Assembly (NCBI GenBank): GCA_029775855.1
Contig: JARVJZ010000002.1
Span: forward strand, 159,800 to 223,799
Origin: Nitrososphaeria archaeon
Lineage (GTDB): Archaea; Thermoproteota; Nitrososphaeria; Nitrososphaerales; JAAOZN01
Reading direction: 5' to 3'
Length of the DNA stretch: 64,000 nucleotides
Below are positions 1 through 64,000 of the stretch, piece by piece (positions within the stretch are counted from its first letter, which is position 1; every line of letters starts with the position of its first letter). The notes under the pieces were generated by a model. It was not told where the DNA came from, did no database searches, and worked only from the letters and a program-made list of their open reading frames with translations. Position numbers and translations under genes: made by a program.

Positions 1-936
1 AGCATAGCAGATTCGATAAACTTTATCTTCAACTACATAATACTGCAGACACCAGCCGAAGCAAAGGGCTTAATCTTAGCCCCGCAGTTCATATCGAGCA
101 GCAACCCATTCATATTAGACGCCAAGCAGCTAAACGCCTACGTAATCATAATACAGATCGATAGAGAAGCGGAGTTAAAGATCACAAAGGCGGACGCGAC
201 AAGAATTACACCACCATCCGGCTTAAAATTCATAGCTGAGCCAGTGGATATAAGCCTAGACAAACCAGCTAACTTCATAGCTAAAGTGAGGATATTCTAC
301 AGCGAAGACAGCTTAAGAGCAACAGGATTAACACCACAAAACCTATCGCTCTATTACCTAGATGAAAATAGAAGGATATGGATACCCATCCAAAGCGCAG
401 TCAACACAGAAGAAGGCTATGTCGAAGCAGAAACCACACACCTAAGCATCTGGACAATAATGCAAAAACCGGTGAAGGTAGCGCTCTTCGATGCATTAAT
501 AGGTTTAGGCGAAGTCTATACAAGCATCCAGAAGTGGACAATACTACCATACTCTGAGATCACCTCAGCCATCCACCTCTTGAACATGGGCGATGAGCCA
601 AGCATGGTTCAAGTTAAGACTTGGCTAGTAGACGAATATGGAAGAGTTGTTTGGAGCCGAGTGGTAGAAGGTAGTGTAGAGCAAGGTGAACTCAAGACGA
701 TACCCTTAAGCATAGTGTTGAAGGAGGCGCACAGATACACCCTATATTCACAGATCGTGTCAGCGGGTGTAGAAAGCGAGCCCATCATGAGAACATACTA
801 CATCACACTCTTCGACATATACGGCTCAACAATACTCACGGCAATATCGCTAGCTGCGATAGCGAGCGTAATCTATCTGCAGAGGCAGAGTAGAAGCATA
901 CCTAGCCAGAAAGCCAGATTCAACTACCCGATGTAG
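1..936 (+). CDS. surface protein, C-terminal part (PGF-pre-PGF-like domain, membrane anchor)
   Basis: The reading frame is open from the first base, so this is the 3' end of a longer gene. The visible ~310 residues hold a beta-rich module of the kind found next to PGF-type domains in archaeal surface proteins: a short hydrophobic strand pattern, an 'LSLYYLDENRRIW' segment and the ending 'TTHLSIWTI'. A second beta-rich domain follows. One membrane helix (about 23 residues before the tail RQSRSIPS) anchors it near the C-terminus. It is probably an extracytoplasmic membrane-anchored protein; the ligand or partner is unknown. Its stop overlaps the 3' end of the convergent TrmB-type gene by 17 bp. 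Confidence 0.7.
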   Translation, partial: SIADSINFIFNYIILQTPAEAKGLILAPQFISSSNPFILDAKQLNAYVIIIQIDREAELKITKADATRITPPSGLKFIAEPVDISLDKPANFIAKVRIFYSEDSLRATGLTPQNLSLYYLDENRRIWIPIQSAVNTEEGYVEAETTHLSIWTIMQKPVKVALFDALIGLGEVYTSIQKWTILPYSEITSAIHLLNMGDEPSMVQVKTWLVDEYGRVVWSRVVEGSVEQGELKTIPLSIVLKEAHRYTLYSQIVSAGVESEPIMRTYYITLFDIYGSTILTAISLAAIASVIYLQRQSRSIPSQKARFNYPM

Positions 937-2578
937 ACCCAGCCTCAGATACTAGGCTGAGGATCTTCTCCTTAATCTCAACAGAAGTAGAGACCTTAGC
1001 AACATCGATACCATAGACAGAGGCTAGAAAACTAGTCTGCTGCGACACATCTGAAGAAGTCAGAAGAACCAGCTTAGCAGGCTTCACATCCAACAGCTTA
1101 GCCAAAAGAGACAAAACCGTCTGGCTACTGGCTTCAGCGCACCACTCTAAAGCAAGCCTACACATAGGATCTGAGGGCCGCTGCAAAACCGCTGTGAATC
1201 GATGAAAGATTCCACTTGCGCCTTTAATCTCCGGCTTCTCTAAAACAACCCAGCCTAACCGCTCTAATTCACCCTCCAAAGACAAAAGTATATCAAAGAG
1301 TTGCCTCGCAGACTTTATGTTCCGAAATACAACCAAAGCGTCTTCAGCCTCATCCCATAGCCTAGTAGCTATGTGATGCATCACCTTAGCGTAAGCGGAA
1401 ATATTAGACCATATGGGATAGTAGAGAAGATCGCCGTCAGAAGGCGATGGGGCGAGAAGAAGTTCCCTCTTATCAACAATCATCATCTGAAAGGGTAGGC
1501 TATCAATATGCCTAACTTCAGCAACATTCAGCAGAGGACTCACCTCATCTAAGTTATCCAGGTTAAGTGTAGTCAAAAGCTTAAGATTCACACCCTTATC
1601 AGCCAACACAGGGTAAATCTGCCACACACCATCAGGCAGAATCAGCTGCTCAGGAATATTAAATAAAGAGAAGATCTCAGAAGAGGCGGAAGCAATCATC
1701 CTATTGACTATGATCTTAGCCTCATCAAACCTTCTAAGAACCTTCAGCTCCTCAGGTTGAATACCGCTAACCAAGCTTCTAATCTTCATCTGAGCATCAA
1801 GAGCCTCTTCCCACAACGCGTTAAAGAAGACTCGAAGCCCAGAAGCAAACGGCAGAGAATCTGTCCACAACCCAACATCACCTTCCTCATCAAGCCTCGA
1901 AGGAGGTAATGGGAAAGTTGAGACAATAACCTCACATCCATCAAGAATAAATAAGCGAAATAAACTAGGAACCCTCGCGCATCTAACCACAAGCCCTTCA
2001 GAATACTCCCTAACCACATCAATCAACCTATCATCAAAATCGGTAAGCAGCCTAACCTGAACACCCCGCTTAGAAGCTTCAATCAAAGCATCCTGCACAC
2101 CCCCAAGCCTTAACCAAACCAGATCATCACCTTGAGTTAAAAGAAGAGCCTCCCTAACACCCTTACCCAACATATCAACAATCTGAGAGTAAATCTGAAC
2201 TCTCCCTTGTATAATTCTAAACCTAGGCTGCTGCATCTGAGGCGTAAGGATAGGAAGCCTACTCCACTCACTCAATAACGCCTTCAAACCATCTTCAGCC
2301 AACTTAACTCTATTCTTCATCTGCTGAACAAGATTATTCAAAACTTCTTGAGGCGGATGGGCTGAAAAGAGCATAGGCTTACTAAGCGAAACATCAACAA
2401 TCTTCTCTTCAACGAGCTTCTGAAGTATCCGATAAGTCTTCACCCTATCAAAGCCAACACTAGCAGCAAGCGTACTAGCCTTACTAGCGCCGATCTTCAC
2501 CAAGGTAAAGTACACTTTAGCCTCCTCAAGACTCAAACCGTATTTCGTAAGTTCACTCACTATATGCTCCTCAGACAC
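920..2578 (-). CDS. TrmB-family transcriptional regulator
   Basis: A 552-residue protein with a TrmB-type winged helix-turn-helix in the first ~75 residues (YGLSLEEAKVYFTLVKIG, then VGFDRVKTYRILQKL). A coiled segment follows, then a long effector region. This is longer than classical TrmB sugar regulators (~340 residues), and the C-terminal half appears to contain a second sensor-like domain. GTG start. It diverges from a secreted protein gene; an 8-bp perfect inverted repeat lies in the shared promoter region at 2634-2664. The ligand cannot be told from sequence. Confidence 0.8.
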   Translation of the reverse strand: MSEEHIVSELTKYGLSLEEAKVYFTLVKIGASKASTLAASVGFDRVKTYRILQKLVEEKIVDVSLSKPMLFSAHPPQEVLNNLVQQMKNRVKLAEDGLKALLSEWSRLPILTPQMQQPRFRIIQGRVQIYSQIVDMLGKGVREALLLTQGDDLVWLRLGGVQDALIEASKRGVQVRLLTDFDDRLIDVVREYSEGLVVRCARVPSLFRLFILDGCEVIVSTFPLPPSRLDEEGDVGLWTDSLPFASGLRVFFNALWEEALDAQMKIRSLVSGIQPEELKVLRRFDEAKIIVNRMIASASSEIFSLFNIPEQLILPDGVWQIYPVLADKGVNLKLLTTLNLDNLDEVSPLLNVAEVRHIDSLPFQMMIVDKRELLLAPSPSDGDLLYYPIWSNISAYAKVMHHIATRLWDEAEDALVVFRNIKSARQLFDILLSLEGELERLGWVVLEKPEIKGASGIFHRFTAVLQRPSDPMCRLALEWCAEASSQTVLSLLAKLLDVKPAKLVLLTSSDVSQQTSFLASVYGIDVAKVSTSVEIKEKILSLVSEAGSTSGS

Positions 2579-2633
2579 ACCACATATGCTTACGCAAAGA
2601 GTTTTAAACCTTGTGTGTTCAAATGTAACAAAC

Positions 2634-2664
2634 AGATGTAGCTCTTGTCCACAACACTACATCT
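2634..2664. promoter_or_regulatory. candidate operator: 8-bp inverted repeat between divergent genes
   Basis: AGATGTAG at 2634-2641 is the exact reverse complement of CTACATCT at 2657-2664, with 15 bp between the arms. It lies in the 116-bp gap between the TrmB-type regulator and the divergent secreted-protein gene. The arms are centred about two helical turns apart, as expected for a dimeric regulator. Assignment to the TrmB protein is inference. Confidence 0.4.
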
Positions 2665-2694
2665 AAAATCCTACACCTAACATTAACATATACG

Positions 2695-3168
2695 ATGCTA
2701 AAAGTGGTGCGAGGGCTACTATACTTGGCTCTAGCGTTATTGGTTCTAGTAGCCTTCACACCTACTAGAGAACATAGCATAGCTTCACAAGTAAGTTTAG
2801 CTCCAAGACCCTCAGAGGAAGACGCAGGAATGAAATTAAGCATAGTAGCTGTTAAGCTCGATAAAGAGTTTCAAAAAGCACCATATCCCAGCGCTACAAT
2901 TAGAGTTGATGTTAAAGTTTCAAACCAAGCATTCGCTGAGAAGAAGGATCTGTTACTAACACTAGCAGTCAAAGATTTAAAAGGCGATGTGGTAGCAGCA
3001 TCTAGCACACTAATATATATTCCCCTAAACAAAGAGGGGATATACACAAATTACTTGCTGCTTAGAAGCGGTGGCGCGATGGTAGTAGAAGCAACGATAC
3101 ACATATCAGGTAGCCTACTCGCTATAGACCACTACTACATAGATGTACACTCATTTAAACTACTCTAA
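2695..3168 (+). CDS. small secreted or membrane-anchored protein, function unknown
   Basis: A 157-residue protein with a signal-peptide-like N-terminus: positive residues, then a Leu/Ala-rich hydrophobic stretch at residues ~8-23. The rest is a single beta-sandwich-like domain (alternating hydrophobic strands, e.g. SATIRVDVKVSNQ and DLLLTLAVKD), resembling archaeal extracellular Ig-like modules. I do not recognise the family. It diverges from the TrmB-type regulator and may be its target. Confidence 0.55.
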   Translation: MLKVVRGLLYLALALLVLVAFTPTREHSIASQVSLAPRPSEEDAGMKLSIVAVKLDKEFQKAPYPSATIRVDVKVSNQAFAEKKDLLLTLAVKDLKGDVVAASSTLIYIPLNKEGIYTNYLLLRSGGAMVVEATIHISGSLLAIDHYYIDVHSFKLL

Positions 3169-3221
3169 AACACCATTAGTCAAAACATAGAGCACACTCT
3201 TCAGATTGGAAACTCTTACAC

Positions 3222-4010
3222 TCAGCCTAATCCTTTACTTTTCATCTTCCCAACGGCTTCAGAGAGCATCTGGAGAGCTTGAGCCAATGCATTTCTCGTC
3301 TCGTTAAGTTCCTTCCCCAACGCTTCAAGCATCTCCCTCGTCTTCTTAGACTCCTCAATCAAAGTATTCAATATCGTGGTAAGCTTCTCAGAGATCTCAC
3401 CATACCTCTCTAGAACAAATCTAAAATTTTCATCTGTTCTTTTAGCGAAGTCTCTGAACTCCTCCCTATAATCCTTGAACTCCTGCCTAAACTCTCTAAA
3501 CTCTTGTCTATAGTCTTTAAACTCCTCTCTGAAATCTTTGAACTCACCTCTAAAATCTCTAAACTCCTCTCTGAAATCCTTGAATTCACCTCTAAAATCT
3601 TTAAACTCCTCTCTGAAATCTTTGAACTCACCTCTAAAATCTCTAAATTCTTGTCTAAACTCTCTGAACTCTCCCCAGTAGTCTACGAAGATTGTTTGCA
3701 TCGCGCCGAAGCCCTCGCTCATCTCCTCCCAAAGTTCACCAGGCTTTATCACAAAGTATTTTATAGATGAATCTAACTCTGCTTTTTGTTCGCTAAACTC
3801 TTTTACAAAGGCTGGTGGTGGAGGGTTCTGTGCCCTTTTCACGAATTGTGTAAGATTCTCTTCGCTTCCTTGTGCAAAAACCGTGACAGACCCGTCTTTC
3901 TCGTTTACTACAAAGCCTGCTATCTGAAGATCTTGGGCAAGGTCGAGGATGTATCTTCTAAAACCTACTCTTTGAACCCTACCTTTAAATCTCAGCGTCA
4001 GAGCTTGCAA
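3222..4010 (-). CDS. acylphosphatase domain fused to heptad-repeat coiled coil
   Basis: Residues 1-90 are an acylphosphatase domain. The phosphate-binding loop GRVQRVGFR supplies the catalytic Arg18, and Asn36 in GFVVNEKDGS matches the catalytic Asn. Residues 114-190 are eleven consecutive near-identical heptads (EFKDFRE / EFRDFRG type), and 190-262 is a further predicted coiled coil rich in Glu, Lys and Leu. Ordinary acylphosphatases are ~90 residues and stand alone, so this is an unusual fusion. The coil probably oligomerises or tethers the enzyme. ATG start; no obvious operon partner. Confidence 0.75.
   Translation of the reverse strand: MQALTLRFKGRVQRVGFRRYILDLAQDLQIAGFVVNEKDGSVTVFAQGSEENLTQFVKRAQNPPPPAFVKEFSEQKAELDSSIKYFVIKPGELWEEMSEGFGAMQTIFVDYWGEFREFRQEFRDFRGEFKDFREEFKDFRGEFKDFREEFRDFRGEFKDFREEFKDYRQEFREFRQEFKDYREEFRDFAKRTDENFRFVLERYGEISEKLTTILNTLIEESKKTREMLEALGKELNETRNALAQALQMLSEAVGKMKSKGLG
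3441..3671 (-). repeat. 21-bp tandem repeat encoding 11 heptads
   Basis: Eleven in-frame 21-bp units code for residues 114-190 of the acylphosphatase fusion. Each unit reads E-F-(K/R)-(D/E)-(F/Y)-(R/A)-x. The units are very similar at the DNA level, which implies recent expansion by slippage or unequal crossing-over. Confidence 0.85.
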
Positions 4011-4073
4011 CCCACCACTTTACGGCAAACTTGCTATTAAGCATATAGTATCATTTAACGATGAAGATTGCCC

Positions 4074-4892
4074 CTACCAAGCTTTTCTAGCAGCTAGCAC
4101 CTTCTCCACCTCTGCAGTAATAGGAATGTTCTTAGCCTCCAAAGCTCTCACTAATGCAGCGTGCACCTCCTGGCGAATAATATAGCCAGCTTTATGCAGA
4201 ATAGTATCCCCAATTTCAGGGTCAACATCCATGCTTGCTGTGCACGGGTAGCCGTGGTGAGCATTAGAAGTGTTTTGATTAAGATCCTTAACGTGGGTGA
4301 ATCTGAGTTTCTGAGCAACATACCATGTGTCGCCACAAGGTGCGCTTCGCTTAACCACAATGTTCTTGATCAAGTATCCCTCTAGTTCCATTTCGAGTTT
4401 TGGTCTGCCGATTGAGTATCTGCGTATGAATTCATTTATAACTTCGCTTCCGCTTTCCTCAAGTTCGCAGAAGGGTTTAGGGAATGCGTGTTCAATACCT
4501 AACTCGCTTAGTTCATCTTGCAGCCTAGATCTTAGTGCTGGCGGGCACCAGCTTCTGTTTTCGATTGGCACTATGACAGCCTTCGCTTCTGCCTTTGAGG
4601 CTACAGAGGGGATCTCCGCTAATATATCTGGGTGGATGCCTATTGGGATAACTATGTCAGATTTAGGTGGGGATTTTGGTAGATATTCGCTTGGGTTGTC
4701 GATGAAAGGAGGCAGATTGGGTGGTATAGGGTGCAAGCCGACGATATCTCGAACATAAGAGCCGTAGGATATTCTACAGTAGCCGCAAGCAAGGTCACAA
4801 GACTTACAGAAGGTGGGTAGGTTAACTAGGTTCCCTACAACCTTCTCCCCGAATTCGTGCCCTACTATAAAGTATAGCTTCAACGCTTCCAT
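4074..4892 (-). CDS. DUF166 family protein
   Basis: A 272-residue protein resembling the archaeal DUF166 family, whose biochemical role is not established to my knowledge. The N-terminal Cys motif (C29, C32, C36, C39: CKSCDLACGYC) could bind metal or an Fe-S cluster. Further conserved-looking Cys sit at the WCPP, APCGDTWY and GYPCTAS segments. The C-terminal third (APCGDTWYVAQKL..., HHGYPC) has the look of an active site. It stands alone, with 181 bp on the same strand between it and the acylphosphatase gene. Confidence 0.65.
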   Translation of the reverse strand: MEALKLYFIVGHEFGEKVVGNLVNLPTFCKSCDLACGYCRISYGSYVRDIVGLHPIPPNLPPFIDNPSEYLPKSPPKSDIVIPIGIHPDILAEIPSVASKAEAKAVIVPIENRSWCPPALRSRLQDELSELGIEHAFPKPFCELEESGSEVINEFIRRYSIGRPKLEMELEGYLIKNIVVKRSAPCGDTWYVAQKLRFTHVKDLNQNTSNAHHGYPCTASMDVDPEIGDTILHKAGYIIRQEVHAALVRALEAKNIPITAEVEKVLAARKAW

Positions 4893-4936
4893 AAATAATG
4901 TGTTTTTGGTTGTATAAATAGAGAGTGCCTAAACAT

Positions 4937-5164
4937 TTAGTATTTCGGTTTGGTTAGCTTCGCCCAAGCTGCTACTGCTGAGACTGTGATAATCGAGCTC
5001 GCTAGCCCAGTTATGGTTGCGCCCACTAGTCTAGAGTCTATGCTCATTAGGAATGGTATAAGGGCTGCTAAAGCGTCTGCTAACGCTGGGTATGCTAAGT
5101 ATGCTATGAATCCGAGGGCATATCCTATTAACCATATTCCGAGGATTGCTTTTACTCTACCCAT
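4937..5164 (-). CDS. small membrane protein, two helices
   Basis: A 75-residue protein with two hydrophobic helices (about residues 6-37 and 46-67) separated by a short polar turn, ending in KLTKPKY. I do not recognise a family. It is followed after 44 bp by the DUF166 gene on the same strand and may be co-transcribed with it. Confidence 0.45.
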   Translation of the reverse strand: MGRVKAILGIWLIGYALGFIAYLAYPALADALAALIPFLMSIDSRLVGATITGLASSIITVSAVAAWAKLTKPKY

Positions 5165-5247
5165 GGTCGGTCAATCAAACTGTCTTTATGGAGCGATTTA
5201 TTAGAGTAAAACAATATTAGTTAACTTAGCAGTTAAGATTCTTATAA

Positions 5248-5487
5248 CTATAATCCGAGCTTGCGGAGACCCAGCTTTTCAGCCAAGCTTCTAGCTCTAT
5301 TAATGATCTCCCAAGCCCGTATTCTTTCACCAACCAAGTCGACTCTCTGTAAAATCATTATATCGTTAGTGGCTATTACAATCATCTTGGTTCCAGTCTT
5401 TAACCCAAGCTTATCTCTTACATCTTTTGGTATAACGATCTGACCCTTCTCCGAAACCCTTGTCGTATCAATGGTTACATCAGACAA
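5248..5487 (-). CDS. AbrB/SpoVT-type DNA-binding protein
   Basis: A 79-residue protein whose first 50 residues are a swapped-hairpin AbrB domain (VSEKGQIVIPKDVRDKLGLKTG, then MIVIATNDIMILQRVD). The tail is a short helix. Such proteins act as small transcription factors or as the antitoxin half of a toxin-antitoxin pair. No toxin gene lies next to it, so a regulator is more likely. It diverges from the GT39 gene. Confidence 0.8.
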   Translation of the reverse strand: MSDVTIDTTRVSEKGQIVIPKDVRDKLGLKTGTKMIVIATNDIMILQRVDLVGERIRAWEIINRARSLAEKLGLRKLGL

Positions 5488-5517
5488 CCTTGTTCCACTT
5501 AATATGTTACTAAATGC

Positions 5518-5525
5518 TATATAAG
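5518..5525 (+). promoter_or_regulatory. TATA box of the GT39 gene
   Basis: TATATAAG ends 27 bp before the ATG at 5553, the spacing expected for an archaeal promoter giving a leaderless or nearly leaderless mRNA. It lies just after the upstream in-frame ATG at 5514, which argues that translation starts at 5553 instead. Confidence 0.55.
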
Positions 5526-5552
5526 ACTAGTTCTCAATCAAGTAGGGAAACG

Positions 5553-6884
5553 ATGAGCCAGATACTTAAGGCGATAAAATCCATATCAATAAGGGAACTT
5601 ATTTTGCTCTGGCTCGCCATTCATCTTCTCCTAATAACACAGCCTAATGCAGCGGTCTTTGACGAAGCCTACTATACTAAAGCGGCTAGAGATCTGATTC
5701 AAGGTGTAGCGAGCAATATCGAGCATCCGTTCTTAGGTAAAGCTTGGGGTGCAATTGGTATTCTGATCTTTGGGGACAACGCATTTGGCTGGAGAATAGT
5801 GATAGTAGTCTTCGGCGCGCTACTACTCTACACCTTCTATCAGCTGGCTTGTAGGTATGTTTCTGAGCGTATGGCGCTGCTTGCAACAGCCTACCTTGGT
5901 TTTGACCATATGTTCTTTGCTCACTCAAGCCTATTTCTCCTCGAGATACCTGCGCTCTTCTTCGCAGTAGTTTCTTTCTCATACTACCTTAAGCGTAGAA
6001 TCGTTTTATCAGCAGTCTTCATGGGGATATCTATCCTAAGTAAAGAGACGAGCCTATTTCTACTCTTCACAATGATACTAATACACTTAGCGAATATGAA
6101 GATGCCTTCGAAGCAGGATGTTCTTAAGGCTTTGAAGTTTACGCTCGTGCTTCTGGCTACTGTTGCAGTACCTATGCAGCTCTACATATCAGCCTATAGA
6201 CCTTCAGCCTCAGAGAAGATTGTGCAGGTAGTGAGCCCAGTGGTTGTAGTGGCGCCAGACGGTTCAGTGCTATCTACAACAACTACTACGACTTGGAGTA
6301 GTCAAAAAGAGTATATTAGTAATGTGTTTGAGCATTGGCGCTATATAGTGTCTTATGCGTCGAGTCTCACAACGAAGGGTTCAAACATCGGGCCTGAAAA
6401 CTTTCCTTGGAATTGGTTTATACCGACTCAGCAGAGGGAGATGATCTACTATAGGTCAGAGGTTGTTAAGAATATAACCTATTATAGTGATGGGGTGTAT
6501 GTTGGCTCTAGGCTTGAGAAGTTGTATCCGATAAACTGGCGTGGCGTCTCTAATCTACCTTTGTGGTATTCTATTTGGGTTGTTGTGCCTCTCTCCATAT
6601 ATCTTGCTGTAAAAAGAAGGTTAGACGAAGGGTTGGTACTATCGTTCCTATGGATAGTAGGCACATATGTTCCTCTTTTAGCAATGTCTCTAGCCTTAAA
6701 TCGAATTCAGTACCCGTTTTACTTCATAAACACGCTACCGGCTTTGGCGCTGGGTTTACCCATCGTATTCTCGAAGCTAAATGTAGATAAGGTGGTGAGG
6801 GACTGTGTGCTCGCGATCTTCTTAGGCTGGACTATTGCTTCATTCCTAATATACTTCCCCCTTAACATCTGGGCTTTAAGTTAG
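5553..6884 (+). CDS. GT39-type membrane glycosyltransferase
   Basis: About 443 residues with multiple membrane helices. The N-terminal luminal loop has the acidic motif FDEAYYTKAARDL typical of dolichyl-phosphate-mannose-type mannosyltransferases (GT39/PMT), followed by HPFLGKAWGAIG. It probably transfers a lipid-phosphate-linked sugar to surface proteins or lipids on the outer face of the membrane. A long extracytoplasmic loop (about residues 220-330) holds a Thr-rich stretch. The ATG at 5514 is in frame but sits upstream of the TATA box, so the start at 5553 is preferred. Confidence 0.75.
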   Translation: MSQILKAIKSISIRELILLWLAIHLLLITQPNAAVFDEAYYTKAARDLIQGVASNIEHPFLGKAWGAIGILIFGDNAFGWRIVIVVFGALLLYTFYQLACRYVSERMALLATAYLGFDHMFFAHSSLFLLEIPALFFAVVSFSYYLKRRIVLSAVFMGISILSKETSLFLLFTMILIHLANMKMPSKQDVLKALKFTLVLLATVAVPMQLYISAYRPSASEKIVQVVSPVVVVAPDGSVLSTTTTTTWSSQKEYISNVFEHWRYIVSYASSLTTKGSNIGPENFPWNWFIPTQQREMIYYRSEVVKNITYYSDGVYVGSRLEKLYPINWRGVSNLPLWYSIWVVVPLSIYLAVKRRLDEGLVLSFLWIVGTYVPLLAMSLALNRIQYPFYFINTLPALALGLPIVFSKLNVDKVVRDCVLAIFLGWTIASFLIYFPLNIWALS

Positions 6885-6940
6885 CAGATATGGTGCTACA
6901 GCCTTACCGTTTTTAACAAGATTGAGGTGGTGAATATTAG

Positions 6941-7663
6941 GTGCTGATGGATATTAGGCTCGTGTTGTGTGGCGTTATGCTCTTTGTATCAGCATACTTT
7001 GACCTAAAGAGCAGAGAAGTAGAGGATAGACTATGGTGGATTTTTGGCGCACTAGGTTTAGCGTTAACAGCAGCGGAGGCTCTTTTAGGCTTCAACCCCA
7101 ACCAGCTTTTGATGTATCTTGCATCGACAGCAGTCTCAGGCGCTGTGGCGTTTACACTATATTACTTAGGCTTCTATGGGGGCGCTGATGCTAAAGCGCT
7201 TTTGGTCTGCGCCTTAATCACACCAATATTTGATAGACACCTTACCATACATCCATTCACACCTCTGATAATCTTGGTAAACTCAACGATTCTAACCGCA
7301 TCACTAGCAATCTACTATGGTCTCAGCAACCTTATACGCATACTTAGCGGGGAGAAGATCTTTGAAGGGCTAGAGCATGAACCAATCTACAGAAAAGCCT
7401 TAGCCAGCATATTTGGCTTCAGGGTTAAGAGTAAAGTAGGCTCATTCTATTTTCTGATGGAGAAGGAGGAATGTGGTAAAAGAAGATTCAACTTTAACCT
7501 ACTCAGAGTGGACGAAGACTTCACATCCAAAGAAGATGTTTGGGTTACTCCAGGCATACCTCTACTAGCATTTATGGCAGCTGGTTTTGTAGTTGCGGTA
7601 TTCTTTGGTGATCTACTTGCATATATCTTAAAGGCGTTAGTGATGCTCGCTACACTATTGTAG
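6941..7663 (+). CDS. archaeal type IV prepilin peptidase (A24 family)
   Basis: A 240-residue integral membrane protein. The two catalytic aspartates of A24 aspartyl prepilin peptidases are visible: D21 in YFDLKSREVED and D83 in the GGAD motif (YGGADAK). It processes class III signal peptides of archaellins and pilins. The C-terminal part carries a cytoplasmic insert and two further hydrophobic segments. GTG start preceded by GAGGTGG. No pilin genes lie alongside. Confidence 0.85.
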   Translation: MLMDIRLVLCGVMLFVSAYFDLKSREVEDRLWWIFGALGLALTAAEALLGFNPNQLLMYLASTAVSGAVAFTLYYLGFYGGADAKALLVCALITPIFDRHLTIHPFTPLIILVNSTILTASLAIYYGLSNLIRILSGEKIFEGLEHEPIYRKALASIFGFRVKSKVGSFYFLMEKEECGKRRFNFNLLRVDEDFTSKEDVWVTPGIPLLAFMAAGFVVAVFFGDLLAYILKALVMLATLL

Positions 7664-8441
7664 CAGAGGGTGGAGGAAGCCTCTTATGCTCCGTTGCTCT
7701 GCACCTACTTAAGACGGAGTTAATTTTGTCAAGAGGTATGTTGAGGATGTTAGAAGCCTCCTCAGGCTTCATCTTTAAATCAAATATCGAATAGAGGATT
7801 TGGTCGATATCTTCGTAGGACATTCCTAACTCGTCTTCAGCCATCTGCCCAGCCCAAAGCCTGGGGCTACTTTTCTTAGCAACTATCCGCTTAGGCACAT
7901 TAAGGTAGGAGGCGAGAAACCTAACCTGAGTCTTATATAGTTCGGCGAGAGGCAGAAGATCCACACCCCCATCACCATATTTCGTAAAGTATCCGATTAG
8001 CAGCTCACTTCTATCGCCCGTGCCTAGAACGAGTCTGTTTAATAGGTTTGCGTAGTAGTAGAGTATGCTCATTCTTATTCTAGCCCTAAGATTGCCTTCA
8101 GCGAGTCTGTGGGGCTGCAGATAATTCATATATGCTCTATGTATATTTGAGATGTCGATGGTTATGGTTTTGATCTGAAGCTCATCAGCCACAGCCTTAG
8201 CGTCTTCAACATCGTTTGATGGTGTAACTCTCGAATCTGGAAGCAGCAAACCCAGCACAGAATCTTTACCTAACGCTCTAACCGCCAGATAGGCTGCGGT
8301 TGAGGAATCTAAGCCTCCGCTCAGACCTAAAACCACGCCCGATGAGTTGGCTTCGAGAACCTTACTCTTTATGAAATCTTCGATGCCCTTACTAATCCGC
8401 TTAAAGTCTAGTTTAGTCATCTTCTCCAGCAGATCCAACAT
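7650..8441 (-). CDS. nadE: NH3-dependent NAD+ synthetase
   Basis: A 263-residue N-type ATP pyrophosphatase. The PP-loop SGGLDSS is at residues 41-47, followed by the family segments GTGDRSELLIGYFTKYGDGG and SSPRLWAGQMAEDELGMSYEDID. It amidates nicotinic acid adenine dinucleotide to NAD+ using ammonia. There is no N-terminal glutaminase domain. It diverges from nicotinate phosphoribosyltransferase across a 68-bp shared promoter region, so both ends of the NAD salvage route are paired here. Its 3' end overlaps the prepilin peptidase stop by 14 bp. Confidence 0.93.
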   Translation of the reverse strand: MLDLLEKMTKLDFKRISKGIEDFIKSKVLEANSSGVVLGLSGGLDSSTAAYLAVRALGKDSVLGLLLPDSRVTPSNDVEDAKAVADELQIKTITIDISNIHRAYMNYLQPHRLAEGNLRARIRMSILYYYANLLNRLVLGTGDRSELLIGYFTKYGDGGVDLLPLAELYKTQVRFLASYLNVPKRIVAKKSSPRLWAGQMAEDELGMSYEDIDQILYSIFDLKMKPEEASNILNIPLDKINSVLSRCRATEHKRLPPPSATIV

Positions 8442-8509
8442 CTTCTACTCTCTAACCGCGCCTCTAAAAGCTTAACTTTTATCTTAGCTGCTTCAACACT
8501 TATAAGGAT

Positions 8510-9742
8510 ATGGCTGCGCGGAGAGACCTAGCTGACAGAACATTCTGGCTGGCAAAAGAAGAAGAGATAAAGAACGCTGAGACAACAGACATATACTTCA
8601 TCAACGCAGTCAAAGCGCTTCAAGCAAAAGGTTTGAATCCAAAGGTTGTAATGGAGGTTTACTCCAGAAGCCTACCTTACACTGAGCAGTGGGCAGTGGT
8701 AGGTGGAATCTATGAAGCAGCAAAACTCCTCGAAGGACTACCTATAGATGTATACGCTATGGAAGAAGCCGAAATCTTTCTATCAGACCCTTCTACTACA
8801 CTCTACGAGCCAATTCTAAGAATAGAGGGTAGATACACCGACTTCGCACCATACGAAAACCCCCTTCTAGGCCTAATATGCACAAACACATCAATCTTAA
8901 CCAAAGCAGCTAGGATAAAGCAAGCAGCTGGAGAAAAGATGGTTCTAAGCTTCGGCACAAGAAGGACACACCCAGCCTTAGCACCAACAGTGGAAAGAGC
9001 ATCTTACATCGCTGGGCTAGATGGGTTATCAAATGTACTCGGCTCTAAACTTCTTGGGGTTAAACCAGCTGGAACTATGCCCCACGCCATGATACTCTGC
9101 TTTGGAAACCAAAAGGATGCTTGGCTAGCTTTCGACGAGACAGCTCCCAAAGATACGCCCAGAATAGCCTTGATAGATACTCTTTGGGATGAGAAAGCTG
9201 AAGCAATCTTAGCGCTTGAAACCCTAAAGGATAAGCTATGGGGTGTAAGATTAGATACACCAACATCAAGAAGAGGAAACATAAGAAAGATCGTCGAAGA
9301 AGTTAGGTGGGAACTCAACCTAAGAGGAGGCAAGAACATAAAGATCATAGTTTCAGGAGGTCTAGACGAAGATAACATTAGAACACTAAAAGATATTGTA
9401 GACGGCTTTGGTGTCGGCACAGCAATAACCGCAGCGCCGATAATAGACTTTAACGCAAAAATTGTCGAGGTAGAAGAAGAAGGCATACTAAAACCAAGGG
9501 CAAAGCGTGGAGACCTATCTGGAGCAAAGGATGTCTACAGATTCGAAGGCACATTCAGAGACAGAGTAGTGCCTAGAGGGCAGACTATAACGGGTCCTTG
9601 GAGACCTATGTTAACGCCTCTAATAAAAAAAGGTGAAGTGGTGAGAGAATTTAAATCCCCAAGTGAGCTTAGAGCAGCGTTAAAGATGAAGATGAGTAGG
9701 CTTACTGAGGCGGAAGTTTCTCTCAGCACGCACCCTTTTTAA
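8510..9742 (+). CDS. pncB: nicotinate phosphoribosyltransferase
   Basis: A 410-residue protein of the archaeal NAPRTase type. The signature SFGTRRTHP lies at residues 147-155; GVKPAGTMPHAM and the ligand-binding IIVSGGLDEDNI and GFGVGTAI segments follow. It converts nicotinate and PRPP to nicotinate mononucleotide, the entry step of NAD salvage. The divergent nadE supports the call. Related enzymes include nicotinamide- and quinolinate-type homologues, but this sequence reads as the nicotinate form. Confidence 0.9.
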   Translation: MAARRDLADRTFWLAKEEEIKNAETTDIYFINAVKALQAKGLNPKVVMEVYSRSLPYTEQWAVVGGIYEAAKLLEGLPIDVYAMEEAEIFLSDPSTTLYEPILRIEGRYTDFAPYENPLLGLICTNTSILTKAARIKQAAGEKMVLSFGTRRTHPALAPTVERASYIAGLDGLSNVLGSKLLGVKPAGTMPHAMILCFGNQKDAWLAFDETAPKDTPRIALIDTLWDEKAEAILALETLKDKLWGVRLDTPTSRRGNIRKIVEEVRWELNLRGGKNIKIIVSGGLDEDNIRTLKDIVDGFGVGTAITAAPIIDFNAKIVEVEEEGILKPRAKRGDLSGAKDVYRFEGTFRDRVVPRGQTITGPWRPMLTPLIKKGEVVREFKSPSELRAALKMKMSRLTEAEVSLSTHPF

Positions 9743-10038
9743 CCCTTCCACAGACCTATGAGTAGACCGATTATAAACGAGATAGATGTGTATGGTATGA
9801 AGTTAATCAGCGGGCCAGCTTCGCTCTGTATCAAAGGTAAGTAAGCTAGGGCTGTCTTCATCAACTCCTCCATCGAAGGCATCTGCAGATAACCTATAGC
9901 AACGAGAACCACGAAGAGCACAACAATAGCCAAGATGAGCTTAATCGCCCTCTTAATTATAACGCCAACAATCAACCCAATTATGAAGGGTAATACAGTT
10001 GGGATTACCCAAGCTATCTCCTCTGGCACCATGCTCAT
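9739..10038 (-). CDS. small membrane protein, about three helices
   Basis: A 99-residue hydrophobic protein with helices at about residues 9-28, 30-50 and 77-96. It includes GLIVGVIIKRAIKL and a matching second GLLIGLWKG near the C-terminus. This resembles small archaeal membrane proteins of unknown function. Its end overlaps the NAPRTase stop by 4 bp in convergent orientation. Confidence 0.5.
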   Translation of the reverse strand: MSMVPEEIAWVIPTVLPFIIGLIVGVIIKRAIKLILAIVVLFVVLVAIGYLQMPSMEELMKTALAYLPLIQSEAGPLINFIPYTSISFIIGLLIGLWKG

Positions 10039-10115
10039 TTACGCATCTGGCTCTTTACCTTAACTCTCTTATAAAAAGGTTTACAAATATATGGCTGCAA
10101 ACATAGAGACTGCTA

Positions 10116-10556
10116 ATGCGCCTATCCTTCACAGAAGAAAAGATAATGTCAGCGAAGACAGCGTTAGAAGTCATCTTCCCAAACAAAAAGACTCAAGCAG
10201 CAGCACACCTATTCATCCAATTCATAAAAGAAAACAAGGGAAAGGTGAGCAAGAGCCAAGTCAGCAGATTCGCAGATAAACTACAAAAGGGCGAACTACT
10301 CTACGAAAACAAACCCCTTAAGTATAGCAGAAGAAACTTCTACCTAACGATACTGAGAAATTTAATAGGCATGGGATTCCTGCAGAGAAATGTGCCCACT
10401 TGGGACGCCAGCAGAAGAGCAACAAACTATGTCTATGCAGTAAACCTCTTCGACATCCCAAAGAAGCCTCCCTCAGTTGGCTTCTGGAGGCTAGCATACT
10501 ATGTATGTAAGAAGTGGAATATGCTCTTCGAAGAAAACTTGCCTTCAGAAGAATAG
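10116..10556 (+). CDS. winged-helix-like protein, function unknown
   Basis: A 146-residue basic protein with a helical N-terminal half (KTALEVIFPNKKTQAAAHLFIQFI) and a wing-like segment (YSRRNFYLTILRNLIGMGFLQRN). It looks like a DNA-binding winged helix, but no named family is recognised. A TATA-like motif (CTTATAAAAAGG, 10070-10081) precedes it. Either the ATG at 10116 or the internal one at 10146 could be the start. An overlapping shorter frame from 10091 is judged a shadow. Confidence 0.55.
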   Translation: MRLSFTEEKIMSAKTALEVIFPNKKTQAAAHLFIQFIKENKGKVSKSQVSRFADKLQKGELLYENKPLKYSRRNFYLTILRNLIGMGFLQRNVPTWDASRRATNYVYAVNLFDIPKKPPSVGFWRLAYYVCKKWNMLFEENLPSEE

Positions 10557-10560
10557 GCTA

Positions 10561-10803
10561 CTAAAGTGGGTCTCCTATACATTGAACTTCACCTTTAAAT
10601 CGGCGTTGAAAGTTTTTGCAAGCGAAGCATTCTAGAAAGGGGACTCGCTTATTGAGAACTGGGCAGTCAACAGCCTCCTTCTTCATCTTAGCAAGCATCT
10701 TTCCGCTGGCAACACCCTTTAGACTCTCCTGTGCCTCTTTGGAGACCTTCATCGGTTTATCAAGCTCGATGACTTTAACTACATATCTATAATCTTCTGG
10801 CAT
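10561..10803 (-). CDS. small Cys-containing protein, function unknown
   Basis: An 80-residue protein with four cysteines in the C-terminal half (AVDCPVL, LECFACKNF, VQCIGD) that could form a zinc or Fe-S site. The N-terminal half is charged and helical. It is convergent with the winged-helix-like gene (4 bp gap). No family is recognised. Confidence 0.5.
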   Translation of the reverse strand: MPEDYRYVVKVIELDKPMKVSKEAQESLKGVASGKMLAKMKKEAVDCPVLNKRVPFLECFACKNFQRRFKGEVQCIGDPL

Positions 10804-10880
10804 ACAAGATTAGATGCTTATGATGCTTAAAAGGTTGCGGGTAAACCCTTTATCCCACCTTCTTTCTACTTATCTTAGAT

Positions 10881-12233
10881 TTGAATAAAACCACAGCGTT
10901 AGCTCTTTCATTAGCTGCCATAAGTTCGGTTGTTGTAGTTGAGGGAATAGGGGGACTGTTAACCAACAGCCTAGCTCTGCTTTCCGATGCTCTACATGCA
11001 CTATTTGACACCTTAGCCACCCTTACACTACTCGCTGCAACATACATATCTTTAAAGCCTCCAGATGAAACCCACACATACGGACATGGGAAGATCGAAT
11101 CCATAGGAGGATTTGTAGGCGGGCTACTACTCTTCGCCTTAGGAATAAACATAGTATTTTCAGCCTCCAACAGACTCATCGAAGGGACACACGCTGTGGA
11201 AGCAAGCTTAGTTGGCTTCTTAGCGATTTTATACACGCTATCTGTGGATGTATTCAGAATCTTTGTGCTTCACACTTCTTTGAAGGTTGGTGAAAGCGCT
11301 ACCGTTAGAGTAGACTTATTCCACGCCTTTTCAGACCTCTCCTCCACACTTATAGCTTTAGCCGGTCTGTTTAGCGCTTCAATAAATTTTGGTGTTGGCG
11401 ACACCATAGCCGCACTTGTATTATGTTCACTGATCTTCTATCTAAGTCTAAAGACAATCTACAGAACAGGTTTAGAGCTGAGCGACGCTATCCCCCCAAG
11501 CCTATTTAATAAGGTTAAAACGGTATTCCAAACACACCCAAAAGTGGAGAAGTTCAGTAACCTAAAGATGCGTAGGGTAGGTGATAAAGTCTTTGTTGAA
11601 GTCGAGGTAACAATACCTCAAGACCTAAGCATCAGAGATGCAGACATTCTGGTAGAAGACCTTCAAAAGAGGGTTCAGGATACAGTGGGTAAGAGTGAGC
11701 TCTCTGTTAAACTAAAGCCTTCGCTCAGCAGATTAACACCTATCCAGCGTATACATCTAGCATCCGGAAAGGTGGAGGGTGTGAAAGGGGTTCATAAAGT
11801 TGCCTTGACTAATGTTAGCGGCACACTCCACATAACTTTACACATAGAAGTTGACCCTAATTTATCAAGTGAAAAGGCGCATAAAATAGCTGAAGAATTC
11901 GAAAGAGTCTTCAGCGAGGAAATAGGCGAAGTAGGCTCTGTTACCTTACATATTGAACCCGCTAAAGAGCAAAACACCGCATTTGAAGTCAAAGATAGTA
12001 AACTAATAGAGGGTATAAGAGATATTATAATAACAAATAGCTCGGTAAAAGAAGTGAAGATGATTAGAATATACAGCGACGAAAAAAACAGATACGCAAC
12101 TATCAGATGCACACTTAAAGATAACCCCACAGTAGAAGAGGCGCATAACCTAGCAACCGAGCTTGAAAAGAAAATTAGCGAAGCATACAGAAACCTAAAT
12201 GTAACGCTGCAGATAGAAGCAGAAGAGCAGTGA
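10881..12233 (+). CDS. cation diffusion facilitator family transporter with extended C-terminus
   Basis: A 450-residue CDF protein. The first ~205 residues hold the six-helix transport domain with metal-site residues LLSDALHALFD and VDLFHAFSDLSS, plus the HTYGHGKIES loop typical of zinc/manganese/iron CDFs. The remaining ~245 residues contain three tandem beta-alpha-beta modules resembling the ZT dimer domain (about 208-285, 290-368, 378-448); most CDF proteins have one. It probably exports divalent metal in exchange for protons. TTG start. Substrate not assignable. Confidence 0.85.
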   Translation: MNKTTALALSLAAISSVVVVEGIGGLLTNSLALLSDALHALFDTLATLTLLAATYISLKPPDETHTYGHGKIESIGGFVGGLLLFALGINIVFSASNRLIEGTHAVEASLVGFLAILYTLSVDVFRIFVLHTSLKVGESATVRVDLFHAFSDLSSTLIALAGLFSASINFGVGDTIAALVLCSLIFYLSLKTIYRTGLELSDAIPPSLFNKVKTVFQTHPKVEKFSNLKMRRVGDKVFVEVEVTIPQDLSIRDADILVEDLQKRVQDTVGKSELSVKLKPSLSRLTPIQRIHLASGKVEGVKGVHKVALTNVSGTLHITLHIEVDPNLSSEKAHKIAEEFERVFSEEIGEVGSVTLHIEPAKEQNTAFEVKDSKLIEGIRDIIITNSSVKEVKMIRIYSDEKNRYATIRCTLKDNPTVEEAHNLATELEKKISEAYRNLNVTLQIEAEEQ

Positions 12234-12319
12234 ATAATTCTTAGAACGATGTGGTTTTAAATTGATTATCCACAAAATAATTTAAATACTTGTCATACCT
12301 TATATTTGTGAAGCCAAAG

Positions 12320-12376
12320 ATGGCAAAGAAAAAGAAGAAAGCTAAAGAAAAAACAGCTGAACAAAAGAAGAAGTAA
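12320..12376 (+). CDS. tiny Lys-rich protein (18 residues)
   Basis: ATG followed by a Lys/Ala/Glu frame (MAKKKKKAKEKTAEQKKK) and TAA. A TATA-like AATAATTTAAATACT lies at 12276-12290, and a hairpin plus T-run follows the stop, so promoter, short frame and terminator are all in place. An alternative in-frame GTG at 12308 would add four residues. No function is known; very basic micro-proteins of this kind may bind nucleic acid. It could instead be part of a small RNA. Confidence 0.4.
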   Translation: MAKKKKKAKEKTAEQKKK

Positions 12377-12382
12377 AACTAT

Positions 12383-12412
12383 GCCCAAAGATAGGGCTTC
12401 CCCTCATTTTTT
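12383..12412 (+). terminator. hairpin and T-run after the tiny Lys-rich gene
   Basis: GCCC (12383-12386) pairs with GGGC (12394-12397) across a 7-base loop and is followed by T6 at 12407-12412. The stem is short; the T-run is the stronger archaeal termination signal. It falls at the 3' end of the convergent ribonucleotide reductase gene. Confidence 0.4.
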
Positions 12413-14531
12413 AATATAAACCGCACGCAGGCGTGGGGCATCCTCCAGCGTACTCTGAACTAGCACCAACATATTGCTCTATTGTCCTAACATCTGGTCT
12501 TTCAAGCGAGCCCAAGTAAAGCACCTGTTCGCTTTTGCTGCCATATCTGTAGACTGTTATCCCCTTGCAGCCAAGCTTATAGGCTAGCAGATAGATTTTA
12601 CGCACATCATCTGGGGTAGCCTCATTTGGAAGATTCACAGTCTTAGATACAGCGTTATCAGTATACCTTTGAAAAGCAGCCTGCATCTTCACGTGCCACT
12701 CAGGGGGCACGTCAAAAGCCGTTTGAAAGAGCTCCTTTATCTTTTCAGGTATTCCGTTTACGTTCTTTAAAGTTCCTGTCTTAGCTATTTGCAGCATAAG
12801 TTGTTCGCTGTAGAAGCCTTCTCTCTTGGCTGCTTCTTCGAAGAAGCGGTTGACTTCTAGCAGTCTAGTTCCTTCAAGCACGTTCCTCACATAGCTTACG
12901 GCAAAGATTGGTTCTATCCCGCTTGAGCAGCCCGCTATAATTGAGATGGTTCCGGTGGGTGCGATTGTAGTTACAGTAGCGTTTCTCATAGCGCTGTAGC
13001 CTTTCTTCTCCCACACGCTTCCTTTAAAGTTTGGGAAACTTCCTCTTTCTTCACCTAATTCTCGGGAACGCTCTCTACATACATCTGATATGAACTTCAT
13101 GATGTCGGAGGCGACTTGTAGGGCTTTGTCTGAAGCGTAGGGGATTCCGAGCTGTATCAACATTTCTGCGAAGCCCATTACCCCTACACCTATCTTCCTA
13201 TTTGACTTCGTTACCCGCTCAATCTTCTTCAAAGGGTATTTGTTGGCGTCTATAACATCGTCAAGAAATAGCACAGCGAGTCTAGCGACCTCCTTCAATC
13301 TACTCCAATCTATTTTGCCATCCTTAACCATCTTCGCAAGGTTTATTGAGCCAAGGTTGCACGACTCATATGGTAAGAGCGGCTGCTCACCGCAAGGGTT
13401 TGTGCTTTCTATCCTTCCAATATGCGGAGTAGGGTTACTTTCATTTATCCTATCTATGAATATAAGACCGGGGTCTCCAGTAGCCCAAGCCATAGTTACT
13501 ATGTAGTCGAAGACGCTTCGAGCAGGCATCTTTTTGACTTCTTGGCCAGTTCTAGGGTTTATGAGGCTGTATTCTTCTCCAGCTTCTACTCTCTTCATGA
13601 AGTCGTCTGACACTGCTACCGATATGTTGAAGTTGGTTAATGTGTTTCCAGTGCTCTTACTTCCTATAAACTCCATTATATCTGGGTGTGTGACATCTAA
13701 CACACCCATGTTAGCGCCTCTCCTTCTACCGCCTTGCTTTATTACATCAGCAGCAGCGTCAAACACACGCATGAAAGAGACAGGTCCAGAAGCTACCCCG
13801 TGTGTAGATCTTACTATATCGCCCTTCGGTCTTAGCTTTGAGAATGAGAAGCCCGTTCCTCCGCCTGACTGGTGTATGAGAGCCATATATTTTATGGCAT
13901 CGAAGATACCGCGTATCGAATCTTCCACTGGTAATACGAAGCATGCTGATAGCTGCCCCATAGGAGTGCCGGCGTTCATTAGAGTAGGTGAATTGGGGAG
14001 AAATTCTAAAGAAGCCATAATGTTATAGAAGTCTTTCTCAGCCCTATTTGTGTCTCCACCGTATCTACTCTCAACCTTGGCTATACAGTGTGCTACTCGC
14101 TTGAACATCTCTGATGGTGTTTCTATAACTCTGCCCGTATCATCTCTTCTCAGATACCTTTTTTGGAGAACTATTGCTGCGTTAACTGAGAGTTTAAGGT
14201 CGTCCACTACGCCGAAGAAGCTCTTAGCAGCCCTTACTTCAGCCCTCTTCTTCCTATATAGGATGTATGCTTTAGCCGCTTCAGCTAAGCCTTCTTCTAT
14301 TAAGGCTTTTTCAACTAAATCTTGCACCTCTTCTACCTTGGGTATCCTTCTGCCTAGGCTTTCCCTTAGCATAGAAATGACTTTATCAGCGATCTTTTCT
14401 GCAGTTTTACCGTCTCCTTGCTTTGTTGCTGTGAGGGCTTTTAAGACTGCGTTGACTATCTTTTCCCGTTTAAAGGCTTCTACTCTGCCATCTCGCTTTA
14501 CAATCTGCTTCGGCCAAGAGTTGCTGTCCAC
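12411..14531 (-). CDS. nrdJ: adenosylcobalamin-dependent ribonucleotide reductase (class II)
   Basis: A 706-residue protein. Residues ~8-98 are an ATP-cone (KRDGRVEAFKREKIVNAVLKAL). The catalytic barrel carries NSPTLMNAGTP, QLSACFVLP with a redox Cys, SGGGTGFSFSKLRP, the NPCGEQPLLPYESCNLGSINL finger loop with the radical Cys, and ATVTTIAPTGTIS. The C-terminal tail ends CPTPACGLY, the shuttle cysteine pair. It reduces ribonucleotides to deoxyribonucleotides using B12. GTG start; an overlapping ATG at 14533 is out of frame. No intein is visible. Confidence 0.93.
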   Translation of the reverse strand: MDSNSWPKQIVKRDGRVEAFKREKIVNAVLKALTATKQGDGKTAEKIADKVISMLRESLGRRIPKVEEVQDLVEKALIEEGLAEAAKAYILYRKKRAEVRAAKSFFGVVDDLKLSVNAAIVLQKRYLRRDDTGRVIETPSEMFKRVAHCIAKVESRYGGDTNRAEKDFYNIMASLEFLPNSPTLMNAGTPMGQLSACFVLPVEDSIRGIFDAIKYMALIHQSGGGTGFSFSKLRPKGDIVRSTHGVASGPVSFMRVFDAAADVIKQGGRRRGANMGVLDVTHPDIMEFIGSKSTGNTLTNFNISVAVSDDFMKRVEAGEEYSLINPRTGQEVKKMPARSVFDYIVTMAWATGDPGLIFIDRINESNPTPHIGRIESTNPCGEQPLLPYESCNLGSINLAKMVKDGKIDWSRLKEVARLAVLFLDDVIDANKYPLKKIERVTKSNRKIGVGVMGFAEMLIQLGIPYASDKALQVASDIMKFISDVCRERSRELGEERGSFPNFKGSVWEKKGYSAMRNATVTTIAPTGTISIIAGCSSGIEPIFAVSYVRNVLEGTRLLEVNRFFEEAAKREGFYSEQLMLQIAKTGTLKNVNGIPEKIKELFQTAFDVPPEWHVKMQAAFQRYTDNAVSKTVNLPNEATPDDVRKIYLLAYKLGCKGITVYRYGSKSEQVLYLGSLERPDVRTIEQYVGASSEYAGGCPTPACGLY

Positions 14532-14564
14532 ATTTAATTAGTTGTTATGCACTTGCTTATCAAC

Positions 14565-14945
14565 TTAAGGTGTGGCTGATAAGGTTATTACATCTCCAGC
14601 CGTTAAGGTGTTTAACAGTTCAAATCCTTTGGTGATTTGGCCTAAGTGGCTCATGCGTTGGCTTACTTGGCAGTCTTTTAGAAAGAAGCAGATGGCGCCG
14701 TTCATAGGCAAGAAGGCGATATCACCCTTCTTAAATGTTTGAGTGGGCTTCTCTAAGCCTGCTACTATATTTGTAGTGAAGTATATAAATTCGTCTCTGT
14801 ATCTTACTGCTCTTCCGCTGATGGGGAGGCTTCGCAGTATAATCCCGATGGTCATAGGTGCTTTATGCCTATGGAATTCACCTTCAGAAGCGCCTTTGCC
14901 TGCGACCTCTATTCTTATTAGTCTACGTGTGGCAGATGTCTGCAT
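14565..14945 (-). CDS. cyclophilin-like fold protein
   Basis: A 126-residue beta-rich protein resembling the cyclophilin-like family of small archaeal and thermophile proteins (TM1367-like). Features include EGEFHRHKAPMTIGIILRSLP near the N-terminus, GDIAFLPMNGAICFFL in the middle, and MSHLGQITKGFELLNTLTAGDVITL at the end. The prolyl-isomerase active-site residues of true cyclophilins are not obvious, and the function is unknown. It lies 33 bp upstream of nrdJ on the same strand. Confidence 0.65.
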   Translation of the reverse strand: MQTSATRRLIRIEVAGKGASEGEFHRHKAPMTIGIILRSLPISGRAVRYRDEFIYFTTNIVAGLEKPTQTFKKGDIAFLPMNGAICFFLKDCQVSQRMSHLGQITKGFELLNTLTAGDVITLSATP

Positions 14946-15317
14946 ATATTATCGACTCATGCAAGTTTTTATTCGCAAGATTTATTTCTTACCACATCTT
15001 TGCTATTGTGTTTATCGATAAAGTCTCTCTTATCCTTGTAGGCTGAATGGGGTAAGCCGTTTTACAGTTATTGCTGATTAGTGGGGTGAGGGTTGAATAG
15101 GTTATCTTTCCGCTGCTTTCCTCGTATCGCCATCTGGCATCGGAGTCCTAACTTCTTATCTTGTGGCGTAGGTGTCTATTAGACTAACTTACTTTAGGGT
15201 AGGTTTTCCGCTACCCCTTTATATAGTGTGGTGCAAGATGGGGGGTAGCACCACAACCAACAGCAGAAAGCCTTAAATCAAACCCAAAACCATATAATGG
15301 AGCGAGAAAAAGAGTCG
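14946..15317 (+). promoter_or_regulatory. CRISPR leader region
   Basis: A 372-bp stretch without a convincing gene immediately upstream of the first perfect repeat. The degenerate repeat lies at the opposite end of the array, so this side is the leader where new spacers are added and the pre-crRNA promoter resides. It contains a TATA-like TTTATATAG at 15218-15226 bracketed by an inverted repeat. Confidence 0.65.
15210..15249 (+). promoter_or_regulatory. inverted repeat bracketing the CRISPR leader TATA box
   Basis: GCTACCCC at 15210-15217 and its exact reverse complement GGGGTAGC at 15242-15249 flank TTTATATAG at 15218-15226. The last base lies 68 bp before the first repeat. It could be a regulator site or an RNA hairpin near the pre-crRNA start. 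Confidence 0.4.
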
Positions 15318-18300
15318 GAATCTCACATAGAGAATTGAAAGTTGAACCGTATTTCAACCGTTGCGCCTATGTCGACTCTTGTGAATCTCACATAGAGAAT
15401 TGAAAGTTCAGGTAGTATAGCTTGTAATTAAGCTTCGAATGTTTTGAATCTCACATAGAGAATTGAAAGCATACAAGGTCTCAACCAACGCCTTATCCCT
15501 AATATTCGAATCTCACATAGAGAATTGAAAGACCGCTTTCTTCAGCGGTTCACCGTCGCCGTCAACATCGAATCTCACATAGAGAATTGAAAGTACCTAG
15601 TTCTGGGTCTACCAAGCCTCAAGTAAGCTTTGAATCTCACATAGAGAATTGAAAGTAACTGCTTACGGGTATGAGGAAGATGAAGCTGGGGTTGAATCTC
15701 ACATAGAGAATTGAAAGACAATCACAAGTATCAGGCTCCCAAATCACTCCCTCAACAGAATCTCACATAGAGAATTGAAAGACATAACCCTGTTTTAGCG
15801 GTTATTATGGCTTTAATGTTTGAATCTCACATAGAGAATTGAAAGTTAGGAGCGATTTCTATAGGTGTCGTGCCAACAGGAATCTCACATAGAGAATTGA
15901 AAGATCCCAAATCCTCGGAGCATCAAGCCCCTTAGATCTGGCAGAATCTCACATAGAGAATTGAAAGAAGAAACGTTAATTACTGGTTTGTTCAGCGATT
16001 TCATCAAGAATCTCACATAGAGAATTGAAAGTCCACCTAAATTGTCTTTAGGCGTAACCTTAATCTTGTTGAATCTCACATAGAGAATTGAAAGACTAGT
16101 TGAAGAACCGCTTTACACCAGCAGACTACCTGAGAATCTCACATAGAGAATTGAAAGCGAAGAAGTTGTGGTGAATGTTTATTTCCTCACAATAATCTAG
16201 AATCTCACATAGAGAATTGAAAGCCACAGTCTAAGCATCTTTTGTATATTTTGCCGTTCTTCTCCTGAATCTCACATAGAGAATTGAAAGTCAGCAGTCA
16301 CAATAGGAGTGACGATGCGATGATGAGTGGGAATCTCACATAGAGAATTGAAAGTATACTGTAAAATCTGCTGTAGTATAAATCTCTAGCTAGAATCTCA
16401 CATAGAGAATTGAAAGTTATTGTCCAAAGCCCCGTTGTTGATGAGGAATATAGAATCTCACATAGAGAATTGAAAGATGTTAACTCACTAAACCGATGAT
16501 GCTCATATTCTTCAACGAATCTCACATAGAGAATTGAAAGTAGGTAGAAATATAATATGCAACAATAACCTACTTGGAAGAATCTCACATAGAGAATTGA
16601 AAGTCAGGAGCGCCATCCTGCTGTCCGATTGTCGGCATTTTGAATCTCACATAGAGAATTGAAAGACTAGTTGAAGAACCGCTTTACACCAGCAGACTAC
16701 CTGAGAATCTCACATAGAGAATTGAAAGTGCTCTTTTTCGCGCTACTTTACCCGTCTTTAACAGATGAGAATCTCACATAGAGAATTGAAAGTCACAATA
16801 ATCTGTGTGTAAAGCGCGAGCTCGACCAAAGTGAATCTCACATAGAGAATTGAAAGTATTTGTCGTATAGATGGTTGAATTTAAGAGTAAGCAGAATCTC
16901 ACATAGAGAATTGAAAGAGATCTTCCTCTTCAAGCCACGGGTAGCTATACCGCTTATGAATCTCACATAGAGAATTGAAAGGTTATCTGTAGGGTCTGGT
17001 CTCACATCGACATATCCTAGCTCGAATCTCACATAGAGAATTGAAAGATAGTGCTGGAGATCACACCGGAGAGCTTATGCTTTCAAGAATCTCACATAGA
17101 GAATTGAAAGACGGCACCACTCACCACCTCATACCTAACCCCATCTACATGAATCTCACATAGAGAATTGAAAGTAAACCCACACTTGACCTCCTTCTGC
17201 AGTAGTCCCTCCAGAATCTCACATAGAGAATTGAAAGGAAGCTGACCAAAATCGTTAACAAAAAATATATCACTGAATCTCACATAGAGAATTGAAAGTA
17301 GAAATCACAGTAGTTTTGCTTGGGTTCAATATGCATCCAGAATCTCACATAGAGAATTGAAAGCAATATGGGTAAATGGTAAGAAGCAGTCAGCAAATCT
17401 TTTGAATCTCACATAGAGAATTGAAAGTGCTCATCAACCGAATTCTGATGCAAAGCACACTTCTTAGAATCTCACATAGAGAATTGAAAGTTTATTTCCT
17501 CCTTTGGTTTGAGTTTTGATAGTGTGAAGAATCTCACATAGAGAATTGAAAGCCTGTTCTAAATTTTTCTAGCATCTCTTCTCTTTCTCTTGAATCTCAC
17601 ATAGAGAATTGAAAGACCCTAGACTATATCCTGCTCCTAAGGTGAAGTAGGAATCTCACATAGAGAATTGAAAGAAATACTCGTGCTACCTTAGTATCAC
17701 TTATGAAGTGGCAGAATCTCACATAGAGAATTGAAAGATTCCTCTCCTTGAATAACTAAAGTCTCTATTAGGTAAGAATCTCACATAGAGAATTGAAAGA
17801 CAGTGTGGTGTTTTTGGCTCATGTCCCCATGCCCCTGCTGAATCTCACATAGAGAATTGAAAGCTTTGCTACTCCTTGCAGGAATAGTATAATCTGTCCG
17901 AATCTCACATAGAGAATTGAAAGTCTGCTCTCCAGCTGCGAATGTGAGAGGCGGTATGGAATCTCACATAGAGAATTGAAAGATGAACACGACTGGCAGC
18001 ACCGTAAAACCACCGTAAGGGGAATCTCACATAGAGAATTGAAAGTAGCCGTGATAGAGAACGAGCAGTCTCCACCCCATCTCATGAATCTCACATAGAG
18101 AATTGAAAGTTTCGACAAGCCGCAGCACAGCCTCTTTGTGAGACAGAATCTCACATAGAGAATTGAAAGCATTTGAGACGCATTAAATCGTCGAAGGAGA
18201 TGCCGACCAGAATCTCACATAGAGAATTGAAAGAAAAAATAAAGTCGAAAGCCACAATATCTGAGCCAGAAGGTATGAATCTCACATAGAGAGTTGGGTG
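15318..18300 (+). CRISPR. CRISPR array: 48 repeats of 24 bp, 47 spacers
   Basis: The repeat begins GAATCTCACATAG and ends GAATTGAAAG, the ATTGAAAG end typical of archaeal class 1 (type I-A-like) arrays. Repeats 1 to 47 (15318-15341 through 18210-18233) look identical to the eye. The last, 18277-18300, is altered in its 3' part (AGAGAGTTGGGTG), which marks the leader-distal end. Spacers are 34-43 bp, mostly 38-40. The spacers at 16095-16133 and 16666-16704 are identical. No cas gene lies in this window, so the Cas proteins must act in trans. Confidence 0.98.
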
Positions 18301-18334
18301 AGGAAATGTTGACGGCTTAGCGTAAGCTTTCTTT

Positions 18335-18358
18335 GAATCTTAGATAAGGGAGGGGTTA
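18335..18358 (+). repeat. possible decayed CRISPR repeat
   Basis: GAATCTTAGATAAGGG lies 34 bp after the degenerate terminal repeat, about one spacer length away. It matches the first 16 repeat bases (GAATCTCACATAGAGA) at 11 positions. It may be the eroded remains of older repeats. Confidence 0.3.
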
Positions 18359-18381
18359 TTTCTCCACTTTTGTGGTTGAGG

Positions 18382-19128
18382 CTATTTGAAAAGATCTTCT
18401 TTCAGCGGTCTGATAAGAGCCTTAGCCTTACCGGCATCAACCTCATATTCATAGCCTCTCACAACAGCCGCTGGGCAGCTCCTTGTCTTACCCATCACGA
18501 GCTCGGCTGCTGAAGCGATTTCATCAGCAACAGCTATCTCAGTAACCTTCAACACCCTACCATATGTATCAAGCTTACCTCTATAGTCCAAAATCGGCTT
18601 AAGCCCATACACACCTATTGCAAACTGAACCTGACCCCTACGCCAAGGTCTACCGTAAGTGTCAGAGACTATGACAGCGGGCTTAACCCCACACACACCC
18701 TCTATCTGCTTAGCGATAACCTCAGCAGAACGGTCTGGATCCTTAGGCAATAGGGCAGCATAACCCTCAGGCAAATTGGACTGATCTACACCAGAGTTAG
18801 CGCAAACAATCCCATGCTTGGTCTGAGTGATGATTATACCCCTCTCCACCCTCAGAATCCTCTTACTCTCCTTTAAAATCAACTCAACAACCCTCGCATC
18901 TTTATTAAGAGCTTTAGCGAGCCTAACCGCCTTAGCAGAAGGGTTAACTTCACTAAGTTTCACAAGCCTACCCTCAGCCTTAGAGACAGCCTTAGATGTT
19001 ACTACAACAATATCTCCCTTCAACAGAGTTAAACCACCTTTAGACAAAGCGTCTACAATAACCTCTCCGAGCCTAACACCCTCCTCAACTTCACCTAACC
19101 CAGACACAGGGTAAATACAGATGACCAA
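18382..19128 (-). CDS. cofE: coenzyme F420-0:L-glutamate ligase
   Basis: A 248-residue CofE protein with the family segments GDIVVVTSKAVSKAEGR, TKHGIVCANSGVDQSN, VSDTYGRPWRRGQVQFAIG and LVMGKTRSCPAAVVRGYEY. It adds gamma-linked glutamate to F420-0 using GTP and a divalent metal. Two bases separate it from the upstream dehydrogenase gene, so they form an operon. A CofE-like paralogue lies at 44516-45295; this copy keeps the motifs of true CofE better. Confidence 0.9.
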   Translation of the reverse strand: MVICIYPVSGLGEVEEGVRLGEVIVDALSKGGLTLLKGDIVVVTSKAVSKAEGRLVKLSEVNPSAKAVRLAKALNKDARVVELILKESKRILRVERGIIITQTKHGIVCANSGVDQSNLPEGYAALLPKDPDRSAEVIAKQIEGVCGVKPAVIVSDTYGRPWRRGQVQFAIGVYGLKPILDYRGKLDTYGRVLKVTEIAVADEIASAAELVMGKTRSCPAAVVRGYEYEVDAGKAKALIRPLKEDLFK

Positions 19129-19130
19129 AC

Positions 19131-20126
19131 CTATCTAAATGACAGAGTCTGAAGATCCTTCATAGTTCTAAGTCCAGGTCTACACTTCATCAGCGGCCAA
19201 ATAGAGTTAACAACTACAGCAGCAGTCGCCCTATCTCCTTGAATGGCTGGCTTAATAGTCTGATGCACCTCAGGGTTACCCAAAATATGTATGCGGTCAT
19301 ATTCATCCTCAGCCCCAACATACGCCTTAAAGACAAGAGTTATACGCTCCTTACCATCCACAAACCCCCTCGCAGTCTGCTGAAGCCCAGCCACCCTACC
19401 AGCTGATATAGTGTAGTAGGGGCTGCTCACCTCCTTAGATGCGATTATAGGCTCAGGCTGCTCAGCCTCTATACGCTCAACCACCCAACCCATCGCATCA
19501 CCTATCAAAGCTATAGACTCTTCCAACCCAACATGACCAGAAATCTCCTTAGCAGCCATCTTCCCCTTAAACTCAGCCTCAGTCAAAGCAGCACCAATCT
19601 TCCTCTGAAAAGCCTCTCGCCTATGCGAAGCATCGATTACACGCTCCACAACTATACTATAAACCTCTTGACAGACCGCCGTAAGAAGCAAAACTAATGT
19701 GTCCATCAGAAAACCTGGATTCACCCCTGTGCCTAATACACGCACTCTATACTCTTTAGCCAAATGATCCAAGTTTTTAGCTAAAGATGGATGCTTACGG
19801 TAGGGGTAGGAGAGCTCCTCACATGTTGAGATAACATTGGCTCCAGCTTTCACACAATCCACTATCTGCTCATAAACATCTTGTAGATATGAGGAGGTTG
19901 CGTGAAGAACTAGATCTGGTTTTACCTCCTTAAGCACCCTACGGTAGTCTGAAGAAACTTTAACACCAGTCTTCCCCACGCCCAAGACTTCCCCGAAATC
20001 TTCGCCAACATACTTAACCAAATCAGACGCACCGACTGTCCTTAAACCGCTCTTCTTTGACACAAGTTTAGCTACCTCTAAACCTATTGCACCGAGCCCT
20101 ATATGGAGAACCCTCAGCTCCTTCAA
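19131..20126 (-). CDS. NAD(P)-dependent dehydrogenase, 2,4-diaminopentanoate dehydrogenase / DapB-like
   Basis: A 331-residue protein with an N-terminal Rossmann fold (VLHIGLGAIGLEVAKLV) and a DapB-like domain order. Segments ATSSYLQDVYEQIVDCVKAGANVISTCEELSYPY and VLGTGVNPGFLMDTLVLLL resemble the 2,4-diaminopentanoate dehydrogenase group of dihydrodipicolinate-reductase homologues. It probably reduces an imine or deaminates an amino acid with NAD(P). The natural substrate is uncertain. It is the first gene of the pair with cofE. Confidence 0.7.
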   Translation of the reverse strand: MKELRVLHIGLGAIGLEVAKLVSKKSGLRTVGASDLVKYVGEDFGEVLGVGKTGVKVSSDYRRVLKEVKPDLVLHATSSYLQDVYEQIVDCVKAGANVISTCEELSYPYRKHPSLAKNLDHLAKEYRVRVLGTGVNPGFLMDTLVLLLTAVCQEVYSIVVERVIDASHRREAFQRKIGAALTEAEFKGKMAAKEISGHVGLEESIALIGDAMGWVVERIEAEQPEPIIASKEVSSPYYTISAGRVAGLQQTARGFVDGKERITLVFKAYVGAEDEYDRIHILGNPEVHQTIKPAIQGDRATAAVVVNSIWPLMKCRPGLRTMKDLQTLSFR

Positions 20127-20193
20127 CCCAACCTTAGCCCTCTTCCACTCTCTATTTAGACCTATCCCCTTCTAACCCTCAAAGCATAGAGTT

Positions 20194-20204
20194 CATATAA
20201 ATAG
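20194..20204 (+). promoter_or_regulatory. TATA box of the gene at 20227
   Basis: CATATAAATAG is centred ~27 bp before the ATG at 20227, as expected for a leaderless archaeal transcript. A second TATA-like TTTATATAG abuts the ATG and is too close to serve. Confidence 0.45.
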
Positions 20205-20226
20205 ACGGGTAACCAACTTTATATAG

Positions 20227-21612
20227 ATGCAGCTAAAATTAGGCGACATTCTACCTCGACTCATACCAACCTACAGAAGCATAGACCTTAGATGCGCCAT
20301 AGGGTTCCACGAAAATGAGTGGGTTAACCTAAGTACAGTAATAAGGTTCACAAACCAAAGCATCTATGAAGTAGAAAATATCCACAGCAACCAAGCAAAA
20401 CTATTCCCAACGATTAAAACACCCAGAATTGCAATAGTCTGCAAAGCGCTACCAATAAGCACTTGGCGCACATTAAAAGAGCAGATATCCTTTGGGCACA
20501 TTACCTTAAACGGCTTAAGATTCAAGATATCAGCGCTCGACATCGACTCACTTCCATCCATAGTAGCGAAGAATCCTAGGCACATAGTGAGCGAAGGCTG
20601 GAATATCACTGAAGCATCTTCACCAAACTATACTTCAACACCCCTTGAGCGGTATGAAAGCGATCTTATGAAACTCGGCTACCCAACCACATATAATGCC
20701 TTGAATATTTGGCTTCAAACCAAAATAACCACACCTTTAGTTCCAGAACTCGTTGTAGCAGCACCCATATATGCAAAGATCTTAAGGAACGAACGCAGAA
20801 CCGAAAAAACGCTAAGGATTGTGGTTGAAAAGAGGAGAACCCTCAAGAACCTCAACATAGTAGTGGAGGTTCTAAGAGAAAGCGTCGAGCAAGCTGGTTT
20901 TCAAGAAACACTTCAACTACACAGCATACCTCTTGAAGCTCAAAAAGAGGTAGCAATAATAGATTTACGCTTACCAGCAGCGTTAAACGCTGACCAAATA
21001 AGAACTTCGCTTCTAAGTGTAAAACCAAACCCTATAACGCTCGATTGGAGTGAAGTAAGCCTGCAAAAGCAAAGCAAGCACCCCTTGATGCCTAAAAACC
21101 CTTTACTAACACTCTTCGCCAAACTTAGGGACATCAGTCACATACAAGATGACCTACAGAAGGATGAGTGGGTTCAGGTAGATACATTTTATAACGCGGT
21201 CATCTGGATGCTTTCGCTCTGCGGCTTTAGCGTCATCTATCTTGGTGATAGAGCGAAAAAGAGAAGAGGATATATTAGGCACATCGAAGTAATAGGTGCA
21301 GACCAACTATCAAACAGCATAATCTTAGGCTTAAAGCCAAGTAGCGAAAACCAAATCGAAAAATGCGTAGAGGTGCTGGAAAAGATCAGAGACGCTATGT
21401 CAGATGAAGTAGGCGCAGAAACCCAGATCATACCTATAATCTTCTATAGGAGGATAGCAGCAGAGGCAACTAAGAGGATGAGTGTAAGCAGAGGAATAAT
21501 CCTCTTAGATAGCCTAGATCTCAATAGAATCATTGACCTACTGAAGAATGATAATATTAGAGAAGCTAGGCGTAGACTGGGCGCTCCTACACCATCACGC
21601 AGCCTTTCTTAA
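20227..21612 (+). CDS. large protein of unknown function
   Basis: A 461-residue protein that I cannot assign. The N-terminal half is mixed alpha/beta; the middle is basic (KRRTLKNLNIVVEVLRESV). The last ~130 residues (WMLSLCGFSVIYLGDRAKKRRGYI, then NSIILGLKPSSENQIEKCVEVL, then IIPIIFYRRIA) follow the beta-alpha-beta order of restriction-endonuclease-like domains. The catalytic D-ExK pattern is not clear, so nuclease activity is speculation. It is convergent with the flavin reductase gene, overlapping 18 bp. Confidence 0.55.
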   Translation: MQLKLGDILPRLIPTYRSIDLRCAIGFHENEWVNLSTVIRFTNQSIYEVENIHSNQAKLFPTIKTPRIAIVCKALPISTWRTLKEQISFGHITLNGLRFKISALDIDSLPSIVAKNPRHIVSEGWNITEASSPNYTSTPLERYESDLMKLGYPTTYNALNIWLQTKITTPLVPELVVAAPIYAKILRNERRTEKTLRIVVEKRRTLKNLNIVVEVLRESVEQAGFQETLQLHSIPLEAQKEVAIIDLRLPAALNADQIRTSLLSVKPNPITLDWSEVSLQKQSKHPLMPKNPLLTLFAKLRDISHIQDDLQKDEWVQVDTFYNAVIWMLSLCGFSVIYLGDRAKKRRGYIRHIEVIGADQLSNSIILGLKPSSENQIEKCVEVLEKIRDAMSDEVGAETQIIPIIFYRRIAAEATKRMSVSRGIILLDSLDLNRIIDLLKNDNIREARRRLGAPTPSRSLS

Positions 21613-22149
21613 CTTAAGTTCATTTGTCGTAAAGTCTCTACTACCTAAATGCATTATCAACTGAATCTTTTCTGGGTTAAAGACTCTTTTAAAGAGTCCT
21701 TCGTTAACTCTTGCGGCGAGCACCTCTCCTACAAACAGAGTATGGTCTCCTACATGGATACGCTGAACCACTTTACATTCAAGATGAGCAACGCACTCTA
21801 AGATAGATGGGGCTCTTACCTTTAACGAGGGGAGAGGAGTTAGGTTTGCTTCTTTAAATTTATCGACTTCACGCCCAGATCTTTCGCCACATAATATTGT
21901 CTGTTTAATTAGGTCTATTGTAGGTATGTTTACTACGAATTCCCCTGATTTATCTATCAATTCATGGCTGTAGCGTTCTAAACCAACAGATATTCCTAAG
22001 AGAGGGGGACAATGAGATAGTGGTGTGGACCAAGCTAAAGTTATGATGTTAGGCTTACCGTCCAAAGCGCAGGAGACAAGCACAGTAGGTCTTGGATACA
22101 TAAGGCGGAGAGCAAAGTTGAGAGAAACATTTTCCTTCAATTCAACCAT
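21595..22149 (-). CDS. flavin reductase-like FMN-binding protein
   Basis: A 184-residue split-barrel flavoprotein of the flavin reductase/flavoredoxin family. Typical segments are RPTVLVSCALDGKPNIITLAWSTPLS near the N-terminus (flavin-binding loop), GEFVVNIPT, and a middle HLECKVVQRIHVGDHTLFVGEV. It binds FMN and probably moves electrons to a partner protein or substrate. It diverges from the small molybdopterin protein gene. Confidence 0.82.
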   Translation of the reverse strand: MVELKENVSLNFALRLMYPRPTVLVSCALDGKPNIITLAWSTPLSHCPPLLGISVGLERYSHELIDKSGEFVVNIPTIDLIKQTILCGERSGREVDKFKEANLTPLPSLKVRAPSILECVAHLECKVVQRIHVGDHTLFVGEVLAARVNEGLFKRVFNPEKIQLIMHLGSRDFTTNELKLRKAA

Positions 22150-22213
22150 ACAGTAACCTAAACAGATTAGGAATAAAAGAATTAATCGAGGAAATACAAA
22201 TTAACATTGAAGG

Positions 22214-22735
22214 TTGACTAACAGAAAGATCTTAGAAGAGCTGCCGAAGTTCAAACCTAAGAATGCACCTTATTCAACTCTAGACAACTTCACCTTGAGA
22301 ATCAGTGGCGCTGTAGTTAAACCTCAAATATTGAGGATTGAGGATATACTTAGATTGCCCGAAGTTAAACTTACAGCAGACTTCGTATGTTTAGAGGGTT
22401 GGTGTGTAGAGAAGATTGCTTGGAGCGGTGTGAGCGTCAAGACCGTTCTCGAGTCGGCTCAGCCGAAACCATCAGCTAACTATGTATTATTTAAGGCTGG
22501 TGAATATACCATTTTACTTGAGATGGATAGAGCATTAAGAGAAGATACGATACTCGCATACAAGTATAAAGGTAAAATGCTTACATACGAACACGGAGCA
22601 CCTCTGAGGCTAATCTACCCTTCACAGCAGTGCTACGAAAGCGTGAAGTGGATCAGCGAAATAGAGGTTTTAGAGCAAGCCGCTGACTATACGGGCAAAA
22701 GAATAGCGCTTTCAAGGTTGCAGACAACAAGGTAG
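22214..22735 (+). CDS. molybdopterin-dependent oxidoreductase (sulfite oxidase/YedY-type domain)
   Basis: A 173-residue protein consisting of a single sulfite-oxidase-type Moco domain. The Cys ligand to molybdenum lies in ADFVCLEGWC, and GAPLRLIYPSQQCYESVKWISEIEV is the conserved C-terminal motif. There is no heme, membrane or dimerisation domain and no signal peptide, which is shorter than most family members. It may act with the adjacent flavin reductase. TTG start. Confidence 0.82.
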   Translation: MTNRKILEELPKFKPKNAPYSTLDNFTLRISGAVVKPQILRIEDILRLPEVKLTADFVCLEGWCVEKIAWSGVSVKTVLESAQPKPSANYVLFKAGEYTILLEMDRALREDTILAYKYKGKMLTYEHGAPLRLIYPSQQCYESVKWISEIEVLEQAADYTGKRIALSRLQTTR

Positions 22736-22803
22736 AGCAATAATGAGCCATATATTTAAATTCCTAGTAGGGATACTAGAGGTTTGAAGTTCGAGAAGGA
22801 AGG

Positions 22804-25800
22804 TTGGCTTTCATAAAGAGGCTTGAGATCAAAGGCTTCAAATCATTCGGCGAGAAGACTGTATCTTTAAAATTTGAGCCGGGGTTTACAGCGATAACTG
22901 GGCCTAATGGCGGTGGAAAGAGCAACATAATGGATGCCATACTTTTTGCATTAGGGGAAAATAATCCAAAGGCTCTTAGAGTCAATAAATTATCTTCGCT
23001 TATCTATGAAAGCGGAGAAAGTCGGTTGCCTTCAACGAGAGTAAGCATCGTTTTCGACAACACGGATAAGACTATTCCAGTAGACTCTGAAACCGTTACA
23101 GTTACTCGAGAGATGGATGACAAAGGTGAAAGCACATATTATTTGAACGGTAAAAAGACTACTCGAAATGTAGTAGTAGAAATAATGAGCTTAGCGCTCA
23201 TTACGCGTGAGGGTTTCAATGTAGTTCCTCAAGGCATGGTTATGCACATCTCAGAGATGCATCCAGACGATAAGAGGAGGTTAATAGAGGATATAGCTGG
23301 GGTATCGCCTTTTGACGCTAAGAAGGCTGAGGCGCTTAAGCAGCTTCAAGAAGCTGACATGAGGCTTCAGGTAGCTATGGCTCGCATAGGTGAGATAGAG
23401 CAGAGAGTATATGCTCTTGAAGGAGAGAGGAATGACCAGCTTAGGCTAAGGCATCTGGAAGATGAAGTAAGGTGGGCTAAAGCACTCATAGCCTCCAGAA
23501 ACATAGCATTAGCCAGAAGACGGAGACAAGAAGAGGAAGTGAGAGCAAAAGAGAACTCAGCTAGGCTGCAGGAGTTGAACAATAGGCTAAACGATCTTAA
23601 AACAGAGATCGCGAATGTTGAAGAAGAGAAAAAGAACTTTCTATCAAATGTGGTTGACAGCTCAGCTGGAAGACTGGTTGATCTACAGTCTAAGATAGGT
23701 AAACTTCTTTATGAAGATGAGAAGCTTAGAAGCGAGAAGTCAAATGCGTCGCTGAGACTCTTCGAGTTAAGAGAGGAGACACCGAAGTTAAAAGAGAGAC
23801 TTCAGACATTATTGGTTGAAAGGAAGAATTTTGAGGAACAGCTCAAGGAAGATAACCAGAAACTTAAGGTGTTGGAGGATGAGAAGGCACGCTTAGAGAA
23901 AGATATATTCAATTTACAGAAGGAAAAAGCTAGGCTGCAAAAGATAATCCTCAACCTAAACAATAGGGTTGAGAGGCTAAAGATTGGACAAAGCAAACTT
24001 ACAGCCCGCTTAACTGAACTTAGATCAAAGGTAGAATTGGATAAGCAGAGGAAGAATATGCTTGAAGAGAGCCTTAACAATATAAAGGAGAGGTCAGCTA
24101 CTTTCCTAGAAACACTTAATACGCTTGAGCAGCACTTAAACCAGATACGCCAGTTTAAAGAATCTGAGCAAAACTCATTAAACAAGCTGAAGGAAGATGC
24201 GGATTCTTTAACAAAACGAATAGAGGCTGTCAATAAGGAGCTCACTTTATCACTAGGGGTGCTGGATAAAGCTAGCAGAAAACTACTACAGATAGATGCA
24301 CAACAGTCAACAATAGAAAGCGTTGCCCCCGAAGAAGTATCGGTTAATCTGCTGATTCAAGCTGCAAAAGATGGGGCGGTAGAGGGGGTAATTGGTAGAT
24401 TTGGAGATTTGATTTCATTTAAGGATGAATATAAAGCAGCGGTCTTGGCGGCTGCAGATGAGTGGGCTGATGCGCTTGTAGTTGCTGATGTTAAGGCTAT
24501 GCTTAGGGTTGCTGAGACTGCGAAGAGGCTTAAAGTAAAGAAGCTTAAAATTATACCGCTTTCTGAAGTTGCTGAAGTTGAGTTTGTGAGAAAACCTTTG
24601 CAAGCCGGTCTCTTAGGTTCCTTGGCTGATTATGTTGATTGTGGTTCGAATTTTAGAGGATTAGTAAATTTTATAATTGGAGATACGGTGTTAGCGGAGA
24701 CACCTAGAGACGCCTACTTAGCATCACGACAAGGCTTGAGAGCCGTAACCTTGCAGGGATACCTTTTTGAGCCGGAGAGTAAAGGATTTAGGATGGGGTT
24801 TTCAGAGAAACTGAGAAACTTATCAAATATTTTAACTGAGAGCTCGGCTAAGGAGGATGTTGCTAAAGCCCTTAAAGCGCTTGAAGACATGATTAGAAAG
24901 CGTAAATCAGAGTTAGCTTCTCTAAACAAGGAGTTAACTCGGCTTAAAGACGAGCAGATAAAGAAGACGGTCAGCGTTGAGAAGATAGAAGCTGAAGCGG
25001 CAACCATATCAAAAGCTGTAGAGAGATACAGTAGGCTCGGAAATAAGGTGAAAAGGAGAATTGCGGCAGAAGCACAGAAGATTGAGGCGATAGAGAGAAG
25101 AATAGATAGAACACTCACCAAAATAACCAATATAGAATCTATGTTAAAGACTATAGAGGAGCGGATAAAAGACCTCTCAGCAAAAATACCTATAGAAGAA
25201 GAGCAGAGAATCGCAGAAGAAATAGCCTCAAAGCAGAAGACCCTAGAAGAATTGGCTAATCAAATTAGAGAGCAGATCACAACAATCGCTAAGAGGAAAA
25301 GCGAGCTTGACTACCGACTTATACCAAATATTCAAGAAGTAGAAAAGGTGATAACTGAATATGACACAGAAGTAAAAGAGTTAGAGGCGTTCCTAAACTC
25401 TTCTGAAGAAAAAAGGAATACAATAGCCAAAGAACTCGAAACACTCAAGGAAGAAGAAAGTATACTCCTCAGTAAATCCAAGCAGAGCAGATCTCTAATA
25501 GAAGAATATGAAAGTAAACTCAAGCACCTTAGATCGCAAGAGGAGGCTCTAAGGCGCTCTATAAGCGTGGTTGAAAAAGAACTTCTACTTAACAACAAAA
25601 ACCTAGAGATGCTTGCTGATGCTGAACATAGGTATCTAAGTGAACTCTCAATCTACGGCTACACTGAACCTATAGAATATTTTGATGGTGTTGATGAATT
25701 AATTAAGAAGCTGAGCGAAGAATACGACGAGCTCAGAAGACAAGTTAATCTACTCGCAGATGCACAATATAAAGAGACATACATAGGCTACAAGAACCTT

Positions 25801-26349
25801 TCGACAAGAAGAAATCAGCTCGAAGCAGAGAAAGAAAAGATCATTGAATTCATAGAAAAAATAGAGGCTGAAAAGAAGAAGGTCTTTATGGAGACATTTG
25901 AGAAGATAGATAAAGAGCTGCGCGTGGTTTTTTCAAAGATTACAGGCGGTTCAGCGTGGCTTGAAATTGAGAACCCAGATGATATATTTGGTAGCGGCGT
26001 ATTCTTAATGACTCAATTCCCTAACAAATTACCTAGGGAGTCGAGCTCAGTAAGCGGCGGCGAAAAGACGGTTGCAGCTGTGTCTTTTATACTTGCGATA
26101 CAAGCGGTTTACCCTTCACCCTTCTACCTATTTGATGAGGTTGATGCGCACCTTGATGCAGTCAATGTGGAGAGAGTCGCGGCTCTACTAAAAGAAAGGT
26201 CAGAGAAGGCTCAGATAATAGCTATATCGCTTAGGGATGCCTTCATAGCTAACGCTACTACGGTGTATGGCGTATACATGGTTAAAGGTGTGTCGAATAT
26301 AGTGAGGTATAAACCTAGCATAGAGGTGGCTGCACGGAAAGTTGAATAA
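22804..26349 (+). CDS. smc: chromosome segregation protein SMC
   Basis: A 1181-residue SMC ATPase. Walker A GPNGGGKS is at 33-40. Two long coiled coils flank a hinge at ~505-650 (APEEVSVNLLIQAAKDGAVEGVIGRFGDL onward). The ABC signature SSVSGGEKT is near 1080 and Walker B YLFDEVDAHLD near 1110. It organises and segregates the chromosome as a dimer with ScpA and ScpB, which follow directly with short overlaps. TTG start chosen because the family N-terminus (FIKRLEIKGFKSFG) begins right after it. Confidence 0.97.
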   Translation: MAFIKRLEIKGFKSFGEKTVSLKFEPGFTAITGPNGGGKSNIMDAILFALGENNPKALRVNKLSSLIYESGESRLPSTRVSIVFDNTDKTIPVDSETVTVTREMDDKGESTYYLNGKKTTRNVVVEIMSLALITREGFNVVPQGMVMHISEMHPDDKRRLIEDIAGVSPFDAKKAEALKQLQEADMRLQVAMARIGEIEQRVYALEGERNDQLRLRHLEDEVRWAKALIASRNIALARRRRQEEEVRAKENSARLQELNNRLNDLKTEIANVEEEKKNFLSNVVDSSAGRLVDLQSKIGKLLYEDEKLRSEKSNASLRLFELREETPKLKERLQTLLVERKNFEEQLKEDNQKLKVLEDEKARLEKDIFNLQKEKARLQKIILNLNNRVERLKIGQSKLTARLTELRSKVELDKQRKNMLEESLNNIKERSATFLETLNTLEQHLNQIRQFKESEQNSLNKLKEDADSLTKRIEAVNKELTLSLGVLDKASRKLLQIDAQQSTIESVAPEEVSVNLLIQAAKDGAVEGVIGRFGDLISFKDEYKAAVLAAADEWADALVVADVKAMLRVAETAKRLKVKKLKIIPLSEVAEVEFVRKPLQAGLLGSLADYVDCGSNFRGLVNFIIGDTVLAETPRDAYLASRQGLRAVTLQGYLFEPESKGFRMGFSEKLRNLSNILTESSAKEDVAKALKALEDMIRKRKSELASLNKELTRLKDEQIKKTVSVEKIEAEAATISKAVERYSRLGNKVKRRIAAEAQKIEAIERRIDRTLTKITNIESMLKTIEERIKDLSAKIPIEEEQRIAEEIASKQKTLEELANQIREQITTIAKRKSELDYRLIPNIQEVEKVITEYDTEVKELEAFLNSSEEKRNTIAKELETLKEEESILLSKSKQSRSLIEEYESKLKHLRSQEEALRRSISVVEKELLLNNKNLEMLADAEHRYLSELSIYGYTEPIEYFDGVDELIKKLSEEYDELRRQVNLLADAQYKETYIGYKNLSTRRNQLEAEKEKIIEFIEKIEAEKKKVFMETFEKIDKELRVVFSKITGGSAWLEIENPDDIFGSGVFLMTQFPNKLPRESSSVSGGEKTVAAVSFILAIQAVYPSPFYLFDEVDAHLDAVNVERVAALLKERSEKAQIIAISLRDAFIANATTVYGVYMVKGVSNIVRYKPSIEVAARKVE

Positions 26350-26983
26350 AGAAGCCATAGCCAAAGAGCCTCTTAACATACTTGTCAACCCAGACCTCAT
26401 AAAAAAACAGAAGCCTTGGAAGATCGATATAGCTTACCTATTGAACCTATTTCTAAGCTTCATATCTAAGCTGGAGCGTTTAGATCTTCGGCTCTGTGGC
26501 TCAGCAGCCCTCTCCTCAGCCCTAATCTACCGCCTTAAAGTTGAATCTCTATTCTTAACCGAAAGATTAAGTGAAGAAAAGAGACCAGTCAATATAGAGG
26601 ATATACCTTTCATACTCCCCATGCCTATAAGATATGAACTTCATTCATCAACGGTTGAAGACTTGATAATAGCTTTACAGAAGATCATCGATGAAATCAC
26701 CTCTAGGAGTGATGCTAAACGAACTCAGCCAAAAACTGTAGAGTATACAGTTGAAATCGATCAATTTATAAACAAACTTAAAGAAAACCTTGAACCATTT
26801 AAAGAAAACCTACTTATGATGCTAAAGAAAGGCCCCATCCTATTCTCTACGCTGACCAAAGGTAAAAATATAGTAGAGGCAGCAAGGGCATTCATCTTTC
26901 TACTCTTCTTAGCAACCGACGGCATAGTCCTTTTAGAGCAGATCGACGAAGACTTGCTGATAACTGGTGCAGTTGAGCTTTGA
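26342..26983 (+). CDS. scpA: segregation and condensation protein A
   Basis: A 213-residue kleisin. The N-terminal part (WKIDIAYLLNLFLSFISKL) matches the ScpA helix bundle that contacts the SMC neck. The C-terminal winged helix (LLMMLKKGPILFSTLTKGKNIVEAARAFIFLLFLATDGIVLLEQ) contacts the SMC head. TTG start overlapping the smc stop by 8 bp; it overlaps scpB by 4 bp. Position supports the call, as kleisins diverge strongly. Confidence 0.88.
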   Translation: MNKEAIAKEPLNILVNPDLIKKQKPWKIDIAYLLNLFLSFISKLERLDLRLCGSAALSSALIYRLKVESLFLTERLSEEKRPVNIEDIPFILPMPIRYELHSSTVEDLIIALQKIIDEITSRSDAKRTQPKTVEYTVEIDQFINKLKENLEPFKENLLMMLKKGPILFSTLTKGKNIVEAARAFIFLLFLATDGIVLLEQIDEDLLITGAVEL

Positions 26984-27501
26984 CCAATGATGTTGAATCT
27001 AAGGCTAAGATAGAAGCTGCGCTTTATGTTTCAGGCAGACCGCTGACCGCTGAGGAGCTCGCTAAAGCTGCTGAGCTGACCTCTAAAAGAAAGGCTGTTG
27101 CATTAGCGCGTTCACTTATGCAATTCTATAATTCACCTGAGCGTGCAATACAGATAGTTGAATACTCTGGCAGTAGATTTGCGATGCAGCTTAAACCTCA
27201 ATACTCTAAGGTTGCAAAACGCTTTTCTATGAAGCCACTATTATCACAATCAACTTTAAAGACACTATCCTATATAGCCTTCTTTCAACCTATCACATCA
27301 CAAGATTTGGTGGAGAAAAGGGGGCCTCAAGCCTATCAGCATATAAGGCAGCTTGAGCAGATGGGGTTCATAGAAGGGGAACCATCAGGCAAAACAAAGG
27401 TGTATAGAACTACAACAACATTCTCAGAATACTTTGGTCTAAGCTCAGACCCTGAGCAGCTAAAAAAAGAACTCCAATCGAAGGGCGTGAAACTGCTTTA
27501 G
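26980..27501 (+). CDS. scpB: segregation and condensation protein B
   Basis: A 173-residue protein with two winged-helix domains: KIEAALYVSGRPLTAEELAKAAEL at the start, then LSQSTLKTLSYIAFFQPITSQDLVEKRGPQAYQHIRQLEQMGFIEGE. It dimerises and binds the ScpA middle region in the SMC complex. TTG start overlapping scpA by 4 bp (TTGA). Third gene of the smc operon. Confidence 0.9.
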   Translation: MTNDVESKAKIEAALYVSGRPLTAEELAKAAELTSKRKAVALARSLMQFYNSPERAIQIVEYSGSRFAMQLKPQYSKVAKRFSMKPLLSQSTLKTLSYIAFFQPITSQDLVEKRGPQAYQHIRQLEQMGFIEGEPSGKTKVYRTTTTFSEYFGLSSDPEQLKKELQSKGVKLL

Positions 27502-27552
27502 CATACAACCTTTTATATCTTAAGTTAGAGTGCTATTCGGTTGTGACTAACG

Positions 27553-27936
27553 ATGACTAAAGCCGTAGAGAATCTGCGTAAGAGGAAGATCACAGGAGGA
27601 AGAAGAAAGGTAGCACGCTCCAGAAGGGCTTACGAAAGAGACCGATACCCTATAGAGACTATATTAGGCGAGGAAAGGTCAGTAGCGAAACGGGTTAGAG
27701 GAGGGAATATAAAAATTGCCGCAAAAGAGGTTCAGTACGCTAATGTTGTTGATGAGTCAAATAAAGTTAGGCGCGTAAAGATACTTGGCGTAGTAAAAAA
27801 CCCAGCAAACAAAGAATATGAACGCAGACAAGTAATAACCAAAGGAGCAATCCTCAAAACTGAATTAGGTTTAGTGAAAGTCACATCTAGACCCGGACAA
27901 CACGGCGTAGTAAATGCAGTGCTTGTGAAAAGTTGA
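27553..27936 (+). CDS. rps8e: ribosomal protein S8e
   Basis: A 127-residue small-subunit ribosomal protein of the archaeal/eukaryotic S8e family: basic N-terminus KRKITGGRRKVARSRRAYERDR, and an ending with the family's ITKGAILKTELGLVKVTSRPGQHGVVNAVLV. Length is normal for archaea. It overlaps the SRP19 gene by 4 bp. Confidence 0.95.
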   Translation: MTKAVENLRKRKITGGRRKVARSRRAYERDRYPIETILGEERSVAKRVRGGNIKIAAKEVQYANVVDESNKVRRVKILGVVKNPANKEYERRQVITKGAILKTELGLVKVTSRPGQHGVVNAVLVKS

Positions 27937-28226
27937 AAGAATACGACCATCTAATTATTTGGCTGGACTATTTTAACTCAACCTTATCAAGGTCTGAAGG
28001 TAGAAGAATACCTTTGAATAGAGCTATTAGATCTCCTACGCTGGATGAACTTTGCCAAGCAGCTTCAATTTTAGGCTATAAGCCTCAACCATTTCAAGCA
28101 CGCTACCCAAAGAGGAGCCACATTCAATCTGGCTACATAGCTGTAGAAAAGAAGGGAAGTAAAACAAAGCTGCTTTATGAGTTAGCTGAAGCTCTTCGTA
28201 AAGTTAGGGGGAAGGTAACGACCTAA
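27933..28226 (+). CDS. srp19: signal recognition particle protein SRP19
   Basis: A 97-residue RNA-binding protein with the SRP19 pattern: IIWLDYFNSTLSRSEGRRIPLNRAIRSPTLDEL near the start, then RYPKRSHIQSGYIAVEKKGSK. It binds the tip of helices 6 and 8 of SRP RNA and helps load SRP54. TTG start overlapping S8e by 4 bp. Confidence 0.93.
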   Translation: MKEYDHLIIWLDYFNSTLSRSEGRRIPLNRAIRSPTLDELCQAASILGYKPQPFQARYPKRSHIQSGYIAVEKKGSKTKLLYELAEALRKVRGKVTT

Positions 28227-28256
28227 AGCTTGAAATAGGAAATTAAAGGCTGAGGC

Positions 28257-29417
28257 TTGGTGTTCAAAATAGATATAGTGGAAGTTAAAGAGGAGGATAC
28301 AATAATTTTAGCCCCTAAAAGCAGCGTTTTTGATAAGATACCACCTAAATCCCCAGCATTTTACAACCCCGCAGCTAAGCTAAATAGAGATGTCTCACTT
28401 AGAATCTATAGTGCGTATGCTCGTTTAACTTGTTCAAACATAACCTTTGGCGACGCTCTTGCTGGTGTAGGCGCTAGAGGACTTAGAGTAGCCAAGGAGT
28501 GCAAAGGTGTCGCCCAAGTCTACTTGAATGATTTAAACCCTAAAGCTATTGAACTTGCCAGATATGCAGCGGAGTTAAATGGTGTATCAGAAAAATGTGT
28601 GTTCACTACAAAAGATGCCATCCTATTTCTAGCTGAGCACTCACAACCAGCGAGACGATTTGACATATTGGATATAGATCCCTTTGGTTCACCCACGCCT
28701 TTCCTTGCTGCTGCGTTAAGAGCGGTTAAGCGAGGAGGTTTAATTTCTCTCACAGCTACCGATACAGCGGTGCTGTGCGGTGTATATCCAAAGGTTGCAT
28801 TAAGGAGGTATGGTGGGTTATCTATAAGATGTGAGTATGGAAATGAGGTTGGTGTAAGACTACTATTTGGCGCTGCATCTAAGCTGGCTATGAGCATGGA
28901 TGCTGGCATAATTCCTGTATTTGCCCAAGCAAGCAGACATTATATTAGAGTCTATTTTACTTTGGAGAAGCGCGCCTCAAAAGCAGAGGAGAACCTTACA
29001 AATATAGGCTACTTAAACCACTGTATAGAATGCGGCTACAGAGAAGTTGGAGCATCATTATTAAACACTTGCCCAAAATGTAAAGCGAAGATGTTGAACG
29101 CTGGTCCTCTCTGGATTGGGGAGATTAATTCAAAAAGTATTCTTGAAAACGCTGTTAAACTTAACTCTGATACTACCAGCGCTGTAGGTAAGATCGTTTC
29201 TTTAGCCCTTGGTGAATGTGGGCTTCCACCTACTTACTATATTGTAGATAAGATAGCTGACCGACTAGATGTGTTGACACCACGCACCGAGGAGGTTATA
29301 ACTCGCCTTAAGACGATGGGTTTTAGAGCCGCAAGAACTATATTTAACCCAAAAGGGATTAGGACAGACGCATCTAAGGAGGATGTTGAAGCGGCTGTTT
29401 TAGGTTTGAAGAAGTAA
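28257..29417 (+). CDS. trm1: tRNA (guanine26-N2)-dimethyltransferase Trm1
   Basis: A 386-residue SAM-dependent methyltransferase: GDALAGVGARGLRVAKE (SAM-binding loop) and DILDIDPFGSPTPFLAAAL (catalytic DPFG). A zinc-finger-like segment HCIECGYREVG...NTCPKCKAKM follows near residue 260. It dimethylates G26 of tRNAs. The TTG at 28257 is given as start; GTG at 28260 is equally possible. Its end overlaps rlmE by 18 bp. Confidence 0.95.
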   Translation: MVFKIDIVEVKEEDTIILAPKSSVFDKIPPKSPAFYNPAAKLNRDVSLRIYSAYARLTCSNITFGDALAGVGARGLRVAKECKGVAQVYLNDLNPKAIELARYAAELNGVSEKCVFTTKDAILFLAEHSQPARRFDILDIDPFGSPTPFLAAALRAVKRGGLISLTATDTAVLCGVYPKVALRRYGGLSIRCEYGNEVGVRLLFGAASKLAMSMDAGIIPVFAQASRHYIRVYFTLEKRASKAEENLTNIGYLNHCIECGYREVGASLLNTCPKCKAKMLNAGPLWIGEINSKSILENAVKLNSDTTSAVGKIVSLALGECGLPPTYYIVDKIADRLDVLTPRTEEVITRLKTMGFRAARTIFNPKGIRTDASKEDVEAAVLGLKK

Positions 29418-30020
29418 GTCCTGCTCCGGCTTGTAGTTTTTGCATACAAAGTATAATTCGCTACTTTGACCTCTACTAGCTAATGGTTTGGTTATATCTA
29501 CCTTCTCAAACATCTTCCTTAACTGTGATTTGATCACTGGAAGGTCTTCTCCATCAAAGACCTTCAACACAGCCGAACCAGATGGTTTAAGAAGATGTGG
29601 CATAACTGAGAGCACCCTCCTCGTCAAATCTATCTGCCTACTGTGATCTAGCTCCCAAACGCCAGATACATTAGGCGAAAGATCTGAGAGGATGACATCA
29701 ACCTTTCCGTTTGTGGAAGATGCAACTGCTTCAACTAGATCGCTGCTAAACACATCCATCCTTATAGTTGAGACGTTTTTGGCAACATATTGAATCTCCT
29801 TTATGTCCACGCCTACAACAAGCCCTTCTGAACCCACTCTCTTAGATGCTACTTGGAGCCAACCTCCGGGTGCGGCGCCAAGATCTAAGACTTTATCCCC
29901 TTTTTTGAAGATGTTGTAGCGTTCATCTATCTGTATAAGTTTAAAGGCTGCTCGACTTCGGTATCCTTGTGCAGCGGCTAATCTTCGATAGAGGTCTCGT
30001 TTGGCTTCCCTTAGCCTCAA
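29400..30020 (-). CDS. rlmE: 23S rRNA 2'-O-ribose methyltransferase RlmE/FtsJ
   Basis: A 206-residue FtsJ-family methyltransferase: RSRAAFKLIQIDERYNIF with the catalytic Lys, SAM-binding loop VLDLGAAPGGWLQVAS, and VDVILSDLSPNVSGVWELDH with the catalytic Asp. It 2'-O-methylates a ribose of 23S rRNA or tRNA. TTG start. The upstream RPC34-like gene on the same strand ends 15 bp before it. Confidence 0.93.
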   Translation of the reverse strand: MRLREAKRDLYRRLAAAQGYRSRAAFKLIQIDERYNIFKKGDKVLDLGAAPGGWLQVASKRVGSEGLVVGVDIKEIQYVAKNVSTIRMDVFSSDLVEAVASSTNGKVDVILSDLSPNVSGVWELDHSRQIDLTRRVLSVMPHLLKPSGSAVLKVFDGEDLPVIKSQLRKMFEKVDITKPLASRGQSSELYFVCKNYKPEQDLLLQT

Positions 30021-30035
30021 TACTTTTGGCTCACC

Positions 30036-30434
30036 TTAGGTGGCTGCGGTGTCGCCTTGATTATAGGATGCAAATTCTTGCTTAACCCATTCTACTATCT
30101 TATTGCAGGTGTATGGCGTAACTACGCCGTTTGGTGCGCACTTACTTTCCACTTCACAGGTTATGCAGGGTGCTTGCTCTATTGATTTAATTTGAATGGG
30201 GAGGCGTAGTGGTGTGAGCTTGTATGTCCATCTGCCGTTGTCAAGGACGCGCTCTCTTTTAACTAGTCCTCTTTTCTCAAGGCGTATAGCTAGTCTTGAA
30301 CCATCTCTGCTTGTTAGGTTAAGTTTCTTCCAAAGTTCACTTTGAAGGACGCCTTCTTTTCCGTGCTCTACAACTAGCTTATAGACTCTGGATGTTAAAT
30401 CGAGTACTCCGTTTTGTTTGCTGTTTTGCTGCAT
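30036..30434 (-). CDS. RPC34/TFE-beta-like winged-helix Fe-S transcription factor
   Basis: A 132-residue protein: a winged helix at ~12-75 (GVLQSELWKKLNLTSRDGSRLAIRLEKRGLVKRE) and four cysteines C90, C93, C99, C110 in the pattern C-x2-C-x5-C-x10-C followed by NKIVEW. This pattern matches the cubane Fe-S site of the Pol III subunit RPC34/hRPC39 and its archaeal orthologue TFE-beta, which helps open the promoter with TFE-alpha. Known members occur in Crenarchaeota and Thaumarchaeota, which fits a TACK organism. Confidence 0.8.
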   Translation of the reverse strand: MQQNSKQNGVLDLTSRVYKLVVEHGKEGVLQSELWKKLNLTSRDGSRLAIRLEKRGLVKRERVLDNGRWTYKLTPLRLPIQIKSIEQAPCITCEVESKCAPNGVVTPYTCNKIVEWVKQEFASYNQGDTAAT

Positions 30435-30483
30435 AACGCTTCCCCCTTTTTTTACCGTTATTATTTTATATTAGGGGTAGGTT

Positions 30484-31533
30484 TTATATCAACTTTTTTG
30501 TAGCAATATCTTTTATTACCTCTAAGGTTTGAATTATATCTTCTTTATCTATGCCTCTGTGTGTAACCATACGAATTAAGTTTCCTTTTACTGTAAGAGC
30601 CTTTATACCATATTTTGACAAGGCGGATATGAAGGCGCTTCCAGATACACCCAGATTTGAGACATCAAACATAACTATGTTGGTCTGAACTCTTCTAACA
30701 TCTATCTTTATCCCATCTATCTTCGCCAAGCCCTCAGCTAAAAGCCGTGCATTGATGTGGTCTTCCTTAAGCCTATCAACCATTTTTTCGAGAGCAACTA
30801 AACCAGCTGCAGCTATAATGCCAGCTTGTCTCATGCCTCCGCCAAGCATCTTTCTCATCCTACGCGCCCTTTCTATAAACGAACTCGAGCCGACTACGAC
30901 TGAACCTATAGGTGCACTAAGGCCTTTTGAAAGGCAGAACATAACCGAATCCGCTGGCGAAACAAGATGCTTAACATCCACATCAAGCGCTACTGCAGCA
31001 TTAAATATGCGCGCACCATCTATATGCACGGCAAGCCCGTGCTTCGCTGCAACCTCGCTGACCTTACGCGTCTGCAACGGAGTCATACAGATGCCGCCTG
31101 CTAAATTATGGGTATTTTCTAGACAGAGTAGTGTGGTTCTTGGAAAATGTGGGTTAGGTGGTCGAATGGCTTCTTCGACCGCTTCGGGTGCTAAAATACC
31201 CATTTTACCTTTTATTGGTCTTGGTAGAACACCGGCGATTGCTGAGAGTCCTCCGAGTTCGTAGTGGTAGATGTGTGCATCTGCCTCTAAAATGACCTCG
31301 TCGCCTCGTTTGGTGTGGGATAGAATTGACACGAGGTTTCCTTGTGTGCCGCTGGTAACGAGGAGGGCTGCTTCTTTACCCATCTTCTTCGCAGCTACAT
31401 CTTCTAACGCGTTAACTGTTGGATCTTCTCCGAAGACATCGTCTCCAAGTTTTGCGTTTTTTATTGCCTCAAGCATTTCTTCTGTAGGTAGGGTTACTGT
31501 GTCGCTTCTTAGATCAATTATCTTATTTACCAA
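30484..31533 (-). CDS. ltaE: low-specificity L-threonine aldolase
   Basis: A 349-residue PLP enzyme: N-terminal DLRSDTVTLPTEEMLEA, the TSGTQGNL motif, LENTHNLAGG, and the PLP lysine K203 in MFCLSKGLSAPIGS. It cleaves L-threonine or allo-threonine to glycine and acetaldehyde. Glycine made here could feed the glycine-cleavage protein GcvT encoded elsewhere in the window. It follows TFB directly by 2 bp. Confidence 0.93.
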   Translation of the reverse strand: MVNKIIDLRSDTVTLPTEEMLEAIKNAKLGDDVFGEDPTVNALEDVAAKKMGKEAALLVTSGTQGNLVSILSHTKRGDEVILEADAHIYHYELGGLSAIAGVLPRPIKGKMGILAPEAVEEAIRPPNPHFPRTTLLCLENTHNLAGGICMTPLQTRKVSEVAAKHGLAVHIDGARIFNAAVALDVDVKHLVSPADSVMFCLSKGLSAPIGSVVVGSSSFIERARRMRKMLGGGMRQAGIIAAAGLVALEKMVDRLKEDHINARLLAEGLAKIDGIKIDVRRVQTNIVMFDVSNLGVSGSAFISALSKYGIKALTVKGNLIRMVTHRGIDKEDIIQTLEVIKDIATKKLI

Positions 31534-31535
31534 AT

Positions 31536-32477
31536 TTAGTTTGCATCTCGATTGTTAACCGATCTTTGCGGTTTAAGCTTTTGTCTTATAACATAATTAT
31601 CTAAAATTTCTTTGTATCTATGTCTGACCGTTACCTCGGTGATATCGGCTGCAAGTGCTACTTCACGCTGAGGGAGGTTTTCGCTGTTTATGACAGAAGC
31701 AATATAGATGCAGGCTGCTGCTAAGCCGTTTGGGGACTTACCGTCGTGTATGCTTATACTTTTTGTTGCTTTGAATATTTGTAGGGCGAGTCTCTCAGTC
31801 TTTGGGCTTAGCTTCATAATATTTGCTAACCTAGCTATATGTTTTTCTACTGTAGGGAGAGGAAGATGATCCACCGAAGCTTCAGAAGCGATCATGCGGT
31901 AGTATTTGTTAAGCGCTTTCACCTCTATTCCCGCTGCTTCAGAGACCTCTTTGGCGCTTCTTTCAACCTCGTGGATCTTGGCTGAGAGGTAGACTATTGC
32001 TGCTGTTACTTTAGAGACGGATCTGCTTTTCACAATCCCTTTCTTTTGAAGCTGCCGATATATGCGTGAAGCGGTTTCGGCTACTACTGAGGGCATCTTC
32101 AGGCTGCTACATAGGTTGTTTATCGTTGATAGAGCGTAGGCTAAACTCCTTTCAGCCGGTGAGGATGTTCTTAGACGCTTCTGCCATATCCTAAGCGCGT
32201 CGTATTTATTACCTACAGATTCGGTTGAGTCTTGTGTGTAATCTATTTCACTGCCTATACCATAGTCATGGAGTGTTGGTGTAATGGGTGAGCCCACCCT
32301 TACTCTCTTCTCCTTATCTTCGATATCGAAAGCCTTCCACTCCGGGCCTGGGTCGATGATGTGTTCGTCTAAAATATATCCACAGGCTTCGCAGAAGGCT
32401 TCGCCGCGCTCTGGGTCGCCTATTAACCTTCCACCACAAATTTTGCATATTAAAGATTCATCTATATCTTTATCCAC
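31536..32477 (-). CDS. tfb: transcription initiation factor IIB (TFB)
   Basis: A 313-residue protein with an N-terminal zinc ribbon (C11, C14, C29, C32), the B-finger region (WKAFDIEDKEKRVRVGSP), then two cyclin repeats (about 115-200 and 210-305). It bridges TBP-bound promoters and RNA polymerase. It overlaps the upstream gar1 gene by 8 bp. Confidence 0.95.
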   Translation of the reverse strand: MDKDIDESLICKICGGRLIGDPERGEAFCEACGYILDEHIIDPGPEWKAFDIEDKEKRVRVGSPITPTLHDYGIGSEIDYTQDSTESVGNKYDALRIWQKRLRTSSPAERSLAYALSTINNLCSSLKMPSVVAETASRIYRQLQKKGIVKSRSVSKVTAAIVYLSAKIHEVERSAKEVSEAAGIEVKALNKYYRMIASEASVDHLPLPTVEKHIARLANIMKLSPKTERLALQIFKATKSISIHDGKSPNGLAAACIYIASVINSENLPQREVALAADITEVTVRHRYKEILDNYVIRQKLKPQRSVNNRDAN

Positions 32478-32718
32478 TTTTATCGCCCTCAGTAGAGGTG
32501 TATACTTCTTTCCCTTCGAGCTTCTTAACTCTATCGCTTAATGGAATACAAGATAGGTATGGTGCTTTAACTTGCCCAAAGACTTCAGCAACCTTAGCGA
32601 CCTTTCTTCCGTTAGCGTCGATAATTATAGCGCCTACCTTAATGTTTGAAGTGGTGGCTTTGACTATGAGTCTGCCGCTCTTTGCTAGGTGTAAAACTAG
32701 GCCTACTTTTTCAACCAA
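32470..32718 (-). CDS. gar1: H/ACA ribonucleoprotein protein Gar1
   Basis: An 82-residue beta-barrel protein of the Gar1 type: VLHLAKSGRLIVKATTSNIKVGAIIIDANGRKVAKVAEVFGQVKAPYLSC. It is part of the H/ACA guide RNP that pseudouridylates rRNA. TTG start. Gar1 next to TFB is a common archaeal gene order. Confidence 0.9.
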   Translation of the reverse strand: MVEKVGLVLHLAKSGRLIVKATTSNIKVGAIIIDANGRKVAKVAEVFGQVKAPYLSCIPLSDRVKKLEGKEVYTSTEGDKSG

Positions 32719-32747
32719 AGTTCAAGCCTTGCCCGCAACATGTGATT

Positions 32748-33743
32748 CTACTTGTATTCGTAGAAGCCCCTCTTGGTCTTTCTACCGAGTCTACCGGCTG
32801 CAACCATCTTTCTAAGTATGTGGATGGGTTTGGGCATCGTGTTCCCACCTTGCATACTCTTGATGCTCTGATCCATATGGTAGAGCACATCTATGCCTAT
32901 CAAATCTGCTAATTCAAATGGCCCCATAGGCATGCCAGCGCCGCTCTTCATAGCTAGGTCGATATCCTTCATATCTGCAACACCTTCTTCATAGAGAGCA
33001 AAGGCTTCATTGAGCATAGCCATAAGCACACGGTTCACTAGGAATCCTGGTATGTCTTTTACCACTATAGGTTGCATCGTTGCTCTATGGTTCTTAATGG
33101 ATTTGCAGAAGTTTATGACGGTGTCCACTGTAGTTTGACTTGTTTCTAACCCTGGAATTACTTCTATTAATGGCAGTAGAGTTGGCGGGTTAAAGAAGTG
33201 GATACCTATTACTTTGTCCGGTCTTTTTGTTGCCGCTGCTATTTCACTTATCATTATAGTTGAGGTGTTGGATGCTAATATAGTGTGGCTTGGGGCAACT
33301 TCGTCGAGCTTCTTGAAGATCTCCTTCTTAACATCGATCTCTTCAACGACCGATTCTATGATTAAGTCTACATCGTTGAAGTCTTCTAGGTTGAGGGTGG
33401 GGTGTATGCGTTGATAGATCTGATTTATTGTTGACTCGTCGAGTTGCGGCTTTAGCTTATCTTTTATAATCGCTTTTTGTTCTTCTGTGAACTGGATTCC
33501 TAGTGTCTGCTCCGCTTTCTTGATCTCTCGCTCCGCTCTGGTTTTATTGTATTCAAGTAGATCGTTCAGCGTCTTCTTTATGTCTGATAAAGCCCTTTGT
33601 TTTGATTCTTCTGTTCTATGCCGAGTCTTAACCTCATAGCCGTTAAAAGCCATAACCTCTGCTATCTGAGCACCCATTACACCAGCGCCAACAACACCAA
33701 TCTTCTTAATATTTGAGGACAATCTACTCACCTTCTTAAGCAT
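32748..33743 (-). CDS. 3-hydroxyacyl-CoA dehydrogenase
   Basis: A 331-residue NAD-dependent enzyme. Rossmann loop IGVVGAGVMGAQIAEVMA at ~15-32; VIESVVEEIDVKKEIFKKLDE and ASNTSTIMISEIA in the middle; catalytic His in VIGIHFFNPPTLLPLIEVI. The C-terminal helical domain ends GRKTKRGFYEY. It oxidises 3-hydroxyacyl-CoA to the 3-oxo form (or the reverse) and pairs with the thiolase gene 18 bp upstream. Confidence 0.93.
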   Translation of the reverse strand: MLKKVSRLSSNIKKIGVVGAGVMGAQIAEVMAFNGYEVKTRHRTEESKQRALSDIKKTLNDLLEYNKTRAEREIKKAEQTLGIQFTEEQKAIIKDKLKPQLDESTINQIYQRIHPTLNLEDFNDVDLIIESVVEEIDVKKEIFKKLDEVAPSHTILASNTSTIMISEIAAATKRPDKVIGIHFFNPPTLLPLIEVIPGLETSQTTVDTVINFCKSIKNHRATMQPIVVKDIPGFLVNRVLMAMLNEAFALYEEGVADMKDIDLAMKSGAGMPMGPFELADLIGIDVLYHMDQSIKSMQGGNTMPKPIHILRKMVAAGRLGRKTKRGFYEYK

Positions 33744-33761
33744 CTAGCTAGTAAAAGATGT

Positions 33762-35063
33762 TTACGGTCTCTCTATTACCATAGCCATTCCTTGACCGCC
33801 ACCTATACACATAGTCACCAAACCTCGTCTAACACCTAGCTGCTTCATCTCATGAAGCAGTGTAACCACTTGCCTAGTTCCAGTAGCGCCGATCGGATGA
33901 CCCAAGGCTATGCCACTTCCACGTGGATTGGTCTTCTCAAGATCGAATCCAAGTTCTCTAATGCAAGCTATAGCTTGTGCGGCGAATGCTTCATTCAACT
34001 CCACTATATCAAGATCCTTAACTTCGAGTCCAGCTTTGGCTAAAGCCTTTCTCACAGCTGGTATCGGGCCTAAGCCCATGTATGCTGGATCTACTCCTCC
34101 TGAAGCGTAGGATTTGACGACGCCTAAGATCTTTTGGCCTAGCTCTTCAGCCTTCTCTCTGCTCATCAGCACAACGGCTGCTGCGGCGTCGTTTATTCCA
34201 GATGAGTTGCCAGCTGTGACTGTGCCATCTTTCTTGAATACTGGGGGTAGTGCAGCCATCTTCTCTAAGCTTGTTTCCATGGGGCGTTCGTCTGTGTCGA
34301 ATATTATTGGTGGACCTTTTCTTTGAGGTATTTCTACTGGGACGATTTCTTCTTTAAACAACCCTTCTTTTATCGCTGCTCTAGCTCTTTGGTGGCTTAG
34401 AAAGCCGATCTTATCCTGCTCCTCTCTCGTTATGCCATATTTTGCAACTATATTTTCTGCCGTATACCCCATGTGGTATCCGTAGAAGATTTCCCATAAA
34501 CCGTCGTAGACCATAACATCTATGATCTGACCGTAAGCATTCACATCCATCCTATACCCCCATCTAGCCTTAGGGAGGGCGTAGGGTGCGTTGCTCATGC
34601 TTTCGAATCCCCCAGCTACCACTACTTCTGCTTCACCAGCTGCGATAGCTTGGGCTGCTAACGCGATGGACTTTAAGCCTGAACCGCAGACTTTATTCAC
34701 GGTGAAAGCTGGTGTTTCTTTAGGTATTCCAGCGTAGATCATGGCTTGTCTAGCTGGATTCTGACCTTGGCACGCCTGTATTACATTCCCCATGATCACT
34801 TCATCTATTTGAATTGGTGTTGCGTCTTCGCTCCAGTTGTAATACTGTTTTTCAAGCTCTATTAACCCAACACCTTTAAAGACGCTTGGAGCTAAACCTT
34901 GAGTGCTTTCGCTTACTATAGGCTTAAGGTGAGCACGCTCTAAGGCGGTGTGTATAACTATAGCGCCGAGCTTGCTTAGGGGTACATCCTTTAAAGAACC
35001 GCCGAAGTTTCCTATAGCTGTCCTTGCAGCTCCGGTGATAACTACTTCAGTCAAACTATTCAC
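33762..35063 (-). CDS. acetyl-CoA C-acyltransferase (thiolase)
   Basis: A 433-residue thiolase: acylation Cys in VNKVCGSGLKSIALAAQ, NEAFAAQA, GSGIALGHPIGATGTRQ, and the C-terminal CIGGGQGMAMVIE. Family members are usually 390-400 residues; here ~35 extra residues near 50-85 make the N-terminal domain longer. With the adjacent 3-hydroxyacyl-CoA dehydrogenase it supports beta-oxidation or the reverse, or the end of a hydroxybutyrate route; no other genes of those routes are in the window. Confidence 0.93.
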   Translation of the reverse strand: MNSLTEVVITGAARTAIGNFGGSLKDVPLSKLGAIVIHTALERAHLKPIVSESTQGLAPSVFKGVGLIELEKQYYNWSEDATPIQIDEVIMGNVIQACQGQNPARQAMIYAGIPKETPAFTVNKVCGSGLKSIALAAQAIAAGEAEVVVAGGFESMSNAPYALPKARWGYRMDVNAYGQIIDVMVYDGLWEIFYGYHMGYTAENIVAKYGITREEQDKIGFLSHQRARAAIKEGLFKEEIVPVEIPQRKGPPIIFDTDERPMETSLEKMAALPPVFKKDGTVTAGNSSGINDAAAAVVLMSREKAEELGQKILGVVKSYASGGVDPAYMGLGPIPAVRKALAKAGLEVKDLDIVELNEAFAAQAIACIRELGFDLEKTNPRGSGIALGHPIGATGTRQVVTLLHEMKQLGVRRGLVTMCIGGGQGMAMVIERP

Positions 35064-35159
35064 CTAAGCTGGCTTTGATAGTTGTTGTATAAAAGCCAAA
35101 CGGATGAACCTCTAAGCTTGGGGCAATCCTTAAATCTTTTGAACCATTATCAGGCATAG

Positions 35160-36755
35160 TTGTTTGATATAATTATAAAGAATGGAATTATAGTGGATGG
35201 CTCTGGTAATCCTTGGTTTAAATCCGATTTAGCGTTAAAGGGCGGGCGGATAGCATCTATAAGCAGAGCCTTCACAGAAAAGGCGGATAAGGTAATAGAT
35301 GCGGATGGGCTTATAGTGGCGCCAGGCTTCATAGATATTCATTCGCATTCAGATTCTTGCTTGATATTTGACGGAAGCGCTCAGAGCAAGGTTAGGCAAG
35401 GTGTCACTACAGAAGTTGTTGGGAATTGCGGTATGTCAGCAGCGCCGCTTTCAAAAGAGCAGAAAGATGAAATTAAAAGACAACCTTCTTTCCTCTTACC
35501 TCCTGGCTTGACCATTGATTTCTCTTGGAGCAGTATATCTGAATATTTGGAGACCTTGGAGAAGAAGGGTATAAGTGTGAATGTAGCAATACTCGCAGGA
35601 CACAGCAACCTTAGAATCTGGTGCATGGGGTATAGTGATGATAAACCAACTAGAAGCCAGATGCAAGAAATGAAAGATCTGCTGGAGCAGTCGATAAAAG
35701 AAGGAGCCTTCGGCTTCTCAACAGGGTTAGTCTACCCTCCGAGCGGATACGCCTCTACAGATGAATTAGTTGAGTTGGCTAAGAGTGCCGCTAAATGTGG
35801 AGGCATACATACTTCACATATTAGAAACGAGGGTGCAGCTGTGCTAGATGCTGTAAAAGAGATCATAGAGATCTCTAGGGCAAGCGGGGTGGCTGCAGAG
35901 ATTTCACACATAAAGTCTCAGCCGCCAGAATTCTGGGGTCATGTTGCTGGTATACTTGGGTTAATAGAAGGAGCGAGAAGGTCTGGTCTTGATATAACTT
36001 GTGATGTATACCCGTATACAGCTGGAAGCACCTACCTCAGCGCAGTCGTTGTACCCCTTTGGGCTATGGAAGGTGGGGTTAAAATGTTGGTTGAGAGACT
36101 TAAAGACAGCACGCTTAAAGATAAGATAAAGGAGGACTCTCTTAGAAGACGCTACTACCGAAAAGAAGACTGTGACAGAATATACATATCAGCATCGACC
36201 GTGTTTAAAGAATATGAAGGCAGAAGCATAGGCGAATTGGCCAGAGTCGCTGGCGAAGACCCAATGGATTTTATGCTGAACCTCTTAGAAGAAGACCCTA
36301 CAATCCATGTTGTTTTAGACTTCATGGATGAAAACGAAGTTAAATACGCTATTAAGCATCCTTTAACGATGGTGGGCTCAGACGGCTACGCTCTAAACGC
36401 AGAAGGACCTTTAAGCGTCGGTAAGCCCCATCCAAGAAACTATGGCACATTCCCAAGGGTGCTGCGGAAATATGTTAGGGAGGAGGCGTTGATAAGGCTA
36501 GAAGAGGGCATAAGGAAGATGACCTCATACCCGGCGCAAAGGCTTGGGTTGCGGGATAGAGGTAAGATAGCGGTGGGCTTCTGGGCTGACTTGACAATAT
36601 TCAACTTTGCGCGAGTCGAAGATAAAGCCACATACGCAAACCCGCATCAATACCCTAAAGGTATAGAGTATGTGTTGGTTAATGGTGTGCCTGTAATAGA
36701 AGAGGGTGAGCATACTGGCGCTAGAGCTGGAAAAGCGCTTAGACATAACCCCTAA
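35160..36755 (+). CDS. N-acyl-D-amino-acid deacylase (D-aminoacylase)
   Basis: A 531-residue metal-dependent amidohydrolase: N-terminal strand domain (IIKNGIIVDGSGNPWFKSDLALKGGRI), metal motif PGFIDIHSHSD, GVTTEVVGNCGMS, HTSHIRNEG, and C-terminal GKIAVGFWADLTIFN. It hydrolyses N-acyl-D-amino acids; some relatives process N-acylated peptides or dihydropyrimidine-like rings. TTG start. It suits an organism using peptides and amino acids. A hairpin lies after its stop. Confidence 0.88.
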   Translation: MFDIIIKNGIIVDGSGNPWFKSDLALKGGRIASISRAFTEKADKVIDADGLIVAPGFIDIHSHSDSCLIFDGSAQSKVRQGVTTEVVGNCGMSAAPLSKEQKDEIKRQPSFLLPPGLTIDFSWSSISEYLETLEKKGISVNVAILAGHSNLRIWCMGYSDDKPTRSQMQEMKDLLEQSIKEGAFGFSTGLVYPPSGYASTDELVELAKSAAKCGGIHTSHIRNEGAAVLDAVKEIIEISRASGVAAEISHIKSQPPEFWGHVAGILGLIEGARRSGLDITCDVYPYTAGSTYLSAVVVPLWAMEGGVKMLVERLKDSTLKDKIKEDSLRRRYYRKEDCDRIYISASTVFKEYEGRSIGELARVAGEDPMDFMLNLLEEDPTIHVVLDFMDENEVKYAIKHPLTMVGSDGYALNAEGPLSVGKPHPRNYGTFPRVLRKYVREEALIRLEEGIRKMTSYPAQRLGLRDRGKIAVGFWADLTIFNFARVEDKATYANPHQYPKGIEYVLVNGVPVIEEGEHTGARAGKALRHNP

Positions 36756-36763
36756 AAAATAAA

Positions 36764-36797
36764 AGATGAAGGGCGAAAGCCCGTAAATCTATCATCT
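36764..36797. terminator. bidirectional hairpin between convergent genes
   Basis: GGGCGAAAGCCC (36771-36782) is a 4-bp stem with a GNRA-type loop. An outer AGATGA (36764-36769) and TCATCT (36792-36797) can also pair. It lies between the convergent stops of the deacylase and the capsid operon, so it could terminate either transcript. Confidence 0.4.
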
Positions 36798-36993
36798 ATC
36801 TAAGACCTTTCTCTCTGCTCCAAAGAACCCATTGCTTTAAGGCTTCGTTCACGATTTGGCTGAACGAGGGTATCCTCTCACCTTTCTCATTAGCTTCTTT
36901 AACCCTGCTACGCCAAATTTCTTCAAGAATCTCCGCAACATCGCTGTCAACACTAAATGGACCGATTTTACTCTTAGTGGGGGGCGTGTCCAC
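36796..36993 (-). CDS. small ribbon-helix-helix-like protein (last gene of capsid operon)
   Basis: A 65-residue protein: a short N-terminal strand-like segment (IGPFSVDSDVAEILEEIW) and a C-terminal helix (SFSQIVNEALKQWV), the layout of ribbon-helix-helix proteins. It is 13 bp behind the major capsid gene on the same strand. It may regulate the operon. The assignment is by pattern only. Confidence 0.55.
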   Translation of the reverse strand: MDTPPTKSKIGPFSVDSDVAEILEEIWRSRVKEANEKGERIPSFSQIVNEALKQWVLWSREKGLR

Positions 36994-37005
36994 ACACCCC
37001 TTCGG

Positions 37006-37962
37006 TTAGGCTGAGGTTATCTTTCCGATGGCAAGTGGGTCTATGGTAGCGTAGTTCCATCTCGCAGTCGCCGGCACATGCACAAGATCATTTATAGGGT
37101 CATCAACTTCTTCAATGGTGTAGTCCCTACGCACAAAGAGAGCTCCAGCAAACCTTGTGGAGACCATAAGCGCTGTTCCTTGGGGAACAAGAGACGAGAC
37201 TATGATCTTTAATCCTGGTAGGTAGGCTATTGGGTTGCCTGGTTTAAATTCTTGGGCTGAGAATGCGATAAGGTTCTGTATTGCTGTATCTTTTAGAAGA
37301 TCGCTGTATTCGGAAGGGTTGACTGCTAGTACATCTGGTTCTCTGTCGTTCGCAGCCATTGTGCTCCACATAGATGCTATATCGTTGAATTTGAGTTGTC
37401 CGCTTGTCTGAGCATTGGCTTGGTTTTCGGCATCTTCAATAAGTTTTGTTATTATGTATTTGCTTTCGAATTTTGCTAGGGCTCTACCTAGTTCAGCCAG
37501 TTGTCTGTCTACTACATCCCACTCTGCGTCTTCTACCATATCTCTGCTTATAACAGCTCGACCTCCACTCTTCCTAGCGGTTATGGTGACAAAGCTGTAT
37601 TGCTCTTCGGTTATAGGCAGCTCACCAGATTCTGCGACCCAATCTACTGAAGCAGCTGCTGCTTTGGGTATCTTTATGCTAGGAGCATCTTTAGTCAAAA
37701 CTACGCATAGCTGCCTTCCTATTAAGTTTGGTATAGCTGCATCCCAGACTTGCGCAAGCACGCTTGCTACTATTGCTGTGTCGCTTGAAAGGACGGTTTC
37801 GCTAAGTTTTAGCACACCTATCCTCTCTTTTAGGTCTCTTAACATTTCGGTGCATAGCCTTCCTCCTCTTACTATCGGTTTGTCTGCGCCTAAGGTTTCA
37901 TTCAATCTATGTAAGGCTGGTGATTCTATGTCTTTACCCTTCAACCAAGAAACCTTCTCCAA
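37006..37962 (-). CDS. HK97-fold major capsid protein
   Basis: A 318-residue protein of the HK97 capsid type: helical N-terminal arm, then AVISRDMVEDAEWDVVDRQLAELGRALAKFE (spine helix), AVNPSEYSDLL, GLKIIVSSLVPQGTALMV and the C-terminal beta strand segment. It would build the shell of a tailed virus-type head. The upstream decoration, protease and portal genes on the same strand support this over an encapsulin. The reading frame is complete, without frameshift. Confidence 0.8.
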   Translation of the reverse strand: MEKVSWLKGKDIESPALHRLNETLGADKPIVRGGRLCTEMLRDLKERIGVLKLSETVLSSDTAIVASVLAQVWDAAIPNLIGRQLCVVLTKDAPSIKIPKAAAASVDWVAESGELPITEEQYSFVTITARKSGGRAVISRDMVEDAEWDVVDRQLAELGRALAKFESKYIITKLIEDAENQANAQTSGQLKFNDIASMWSTMAANDREPDVLAVNPSEYSDLLKDTAIQNLIAFSAQEFKPGNPIAYLPGLKIIVSSLVPQGTALMVSTRFAGALFVRRDYTIEEVDDPINDLVHVPATARWNYATIDPLAIGKITSA

Positions 37963-37968
37963 CCACCT

Positions 37969-38412
37969 TCACCTCAGCAAGATGAGTATCTTGTCGCCTT
38001 CTTCTGCTGATTGTAAGGCTATGCCAGCGCGCTTAGCGTAGTAGATAGTGTATGTTGCTGTGCCTCCTTCATTTACTGCTTGATCCCCTAACGCTACTGC
38101 TTTCCCGTTGTTGTCAGAGCAGACTGCTTGCCCAGCAACTATTGTGCCTCCAGCTTCAACCTTCACGATACCAGCTATAGCCACTGGCACCATGCTTCCT
38201 TCTTCTGCATCGCTAAGAGCGACACCTATCACACCGTAGTCTACTGCTGTGGCTTGTCTTACTAGCGGTGGAGGGCCGTCTGCTGCTAGTTTAACAAAGA
38301 GGTTCTTTGATATAGGTGCTGCTGCTTTGAATATTGACGCAACGGCAGAGCCGCCGAAGTCGTGAACGATTCCGCTGCTGCCAAGCCATTTGTCTACCAA
38401 CCATAAGTTCAC
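37969..38412 (-). CDS. capsid decoration-like protein (DUF2190 type)
   Basis: A 147-residue, Gly/Ala/Val-rich beta protein. Segments such as VDYGVIGVALSDAEEGSMVPVAIAGIVKVEAGGTI and GGTATYTIYYAKRAGIALQSAEEGDKILI match the DUF2190-type proteins that decorate HK97-fold capsids. It lies 7 bp before the major capsid gene, as in many head gene clusters. Confidence 0.7.
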   Translation of the reverse strand: MNLWLVDKWLGSSGIVHDFGGSAVASIFKAAAPISKNLFVKLAADGPPPLVRQATAVDYGVIGVALSDAEEGSMVPVAIAGIVKVEAGGTIVAGQAVCSDNNGKAVALGDQAVNEGGTATYTIYYAKRAGIALQSAEEGDKILILLR

Positions 38413-38442
38413 CTCGCAAACCTTCCCTCCTTACATACTTCA

Positions 38443-39444
38443 TCAGTCTCCGAGGAGGGTGCGGAGACTTGGTATGCCGGAGATTTGTTTGCTCTGTGCC
38501 TCCCTGGGTGAGGCTACTATGCCTTTCCCTTGATGCGCATTTGACTCATTACCTTCACTTAGTTTGCGTTCAAGTTTCTCTACACGCTTTAGAATGTCTT
38601 TAAGCTGCTGCTCCCAGCTTTCAGCCTCTTTTGCTTCTTGCAATCCAGCTACTCCGGTTTTGCTGGATTGTTTATTTTTCGTCTTAATTTCTTCTTGCTT
38701 TATCACCTCTTTGCTGCTTAACCCCCCAAGGTCTAGTCGGCCTTGGGTCTGGGTTGGCACACTTTCGTTTAGTCTTTCGAGTATTGCTACTGAAGTGTTT
38801 GGGTCTCCTGGTTGAGCGTCTTTTGTTAGTAGTAGTATTCCTTCGAAGATTAAGCCTCTTGGTTTTAGTAGGTTGTCTTGGTTTTCGGTATATAGGTAGC
38901 TTGCTTCTATGCTTGCGTGTTGGATTTCTCCTTTTTTGACTAGATTGTAGGTTTCTTCGTTTACTGAGGCTATGCATTCTACTCTTTCATCTTCGTATTC
39001 CGCCCATTCAACTGAGCCTACATGAATCTTGGATGCAGTGTCGTGCGATGAGCCATACCAAACGGGTTTACCTATCAGAGTTCTTGCAGCCTTGATAAGC
39101 TCCTCTTCCAAGTAGAAGTTTTTGTTGAGGGTTGTGCCGGCGTTTAGGGCGACTATCTTTATGTAGCTTTGATTGTCTATGTGCTCTAAGGATTGAAGCC
39201 AGCTGAATGATTCCTTGAGGAAACCTCTTAGGCTGCGTTTATGCCGCTCTTTGACCCATGCTTCCGCTTCACTGATGAGCCAGCCTTTACTTAAATCAAA
39301 TAAGTATGATGATAATTTTAGCTTGCCTGAGCTTCCATCTATATATGCTAGTGCTTTGACACCTAGTTTACTGTCTACATCAAGAATCTTGTTGGCTGCA
39401 GTAGATCTAGCATCGACATCAACCCTAAGATAACCTTCGCTCAT
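38443..39444 (-). CDS. prohead protease fused to scaffold-like coiled coil
   Basis: A 333-residue protein. Residues ~45-225 look like a prohead protease domain: IGKPVWYGSSHDTASKIHVGSVEWAEY with a candidate His, IQHASIEASYLY with a candidate Ser, and PRGLIFEGILLLTKDAQPGDPNTSVAI. Residues ~265-300 are a coiled coil (EQQLKDILKRVEKLERKLSEG), a scaffold-like tail common in fused protease/scaffold proteins of tailed viruses. It overlaps the portal gene by 4 bp. The protease family could be S78-like or a relative; catalytic residues need checking. Confidence 0.65.
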   Translation of the reverse strand: MSEGYLRVDVDARSTAANKILDVDSKLGVKALAYIDGSSGKLKLSSYLFDLSKGWLISEAEAWVKERHKRSLRGFLKESFSWLQSLEHIDNQSYIKIVALNAGTTLNKNFYLEEELIKAARTLIGKPVWYGSSHDTASKIHVGSVEWAEYEDERVECIASVNEETYNLVKKGEIQHASIEASYLYTENQDNLLKPRGLIFEGILLLTKDAQPGDPNTSVAILERLNESVPTQTQGRLDLGGLSSKEVIKQEEIKTKNKQSSKTGVAGLQEAKEAESWEQQLKDILKRVEKLERKLSEGNESNAHQGKGIVASPREAQSKQISGIPSLRTLLGD

Positions 39445-40634
39445 TTAGACTGTGCCTCCTCTGTAAGTTGAAAACCAATTTTTGCAAGTATGCGCCTGAC
39501 TTCATCGACTCTGATGAAACCGAGTTCTCCAGCACGCAGCAGATGCTCAAACTCCACTTTAGGCGGCTCAACTTGACCCCAATTAAGGCGCACAGAAGCC
39601 GCAACTGGGTCGTAGCCTTCTTGCATTACTATTAGTGAGAAGATCTTACGCTCTACTACCCTCTTAATGTATCTCTGGAGTGAGCGGATAAGCCTCTCGA
39701 ACTGCTCCTGCACTACACGAGCGGATGCTTCAGTGTATCCTGGGGTTGTAAAGAGCTTTATTATAGGTGTCTGAAGAGCCTTGATGTATGCGTTTTCAAA
39801 GTATTGCAATATAAAGTCTAGCTTCCCTCTTAGATCTAGAGTTTCTTCTACGATCTTGACATCTTTGTTTACTGCTATGCGCTCACCAGCATCTAGCTTA
39901 CCGATAAGGTTGGCTTGAGTCTGTATCCAACTATCGCTTGCATCTATGAAGACCCAAGCTGATTTGGGTATATAGTGGTGAAGGAGTTTACGGAGGTCAT
40001 CCCTTAACATAGCCTTTATCTTATAGAGTGAAGGAACTACTCTTGTTGTAGAGGAGCCGTCGCTAAATTTGAGGGTGTAGGTTAAGGTTTCAGAAAGAGA
40101 ATGAAGCAGCCCTCTACCGAATGCTTCGCCGTTAACAGGACTCCAACGCCAGTGTATAATCTCTTCTGGTCTGAATTCTACTTTATTTGGTGGTTTATGC
40201 TGCTCTATCTTTAAAACATTGCCATCTAAGCTACGGTAGATTTGCCAAGTGCATCCGATTGGGAGGATCTTCAGATCTTTTAGGTTAGAGGGTGATATTA
40301 ACTCGGTAAAGGAGTTTCCATACGCTACAATCTCTTTTGCGACTTCCAGCAGATAGATGTCTAAGCCTACAGATTCAGCAAATTGATCAACGGCTCTTTT
40401 TGCTTCTTCATAACCTTCTGCACAAGTTGTGTGGAACCCTTGTCCTACTATGGCTTGGGCGTAGAAGTCTACTGCTGCTTTTGCGTCTTCGTCTTTTTTG
40501 TATATTTCGACTAGAGTTGTGAAGGCTGGCTCTGGTGTTTCTGGTGTGGTTGGTGTGGGTATAGTCTTGACTACCCCTTTTTCTTTCAGTAGGTTGTTGA
40601 TCTTATTTTTTATGACCGCTATTTGACTGCTCAT
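39441..40634 (-). CDS. virus-type portal protein
   Basis: A 397-residue HK97-type portal protein: DAKAAVDFYAQAIVGQGF near the N-terminus, GNSFTELISPSNLKDLKILP, then RPEEIIHWRWSPVNGEAFGRGLLHSL, and a long C-terminal helix pair rich in Arg and Glu. The portal forms the dodecamer ring where DNA enters the head. First gene of the operon; the divergent RHH-like gene starts 138 bp upstream. No terminase gene lies next to it. Confidence 0.82.
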   Translation of the reverse strand: MSSQIAVIKNKINNLLKEKGVVKTIPTPTTPETPEPAFTTLVEIYKKDEDAKAAVDFYAQAIVGQGFHTTCAEGYEEAKRAVDQFAESVGLDIYLLEVAKEIVAYGNSFTELISPSNLKDLKILPIGCTWQIYRSLDGNVLKIEQHKPPNKVEFRPEEIIHWRWSPVNGEAFGRGLLHSLSETLTYTLKFSDGSSTTRVVPSLYKIKAMLRDDLRKLLHHYIPKSAWVFIDASDSWIQTQANLIGKLDAGERIAVNKDVKIVEETLDLRGKLDFILQYFENAYIKALQTPIIKLFTTPGYTEASARVVQEQFERLIRSLQRYIKRVVERKIFSLIVMQEGYDPVAASVRLNWGQVEPPKVEFEHLLRAGELGFIRVDEVRRILAKIGFQLTEEAQSK

Positions 40635-40694
40635 CTACGGTCGCTTGATGGTAGGTTTACCAGCTATTTAAGAGTTGCTCTTAAACCTCTTTCA

Positions 40695-40771
40695 ACTGGT
40701 CAATAGACTGGTGTTAAACTAAAAAAGATAAGGTATATATTTAGTTAAACAAGCATCTACATTTGGTCAAT
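40695..40771. promoter_or_regulatory. repeats and TATA box in the divergent capsid-operon promoter
   Basis: ACTGGT occurs at 40695-40700 and 40707-40712. GGTCAAT occurs at 40698-40704 and 40765-40771. TTAAAC occurs at 40681, 40714 and 40745. GTATATATTTA (40733-40743) is the TATA box for the rightward RHH-like gene. Repeated short motifs suggest operator sites for an RHH-type repressor. Confidence 0.4.
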
Positions 40772-40978
40772 ATGCCGGCAAAAGGTAGGAAGGGCATAAC
40801 CATCTACGAAGAAACATTTGAACTATTCAACAGATTCTACGAAGAGCATAGAGAAGAACTAAGGGCAAGAAACATAGCCTCAGTAAGCTCACTTATAATA
40901 GAATGTGCAATAAATGGCTTAGATAAGCTTAGGGATATGCTTGAAGGAGAGAAGAAGGCAAAAGCAGCTAAATCGTAG
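40772..40978 (+). CDS. small ribbon-helix-helix-like protein diverging from the capsid operon
   Basis: A 68-residue basic protein: strand-like KGITIYEETFELFNRF followed by two helices (HREELRARNIASVSSLIIECAINGLDKL). This is the RHH/CopG layout. It diverges from the portal gene and probably controls the shared promoter. The ATG at 40772 fits the TATA box at 40733-40743; the upstream TTG at 40763 is less likely. Confidence 0.6.
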   Translation: MPAKGRKGITIYEETFELFNRFYEEHREELRARNIASVSSLIIECAINGLDKLRDMLEGEKKAKAAKS

Positions 40979-40981
40979 CCC

Positions 40982-41245
40982 TCACTTATCTTGCACATCC
41001 TTTTTCTCTGGAATGCCGAGGCTTAGGCAGATTAGGCTCCTTACTTCGTCTTCGCTTAAACCCGTCTGTTGGCTTATCACTTTAACGATTATCTTGGCGG
41101 CAGCGTCTTCTAGCCTCTTGACTCGCGCATGTAGCATTTTAAGTTCTTCGTTCATCTCTCTTAATCTAATTTCTACTAAATCCCTGAGTGTTAGTAGTTC
41201 TCCGTTTATTCTCCTTAACTCTTCTTCTAACGCTTCTGGATACAT
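40982..41245 (-). CDS. small coiled-coil protein, function unknown
   Basis: An 87-residue protein: residues ~1-52 form a long amphipathic helix (EEELRRINGELLTLRDLVEIRLREMNEELKML pattern), then a short helical domain (VKVISQQTGLSEDEVRSLICLSLG). It is convergent with the RHH-like gene (3 bp apart). It may belong to the capsid-associated region, but this is unproved. Confidence 0.5.
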   Translation of the reverse strand: MYPEALEEELRRINGELLTLRDLVEIRLREMNEELKMLHARVKRLEDAAAKIIVKVISQQTGLSEDEVRSLICLSLGIPEKKDVQDK

Positions 41246-41278
41246 AAGAGTAGTTATGTGATGAGGTTAAAGAAAAGA

Positions 41279-42319
41279 TTAGCGGTCTGTAAAGTATGGT
41301 TTTATTCTCTTACAGAGCGCCTCAGGCGCCTCAAAGACTTCGCTAGAGTTTAACATAAAGGGCAAGCTCCAAACATCATTCAGATAGAGGGGTTTAAGAC
41401 CGGGTCTGGAAGCTATCTCCAAACCGCACCAAAAGTGGTTTGAATCTTCTTGGGCTGAATATAGGCAAGCGTTGAAGGCTCCTATACCTTCGCTGCTATA
41501 GAATTTTAGCGTATTTTCCAATCCTTTCGCTATATGTTGAGTGTCTTCTTCACTTAGATCGCTTATACTTGATTTCCAAGATACAGTTGCTCTAACTTCG
41601 TTCTGCCTGAGAGGTGCATAGGGTAGATACCATTCGACCGAGCCTAGTTTGGCGAGGTATCTTTCGCCAAGATTCTTCTCAATCTCTGTAAGTGTTTGCC
41701 AGAAGCATTTACCTTGCTCCTCAAAGTATCTTCTGCTGCTTGAGATCAGCAGTTTTAGGCGGTTGAAAGGTGTGGTTGAAGCTAAGAGCTGCGCATGCGG
41801 ATGGGCTACTGAGGAGCCAGCGGTCGGAAGGTAGTTAATTACGAAGGCGGAATATTTTACATCTGGATTAACCTTAGATATCTTTTGAAGCATTATCTTT
41901 GCAGCAGATATGGCTTGGCTTAGAATGGAGCTGTTAAACTCACCTAATTTAAGGTCGTGCTTCTTACCTAAAACAATCACAGCATTATACTCAGCGTGAG
42001 CAAATAGGCTTGGGAAAGCGGCTACATCACCTAACCTAAGCAAACCTTCTTCAACAACATCCGCCGGAAAGCGAGCAGCACGAGCTTCTAAATTTTCTTC
42101 ACAGAAGGGGCAGCCTACTTTACTTTCCTCAAAGAAGCGGTTTAATGTATTATCGTCACCGAGAAAGAACTTTTTCACATACTCTGCTCTACCAGGTGTG
42201 ATTAGGGTTGATTCTTCTGTTAGCGGGTCGAATCTGTATTCTATGTGCTGCTCTTCTAGTTCGAAGTTCTTCAAGGGGTTATGTAGCCTAGCTTTTTTAG
42301 TAAATGATTTGAAGCGCAT
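41279..42319 (-). CDS. galT: galactose-1-phosphate uridylyltransferase
   Basis: A 346-residue GalT of the HIT superfamily. The catalytic motif HPHAQ is at residues 173-177, preceded by LPTAGSSV. C70 and C73 (VGCPFCEE) match the zinc-site cysteines. It swaps UDP between glucose-1-P and galactose-1-P. ATG start. It probably serves sugar-nucleotide supply for surface glycans; no other galactose genes are nearby. Confidence 0.9.
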   Translation of the reverse strand: MRFKSFTKKARLHNPLKNFELEEQHIEYRFDPLTEESTLITPGRAEYVKKFFLGDDNTLNRFFEESKVGCPFCEENLEARAARFPADVVEEGLLRLGDVAAFPSLFAHAEYNAVIVLGKKHDLKLGEFNSSILSQAISAAKIMLQKISKVNPDVKYSAFVINYLPTAGSSVAHPHAQLLASTTPFNRLKLLISSSRRYFEEQGKCFWQTLTEIEKNLGERYLAKLGSVEWYLPYAPLRQNEVRATVSWKSSISDLSEEDTQHIAKGLENTLKFYSSEGIGAFNACLYSAQEDSNHFWCGLEIASRPGLKPLYLNDVWSLPFMLNSSEVFEAPEALCKRIKPYFTDR

Positions 42320-42407
42320 CGTTTAAACTTCTTCTTACTTCTGCTTTAAGTATTCTGCTCAACAGTAAGTTTAATTCTCTTAGGGCATATGATGGGGTGA
42401 TAATAGG

Positions 42408-43295
42408 TTGGTTTTAGAGACCTTCCTTGGCTCCGCGCTCGCCCTTTTAACAGCCTTCGGCTGGGCGCTTACTTCTGTTCTTCTAAGGCGGGTTAGAGGT
42501 GTCGTTATGCCCTTTCAAAGCGCATTTATTTCATCAATTATAGGGGTTGTTGTCATTTTAACCTCATCTATGGTGTTAGGTGACGCGCAAAATCTGCTCA
42601 GTATTACACCTACAGCAGCCTCATACTGCGTTGCAGCGGGTCTAGCAAACTTCGCCTTAGGTAGGTTCCTCTGGTATAGCGGGATAAACATGATCGGAGC
42701 GTCGCGTTCAAACTCTATTGTCGCATTAGAGATCTTGTTCGCACCACTCTTGGCTGTTCTGCTTCTTAAAGAAGTAGCTGAAGTAGCTATCGCAGCAGCC
42801 ATATTAGTCATTTTGGTGGGTGTGCTTTTGATCTCTAAAAGCTACAGCTCTTCTGACACATTTGTGGGGCGCCGAGAATTTTACATCGGTATTTTGATTT
42901 CTTTAGGCGCTGCGGTAGTCTTCTCCTTTGGCGCTCTTTTAACTAAGTTAGCCGTAGTTTCTGTTGGTTCACCTCTTATAGCATTTGTTGTTGGCAGCTT
43001 GGCTTCGAGTGTCGTTTTAGCGCCTGCGGTAAAGGGGCTTGGTGCTGGCTATGGGCGGAGAGACTGGTTTATTCTTATCTCGGCTGGATTCTCGCACGCG
43101 GTTGCTGGTTTAGCGTATTGGAGTGCATTAAAGTTTGCGACAGTAGTTTTAGTTACGCCTTTGACTCAAGCATATCCACTTTTCACCCTACTCCTCTCAT
43201 ACCTCTACATAAAAAGACTTGAGAATCTTAACCTACGGGTGGTCTTAGGCGCAACACTCGTAACAATAGGCGTAGTAGCAGCGACTTTAAGTTAA
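42408..43295 (+). CDS. EamA/DMT-family transporter
   Basis: A 295-residue, ten-helix membrane protein in two EamA repeats (about 1-140 and 155-295). The pattern ALLTAFGWALTSVLLRRV...SAFISSIIG and the closing LAYWSALKFATVVLVTPLTQAYPLFTLLLSYLY are typical of drug/metabolite transporters. Substrate not assignable. TTG start; diverges from galT. Confidence 0.88.
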   Translation: MVLETFLGSALALLTAFGWALTSVLLRRVRGVVMPFQSAFISSIIGVVVILTSSMVLGDAQNLLSITPTAASYCVAAGLANFALGRFLWYSGINMIGASRSNSIVALEILFAPLLAVLLLKEVAEVAIAAAILVILVGVLLISKSYSSSDTFVGRREFYIGILISLGAAVVFSFGALLTKLAVVSVGSPLIAFVVGSLASSVVLAPAVKGLGAGYGRRDWFILISAGFSHAVAGLAYWSALKFATVVLVTPLTQAYPLFTLLLSYLYIKRLENLNLRVVLGATLVTIGVVAATLS

Positions 43296-43326
43296 AAAGA
43301 GCAAGCAGACTAATAATATTTGTAAG

Positions 43327-44310
43327 ATGACTGGTAGAATAGAGCACACATATACTCTTAAAGCTCCAAATAAAGGAGTGTTCGAAGCGCACATAGACCC
43401 GCAGACTCTAGCCGAAGCGCTCTCACCCTACAACTTTAAGATGTTAAGAGCTTCTGAAATTGTATTTGGTGCCAAGCTGCATATCCAGACAACTTTACTT
43501 GGGCAGAAGTTTGAGTGGTTAATTGAAGTAGATGAAGCGCATGAGAATGTTCTCTCATACAAAGTTAACGCTACTGAAGGGTCTTGGCTTAAACTCCGCA
43601 TCACTGAAAGATTTCAACCTAAGATCGACGGAGTTGAAGTTAGATATTTAGTTGAATATGAGGCACCTCTAATGTTCACCCCTATCATAAAAAAGATGTT
43701 AACACATATGCTCCAAGCAAAGGAAGACGCTGTTAAAAGGAGATTTAATCAGCTTACTGAAGTTAAGGAGAGGAAGCCTCTCACCTATCCACTCCACCTC
43801 TTTAACACGCTACAAATCATCGGTTTAATATTAGCAAGTGGGTTATTGATTACAGCCTCATCTTTAACCCCGCCACTAAGCTATATACTGGCATTGCTCT
43901 CTTGGATACTCTACTGGTTCACTCCACATGGCTTAGCCCACTACCTTGTGGGTAAAGTGTTAGGTATACGGTTTTCACATTATTTCATAGGGTTATCCAA
44001 CCTCTACAGACTAAAATTTATTCCTACACAGCTCAAGTTGATGCTCTTCACCTTAGGTATAAAGACGGAGAGCAAAAGCCTTTCAGCAGCTTCGCCTCGT
44101 GCAAAGGCTACTATGTATGCTGCTGGTGCTGTTGCGTCTATGGCTCTGCCCTTTACTACACCCATTTACTTACTCTATGTAGGCTTGTTTAACGAAGGAG
44201 TTCTTTTCCTCACCCTTTCTATTTTGAGTGCAGTCTTTTCAATCTACTTCAGCTTTAGAGCTGGAGACCTATGGAAGGCTACTCGCGCTCTAAGAAAAGG
44301 AGCGCTTTAA
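43327..44310 (+). CDS. SRPBCC-like domain fused to M50-like membrane domain lacking the catalytic Glu
   Basis: Residues 1-145 look like an SRPBCC (START-like) lipid- or ligand-binding domain: IEHTYTLKAPNKGVFEAHIDPQTLAEALSPY, ending in a long helix. Residues ~155-327 form a helical membrane domain with HGLAHYLVGKVLGIRFSHYFIG at 201-222. This resembles the HExxH...GI segment of site-2/M50 metalloproteases, but Gly202 replaces the catalytic Glu. RAGDLWKATR near the C-terminus would be the second motif. It is probably a non-catalytic relative; the role is unknown. Confidence 0.6.
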   Translation: MTGRIEHTYTLKAPNKGVFEAHIDPQTLAEALSPYNFKMLRASEIVFGAKLHIQTTLLGQKFEWLIEVDEAHENVLSYKVNATEGSWLKLRITERFQPKIDGVEVRYLVEYEAPLMFTPIIKKMLTHMLQAKEDAVKRRFNQLTEVKERKPLTYPLHLFNTLQIIGLILASGLLITASSLTPPLSYILALLSWILYWFTPHGLAHYLVGKVLGIRFSHYFIGLSNLYRLKFIPTQLKLMLFTLGIKTESKSLSAASPRAKATMYAAGAVASMALPFTTPIYLLYVGLFNEGVLFLTLSILSAVFSIYFSFRAGDLWKATRALRKGAL

Positions 44311-44477
44311 AGTGCTTTGAAGATCTCTAAGGCGAAGTCGTGTATTGAGAGAATCGCCCCACAGTGCTTGCATCTAAACTTTCCATCTTTTGAATTTAAG
44401 ATTTCCTTAGTAGGTTTTAATTCAAACCCTGAATATAGGCTTGCGCCACATACACTACATACTATTTCAATAACCAA
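44307..44477 (-). CDS. small zinc-ribbon protein (56 residues)
   Basis: A TTG-started frame of 56 residues with two CxxC pairs (CSVC at 7-10, CKHC at 36-39), the layout of a single zinc ribbon. An in-frame TGA stands three codons before the TTG, so no longer start is possible. It ends within the stop of the convergent SRPBCC gene. The opposite-strand frame at 44317-44508 is its shadow. Function unknown. Confidence 0.6.
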   Translation of the reverse strand: MVIEIVCSVCGASLYSGFELKPTKEILNSKDGKFRCKHCGAILSIHDFALEIFKAL

Positions 44478-44515
44478 GTATAATCAGAGAAGTTGTTTCA
44501 TAAGTTAAATATAAA

Positions 44516-45295
44516 CTATTGTTTCACAGCTGATAACCCCCTAATGAATATACACCTACTATCCTCAATTACAAGATCCTCAAGATCAACGGGCTTGTCG
44601 ATTATAGTCAAGCCACTGTTTCTAACGATAACAATGGGTATGCTCTCACTGGTTTCACCCATCACCAAGCTAGCACCAGCACTTATGTCATCAGCAAGAG
44701 CCCGCTTTGTAACCCTCATAATGTTCCCAAAGAGGTCTGGTTTGCCTCTCTCATCACTAACAGCCTCAAAGCCCGCAGCCGCCAAGGCTATTCCTATAGT
44801 GCCGATTCTTGTAGGCATAAGCCTACTATCAGTAACCACAACCCCAACTCTCTTACCTAAATCTGTCAGAATCTGAAGGCGAAGCCTCTCAGCACTAGCA
44901 GCAGGGTTCCTTGGATAAAGTATGGCTAAGCCGCGCTTTACATTTGACCTATCTATGCCAGCATTAGGCACAACTACACCATATTTAATGGTTAAGACGA
45001 ACCCTGGTAGAGCTGCGTAGATTTTATCAGCTTCCCTTAAGATTAGTTCGGCTAAGCTGCTCGGTATGTGGGCTACACTAGAGAGTCTGATAGCCTCTTG
45101 ACTCACTTTAACCGAGTCGAGTTTAACTATTCTGCCTTCTGATAAGGCTATAAATTTACTTGAGATAGCCAATATATCGTTATCTAAAATATCTTCGCGT
45201 TGATCTTCTACAGCTTTCTTTATGGTTTCGTAGAGGTTGAAAACACCATCCATAGCAGGGGCTTTTATCGGTATGTATTCTACGCGCCTCAACAC
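44516..45295 (-). CDS. CofE-like F420-0 ligase paralogue
   Basis: A 259-residue protein of the F420-0 gamma-glutamyl ligase family: DNDILAISSKFIALSEGRIVKL, IKYGVVVPNAGIDRSNVKRG, GVVVTDSRLMPTRIGTIGIALAAAGFE and ASLVMGETSESIPIVIVRNSG. Compared with the copy at 18382-19128, the VSDTYGRPWRRG segment reads VTDSRLMPTRIG, so the substrate may differ. It diverges from gcvT across 32 bp. Confidence 0.75.
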   Translation of the reverse strand: MLRRVEYIPIKAPAMDGVFNLYETIKKAVEDQREDILDNDILAISSKFIALSEGRIVKLDSVKVSQEAIRLSSVAHIPSSLAELILREADKIYAALPGFVLTIKYGVVVPNAGIDRSNVKRGLAILYPRNPAASAERLRLQILTDLGKRVGVVVTDSRLMPTRIGTIGIALAAAGFEAVSDERGKPDLFGNIMRVTKRALADDISAGASLVMGETSESIPIVIVRNSGLTIIDKPVDLEDLVIEDSRCIFIRGLSAVKQ

Positions 45296-45327
45296 CGCTA
45301 GGAAAGCGTATAAGGTTATTTAACCAA

Positions 45328-46461
45328 ATGTCTAACGGTTTGAAGAAGACGCAACTATTTTCTTATCACATTGAACACGGTAAGATGGTTGATTTCGCCG
45401 GCTTCAACCTACCTTTATACTACAGCAGCATAGTAGATGAACACAACTCTGTAAGAGAGAAGGCAGGCATCTTTGACATCTCACATATGGGTAGGATAAA
45501 AGTAGTCGGTAAGGATGCCACATCAGTCTTGGATCACTTAGTTCCAAGCGATATAGCCAACCTAAAAGAAGGCAAAGCAAAGTATACAGTCCTATGCAAC
45601 GAATCTGGGGGAATAGTTGATGACATTATCATCTTAAAGGTCACGGCTGAAGAATTTATCGTAGTCGTCAACGCCGTAAATAGGGAAAAAGACCTCACAT
45701 GGATGCAAAAGCAAAGCCTAGGATTCGACGCCAAGATAGAGGACATCTCAGATAACACGGCACTCATATCTGTCCAAGGACCTATGTCTGCGGAGGTTGT
45801 GAGGAAGATAAGTGATTTAAATCTGGATGGGTTACAACGCTTCAACCATACTAAAGCTAAACTCTTATCTTACGAAGCCTTAATTTCGCGGACTGGCTAC
45901 ACTGGTGAAGACGGCTTTGAGATCTTTTTACCCGATTGTAGCGTCGACGCTCCTGAAAGAGCTCTTCAAGTTTGGGGTAGGCTTATAGAGGAGGGTGCTA
46001 AACCCTGCGGCTTGGGTGCAAGGGATACTCTAAGGCTTGAGGCTGGAATGTGCCTCTATGCTCAAGACATTGATGAGAGCACTACACCTTTGGAGGCGGC
46101 TCTATCTTGGTTGATTAAAGTTGATAAAAGAGGCTACATAGGATACGAATCTTTAGCCACGCAGATGCAAAAAGGTATACGCAGACTCAGGGTCTGCTTC
46201 ATCTTACAGGAAGGCATCGCCAGAAGGGGCTACAACATCTTCTCTGAGAGTAAAGAAAAGGTTGGCGTGGTTACAAGTGGAACCTATTCGCCTACACTAA
46301 GGAAAGGGGTTGGTATGGGTTATGTGGAGGTAGAATATGCTAAACCTGAGACCAAGTTGCTTATAGATGTCAGAGGTAAGCTGTGTTGCGCTGTGGTTAA
46401 GAAACCGCCGCTTTACGATACTACAAAATATGGATGGAGTAGACAACACCAACCCGTTTAA
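45328..46461 (+). CDS. gcvT: glycine cleavage system T protein (aminomethyltransferase)
   Basis: A 377-residue GcvT: KTQLFSYHIEHGKMVDFAGFNLPLYYSSIVDEHNSVREKAGIFDISHMG at the N-terminus, FNHTKAKLLSYEALISRTGYTGEDGFEIFLP in the middle, GLGARDTLRLEAGMCLYAQDIDE, and the C-terminal barrel. It transfers the methylene group of glycine to tetrahydrofolate. The adjacent thyX uses methylene-folate, so the pair links glycine to dTMP. The other glycine-cleavage genes are not in the window. Confidence 0.94.
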   Translation: MSNGLKKTQLFSYHIEHGKMVDFAGFNLPLYYSSIVDEHNSVREKAGIFDISHMGRIKVVGKDATSVLDHLVPSDIANLKEGKAKYTVLCNESGGIVDDIIILKVTAEEFIVVVNAVNREKDLTWMQKQSLGFDAKIEDISDNTALISVQGPMSAEVVRKISDLNLDGLQRFNHTKAKLLSYEALISRTGYTGEDGFEIFLPDCSVDAPERALQVWGRLIEEGAKPCGLGARDTLRLEAGMCLYAQDIDESTTPLEAALSWLIKVDKRGYIGYESLATQMQKGIRRLRVCFILQEGIARRGYNIFSESKEKVGVVTSGTYSPTLRKGVGMGYVEVEYAKPETKLLIDVRGKLCCAVVKKPPLYDTTKYGWSRQHQPV

Positions 46462-46477
46462 ATAGTATGTTGGTTTA

Positions 46478-47332
46478 TTGTGGTCAGATTTGGCGAGGGT
46501 TATACTCTTCTCTTATACACCTGATTTAGAGAGGGTCTGCGCCGCTGCTATGCGCTCCTGCTACTCACCTCATCCAGCATACGCGATTTATACTAACACG
46601 CCAGACGCTGGCTCTATTTTAGAAGGTGAGAAAACTTTCTTTGACGATGAGAGGGTAAGATACTTCATAAGAAAAGCTAAGGAGATGGGGCATATGGATG
46701 TATTAGAGCACGGCTCACTGACCTACGACCTTCAAGGTGTAAGCAGAACCTTAACACACCAATTAGTAAGACATAGGCTTGCATCTTTCTCTCAGCAGAG
46801 CCAAAGATATGTCAAGATCACAAGAAGTTTTGGCTATATCAAGCCTCCTAAGATAGGGGATGCAAAAGTAGAGGTGAATATACATAACATTAAGCTTAAT
46901 CTAAGTTTTGAGGATATTGTTGATATAACGAGACAGGCTGAAGAAGGCTACCTTGCTCTGAAGCATAGCGCAGAAGATGCGAGATTCATAAGAATAGGCG
47001 GAGCATCAACTAACATAGTTATAACAGCCAACCCAAGAGAATATCTTCACATCTTCAGCCTAAGGTGCTCTAAGGATGCACAGTGGGAGATTCAAGATGC
47101 GTGCTACGCCATGTTAGCTTTGGCAAAGCTGCTAGCACCCACAATCTTCGAAACCTTACCTGAAAGCGGTCAAGACACATATATTAGAGAGAGGTTGGAG
47201 AAGATTGATAAGATCTTAGAGCCCATAAGAACTAAATTTAACGAAGCTAAGCGTGGCGAATTAATCGAAGTACCCTTAAACGAACTACCCTTACACCATC
47301 AAGTTGAAGCATATATTAGGAAGATCTGGTGA
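46478..47332 (+). CDS. thyX: FAD-dependent thymidylate synthase ThyX
   Basis: A 284-residue flavoprotein. The ThyX signature is RHRLASFSQQSQRY at residues 98-111 (RHRxxSxxxxSxRY). HMDVLEHGSLTYDLQGVSR precedes it and the SLRCSKDAQWEIQ segment follows. It makes dTMP from dUMP with methylene-THF and reduced flavin. TTG start 16 bp after gcvT. A common archaeal alternative to ThyA. Confidence 0.95.
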   Translation: MWSDLARVILFSYTPDLERVCAAAMRSCYSPHPAYAIYTNTPDAGSILEGEKTFFDDERVRYFIRKAKEMGHMDVLEHGSLTYDLQGVSRTLTHQLVRHRLASFSQQSQRYVKITRSFGYIKPPKIGDAKVEVNIHNIKLNLSFEDIVDITRQAEEGYLALKHSAEDARFIRIGGASTNIVITANPREYLHIFSLRCSKDAQWEIQDACYAMLALAKLLAPTIFETLPESGQDTYIRERLEKIDKILEPIRTKFNEAKRGELIEVPLNELPLHHQVEAYIRKIW

Positions 47333-47337
47333 ATGAC

Positions 47338-49488
47338 ATGAGCGTAAAACAGCCTCAGATTAGAAAGATAAACACGCTCTGTGGCATCTGTCCATCAGGC
47401 TGCAATGTAACTGTAATAGTCAAAGAGGGGAGAATCGAGCGAATACTGCCCGCTTCCGACAACACAACACCTTCTTCTATATGCGTTAGAGGTGCTGCGT
47501 CTAAAGAGATTGTATATTCACCTCAGAGGCTGCTGAAGCCGCTTAGAAGAGTTGGAAGGAAAGGCGAAAAAGCATTCGAACCAGTAGGATGGGATGAAGC
47601 GTTAAGCTCGATAGCTAAAAGACTGCTTGAAATACGTGAGAGATATGGTGCAGCCGCTGTAGCAATCTATGCTGGGCGTGGGGGATACTTTGAAGACGGT
47701 GTAAAGGATGTTTTCGCTGTTGAATGTAGTGGCGAGGTTTCAAGCAACCTACTCTACCCCTTCGGCTCACCTAACACAGCGAGCTGCAGCTCAGTATGCT
47801 ACATTTCACACGGCTACATAGCGCCCATGACAACCCTAGGGCTACATTTAGAGCAGCTCAAACCAGACCTAAGCAACACAAGCCTCCTAGTTATCTGGGG
47901 CGCAAACCCCCTAGCTTCAACACCGCCATCTACCTACCAGAAGATCTTAGCAGCCAAAAAGAAGGGCGTCAAAATAGTAGCTATAGACCCTAGGAGAAGC
48001 GGCGCAGCATCAATAGCAGACTACTGGATTCCTCTGAGACCTGGAACAGATGGAGCCTTGGCGTTAAGCATACTCAACACCCTTATATCAGAAGATTTGA
48101 TTGACGCTGAGTTTGCAGAGAACTGGTGCCGAGGCTACAGCGAGTTAAAAGAATATGCTAAAGGTTTCGAGCCCGAAGTTGTTGAAAAGATCACTTGGGT
48201 TCCAGCGTCAAAAATCGAGGAACTTGCTAAGCTTATAGGGAGGGAGAAGCCTTCAACACTCATACTCTCTACAGGCATTGAATACTCTAACTGTGGGGTT
48301 CAAACCGCAAGAGCCATCTACACAATAACCGCATTAACAGGAAACTTCGACGTAAAAGGTGGGTTAGTAGCTAAGATGCCTCCTCGACTAAAAAGAAACA
48401 GAATAATCTTGAAGCCACCTAGCCAAGTTAAACCTGTTGGTGCTGAAAGGTACCCTGTCTTCTACAAGTATAGTAGGTGTATGCAGGCTATGGAGCTACC
48501 TAAGGCGGTGCTGAAGGGTGAGCCCTACCCTGTCAAAGCGCTGATAGTGCACGGCGCATCCATGCTCACAAGTCTACCTGGCACCGAGCTTTGGAGAAGA
48601 GTGTTTGAAGAGCTTGAGTTTATGGTTGTGATAGATAGGTTTCTAACATCTGACTGCCTCTACGCAGACTACATACTCCCAGCTTCAACCTACTATGAGA
48701 TAGAGTCTTACAAAAGGGGCGAAAACAGAATTCAACTCAGAAGAAGGGTGATAGAGCCTTTAGGTGAAAGTAGAAGCGACTACAGCATATGCTATTCCTT
48801 AGCTGAAAGGCTTGGATACAACCACCTCTATCCACGTGAAGAAGAGTTGATCGACTTCGCCCTAAAAGATACTGGCGTAGATAAGGCCTCGCTTGAATCT
48901 GAACCTTTTGGTGTAGTGGTAGAGGGCATACCTATGAAGTATAAGAAGTATGAACTTGGGCTCTTAAGAAGAGATGGTAAGCAGGGGTTCGAAACTCCAA
49001 GCGGAAGATTTGAAATCGCTTCAACTGTCCTTGAAGAGAACGGCTACGACCCTCTACCAGTCTACATAGAGCCTAAAGAGGGGCCAATCTCAACACCGCA
49101 TATATACAGAGATTACCCGCTTGTCTTCACCTGCGGCGCGAGGCTCCCTCATCTGTTCAGAAGCCAGCACCTCAACATACCATCACTACTTAGGCTTCAG
49201 CCTAAACCGCAGGTCATAATGCACGTTGAAGACGCTTCATCTAGAGGTATTGAGGATGGTGATGAGGTCTATGTAGCGACACCGAGAGGCAGAATAAAAC
49301 TTTGGGCTAAGGTTACTGACGGCATACTTAAAGGGGTTGTAGAGGTGAATTCAGGTGGAGGAGGCTTAGACCAACCTGAGGCTTGGCGTAAAGCGAACGT
49401 AAATCTACTTACAGACCCAGACAACAGAGACCCCATCTCAGGCTTCCCCGTCTATAAAGCGCTGCTCTGCCAAGTGGAGAAGGCTTAG
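47338..49488 (+). CDS. molybdopterin oxidoreductase, DMSO-reductase family
   Basis: About 716 residues. The N-terminal [4Fe-4S] motif is CGICPSGCNVTVIVKEGRIERI, with a later Cys in ICVRGAAS. Moco-binding segments follow (YPFGSPNTASCSSVCYISH, LVIWGANPLAST, AIDPRRSGAA, LRPGTDGALALS) and the C-terminal beta domain ends INSGGG-like. It looks acetylene-hydratase- or formate-dehydrogenase-like, but the substrate is unknown. No twin-Arg signal is seen, so it is cytoplasmic. GGTGA stands before the ATG at 47338; the GTG at 47329 is also possible. Confidence 0.82.
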   Translation: MSVKQPQIRKINTLCGICPSGCNVTVIVKEGRIERILPASDNTTPSSICVRGAASKEIVYSPQRLLKPLRRVGRKGEKAFEPVGWDEALSSIAKRLLEIRERYGAAAVAIYAGRGGYFEDGVKDVFAVECSGEVSSNLLYPFGSPNTASCSSVCYISHGYIAPMTTLGLHLEQLKPDLSNTSLLVIWGANPLASTPPSTYQKILAAKKKGVKIVAIDPRRSGAASIADYWIPLRPGTDGALALSILNTLISEDLIDAEFAENWCRGYSELKEYAKGFEPEVVEKITWVPASKIEELAKLIGREKPSTLILSTGIEYSNCGVQTARAIYTITALTGNFDVKGGLVAKMPPRLKRNRIILKPPSQVKPVGAERYPVFYKYSRCMQAMELPKAVLKGEPYPVKALIVHGASMLTSLPGTELWRRVFEELEFMVVIDRFLTSDCLYADYILPASTYYEIESYKRGENRIQLRRRVIEPLGESRSDYSICYSLAERLGYNHLYPREEELIDFALKDTGVDKASLESEPFGVVVEGIPMKYKKYELGLLRRDGKQGFETPSGRFEIASTVLEENGYDPLPVYIEPKEGPISTPHIYRDYPLVFTCGARLPHLFRSQHLNIPSLLRLQPKPQVIMHVEDASSRGIEDGDEVYVATPRGRIKLWAKVTDGILKGVVEVNSGGGGLDQPEAWRKANVNLLTDPDNRDPISGFPVYKALLCQVEKA

Positions 49489-49567
49489 AGCGCCATAAAA
49501 GAGGCTGAACTAAAGTATCACCGTAATGCAAACAGCATACAATAAGAGAAATTTTTAGTAAACACTA

Positions 49568-49576
49568 ATTTATATA
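49568..49576 (+). promoter_or_regulatory. TATA box of the aspartyl protease-like gene
   Basis: TTTATATAG sits 34 bp before the ATG at 49610. The upstream in-frame GTG at 49577 abuts it and would have no room for a transcription start, so 49610 is preferred. Confidence 0.4.
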
Positions 49577-49609
49577 GTGGTAGTTACATCAAAAATTTAC
49601 CGACAAACT

Positions 49610-49963
49610 ATGGGGCATATAATAGTTAAGATAAAGATAGGCGACCCTGATAGGTCTAAGGTTTTAGAGGTTGAGGGCTTAGTTGATACCGGTGCAACCC
49701 TAACCGTAGTGCCTTACATAGTGGCGGAAGAGCTTGGGCTTAAGCCTACGGGGAGTAGTATCGTTGATAGTGGTGCTGGGAGACTTGAGTTAAAGCGCAC
49801 GAGGATCTGGGTGGAAATAGAGGGTAAGAGTGAGGTAGTCCCTGCGCTAATCTCAGATGTGATAGGTAGAGTGCTGATAGGGGTCACTACACTAGAGGTT
49901 CTGGGACTTCAAGCAGACCCGCTGGCAGGAAGACTTAGAGAGTGGACTTTACTTCTCTACTAA
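49610..49963 (+). CDS. retropepsin-like aspartyl protease domain protein
   Basis: A 117-residue protein of the clan AA retropepsin type: GLVDTGATLTVVP is the catalytic D-T-G loop (D26 from the chosen start), and VIGRVLIGVTTLEVLGLQADP is the second conserved segment (hydrophobic strand, then G and LE-LGL). Such small archaeal proteins probably act as homodimers like retroviral proteases; substrates are unknown. Confidence 0.75.
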   Translation: MGHIIVKIKIGDPDRSKVLEVEGLVDTGATLTVVPYIVAEELGLKPTGSSIVDSGAGRLELKRTRIWVEIEGKSEVVPALISDVIGRVLIGVTTLEVLGLQADPLAGRLREWTLLLY

Positions 49964-50041
49964 CGTATATCACTCTTCAAATAGGCTGCCTTTAGATTCG
50001 TTTAAATCGTTGCTTGTTTGCCGCATTTGAGTTGCTAATTT

Positions 50042-51910
50042 TTAACCCCAGATTTCCTTTGCTACATCTGTGAGACCTAGCTTTATCAGAGTCTCCTTTG
50101 TGGGTTTGCTCGTGTTTTTATCCCAACCTCTTGCTTCATAGTATTCATCAAGTGTCTTAGATAAGTCTACTACTTTTCCAGTCCTGCCCTTCTCCTCCAG
50201 AAGCCTCTTAGGCAGCTTATCATCCGCTCTCGTGGCGCCGTGCTTAACGTTGAAAGCCTTTCTAATGTTGATTATCCTTTCGCCAGCGAGCAGGGCGTCC
50301 TTTAGGGTTAGGTTTAAGCCTGTGACCGCGTTAAAGGTTTTAACGAAGTTTTCTTCAACCATGTATGCTGCGTTAATGTCCGCGAACCAGCACCAACCAG
50401 CAGATGAGATAAATGCTGTCCAATCTTCTATAACCTTCGCAGCAACCCCCTTACCCTCTGGTGAGTCAGTAGGCTTGGGTAAGCCTAAGCTATCTCTAGG
50501 CCTACCTAAGATCTCCCAGTCTATAGTAATCCCTTCAGTATGCCTACCACCTGTTATTGCGCAGGCATAGTGCGGCCCTCCTCCTTGGAATACTCTTGGG
50601 TCGTGGGCTGCCAGTTCTACGCCCTTCACTTGTATTGCGTATTCTTCGGCGCCTTTGCCTATGATCTTGGCTGCTCTTCTAGAGCCTTCTGCAAGTATAT
50701 CTCCAAATCCATCTCTGAAGGCGATCTTCTCTATCATCTTGATCATCGCTTCTGCGTTGCCGAATCTTAGGTCAACCCCGTCTGTGTCTTCTTTTGTCAG
50801 CAACCCTTTTTCGAAGCACTCCATAGCGAACGCTATGGTTCCACCTGTAGATATTGTGTCTAAGCCGAAGAGGTTGCATAGGTCGTTCGCTTTGGCTACG
50901 GCTTTAGCATCTGTTACACCGCAATTTGAGCCGAGCATGCTTACTGTCTCATATTCAGGTCCTTCAACGTTAGGTTCGAATGAATATGCTCCTTCTTTCA
51001 CGGTTGATATTCTTCTGCAGCCTATTGGGCATAGGTAGCAGCTTCTGGTTCCAGATAGTATTGCGTCGTATCCTCCTGGCCAAGATAGTCCTTCTGGGTT
51101 GAGTTGTTTTGCTGTGTAGTTGAAGCCTGGTGTGTCTCCTAGCTGCCAGAGTGGCCCGAAGTATAGTGGTGTGCCTCCTTTGGAGAACATTTGAACATTT
51201 TTGTCTTCTTTTACAAATTTTATGACTTCTCCGCTAATTTTCCTCAGTTCTTCTGGGTGTGCTATTGGAACTTTACCCTCTCCTCTTACCGCCACAGCTT
51301 TAAGCTTCATAAACCCCATAACTGCACCTAAGCCACACCTACCAGCTATCCTATTCGCCTCATCTGTCAATATACCAGCGAACCTAACAAGATTTTCACC
51401 AGCCTGCCCTATATTCGAAACCTGAATCTTAGCATCACCAAGATCCCTTTTTAGGCTTCGATCTGACGCTCTAGCATCCATACCCCAGTAGGGTGAAGCA
51501 TCACCAAACCTAACCTCTCCATCCCTAATGAATACATATGTGGGTTTAGGCGCTCTACCAGTTATGACCACAAGATCATAACCAGCAGCCTTAAGCTCAG
51601 CACCCCAGAACCCACCAGCATTCGCATCCCCAAAAAAACCTGTTAGAGGAGACTTCGAGACAACGCTATGTCTACCCGCTACAGGGGTTGGTGTGCCGTT
51701 TACTGGCCCTGTAGCAAAGATGAGGAGGTTTTGCGGGTCGAAGGCTCCAACCCATGGTGGAACTTCGTCGTAGAGTATTCTACCCCCAACACCGTAACCT
51801 CCTATGTAGTTGTATGCTAGTTCTGGTGGTAAGGGTTGAGTTAAATGCTTCTTTCTGGTTAGGTCTATCCGTAGAATTTTACCTAAGTATCCTCCTCTAA
51901 ATCCGCTCAT
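50042..51910 (-). CDS. aor: aldehyde:ferredoxin oxidoreductase (tungsten enzyme)
   Basis: A 622-residue AOR-family protein: N-terminal GGYLGKILRIDLTRKK, FATGPVNGTPTPVAGRHSVVSKSPLTG, GFWGAELKAAGYD, and Fe-S cysteines in SCYLCPIGCRR with a later LCNLFGLDTIS. It oxidises aldehydes to acids with ferredoxin and a bis-tungstopterin. The linked aminotransferase and peptidase suggest removal of aldehydes from amino-acid breakdown. The AOR, FOR and GOR subtypes cannot be separated by eye. Confidence 0.92.
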   Translation of the reverse strand: MSGFRGGYLGKILRIDLTRKKHLTQPLPPELAYNYIGGYGVGGRILYDEVPPWVGAFDPQNLLIFATGPVNGTPTPVAGRHSVVSKSPLTGFFGDANAGGFWGAELKAAGYDLVVITGRAPKPTYVFIRDGEVRFGDASPYWGMDARASDRSLKRDLGDAKIQVSNIGQAGENLVRFAGILTDEANRIAGRCGLGAVMGFMKLKAVAVRGEGKVPIAHPEELRKISGEVIKFVKEDKNVQMFSKGGTPLYFGPLWQLGDTPGFNYTAKQLNPEGLSWPGGYDAILSGTRSCYLCPIGCRRISTVKEGAYSFEPNVEGPEYETVSMLGSNCGVTDAKAVAKANDLCNLFGLDTISTGGTIAFAMECFEKGLLTKEDTDGVDLRFGNAEAMIKMIEKIAFRDGFGDILAEGSRRAAKIIGKGAEEYAIQVKGVELAAHDPRVFQGGGPHYACAITGGRHTEGITIDWEILGRPRDSLGLPKPTDSPEGKGVAAKVIEDWTAFISSAGWCWFADINAAYMVEENFVKTFNAVTGLNLTLKDALLAGERIINIRKAFNVKHGATRADDKLPKRLLEEKGRTGKVVDLSKTLDEYYEARGWDKNTSKPTKETLIKLGLTDVAKEIWG

Positions 51911-52166
51911 AGAGCAAGTTATGTTTAAGCGAATATTTTAATATTGTCTATTAAGTTGGAGTCAATTTCTACGCTGAAGTTAAAAGATGCTAAAACATCT
52001 AAGTTTCAGATAATATTTGTCAGAGGTTTATGACATTAATTTTCGAGTTAGGTTGATTCTTAATCTAATTTTGACATTTGGTTTAGTGATTGAATCATAT
52101 ATTAAAATGTGATAGTGCTGCAGTTATGTTTATTTAAGCCTGCGTTCACCACGGTGAACAGTAATC
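51911..52166. other. AT-rich 256-bp divergent promoter region
   Basis: No gene is seen here. The stretch is visibly AT-rich and separates the AOR gene from the ParB gene. It holds a TATA-like GTTTATTTAAG at 52128-52137 ~30-40 bp before the ParB start, and the palindrome at 52144-52159. Confidence 0.5.
52144..52159. promoter_or_regulatory. parS-like palindrome upstream of the ParB gene
   Basis: GTTCACC-AC-GGTGAAC: two 7-bp arms that are exact reverse complements around 2 bp. It lies 7 bp before the TTG start of the ParB gene and just after the TATA box, near the expected transcription start. It resembles bacterial parS in layout (16 bp, GTTCAC/GTGAAC core). It could be a ParB operator, a parS site, or both. 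Confidence 0.5.
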
Positions 52167-53267
52167 TTGAGTGTGTGGAATGAATTTAAGCTGATTCCGC
52201 TCGATAAGATTGAATCAAATCCTTACGCTGCTAGGTTAGATCAAAATGTCGGGGTTGATAAGCTTGCTGAGTCTATGAGTAGGCATGGGCAACTCGCTGA
52301 TGTGCTTGTTAGGGTTCATCCCGCATCTAAAGATAGGTTTCAGCTGATTTATGGGCATAGGAGAGTTGCTGCGGCTAGGCTTCTCGGTTGGCAGAATGTT
52401 AAGGCTAAGGTTGTTGAAGCTTCAGAAGAAGAGATGCTTATAATGGCGCTCATAGAGAACATCGAGAGAAAAGATTTTACAGCATATGAGAAAGCAAGAA
52501 TCTTCCTAAGGCTAAATAAAGAATTCAAACGGAGTTATGAGGAGATTGCTAGGCTCATAGGGCGGAGTAAAGCGTATGTAGCGCAGCACATCGCTATGCT
52601 TGAACTATTCACAGAGGAGCAGATGAAGGATCCTGAAGTTATAAATCTGCTTCAATCGTTAACCGAAAGGCAAGCAAGAATACTTCTTAGGATAAAAGAT
52701 CCGAATGAAAGGCTGGCTACCGCTAAAATAGTAGTGAATGAGAATCTCTGTGTAAAAGAAGTTGAGAAGCTCGTCGGTAGGCCCAGAGAGAACGCAAACA
52801 TCACAAAAGACAGACATAAAAAGAAAACTATGGAGACTATTTCAGATGTAGAAAAGATCAAAAGGAAGGTTCTTGAACTTTTCGAGTGGGTAGAGCACAA
52901 GAACCTTCAACCGTTGATAACCTTAAGGCTTGAAAGAGAGTTTACAGCGTTTGATGACTTTCCACCTTATACTAGACTTGGATATAGAGATGCTCTTGTC
53001 CAAAACTTCCATCTTATTGAGTCTTGGAAGGGTGAGTTCAAGCTTCGCTGTGAGGGGTTGAAGGTTAGGGTCTTCGGGGAAACAGGTTTGGCTACATTTT
53101 ACATACACTATGATGTGCTCTACAACGGGAGACCGTTCAGATCTACTTCAAGAGTAACCTTCGTCTTTCTAAAGCGTGGAGATAACTGGTATATCATACA
53201 CGAGCATTGGTCTCCACTAAAAGTGTCAGAGTTAGTAGAGATTGGCGGTAAAGATGATAAGGGTTAA
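52167..53267 (+). CDS. ParB-like DNA-binding protein with NTF2-like C-terminal domain
   Basis: Residues ~8-100 are a ParB N-terminal domain: PLDKIESNPYAARLD, HGQLADVLVRVHP, YGHRRVAAARLLGW and ALIENIERKDF (the C-motif family). Residues ~105-165 are the helix-turn-helix (YEEIARLIGRSKAYVAQHIAMLELF). Residues ~235-355 form an NTF2/SnoaL-like domain (LATFYIHYDVLYNGRPFRSTSRVTFVFLKRGDNWYIIHEHWSPL), an unusual addition. TTG start. A parS-like palindrome lies 7 bp upstream; no ParA gene is adjacent. Confidence 0.8.
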   Translation: MSVWNEFKLIPLDKIESNPYAARLDQNVGVDKLAESMSRHGQLADVLVRVHPASKDRFQLIYGHRRVAAARLLGWQNVKAKVVEASEEEMLIMALIENIERKDFTAYEKARIFLRLNKEFKRSYEEIARLIGRSKAYVAQHIAMLELFTEEQMKDPEVINLLQSLTERQARILLRIKDPNERLATAKIVVNENLCVKEVEKLVGRPRENANITKDRHKKKTMETISDVEKIKRKVLELFEWVEHKNLQPLITLRLEREFTAFDDFPPYTRLGYRDALVQNFHLIESWKGEFKLRCEGLKVRVFGETGLATFYIHYDVLYNGRPFRSTSRVTFVFLKRGDNWYIIHEHWSPLKVSELVEIGGKDDKG

Positions 53268-54676
53268 CTGCCGCATTCGGCGTCGAGTGCTGTAAGAGCA
53301 TAGTCGATAGCATCTATTGCTCTATCGATCTCTTCTTCTGTAACTGTTAAAGCTGGTCCTATTCTTAGGCAGTTTGGTGTGAAGCCTCCTACTAGAACGC
53401 CTTTTTCAAGCGCTTTAGCTTGAACTATGTTTACAGCCCACTTGCTTACATCCCCAGTGCCTTTTGTGAATCTATCCTCTGGGAAGAATGGTTCTTTCTT
53501 CTTTTTGTTTCTAACCAGCTCTATTCCCCAGAATAGTCCTAATCCTGAGACTTGCCCTACGCATTCATGTTTTGACTCTAATTCGTTAAGTCTTCTTCCA
53601 AGATATTCTCCCATCTTAGCAGCTCTAGCTGGCAGATTCTCCTCCATCATCAGCTTAATGTTTTCGCATACCGCAGCCATAACTACTGGATGAGATGAGA
53701 AGGTAGCGGCATGCCACCACCTATAATCGTCGAGAAACTTAGCTATCTCCTTACTCACAACGACACCAGCTGCTGGTAGCTGTGAGCTTACAATACCCTT
53801 AGCCATAGTCATAATGTCCGGCGTCACATCATAATGCTGATAGCAGAACCAGCTCCCAGTTCTACCGAAACCCGTCATAACCTCATCATCTATCCAAAGG
53901 ATACCATATTTTCTAGTCAAATCTCGGAGACCCTTAATCCACTCAGGAGGCGAAATCACAAGCCCGCCACCACTTATAATCTCAGTTATGACTGCAGCAA
54001 CATTTTGAGGACCAAGGTTCTGAATCATATACTCCATATCCTTTAAGCACGCAACATAGCCTCCTGACTGGCATTCACGAGGTGAATCATACCCATAGGG
54101 GCACCTGTAGCAGAAAGGTGCTCTTGCTACATAGAAGCCTTGGGCTGGGAAGCCTTGAACCTCTTTGTATTCGCCTCGAGCATTTGCTATGGTGTTGCGC
54201 CACCATCTGAATGTTGAGCACGAGCCTGCTCCAAGTGTCCAGCCGTGGTAAGAGAATTCCCTACTTATGATGAATGGTCTTCCTGTGTAGAGTTTGGCTA
54301 ATATGAGGGCTTCTTCGTTCGCTTCGCTTCCGGAGCTGACAAACCTTACTTTGCCAGCCCAGCCGTCTTTACCAAGTATGTCTTCTACGATTAGTTTTGC
54401 TGCTAGCGATTTGTAGGGTGTCTGCATAATCTCCCATACATATCCATATCTGTCAAGAGACTGCTTTATCGCTTCTATAACCTTAGGCTGCCTCTGCCCA
54501 GCATTTACCGAAATTAACCCAGAGAGGAAGTCAAGGATCTTTGAGCCATCAGGTGTGATTATGTAGCTTCCCTCGACTCGCTCTACAGGGATAGGCATCC
54601 ATTCTTCTGCAGACTGCTTTATCCTCAGATAATACTTTTTATCCCATTCTATTACTTTATCCCAATCCACATTCAA
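53264..54676 (-). CDS. class III aminotransferase (PLP-dependent)
   Basis: A 470-residue aminotransferase of the omega-amino-acid:pyruvate/4-aminobutyrate type. SSGSEANEEALILAK, WIDDEVMTGFGRTG and the PLP lysine K293 in IMTMAKGIVSS are clear. A Cys-rich insert (C189, C192, C202, C210) is found in some family members. It could act on beta-alanine, taurine, GABA or ornithine-like amines. TTG start. Its end overlaps the ParB stop by 4 bp. Confidence 0.88.
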   Translation of the reverse strand: MNVDWDKVIEWDKKYYLRIKQSAEEWMPIPVERVEGSYIITPDGSKILDFLSGLISVNAGQRQPKVIEAIKQSLDRYGYVWEIMQTPYKSLAAKLIVEDILGKDGWAGKVRFVSSGSEANEEALILAKLYTGRPFIISREFSYHGWTLGAGSCSTFRWWRNTIANARGEYKEVQGFPAQGFYVARAPFCYRCPYGYDSPRECQSGGYVACLKDMEYMIQNLGPQNVAAVITEIISGGGLVISPPEWIKGLRDLTRKYGILWIDDEVMTGFGRTGSWFCYQHYDVTPDIMTMAKGIVSSQLPAAGVVVSKEIAKFLDDYRWWHAATFSSHPVVMAAVCENIKLMMEENLPARAAKMGEYLGRRLNELESKHECVGQVSGLGLFWGIELVRNKKKKEPFFPEDRFTKGTGDVSKWAVNIVQAKALEKGVLVGGFTPNCLRIGPALTVTEEEIDRAIDAIDYALTALDAECGS

Positions 54677-54741
54677 AACCTACACCGCAAGATTCTTCTA
54701 TAACTGCGGTGCGATTTAAAGATTAAAAGTCAAAAGAATGG

Positions 54742-56046
54742 TCATCTATTTATAACATTAAGGTCCCAAGGATATTTAGTTAGAACTTCGCATCCATCTT
54801 CAGTAACTAACACCACATTTTCAAGACGAGCTGCACCTAGACCCACTTGCATTATAAGCGGCTCAACCGCCATAACCATGCCAGCTTCAAGAGGCTTTTT
54901 ATTACCTTGCTGTATGAAAGCTGCTTCAGTAGTTTCGTGGCATACTAAACCTATAGAGTGCCCTACATAGCAGGTATTCTCCTGAACCTGTGGTTCCATA
55001 AAGAGCTTTTGGGATGAGTCTATTCTACTCCAGCCAGACTTTAGGAAGACACGCTCAGATATTTTATAGAGTTCATCGCCAGTAACCCCAGGTTTTATCG
55101 CTTCGATTACCTTCTTATTCATCTCGTATGTAATTTTAAAGATCTTAGTTAACCAGCGAGGCGGCTCTCCTATTACAGCGGTTCTTGTTATATCTGATAT
55201 ATATCCTCGGTAGTTTGCTCCTAGATCTAGGCATATCGGTTCACCTCTTCTGATTCTGTAGTCAGTGACCTTCTCTTCAGCGTATGTTATCTGCTGCCCA
55301 GCCTTTATTAGTAGTGGATGACCCCAGTGGTCCCAAGCGCCAGCCTTCAGCATAGCCCTATATATTTCTCCAGCGACTTCAGCCTCTGTTACACCTGGAG
55401 CAAGCGCCTTCATACCGGCGTCCATACCTATGTCTGCTATCTCGCAAGATCTTCTGAGTAGTCGAATTTCTAGTGGTGTTTTGATGGCTCTGATGCGCCA
55501 AAGGAGCCTTGAAGCATAAACGAATTTGGCTTTTGGTAGCAGCTTCTTGAATTTGTTGTAGGCTGCGAGGTTAAGGTCGTCCTCTTCAACGCCTATAGTC
55601 TTATCTCCTAAGCCTAACTCATCTACAGCTTCTTTAATTATGACCTCAGCTGGTTTACCATTATGTGGTCTTATACTTTCTAAGCGGAAGTAGGGGAGCA
55701 TAGAGATAGCACCAAGATAGTTATATGAAACCATCGTTATCACTGGGTCTCTTTCTTCTCTTGTTATGAGTGCATATTGTTCGCTTCCCGGTCTATCATA
55801 CCACCCTGGATAGTAACCCGTGAGGTAAAATATGCTATGGTAATTCGAGAGTATTGCCGCATCTATTCCAGCAGCCTCTAACGCCTTCCTATATTTTCTA
55901 AGACGCTCCCTTACTTCCACTTCCTGCTCCTTAACATTAAAGCCTATAGTAAGATTTGGGTAGCCTTCGCTGCTTGCCATAACCTTTCTTACATCTTGCA
56001 TTATAAGATCTGGGTTTTTAATCCCCCATTTCTGCCACTCTTTCAA
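54742..56046 (-). CDS. M24-family peptidase (Xaa-Pro dipeptidase-like)
   Basis: A 434-residue protein with a creatinase-like N-terminal domain (YRKALEAAGIDAAILSNYHSIFYLTGY) and a pita-bread catalytic domain. Metal ligands appear in CLDLGANYRGYISDITRTAVIG (two Asp), GHSIGL (His) and VMAVEPLIM (Glu). The last metal Glu of typical members is probably in RLENVVLVTED. It removes N-terminal residues before proline or acts on related dipeptides. It follows the aminotransferase on the same strand. Confidence 0.85.
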   Translation of the reverse strand: MKEWQKWGIKNPDLIMQDVRKVMASSEGYPNLTIGFNVKEQEVEVRERLRKYRKALEAAGIDAAILSNYHSIFYLTGYYPGWYDRPGSEQYALITREERDPVITMVSYNYLGAISMLPYFRLESIRPHNGKPAEVIIKEAVDELGLGDKTIGVEEDDLNLAAYNKFKKLLPKAKFVYASRLLWRIRAIKTPLEIRLLRRSCEIADIGMDAGMKALAPGVTEAEVAGEIYRAMLKAGAWDHWGHPLLIKAGQQITYAEEKVTDYRIRRGEPICLDLGANYRGYISDITRTAVIGEPPRWLTKIFKITYEMNKKVIEAIKPGVTGDELYKISERVFLKSGWSRIDSSQKLFMEPQVQENTCYVGHSIGLVCHETTEAAFIQQGNKKPLEAGMVMAVEPLIMQVGLGAARLENVVLVTEDGCEVLTKYPWDLNVINR

Positions 56047-56127
56047 GCCGATTCGAGTTGGCAGAAGATAGATTAAAAAGTTACCCCTAATCTTAATATA
56101 TTCTGTGCATCGGGCGCAGGGGATAAG

Positions 56128-57081
56128 ATGGGTGAGTTAAGGATCTTCTTTACAACTGATCTGCACGGCTCGGATAAGTGCTTTAAAAAGTTCATCTCTG
56201 CATCACAGTTCTACAAGGCTTCTGTCATAATAGTCGGTGGAGACATAACGGGTAAGATGATAGTTCCAATAATAGAAAAGAATGGAGCGTATATATCCAA
56301 ATATCAAGGTGTTGAAAGAGTCATGAAAAGCGAAAAAGAGGTTGTGGAGTTTGAGAGCATTGTAGGAGACAGCGGCGGCTACCCCTACCGAACCAATGAA
56401 GAAGAGATGCAGAAAATCGCAGCTGATGATGCGTATAAAGATCAACTCTTTAAGAAGCTAATTTTACAAAGAGTTGAAGAGTGGCTTACATTAGCTGAAG
56501 AGCGCCTCAAGGGTAAAGGCGTAGAGTGCTTTATTATGCCTGGAAATGATGACATCTTTGATATAGATCAAGCTTTTGCTAAGGCTGGCGTTGTAGAGAA
56601 CCCTGAAGGTAAGGTTATAGAACTGCCGATGGGTTATCAGCTACTTTCATCTGGTTTCAGCAACCTGACGCCTTGGCGCTGCCCACGCGATTTACCAGAA
56701 GAAGAACTTCAGGCTAGACTGAATGATATAACATCTGGGGTGAGGGACTTTAAGAAGTGCATATTCAACCTACACTGCCCGCCTTATGATACTGTTTTAG
56801 ACGAAGCTCCTAAGCTTGACAAAGATCTAAAGCCAGTTTTAGGTCTAGGTGGAACTCCTATAATGGTTCACGTTGGTAGTGTATCGGTTCGTTCACTTAT
56901 AGAGAAGAAAGCACCACTACTCAGCCTACACGGGCATATACATGAGTCGAGAGGAGCAATAAGATTAGGTAAAACATTATCCATAAACCCCGGAAGCGAA
57001 TATAGTGAAGGAGTGCTCAGAGGAGCTATCATAAACCTAAAGGATGACTCTGTAAAGGGTTATCTGCTTACTTCAGGCTAG
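56128..57081 (+). CDS. calcineurin-type metallophosphoesterase
   Basis: A 317-residue phosphoesterase: metal motifs FFTTDLHGSD (D-x-H), IIVGGDITG (GD), MPGNDD (GND), and HGHIHES (GHxH) in the expected order. A long insert lies between the second and third motifs. Substrate unknown; relatives cleave phosphomonoesters, diesters or nucleotides. It is convergent with the nucleotidyltransferase gene (4 bp overlap). Confidence 0.85.
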   Translation: MGELRIFFTTDLHGSDKCFKKFISASQFYKASVIIVGGDITGKMIVPIIEKNGAYISKYQGVERVMKSEKEVVEFESIVGDSGGYPYRTNEEEMQKIAADDAYKDQLFKKLILQRVEEWLTLAEERLKGKGVECFIMPGNDDIFDIDQAFAKAGVVENPEGKVIELPMGYQLLSSGFSNLTPWRCPRDLPEEELQARLNDITSGVRDFKKCIFNLHCPPYDTVLDEAPKLDKDLKPVLGLGGTPIMVHVGSVSVRSLIEKKAPLLSLHGHIHESRGAIRLGKTLSINPGSEYSEGVLRGAIINLKDDSVKGYLLTSG

Positions 57082-57836
57082 CGGATAAGGTCCTCTACCT
57101 CATTATACCATTTCACACTAGGTCCGATTTTAGCTCTAAGCTTCCATTTAGCTGATTTGGGCTTTGACTCTATGGCTGCTAAAATGGTGTCTATGCGTTC
57201 TTTAACGAGCTTAATCTCATCCTCTTTTAATCTATCTGAATATTTTTGCAGAAAATCCTTCACTTTGTTTAGGTTGATGGTTGTGGTGTAGTAGAAACCC
57301 CAGTCCCAAGACATTCTATCAGCAATATACTTTACATTTATACCACGCTCATCTCCGGTTAAATCAACACATCTTAAAAGGACGATAATATCTTTGATAT
57401 CTTTTTCAGAGATCTTTACTATCTGAATCTTTTCGAGAAACAAGTCGGTCGGTGTTATAGTCTTAGGATGCAGCTCAAGCCTACCACTAAAGTCTATTTC
57501 GTGACACATCTTCAACTTGTCAAAGAAGACATCAAGTTTGATACCTAAATCTTTGTGCGTGTAGAAGTTTCTTTGAACTTCGTGGAAGGCTACTATTCTC
57601 CGGTCTTGAAAATAGCCTAAACCATTCAACAGAGATTCAAGCTGCCCACTAACCTTCCAATACGCCATCAAGTCTATATCTGAAAGAGGGCGCTCAAGCC
57701 TAGCATACATCTCTGCAGCGCTGCTACACATTAGCCTAATTGCAACAGCGCCCATAACTCTAGCTGGAAGACTGGCTTGATTCACAGCCTCGATTATCCT
57801 CGTGGACTCTCCTAGTATCTGCTCATCTGCAAGCAT
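57078..57836 (-). CDS. nucleotidyltransferase-fold protein (AbiEii-like)
   Basis: A 252-residue protein with the nucleotidyltransferase motif layout: GAVAIRLMCSSAAEMYARLERPLSDIDLMAYW (DxD), and later GIKLDVFFDKLKMCHEIDF carrying the third Asp. The C-terminal half is helical. It resembles the AbiEii/MNT group used in toxin-antitoxin and abortive-infection systems, but no antitoxin gene is adjacent. The first motif has G-A where G-S/G-G is usual. Confidence 0.6.
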   Translation of the reverse strand: MLADEQILGESTRIIEAVNQASLPARVMGAVAIRLMCSSAAEMYARLERPLSDIDLMAYWKVSGQLESLLNGLGYFQDRRIVAFHEVQRNFYTHKDLGIKLDVFFDKLKMCHEIDFSGRLELHPKTITPTDLFLEKIQIVKISEKDIKDIIVLLRCVDLTGDERGINVKYIADRMSWDWGFYYTTTINLNKVKDFLQKYSDRLKEDEIKLVKERIDTILAAIESKPKSAKWKLRAKIGPSVKWYNEVEDLIR

Positions 57837-57966
57837 AGCTTAAACCTCCTGAGACAGTAATTTTTATTCTTTTTCTAAGCTCTAAATATTAGCTTCGACT
57901 TATAGATATTAAAAAGATAAGATAGACTTAAATTTAAGCGGTCTACTAACATTTTTTCGAAATACC

Positions 57967-59565
57967 TTGAGTAAAGAACCATCCACTATCTTTATCCGAA
58001 CATCCTCAGGCATGGTTCGTGAAATCTCTCCGCTTGTCGCTTTAGCCATATGCATAAGCGGTGTAGCAATAGGTATACCAGCCAACTTTGCAGTGACGTG
58101 GACAGCGGGCATATATCCTGGCGCAGACTTTATAGGTTCTATAACAATAGCCCTAATTCCTTCAATCTTCTTTGGTTTGCTCTATGTACTCTTCACAATA
58201 TCTATGCCGAGGTCTGGAGGAGACTACGTCTACGCAAGCAGAACACTACATCCAGTAGCAGGCTTTACTATGAACTTCATGTTTACTGTGTGGACGATGT
58301 TCTTTATGGCGTTGAACGCCTCGGTCTTCGTAGATCAGATGCTTGCCCCTGTATTAGCGAGCTATGGCTTAGCAGCTGGAAACACTGCTCTTATAGATTT
58401 AGCAACCGTCTTAGCAACTGATTTGAACATAAGATTCTTGGTTGCGCTGATAAGCATAATCATAGTGTTCGTCGTTATACTCTTCGGCGCAAAGTATACG
58501 GGCAGATGGCTTCTGGTGCTCTTCTTCATAGGGTTAGCTGGCATAATAGCTAATATAATCATATACTTAGCTCCAAGCAGACCTTTCCCTGATGCTTACC
58601 TTGCTGCATTCGGCGAAAGTATGGAGGATACGCTAGCTCGAGCTGAAGCTGCAGGCTGGTCATATGTTCCAAGTACAATTGAGCTTACATTAACAGCTTT
58701 ACCGTTCGCATTCGTCTGGTACATGGGCTTCCAATATTCAGCATATGTGGCTGGAGAAGTAAAGGAGGTAAAGAAGAGCATGTGGATCTCCATCTTAGGT
58801 GCACTATTCTTCGGATGGATAATGTACTCAATAATAGGTGCACTCTTTCTCAGAGCATCGCCTGAAAAATTCACTCAAGCGATCTCATTCCTCTTCTTCG
58901 CCGCACCAGAGCAATATACCTTACCAACTATACCCGGCGCATACTTGTTCGCTGGTGTGATATCACCACATCCGATTCTTAACTTTATAATTCTGATAGC
59001 GCAGATCTGCTGGAGCTTTGCTTTCATGACAGTGTTGTTAATGGTCATTGTTAGAAATATATTCGCTTGGGCCTTTGATAGAATCGTCCCAACCAAGTTA
59101 GCTGACATTAATAGGAGGTTCAGCAGCCCTATCAAAGCATCGATAGTAGCATTTATAGTTGTAGTAATCTTCCTCTACCTCTACATCTATACTGAAGTTT
59201 TCATGCTGACTGTAAACTATGTTATGGCTATGGCGCTGGCACTAATAGTGCCTAGTGTAGCTGGTATACTCTTCCCGTATAGGAGAAAAGAAGTCTACCA
59301 AAAGTCTCCAGCCTCAGCATATAAAGTCGGCGGCGTGCCCTTAATTTCTATAGCCGGCGTGGTCTCACTAATCTTCTTCATATACCTAGTATACGCGGCT
59401 TACACTACACCAGGAGTATTTGGGCCAGTAGGTCTACCAGCGCTTTCACTCATACTATTCACGATAATCTTCCCCATAGTGGTTTACTATGTGTCTAAAG
59501 CATACCACCAAAAGAAAGAGGGCATAGATATTAGCCTCGCCTTTACCGAGATACCTCCAGGCTAA
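57967..59565 (+). CDS. APC-superfamily amino-acid permease
   Basis: A 532-residue protein with twelve or more membrane helices. GSITIALIPSIFFGLLYVLFTISMPRSGGDYVYASRTLHPVAGF matches the TM1-TM2 region of amino-acid permeases. It probably imports amino acids by proton or sodium symport. The position near peptidase and aminotransferase genes agrees. TTG start. A hairpin and T-rich run follow. Confidence 0.88.
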   Translation: MSKEPSTIFIRTSSGMVREISPLVALAICISGVAIGIPANFAVTWTAGIYPGADFIGSITIALIPSIFFGLLYVLFTISMPRSGGDYVYASRTLHPVAGFTMNFMFTVWTMFFMALNASVFVDQMLAPVLASYGLAAGNTALIDLATVLATDLNIRFLVALISIIIVFVVILFGAKYTGRWLLVLFFIGLAGIIANIIIYLAPSRPFPDAYLAAFGESMEDTLARAEAAGWSYVPSTIELTLTALPFAFVWYMGFQYSAYVAGEVKEVKKSMWISILGALFFGWIMYSIIGALFLRASPEKFTQAISFLFFAAPEQYTLPTIPGAYLFAGVISPHPILNFIILIAQICWSFAFMTVLLMVIVRNIFAWAFDRIVPTKLADINRRFSSPIKASIVAFIVVVIFLYLYIYTEVFMLTVNYVMAMALALIVPSVAGILFPYRRKEVYQKSPASAYKVGGVPLISIAGVVSLIFFIYLVYAAYTTPGVFGPVGLPALSLILFTIIFPIVVYYVSKAYHQKKEGIDISLAFTEIPPG

Positions 59566-59569
59566 AAGG

Positions 59570-59610
59570 GGCGTGTCCAAAAACATTCACGCCTCCTTCC
59601 TAATATTTTT
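59570..59610 (+). terminator. hairpin and T-rich run after the permease
   Basis: GGCGTG (59570-59575) pairs with CACGCC (59588-59593) over a 12-base loop, followed by TCCTTCCTAATATTTTT. It lies 5 bp after the permease stop. Confidence 0.5.
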
Positions 59611-59786
59611 AACTTAAAAGGCGTAGTGTTGAAAAATGGTTTCTATAATTTAGTTAACTACTATCTTTACTGCCTAGAGAAGAAGGTTCTACTCTGTTTT
59701 TATTATTTAAACACCATTAAGTCAATCCCCTCAGCCACCCTACTTGGGTGAAAAGAAGGGTAGCGCTAGACGAAATCTTAATAGCT
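59611..59786. other. intergenic stretch without visible gene
   Basis: Between the permease terminator and the PqqD-like gene I see only short frames below 25 residues. A few T-rich stretches could terminate the leftward PqqD-like transcript. Confidence 0.4.
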
Positions 59787-60050
59787 CTATTCGCTGGTTG
59801 AAAGGAGCTCTGCTTCTTTAAGCTGTAAAACGATCTGTTCGATCGGTTCTCTTACTTCACTTGGATCACGCCCGATTACCGCAGCGACTTCTTGCACAAC
59901 CTCTTCTGTTGTGTTGCCTACAAAGGAACTCCATATAGCAATTACCGGGTCGCTTACTAAGTAAGCAGTACCTTTATCATTGATCAGCAGTTTTTCACCT
60001 TGAGGGGTTTCACCCACTTGCCCCCTTTTAAATAGCTTTTCTGCAGCCAT
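59787..60050 (-). CDS. PqqD-like protein (RiPP-recognition-element fold), orphan
   Basis: An 87-residue protein resembling PqqD-type domains: LLINDKGTAYLVSDPVIAIWSSFVGNTTEEVVQEVAAVIGRDPSEVREPIEQIVLQLKEAELL. This is the small wing-helix fold that binds leader peptides for radical SAM enzymes. No radical SAM gene or precursor peptide is seen nearby. It diverges from the dsrE operon, so another role is possible. Confidence 0.6.
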   Translation of the reverse strand: MAAEKLFKRGQVGETPQGEKLLINDKGTAYLVSDPVIAIWSSFVGNTTEEVVQEVAAVIGRDPSEVREPIEQIVLQLKEAELLSTSE

Positions 60051-60130
60051 GGTTTAAGTGGCTTTTTCGTGTTATATATTACTTACGCTTTGTTTAGAAT
60101 GCATGATCTAGAATGTATAGACTATAAGAA

Positions 60131-60148
60131 TATTAGACAATGCTAATA
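60131..60148. promoter_or_regulatory. candidate ArsR operator at the sulfur operon promoter
   Basis: TATTAG-ACAATG-CTAATA: 6-bp arms that are exact reverse complements. It lies just downstream of a TATA-like TATAAGAA and 9 bp before the dsrE start, overlapping the expected transcription start. ArsR-family repressors bind such AT-rich dyads; the arsR gene is the fourth gene of this operon. Confidence 0.45.
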
Positions 60149-60156
60149 ATCTAATA

Positions 60157-60582
60157 ATGATGGATATGAGCGAAAAAATGAGTATAATAGTATTCTCAGG
60201 CACAGTGGATAAACTGTATCCAGTCGGCATACTAGCTTCAGGCGCAGTAGCCATGGGTATGGATGTAGATATTTTCATAACATTCTGGGGACTCAATGCG
60301 TTTCGAAAAGATCAGATCACACAAAACACAAAGATCAGCAGAGATTTCGAAGAGATGGGCGCAGCAATGATGCAAATGATGCAATCTAAGAAAGTCCCAT
60401 CGTGGTATGAGATATTAAAACGTGCGAAAGAAGTAGGTAATGTTAAGATACACGCTTGCTCTATGACTATGGATCTTATGGGAATGACGAAAGATCATCT
60501 TGCCGACATTGTAGATGATGTAGTTGGTGTAGGCAGCTTCATAGACCTCGCAAAAGACTCCAAGATAACCCTCTTCATCTAA
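60157..60582 (+). CDS. dsrE: DsrE/DsrF-family sulfur-carrier protein
   Basis: A 141-residue DsrE2-like protein: SIIVFSGTVDKLYPVGILASGAVAMGMDVDIFITFWG at the start, and KIHACSMTMDLMGM with Cys101, the likely persulfide site. It passes sulfane sulfur to partners such as TusA, encoded 13 bp downstream. A nearby ATG at 60166 (MSEKMS) is an alternative start. Confidence 0.85.
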   Translation: MMDMSEKMSIIVFSGTVDKLYPVGILASGAVAMGMDVDIFITFWGLNAFRKDQITQNTKISRDFEEMGAAMMQMMQSKKVPSWYEILKRAKEVGNVKIHACSMTMDLMGMTKDHLADIVDDVVGVGSFIDLAKDSKITLFI

Positions 60583-60595
60583 GAAGGTGCATTAA

Positions 60596-60835
60596 ATGTC
60601 AGAGATAAAAATAAGCAGAACCATAGATGCAAGAGGAAGCTTCTGTCCAGGCCCGTTGATGGAGCTAATTAGAGCAGTAAAAGAAGCGCAAGTTGGTGAG
60701 GTAATTGAAGTCCTATCATCTGATCAGGGATCCAAGCATGACATTCCTCTTTGGGTATCTAAAGCTGGGCATACATTGTTAAGCATCAACGACAAAGAAG
60801 GATACACCTCATTTATAGTGAAGAAAGCTAGGTAG
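60596..60835 (+). CDS. tusA: sulfur-carrier protein TusA
   Basis: A 79-residue protein with the TusA/SirA motif DARGSFCPGP (Cys17 of CPxP) and the compact two-layer fold ending in the domain strand SFIVKKA. It carries persulfide sulfur in transfer relays. It lies between dsrE and the SQR-like gene. Confidence 0.92.
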   Translation: MSEIKISRTIDARGSFCPGPLMELIRAVKEAQVGEVIEVLSSDQGSKHDIPLWVSKAGHTLLSINDKEGYTSFIVKKAR

Positions 60836-60859
60836 CTCCAACACTAAAGTGGCTAAACA

Positions 60860-61993
60860 TTGAAGAATGTTGTAATCTTAGGCGGCGGCGTCGGCGGCAC
60901 CATAGTAGCCAACATAACCTCACGCAAATTAAAGAAGGATGCTAATGTTACGCTCATAGATAAATCTGGAAAGCACATCTACCAACCAGGATTTGTATAT
61001 GTTGCTTTCGGCGACGAACAAATACGCAATATCGTGAGAGATGAACACAGCCTTTTAAACAATAATGTTAATTTGATTACCAAAGAGGCGACTAAGATAG
61101 ACCCTAAAAATCGTAAAGTGCTTCTAGATGACGGGGAAAGTTTGGACTACGACTACTTGGTTATTGCTACTGGTTCACGGATAGTTCCCGAGGAGGTTAA
61201 GGGTTTAAAAGAGGGCGCATATCACTTTTACGAAGCAGAAGCTGCAGAGAAGCTGCGTCAAGCGCTCAAATCCTTCACAGGGGGCAAGATCGTTGTTGGC
61301 GTAGGAGGGTTACCCTACAAATGCCCACCAGCGCCTGCTGAAGCAGCGTGTCAACTGGACTACTATTTTGAGAAGCGTGGGATAAGAGATAAGGTGCAGA
61401 TAGAGTTTCTTTCCCCCTTACCTAGGGTCTTCCCTTTGGAAGCGGTTAACCCATTCGTAACTAAGATATTTGAAGAGAAGAAGATAGCTTACCACACATT
61501 CTTCAATGTCGATTATGTAGATCCAGAGGTTAAGAAGGTCTACTCTTTGGAAGGTGAGGCTATGGATTATGACCTATTGATTTTGGTGCCTCCACATAGA
61601 GGTGCAAAGGTAATTGAAGAATCTGGTTTAGGAGATAGAGGAGGGTGGGTTCCAACTGATAAGTATACTCTGAAAGCCAAAGGTTTTGACGATATTTACG
61701 TTGTTGGAGACGCAACTGATATTCCTATCTCAAAGGCTGGTGCAACAGCGCACTATGAGGCTAAGATAGTGGCTGACAATATTATAAACCAGATAACTGG
61801 TATTGGAGACTTAAAACATTATGACGGTAAAGTTAGATGCTTCTGTGATGCCGGGTTTAATAGAGGAATATCCTTATCTTTCGACTATACACACCCTCCT
61901 AAGCCTCCCTCGAAGTTAACCTTCAGCGCATATTTAGGGAAGGTAATCCTTAACAAAATGTATTGGTGGACCATACCTTCGGGTAGATTCTAA
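60860..61993 (+). CDS. sulfide:quinone oxidoreductase-like FAD protein
   Basis: A 377-residue two-Rossmann flavoprotein: FAD loop ILGGGVGGTIVANI, GSRIVPEEVKGL, and VVGDATDIPISKAG. Cys155 and Cys164 lie in PYKCPPAPAEAAC, the position of the SQR redox cysteines; C327 and C329 (RCFCDAG) lie further on. It probably oxidises sulfide to sulfane sulfur on quinone or another acceptor, feeding TusA/DsrE. TTG start. SQR type cannot be fixed from sequence alone. Confidence 0.82.
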   Translation: MKNVVILGGGVGGTIVANITSRKLKKDANVTLIDKSGKHIYQPGFVYVAFGDEQIRNIVRDEHSLLNNNVNLITKEATKIDPKNRKVLLDDGESLDYDYLVIATGSRIVPEEVKGLKEGAYHFYEAEAAEKLRQALKSFTGGKIVVGVGGLPYKCPPAPAEAACQLDYYFEKRGIRDKVQIEFLSPLPRVFPLEAVNPFVTKIFEEKKIAYHTFFNVDYVDPEVKKVYSLEGEAMDYDLLILVPPHRGAKVIEESGLGDRGGWVPTDKYTLKAKGFDDIYVVGDATDIPISKAGATAHYEAKIVADNIINQITGIGDLKHYDGKVRCFCDAGFNRGISLSFDYTHPPKPPSKLTFSAYLGKVILNKMYWWTIPSGRF

Positions 61994-61994
61994 G

Positions 61995-62321
61995 ATGAGC
62001 AGCATAGACAAACGCATCTACCAAATGCAAGCAGAGATATGCAAGTCCCTAGCAAACCCTCTCCGAATCGAAATCATCAACACACTCAAGGAAGGGGCGA
62101 AGACTGTCACAGAGTTAATGGAAATCATTGGGGTCAATCAAGCTAATTTATCTCAGCACTTAGCTATCCTTAGAAGCAAAAAGATTGTTGAAGCGAGACG
62201 AAAAGGCAACAGCGTCTACTACTCTCTAGCCAACCCAAAAATAATCGAGGCATGCAACCTACTTCGGCAAATCCTACGCGAACAACTCGAAGCAGAACAA
62301 AAACTAGTCGCAACAAAATAG
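61995..62321 (+). CDS. ArsR-family regulator, probable sulfane-sulfur sensor
   Basis: A 108-residue winged-helix repressor: AEICKSLANPLRIEIINTLKEG at the start and VNQANLSQHLAILRSKKIVEARRKGNSVYYSLANPKI (recognition helix and wing). Two cysteines, C16 and C87, are spaced as in SqrR/BigR-type regulators that form a tetrasulfide bond. It starts 1 bp after the SQR-like gene and probably represses its own operon at 60131-60148. Confidence 0.85.
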   Translation: MSSIDKRIYQMQAEICKSLANPLRIEIINTLKEGAKTVTELMEIIGVNQANLSQHLAILRSKKIVEARRKGNSVYYSLANPKIIEACNLLRQILREQLEAEQKLVATK

Positions 62322-62362
62322 CAGCATAAAAGAAAACAAATCCACTAATATTCAATTAAAAG

Positions 62363-62468
62363 TGCCGAGGGCAGGATTTGAACCTGCGACAGCCCGGTCT
62401 TCAGCCGGGTGCTAGAGGACCTTTAGCCACTCTCCTTAGCCCGCCTTGTCAGGCTGAGCTACCTCGGC
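62363..62468 (-). tRNA. trnF: tRNA-Phe (GAA anticodon) with small non-canonical introns
   Basis: Acceptor stem GCCGAGG/CCTCGGC with discriminator A, anticodon stem CCCGG/CCGGG with loop CTGAAGA (GAA), and T arm GCAGG-TTCAAAT-CCTGC. Total length is 106 nt, 32 more than a normal tRNA. Removing 14 nt from the D loop (ACAAGGCGGGCTAA) and 18 nt from the D-stem 3' strand (TGGCTAAAGGTCCTCTAG) leaves GCTC-AGCCTGGGA-GAGC, a canonical D arm. These are inferred introns at unusual sites. No CCA is encoded, as usual in archaea. Confidence 0.88.
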
Positions 62469-62569
62469 TCAACCTAAGGTTCTTATCTTAATATCTATAA
62501 GACTTTCTGAAAGCTCTAAGTAATAAGGTTTATAGACTTAGTTTAAGGGTTTAAGAGTGGTGGAGAGTA

Positions 62570-62893
62570 GTGGGTGGAGCGAAGAAGAAGCCACTTGCAA
62601 GTATGGAGAAGGAGCAGCAAAAAGAGAGCTTAGAGCAGCAGCCAAAACGTAAAGAAGTTAAAAGAGAGCAGCAAAGCAAACAAGCAACTACGATATATTT
62701 GAAGATGAGCGACGAACAGATCTTGAACACCTTGGCGCCCTTAAAGGCTATAACCGTTTACGCAGCTGCTAGAGTGCTTGGTGTTAAGGCGTCTGTAGCT
62801 TTAGCTACGCTGAGAAGTTTGCATCAGAAAGGTTTCTTAAAGAAGGAAGGAGGCTTCAGCGGACACCCTATTTACACAATCAACACAAAGTAA
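62570..62893 (+). CDS. rps25e: ribosomal protein S25e
   Basis: A 107-residue protein: Lys-rich N-terminal extension (AKKKPLASMEKEQQ), then the S25e winged-helix domain (KMSDEQILNTLAPLKAITVYAAARVLGVKASVALATLRSLHQKGFLKKEGGFSGHPIYTI). Found in the small subunit of TACK archaea and eukaryotes but absent from many Euryarchaeota. GTG start. It is convergent with the PadR gene. Confidence 0.9.
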   Translation: MGGAKKKPLASMEKEQQKESLEQQPKRKEVKREQQSKQATTIYLKMSDEQILNTLAPLKAITVYAAARVLGVKASVALATLRSLHQKGFLKKEGGFSGHPIYTINTK

Positions 62894-63265
62894 TTAAATT
62901 AGCTGTGAGGAGTCAGTAAGTTTACTGCCAAGCAGAAGTCGAGATAAAGTATCTAACTGAACATAACATTTTAGATACTCTATTGCCATCTGATTTATGA
63001 CATTTTCACCTTTTTTAGTAAGTGTGTAAAGCTTCTTTCTTGAGTCTGCAAAGCTAGAAACTAGACCTTGCTCTTCTAAGGTGTTTAGTGTTGGGTAGAC
63101 TGTGCCGGGGCTTAGTAGTATCTGGAATCTGTCGTAGATGTAAGTTATTACATCATAGCCTGAGATAGGTTTTTTCCTTATGAGCCCTAGTATTATGAAG
63201 TCTAAGAAGCTCCTTACACATTTGTATCTTATTTCTCTACTTACATTGATTATTAGGTTTTGCAT
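62894..63265 (-). CDS. PadR-family transcriptional regulator
   Basis: A 123-residue winged-helix protein with the PadR pattern: CVRSFLDFIILGLIRKKPISGYDVITYIYDRFQILLSPGTVYPTLNTLEEQGLVSSFADSRKKLYTLTKKG. A short C-terminal dimerisation helix follows. It probably represses its own promoter and the divergent gene at the perfect 19-bp palindrome upstream. Confidence 0.88.
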   Translation of the reverse strand: MQNLIINVSREIRYKCVRSFLDFIILGLIRKKPISGYDVITYIYDRFQILLSPGTVYPTLNTLEEQGLVSSFADSRKKLYTLTKKGENVINQMAIEYLKCYVQLDTLSRLLLGSKLTDSSQLI

Positions 63266-63329
63266 AAGCTTTTTTCACCACCCTCTACTATCTGTTTTTT
63301 ACTGTTTTTTACCATCTCTTTCGGCTTAG

Positions 63330-63348
63330 TATACTGTTTAACAGTATA
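63330..63348. promoter_or_regulatory. perfect 19-bp palindrome, candidate PadR operator
   Basis: TATACTGTT-T-AACAGTATA: 9-bp arms, exact reverse complements. It lies between the PadR gene (start 63265) and the divergent RecA-fold gene (start 63422). CTGTTTTTTA repeats twice just downstream of it on the PadR side (from about 63292) and shares the CTGTT half-site. Confidence 0.55.
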
Positions 63349-63421
63349 TTAACTTTGCTAAAATATCTGAATATCGGTATTTCGGTAGCGTTATAAGCGG
63401 CTTAAAGGTAAGTATAGTGGT

Positions 63422-64000
63422 GTGCTGAGGACTGGGTTCAACATATTAGATGTTCATTCTGCTGGACCTTTATATGGTAGATTAAACCTTTTGTTAGCTG
63501 ATACGCCGTTTAATAAAACATATTTTATTGCTAATGTTGTGAAGGTTATGCTTGAGAGCGGGTGGCTTATTCAATATTTAGATCTGGATACCTTTTTTAC
63601 AGCTTATACACGTGTAAACTTGCTCAGTCTACCTTGCTCTGAAAACCTGCGTGTTTACAACCCTGATTTTGACACCTTGAATCAACATATATCTTTAGTT
63701 TGTTCAACTTTTTCTAAGGAGTCTCAACTTATAGTCTTGGATTCCATATCTACTGTCTATCATATCTTTGCGGGTAGAAGTAAGCCTTCTGAAGTAAACT
63801 GGCGAGTTGGTTTGTATGTAGCAGTCTTGTTGCAGCATATAAGAGAAAATGGAGGAGCTATTTTAGCATCTAGCCTACTTAGATCAAGGAAGATTAAGGA
63901 AGGGATGTGGGTATCCTCTTACCCCGGAGGTATGCTTATGAATCTTAGGAGCGCAACGATATATGAATTGAAGAATGTTGGTGAAAAAATTGAGGTCAAG
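63422..64000 (+). CDS. RecA/KaiC-fold ATPase-like protein, N-terminal part
   Basis: GTG-started frame, open to the window end (193 residues, incomplete). The N-terminal segment LNLLLADTPFNKTYFIANVVKVMLESGWLIQYLDLD has the RadA/RadB/KaiC layout, but TPFNKT stands where a GxxGxGKT P-loop should be. SQLIVLDSISTVYHIF is a Walker-B-like strand with Asp-Ser. NGGAILASSLLRSR and ATIYELKNVGEKIEV match the later RecA strands. It may be a RadB-like or GvpD/KaiC-like paralogue with weak or no ATPase. Confidence 0.6.
   Translation, partial: MLRTGFNILDVHSAGPLYGRLNLLLADTPFNKTYFIANVVKVMLESGWLIQYLDLDTFFTAYTRVNLLSLPCSENLRVYNPDFDTLNQHISLVCSTFSKESQLIVLDSISTVYHIFAGRSKPSEVNWRVGLYVAVLLQHIRENGGAILASSLLRSRKIKEGMWVSSYPGGMLMNLRSATIYELKNVGEKIEVK

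Follow-up and report, generated by a model that had tools for sequence, protein, structure and literature searches.

An archaeal acylphosphatase domain on a length-variable heptad stalk with an all-aromatic core

Introduction

Why would an acylphosphatase (AcP) domain carry a long and nearly uniform array of heptads, and what might such an array do for it? The question is raised by one gene in a stretch of 64,000 nucleotides (the window, positions 159,800 to 223,799 of contig JARVJZ010000002.1) from the Nitrososphaeria archaeon assembly GCA_029775855.1. A first-pass annotation, made from the sequence alone, described an AcP head fused to an eleven-heptad coiled coil and a second coil, and proposed that the repeat might link many copies or measure length between the enzyme and a partner. 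Here we analyze the head, the array, the tail and their relatives, and weigh what the architecture may be for.

Results

The gene and its acylphosphatase head

The coordinates of the gene (Table 1) are exact, and its product, read from the TTG start, has 262 residues. The triplets TAA AGT GGT GGG stand directly 5' of the TTG, and there is therefore no start further upstream; the starts of homologues fall at about the same position. The fusion of an AcP domain to a heptad array is confirmed as a real architecture, with chance excluded: the Pfam domain is present and eleven heptads can be counted. The gene lies on the minus strand, a detail that the first-pass annotation does not give.

Table 1. 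Positions in the window of the AcP-coil gene, its parts and the neighbouring DUF166 gene.
Feature	Positions	Strand	Basis or remark
AcP-coil gene	3222..4010	minus	262 aa; TTG start at 4010, stop 3222-3224; start agrees with homologues
Acylphosphatase domain, residues 6-88	3747..3995	minus	PF00708, AF2, Foldseek
Arg18 codon (VQRVGFR)	3957..3959	minus	catalytic-type residue, from sequence
Asn36 codon	3903..3905	minus	catalytic-type residue, from sequence
Neck helix, residues 93-113	3672..3734	minus	conserved residues; AF2 helix from residue 93
Eleven-heptad array, residues 114-190	3441..3671	minus	all-aromatic a/d core
RTDENF motif, residues 191-196	3423..3440	minus	array/tail junction; conserved in tail alignment
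C-terminal helical tail, residues 191-260, YGEISEKLTTIL type (T1)	3231..3440	minus	tail alignment, T1 profile search, AF2
DUF166 gene	4074..4892	minus	PF02593 E=1.2e-64; 63 bp upstream of AcP-coil gene, same strand

The head matches Pfam family PF00708 with an E-value of 1.6e-19 (70.4 bits, against a curated cut-off of 22.5), and the AF2 model assigns this part a pLDDT of 87-98 (blocks of ten). When that model is used as a Foldseek query, AcPs rank first, among them 4ojg from S. solfataricus (E=3.5e-9, TM by target 0.90), and 3br8 is also matched (E=3.9e-9); by sequence, the solved AcP 4ojh matches at E=7.5e-10. Arg18 and Asn36, which we take to be catalytic from the known enzymology of the AcP family, stand at the expected places, as the first-pass annotation had claimed. 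Both are kept in 48/48 class A relatives, class A comprising 49 frames, one of which has undetermined residues and is omitted from the conservation and spacing counts. The P-loop departs from the usual VQGVG(F/Y)R in that residue 14 is Arg (VQRVGFR), whereas the S. solfataricus AcP has Gly; Arg14 is invariant in class A, and the same Arg is also present in the short bacterial AcPs L089 and L091-L093. Because of this replacement, activity may be altered. The fold and the catalytic-type residues are those of an enzyme-like module, from which we infer that the head is active.

Neck, aromatic array and tail

In the AF2 model (monomer, 35-sequence alignment), one unbroken helix extends from residue 93 to residue 260 behind an AcP fold; the mean pLDDT is 84.6 and the pTM 0.46, with helix pLDDT values mostly between 66 and 88. 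The structure prediction that the first-pass annotation had suggested as a check is thus in line with it, and its second coil is borne out as well, since the model helix reaches residue 260 and the tail is conserved in relatives. At 0.15 nm per residue, simple arithmetic gives a length of about 11 nm for the array and about 25 nm for the entire helix.

The neck, in which E96, E99, G100 and G102 are invariant among the 35 aligned sequences, lies in the heptad register of the array (a = W94, F101 and F108; d = M97, M104 and Y111). Because it continues that register backwards, the coil begins directly where the AcP domain stops. The heptads of the array start at residues 114 to 184, with units such as EFREFRQ, EFRDFRG and EFKDFRE. 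The near-perfect EFxxFRx pattern described at first pass holds: E-F opens 11/11 units, an aromatic residue follows three residues past that F in 11/11 (9 F, 2 Y), and R comes after the second aromatic in 10/11. With the first F at a, the F or Y falls at d, the R at e and the E at g. Hydrophobicity has a period of 3.50 residues (power 5.1; none of 5000 shuffles exceeded 1.83), as expected of a coiled coil, and the signal lies within the predicted helix 93-260.

In ordinary coiled coils, a and d are mostly Leu, Ile or Val. The core of this array is aromatic at a and d in every unit, as in a Phe zipper (11/11 in the window), and the same holds for the family. Over 209 in-register heptads from 37 proteins, a is Phe in 99% and otherwise Leu, d is Tyr in 53% and Phe in 47% (aromatic 100%), g is Glu in 99%, and b is Arg in 78% and Lys in 17%. 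The 77 residues of the window's array comprise 20 F, 2 Y, 15 R, 7 K, 17 E and 9 D.

At the junction with the tail, the RTDENF motif appears to mark a phase shift of four residues, after which the heptad phase would run through F196, V199, Y203, I206, L210, I213 and L217. Among 26 genomes, the T1 tail profile matches in six, in every case at AcP-coil genes or a broken remnant, and the profile of a second tail type, T2, matches at 16 places in nine genomes. The long frames at T2 places are AcP-coil genes; the others are mostly broken or cut-off frames or contig ends, and L171 is a weak match (E=7.5e-6). In these 26 genomes the tails are thus almost only found in AcP-coil genes or in broken or cut-off frames, L171 aside.

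Growth and length variation of the array

Tandem Repeats Finder describes the array DNA as a 21-bp unit (10.5 copies, score 197) or a 42-bp unit (5.4 copies, score 247). Self-identity of the array-core DNA rises from 0.73 at a lag of 21 bases to 0.92 at 42 and 0.98 at 84, and we therefore read the array as having grown recently through blocks of two and four heptads. The codons TTT and TTC alternate along with the alternating units; the aromatic residues are kept while their codons vary. The same program reports a second tandem repeat elsewhere in the window (17840-17982, 59-bp unit, 2.4 copies).

The spacing between neck and tail, measured from EGFG to the first RTDxNF, ranges from 22 to 120 residues and equals 1 modulo 7 in 37/38 proteins, L007 being the sole out-of-phase T1 case. 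These 38 are the class A proteins with an RTD-type anchor; of the other ten among the 48, five have another tail type (4/5 in one phase, L076 off by one residue) and five have neither. Nitrosocaldus-type members have repeated RTD motifs, of which the first alone is in the 1-modulo-7 phase. The array apparently gains and loses whole heptads only. Selection is not demonstrated by such in-phase spacing, which slippage in 21-bp steps would produce by itself.

Repeat number varies between close relatives, as the first-pass annotation had thought possible given the likeness of the units. The heads of L011 and L067 are 96% identical and their arrays one heptad apart; the corresponding figures are 85% and one heptad for L047 and L048, and 86% and seven heptads for L050 and L078. 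L073 and L077, with heads identical in the tree, also differ in their arrays, L073 containing an assembly gap. At the extremes, L078 has neck and tail with zero extra heptads between them, in a frame that runs to the contig edge, and L042 has neck and tail with about fourteen. Exact heptad numbers are uncertain because most of these genomes are metagenome-assembled and repeat arrays may be collapsed or gapped: runs of N lie within L073, L038 and L136, L086 is apparently frameshifted, and L066 ends at a contig edge. Homologues without the repeat, which were to count against the first description, do exist as stand-alone AcPs, but heptads are rarely missing where the neck and tail are present.

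In the Nitrosocaldus-type members L004, L005, L010 and L070, most aromatic heptads are replaced by RTDANFAELKQEIRSFA-like repeats of 18 residues, which would be a heptad plus a hendecad.

A widespread family with paralogues

A contig scan and genome searches together gave 49 distinct relatives with the same neck motif, from Nitrososphaeria, Bathyarchaeota and their neighbours. The scan of named contigs yielded 55 loci, most of them of the AcP-coil type, from Geocrenenecus, Wolframiiraptor, Pelearchaeum, Caldarchaeum, Calditenuis, Nitrosocaldus, Bathyarchaeota, Geothermarchaeota and Culexmicrobium; loci L089-L093 and L095 are short bacterial AcPs. An AcP match of some kind is present in 52/61 genomes (the window's own and 60 relatives), many of the frames being stand-alone AcPs or of HypF size. 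In a class-wide sample, 225/250 genomes have a profile match at E<=1e-10, mostly to the AcP part alone; E<=1e-30 is reached in 16/250, none of them from f8 or f10, the families that form most of the sample.

A profile of the aromatic array matches in 22/200 genomes. The loci fetched from this search hold 26 distinct array-bearing frames, 20 with the AcP motif by pattern and L198 with the motif by eye. Four more (L193, L197, L204 and L205) are broken or cut and have the neck or the T1 tail, and L202 has neither, so that 25/26 carry an AcP head, a neck or a T1 tail.

The window's genome encodes three further AcP-coil paralogues, with heptads of the KQDQMLA, GDIKEMK and TDIKEMK types, as well as one 106-aa AcP frame and one 806-aa frame, and AcP-coil paralogues with other heptads recur throughout the phylum. 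In a tree of 85 heads, built on 93 columns and with many forks open, classes C and D each form one strongly supported group, and class A falls together, fragments apart. These comparisons indicate that AcP-coil fusions form a widespread family whose paralogues use different heptad chemistries, a point absent from the first-pass annotation. Class C (VQDVGYR) was considered as a degraded AcP lacking the Asn, and this was rejected: its Pfam AcP match has E=2.6e-11, and an Asn lies one residue further on. In another class of AcP-coil proteins, represented by L059:4671-5330, L135 and L138, the AcP domain carries an insertion; L135 and L138 have the same aromatic heptads and a T2 tail.

Gene neighbourhood and genome context

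The gene upstream belongs to the DUF166 family and is related to the DfsP (seleno)protein model NF041372, with a score below the cut-off. The two genes may be co-transcribed; this adjacency was not found at other AcP-coil loci. Clustering of the neighbours of those class A loci that have flanking sequence, up to four genes to either side, brought out no recurrent one: the widest cluster, sugar epimerase-like, covers five loci, the next four, and the other clusters listed three. The neighbourhood clusters give no functional link to a substrate or partner. By eye, a HAD-type gene stands downstream in L057, L067 and L085, and a SIS-type gene is common to L057, L075 and L085, each in too few loci to use. 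Near the AcP-coil genes of L043, L054 and L070 lie other coiled-coil genes with near-identical repeats of their own (e.g., WEEVRALREGQ).

The protein also matches the Pfam family Halo_GVPC (PF05465) above its cut-off (30.5 vs 22.4 bits), although no single stretch passes. We rejected a gas vesicle reading of this match: GvpA has no match in the window's genome, and Halo_GVPC is not among the matches of L042. GvpA is present in 6/61 genomes, with genes above the Pfam cut-off at G002:C68:4618-9060, from the window's genus, and in five other relatives. A viral origin was likewise set aside, as one scan of viral contigs returned 79 pattern matches, none encoding a relative; in PHROG the protein matches a short family of AcP-like proteins and, beyond that, coils.

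Discussion

Known parts in a new architecture

Placing an AcP on a heptad stalk combines known parts in what we rate as a new architecture. Stand-alone AcPs (PF00708; S. solfataricus 2bjd and 4ojg) share the fold, the Arg and Asn and the size of the head, but they are without neck, array and tail and have Gly where the window protein has Arg14. HypF likewise begins with an AcP domain (matches to 3vth and 4g9i), but it is about 740-770 aa long, with other domains and no heptad stalk; the HypF model TIGR00143 scores 41.2 bits on the window protein, over the AcP part only, against a cut-off of 466.1. Closer in taxonomy, the SelD-like fusions of Thermoproteales, archaea of broadly the same phylum, also join an AcP-like domain to another module (PMC4210487). 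There the AcP-like domain is joined to a SelD-like enzyme, the article's main text does not use the word 'coiled', and Pfam finds no SelD-like domain within the 262 aa of the window protein. We found no account of an AcP-coiled-coil family in the PubMed Central literature searched, from which subscription journals are mostly missing.

For the array, the PDB offers in-register sequence matches to 2guv (E=0.0026; five chains) and 2gus (E=0.0062), which we take to be the Lpp-56 phenylalanine zippers of Liu et al. 2006, and to the designed CC-Type2-(YaFd)4, 7boa (E=0.23). Looser matches to natural proteins include an inclusion membrane protein (E=0.0023, the best of all), H. pylori FucT 5zoi (E=0.0061), a T7 tail fibre (0.017) and apolipoprotein A-I (about 0.5); for such simple coils, E-values are weak evidence. 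For all-aromatic packing, the PDB sequence matches point chiefly to engineered peptides. Those peptides share aromatic residues at both a and d with the AcP-coil array but are short; the array is natural, runs to about fourteen heptads, sits on an enzyme domain, and has Phe at a and Tyr or Phe at d. Liu et al. 2006, on the Lpp-56 zippers, is a reference entry in PMC3152878, and an APS Phe zipper is described in a passage of PMC4634320. Designed cores with Phe at only a or only d collapse to six- or eight-helix bundles, according to a passage in PMC6175849.

What the stalk may do

We think it probable, with somewhat better than even confidence, that the best explanation is a cytosolic AcP-domain protein whose heads are bundled by an aromatic helix stalk with a conserved tail and a drifting number of heptads. 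The head would be joined through the conserved neck to one long helix, and several copies would zip into a parallel bundle, with AcP heads at one end and tails at the other; the tail most likely fixes the register or binds a partner. Zipping is the most likely behaviour because of the strict heptad core, Phe at a and Phe or Tyr at d, and an array that links many copies, as the first-pass annotation suggested, fits both this core and the in-register match to designed Phe zippers. Heptad number would drift as units of 21 and 42 bp are added or removed, given that the ends are constant and the length between them spans none to about fourteen heptads; the coil would tolerate whole heptads only, and conserved function would reside in head, neck and tail. 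The fuller proposition, that in archaea of hot environments a natural, length-variable, all-aromatic coil bundles catalytically competent AcP heads, perhaps four or five, is more tentative, and we rate it as falling short of probable.

The array could instead act as a ruler, in which a heptad number tuned in each lineage sets the distance from the head to a partner at the tail, as is thought for Helicobacter FutA/FutB. These fucosyltransferases likewise combine an enzyme with a heptad array of strain-variable copy number (passages in PMC5358919 and PMC4202792), and 5zoi, matched above, is such a FucT, but the enzyme is unrelated, the unit is DDLRINY, and AcP head, neck and tail are lacking. 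The nearest precedent is FutB, whose heptads number 12 in one strain but 4 in its mouse-passaged derivative (PMC5358919). Stalks of 22-120 residues built of whole heptads suit a ruler, and tuning species by species is compatible with the data; one fixed length for the family, as the length-measuring role proposed at first pass might imply, is disfavoured by L078 with none and L042 with about fourteen. Near relatives one to seven heptads apart, a member with none, central units apparently amplified recently at the DNA level and the want of a known partner all speak against a ruler, which we regard as possible but unlikely.

That the aromatic face grips another surface, such as a protein lattice, a membrane or a gas-vesicle-like shell, and not its own copies, is distinctly unlikely. 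The Halo_GVPC score and the weak apolipoprotein A-I matches lend it something, but GvpA is absent from the window's genome, L042 lacks the Halo_GVPC match, and long unbroken heptads with Glu at g and Arg at e would be better suited to self-association. It is very unlikely that the heptads, through Arg plus Tyr/Phe stickers, collect many AcP heads in droplets or fibres: a strict heptad register and a predicted helix point to ordered packing, even with an array so rich in F and R and even though helical fibrils form from a peptide of one heptad whose two core positions are Phe (as a passage in PMC4634320 has it). Most improbable is a non-catalytic head that senses phosphate or acyl-phosphate and relays a signal through the coil, since Arg18 and Asn36 are kept throughout class A and no signalling partner gene recurs in the neighbourhood; the invariant Gly-to-Arg change in the P-loop and the several paralogues per genome alongside a stand-alone AcP would be its best arguments.

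If the bundled-head reading is true, these genes constitute a widespread and undescribed archaeal family in which a multimerising stalk is attached to an ancient enzyme whose purpose is obscure. The family offers a way into the role of AcP in archaea, as a partner might be traced through the tail. It would also provide a natural series, with the same ends and differing heptad counts, in which to follow the effects of an aromatic core on oligomer number, length and heat stability.

Follow-up and report, generated by a model that had tools for sequence, protein, structure and literature searches.

Gene transfer agents (GTAs) have been defined by six features: particle proteins derived from tailed viruses (caudoviricetes), an endogenised genome that often occupies multiple loci, mostly vertical inheritance, an own genome that is not, or not fully, packaged, a cargo of mostly random host DNA and delivery of this cargo to cells (PMC9662315). 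Functional GTAs of archaea have been counted as one, in a methanogen (PMC9662315). RcGTA of Rhodobacter capsulatus (Rhodogtaviriformidae) is encoded by at least five loci, with the head, tail and packaging genes together in one 17-gene cluster (PMC7947584). GTA-like elements have also been proposed in thaumarchaea; NCAV2-Pro1 / NitIsl-Pro1, Nvie-Pro1 and CalSub-Pro are single-locus elements that carry a full set of virion morphogenesis genes and neither replication genes nor att sites (PMC6563490, PMC5797428).

The element described here differs from NCAV2-Pro1, Nvie-Pro1 and CalSub-Pro in that its head genes and its tail and terminase (TerL) genes are located at two loci, whereas theirs are single loci. 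The window, i.e. the whole stretch of 64 000 nt that was analysed (C2:159800-223799), comes from the 1.5-Mb genome bin of an archaeon (G000; six contigs, 98% complete) and contains the head operon region (C2:196595-201044). We consider it probable (roughly 0.6) that this operon encodes the head of a GTA-like tailed particle that is inherited vertically and whose genes lie at two chromosomal loci. As in the case of RcGTA, particle genes derived from a tailed virus are fixed in the host chromosome at several loci and probably inherited vertically; unlike in RcGTA, the head genes lie apart from the tail and packaging genes, and DNA transfer is a putative function. The low-carbon amino-acid bias of RcGTA-like (alphaproteobacterial GTA) proteins was absent in the G000 element. 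Protease, cement protein and capsid protein are encoded separately, while in NCAV2-Pro1 and Nvie-Pro1 the protease is fused to the capsid. The shell protein shares the HK97 fold with encapsulins, which have no portal, protease, terminase or tail; all of these are present in G000. Earlier thaumarchaeal GTA proposals, made for single loci, relied on gene content without selection tests; for the G000 element both synteny with a sister species and selection could be measured. Both the division into a head and a tail locus and the measurement of selection seem to be new; a literature search (most subscription journals being outside it) returned no GTA-like element with head and tail/terminase genes at separate loci.

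Table 1. Features of the two loci of G000 (window positions, unless preceded by C3) and gene orders in three relatives
Feature	Position	Strand	Support or content
Small RHH-like protein, 65 aa, last gene of the operon, element-specific family	36796..36993	-	Homologues in G153, G204, G279, G029
HK97-fold major capsid protein, 318 aa	37006..37962	-	Pfam, PHROGs, AlphaFold/Foldseek
Head decoration/cement protein, 147 aa	37969..38412	-	Pfam, PHROGs
Prohead protease with C-terminal coiled-coil/scaffold-like tail, 333 aa	38443..39444	-	Structure model, Ser178
Portal protein, 397 aa	39441..40634	-	Pfam, PHROGs, likeness to Pro-Nvie1
Divergent promoter region	40635..40771	-	Sequence comparison of two species
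Divergent RHH-like small protein, 68 aa from ATG, putative regulator	40772..40978	+	Position kept in G001
87-aa coiled-coil protein, between galT and the operon	40982..41245	-	Conserved position in G001
Packaging and tail cluster	C3:200319-213740	-	80-aa protein, adaptor, tail terminator, tail tube, two small genes, HK97-gp10-like, tape measure, baseplate hub, laminin-G fibre, small proteins, TerL
Gene order in G029 (L013; contig JAUWBL010000052.1)			Portal, protease, cement-like gene, capsid, RHH, adaptor, terminator-like, tube
Gene order in G153 (L087), a genome of the same taxonomic order as G000; one strand			Portal, protease fused to presumed capsid, adaptor, terminator, tube, gp10, tape measure, hub, RHH, TerL, ABC/GNAT
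Gene order in Hecatella (L040; MTLY02000002.1)			TerL, portal, protease, cement-like gene, capsid

The head operon reads, from its 5′-end, portal, prohead protease, cement, HK97 capsid and RHH-like protein; the frames of these five minus-strand genes and of the divergent gene are intact in G000. Its flanks are cellular, with D-aminoacylase on one side and galT on the other; the 87-aa coiled-coil gene next to galT has only a putative tie to the particle. Family matches were obtained for the capsid (PF25209, E = 7e-13; PF05065, 2e-8; phrog_1650, 5e-16), the portal (PF06074, 2e-5; phrog_9232, 2e-15) and the cement protein (PF09956, 1e-10; phrog_673, 1e-19). The AlphaFold model of the capsid (pLDDT 74) had its best Foldseek matches among HK97 gp5 and HFTV1 capsids (E ∼1e-13 to 1e-12), and the portal is 27% identical to that of the Nitrososphaera provirus Pro-Nvie1 (Nvie-Pro1). 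The prohead protease had no family match in Pfam or PHROGs and is supported by its AlphaFold model, which matches herpesvirus assemblins (E ∼4e-4) and, with better target coverage, the T4 gp21 prohead protease (TM ∼0.5). Ser178 did not vary across 12 homologues, and a His near the expected position is kept in most of those aligned; the modelled product matches a prohead protease. The earlier note, made from the letters of the sequence, had described an intact portal–protease–decoration–capsid–RHH operon between cellular genes and proposed profile searches for its products. The six intact genes, the family matches for capsid, portal and cement, the structure models and the recurrence of the operon in a sister species bear this description out.

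Neither of the two small RHH-like proteins had a significant match in Pfam (the downstream one reached RHH_1 at E = 0.09, the divergent one nothing). Upstream of the portal gene a TTAAATA box and TTGACC...GGT half-sites are kept in both G000 and the sister species G001. The half-sites by the promoter may have a regulatory role, and the RHH-like proteins are natural, though putative, candidates for the control of the head operon.

As the earlier note had stated, the window contains no terminase, tail or integrase gene: the sole TerL and tail-tube matches found in the genome are on contig C3, and Phage_integrase had no match in G000 in a pre-filtered, and so not exhaustive, search. The loss of partners that the note had read from this absence is contradicted by the search for a terminase elsewhere that it had itself suggested. 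A terminase search gave a match at C3:200346-201539, within a whole packaging and tail cluster on the minus strand (Table 1). Family matches in this cluster include TerL (phrog_2, 1e-42; PF03237, 2e-18), the tail tube (PF18906, 4e-25), the HK97-gp10-like gene (PF04883), the tail terminator (phrog_4204), the tape measure, the baseplate hub and the LamG (lectin-like) fibre; the adaptor had a weak Mu gp36-like match, and the two small genes may be tail chaperones. The TerL sequence retains both Walker motifs (A, GRQTGKST; B, VVDEA) and the nuclease aspartates. Like the head locus, the C3 locus sits among cellular genes, and the two are, from the lengths of the contigs, separated by at least 145 kb.

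In G000 capsid, portal, TerL and tail tube were each detected once, in two complementary sets of genes with no overlap. The genome was searched with protein, alignment and profile queries and in selected stretches rather than by tiling. Since the loose pre-filter of the profile search misses divergent family members (the PF05065 query missed the divergent capsid of this very genome), statements of absence are worded softly here. No replication or integration genes were recognised beside either locus. A comparison of the head and C3 loci for a shared operator or promoter motif produced only common 8-mers, which are not convincing.

Homologous head, tail and TerL genes were found in elements of G153, IMGVR_UViG_3300033150_002649 (L043), G029 and Hecatella. 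In these, as far as the contigs reach, head and tail make up one contiguous cluster, in contrast to the two loci of G000. The C3 cluster begins with the genes that come after the head module in the single-cluster relatives; hence, judged by the joined gene orders (Table 1), the break in the genus of G000 coincides exactly with the border between the head module, which includes the RHH gene, and the adaptor.

Two other species of the family, G001 and G002, both of the same genus as G000, were available for comparison; both loci are carried by only two species, G000 and G001. In G001 we observed the head operon gene for gene at the same site, between galT and thiolase, along with the divergent RHH-like gene and the 87-aa coiled-coil gene; only D-aminoacylase is absent. 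Such a repetition at the same site is not due to chance. Operon proteins of the two species are 64–92% identical (capsid 88%, cement 84%, small RHH-like protein 92%), and the divergent RHH-like and coiled-coil proteins are 86% and 88% identical, respectively. Contig C92 of G001 carries the same C3-type cluster in the same order; the synteny extends into the cellular flank on the TerL side, where the sequences indicate a DHH-family protein, an ECF-type transporter and an elongation factor. At the other end, the next gene past the 80-aa protein is kept as well.

Substitution counting (NG86) between G000 and G001 gave dN/dS values of 0.05 for the capsid, 0.08 for the cement protein, 0.09 for the portal and 0.24 for the protease, against 0.03–0.11 for flanking cellular genes. 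The pN/pS values of the operon genes were 0.06–0.38 (small RHH-like protein 0.06, capsid 0.10, cement 0.14, portal 0.18), and those of neighbouring cellular genes 0.03–0.28. Thus, the constraint on capsid, portal and cement is within the range of the flanking cellular genes, and nearly all shared genes are under purifying selection. Values of dS were ∼1–1.5 in the head genes and 1.6–3.3 in the flanks, somewhat lower in the former and yet of the same order. Both the search for a conserved operon and the dN/dS estimate had been proposed in the earlier note, along with its suggestion that the operon is under selection as a domesticated particle. As far as sequence comparison goes, domestication under selection is supported by the identical sites in the two species, the intact head frames and the low pN/pS.

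At the tail locus, pN/pS rises from 0.11 for the tube through 0.21 for the adaptor, 0.23 for both the terminator and TerL, 0.26 for the hub and 0.32 for the tape measure to 0.39 for the fibre. Several small genes around the fibre evolve fast (0.44–0.61), and the accessory gene content differs between G000 and G001. With capsid and tube the slowest and the presumed recognition end the fastest, this gradient would be expected of a working particle.

The gene content of the two loci suggests how such a particle could be made. Locus 1, in the window, would provide portal, prohead protease, cement and HK97-type capsid, and locus 2, on C3, the head–tail adaptor, tail terminator, tube, tape measure, hub, lectin-like fibre and TerL, with both loci turned on jointly, perhaps via the RHH-like regulators. 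Proheads would assemble around the portal with the protease inside and be matured by its cleavage. TerL would then fill the heads with the DNA at hand; we propose mostly host DNA, because genes for replication or integration were not recognised at either locus. A long non-contractile tail, of a predicted ∼80–90 nm assuming 1.5 Angstrom per tape-measure residue, would be joined to the filled head, and the released particles would dock to kin cells by the lectin-like fibre.

Considering the features that define GTAs, we found particle proteins from a tailed (caudoviricete) ancestor (capsid, portal, cement, protease, TerL, tube and tape measure) and a genome endogenised at two loci among cellular genes, at the same sites in G000 and G001. 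Mostly vertical inheritance may be read from synteny and neighbour-like divergence in two species; G002 is seemingly without the head operon at the site. With such a distance between the loci, both would hardly fit into a single head of ordinary size. A split element can hardly package itself, and its upkeep must therefore serve the host; in this sense the division of head and tail across the chromosome is a natural experiment. We see an even chance that this is an archaeal GTA in which the head module and the tail/packaging module separated before the two species diverged and have been kept apart by selection, the split barring self-packaging and marking a full surrender to the host. Of the options that the earlier note had listed, gene transfer gives the best fit to two complementary, conserved loci; the virus may have been domesticated, possibly for moving DNA between cells. 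The two loci offer a concrete gene set for testing particle-borne DNA exchange in a major archaeal group.

The element is not equally healthy across species, as seen from TerL deletions in G001 and stop codons in G002. The nuclease half of the G001 TerL gene is interrupted by two deletions, of 11 and 5 bp; the original reading frame remains conserved downstream (pN/pS 0.20 and 0.27), so that the lesion is either young or an assembly fault. If real, the deletions would leave that species with no normal cutting and packaging. In G002 (72% complete) the deacylase and thiolase genes are ordered as in G000. We read the site from the thiolase side, galT being absent from that assembly, and in the 650 bp past the deacylase, up to the contig end, saw no RHH gene, capsid or other piece of the operon; it appears that G002 is without the head operon at the expected site. 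As G002 is nearer to G000 than G001 is (thiolase/HCDH identity to G000 of 92–93% versus 87–90%), loss in G002 is the simplest reading. Pieces of another TerL type, by eye like that of G153, are present in G002, some with stop codons, as well as a fibre-end contig 58–71% identical to G000. In the more distant G269 copy, portal and protease are truncated. The earlier note had held that terminase and tail genes adjoining the operon in related genomes, or its inactivation or absence in close relatives, would speak against its reading. Such adjoining genes do occur in the distant G153 and Hecatella, and G002 is apparently without the operon at its site; in G001 the operon is intact.

The damage could be taken as a sign of long decay: a rearrangement in the ancestor of the genus would have split a provirus, and the head operon would be a functionless, slowly eroding remnant. 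The TerL lesions in G001, the TerL stops and the apparently missing operon in G002 and the truncated genes in G269 would fit such a history. Still, neutral genes at near-saturated dS should hold stops, and intact frames thus count against decay: all frames are intact in G000, and all but TerL in G001, at dS of ∼1–2 and with pN/pS far below 1. We regard this history as unlikely. A very recent remnant, a recent one having been considered in the earlier note, is unlikely, given synonymous sites near saturation and open head frames. More doubtful than slow decay is a pair of independent relics, a head and a tail/terminase set, left by different viruses, e.g. a tail-like killing device and an empty shell. 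The differing nearest relatives of head and tail and the distance between the loci agree with this; however, the sets are complementary with no overlap and split at a natural module border, TerL stays with the tail set, and portal and protease stay with the shell, although a tailocin needs no terminase and a compartment no portal. Mosaicism is, in any case, usual in tailed viruses. The tailocin (headless tail particle) was rejected as a class for the G000 element, the head operon and TerL being in the same genome.

There is little to recommend a virus or satellite that is still active, with its genome in two chromosomal pieces or dependent on a helper. Related tailed viruses do exist in IMG/VR (43–49% capsid identity); against an active state stand the lack of a detected integrase and of a replication module recognised beside either locus, viral contigs that gave no close relatives of portal or tube, chromosomal sites identical in two species and divergence in step with the cellular neighbours. 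An active tailed provirus was likewise set aside as a class, with head and tail at separate loci and no integrase match in the genome. Capsid-forming satellite islands (cf-PICI) have an integrase, a capsid of their own and tails from a helper; for the G000 element, with no integrase detected and its own tail genes present, this class was rejected, and the satellite borrowing its packaging, another option of the earlier note, was set aside. Least probable of all is that the head operon acts alone as a domesticated capsid carrying proteins or RNA rather than DNA. The operon is indeed alone in the window, and G001 is possibly without TerL function; but the portal, with its role in DNA entry and tail docking, is constrained like the neighbouring cellular genes, and the genomes that conserve the head operon conserve the tail and TerL genes too. 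For the same element an encapsulin compartment was rejected (the operon includes portal, protease and cement, and the genome has TerL and tail genes at another locus), and the protein compartment of the earlier note is unlikely where portal, protease, cement, TerL and tail are all retained.

The preferred reading, a GTA-like particle encoded at two loci, holds whether its halves have one origin or two. The nearest relative of both the G000 capsid (∼52%) and the portal (∼46%) is G029, while that of the tail tube is G153 (52%). With nearest relatives that differ between head and tail, a single viral ancestor is not established, and the halves may come from different sources: either the ancestor was already a mosaic, as is usual in tailed viruses, or the head was swapped for that of another virus. 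In the portal tree G000 groups with G029 and G320 (90/96); none of the gene trees (portal, tube, adaptor, terminator) has the resolution to prove one origin or two. Scanning viral contigs with a single capsid or portal protein gave no matches, and neither did two-sequence scans for tube and portal; a three-sequence capsid alignment matched eight contigs. Identity of the capsid was 43–49% to the IMG/VR viral contigs and 44–45% to Bathyarchaeota contigs. On C3 of G000 the gene of an ABC-ATPase/GNAT protein comes after TerL, and we observed the same succession in G153 and L043.

A second case of a break at the capsid/adaptor border, accompanied by decay, is found on contig C17 (L015) of the more distant genome G269: portal and protease of the head module are truncated, and opposite-strand cellular genes spanning ∼4 kb lie between the module and the adaptor and terminator genes. 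Near the end of contig C140 (L014) of another genome, G191, we observed the C-terminal half of a capsid gene (52% identical), with the part upstream of it not open; this is apparently a relic, located in a genome of another family.

TerL of the genus carries an N-terminal extension of ∼70 residues with clustered Cys/His (CHH...C...C..C), not present in the two viral-type relatives compared; this extension may serve as a DNA-binding or TerS-like module. In the third species of the genus, G002 (contigs C131, C151 and C111; L067, L068 and L069), we saw TerL fragments of another type, G153-like and some with stops, which suggests that TerL was replaced or that the genus has a second element.

The order of TerL followed by an ABC-ATPase–GNAT fusion is common to the source genome G000, its sister species G001, the distant genome G153 and one viral contig (L056), where ABC-ATPase and GNAT are two ORFs; in G279 (L016) ABC-ATPase/GNAT is close to the head genes. 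The position adjoining the packaging motor is conserved.

In both G000 and G001 a Snf7/ESCRT-III (CdvB-like) gene is oriented head-to-head with the tail/terminase operon. It might link membrane remodelling with particle release.

The D-aminoacylase gene flanking the head operon adjoins thiolase in G002 as well and is missing at the corresponding site in G001; therefore, it was either gained after the G001 split or lost in G001. The window also carries a tandem array.

Coordinates of the features discussed
Feature	Genome	Coordinates	Remark
D-aminoacylase	G000	window 35160-36755	between head operon and thiolase
Tandem array	G000	window 3447-3671	21/42-bp, ∼5-10 copies
ABC-ATPase/GNAT	G000	C3:198875-200317 (= L063:16876-18318)	next after TerL
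TerL with extension	G000	L063:18320-19771	
TerL with extension	G001	L065:16322-17251	
CdvB-like gene	G000	C3:213996-214523 (= L064:11997-12524)	Snf7 E=0.03, under Pfam cut-off
CdvB-like gene	G001	C92:2843-3370 (L065)	Snf7 E=1.7e-5, under Pfam cut-off
Capsid half	G191	L014:14888-15394	C-terminal
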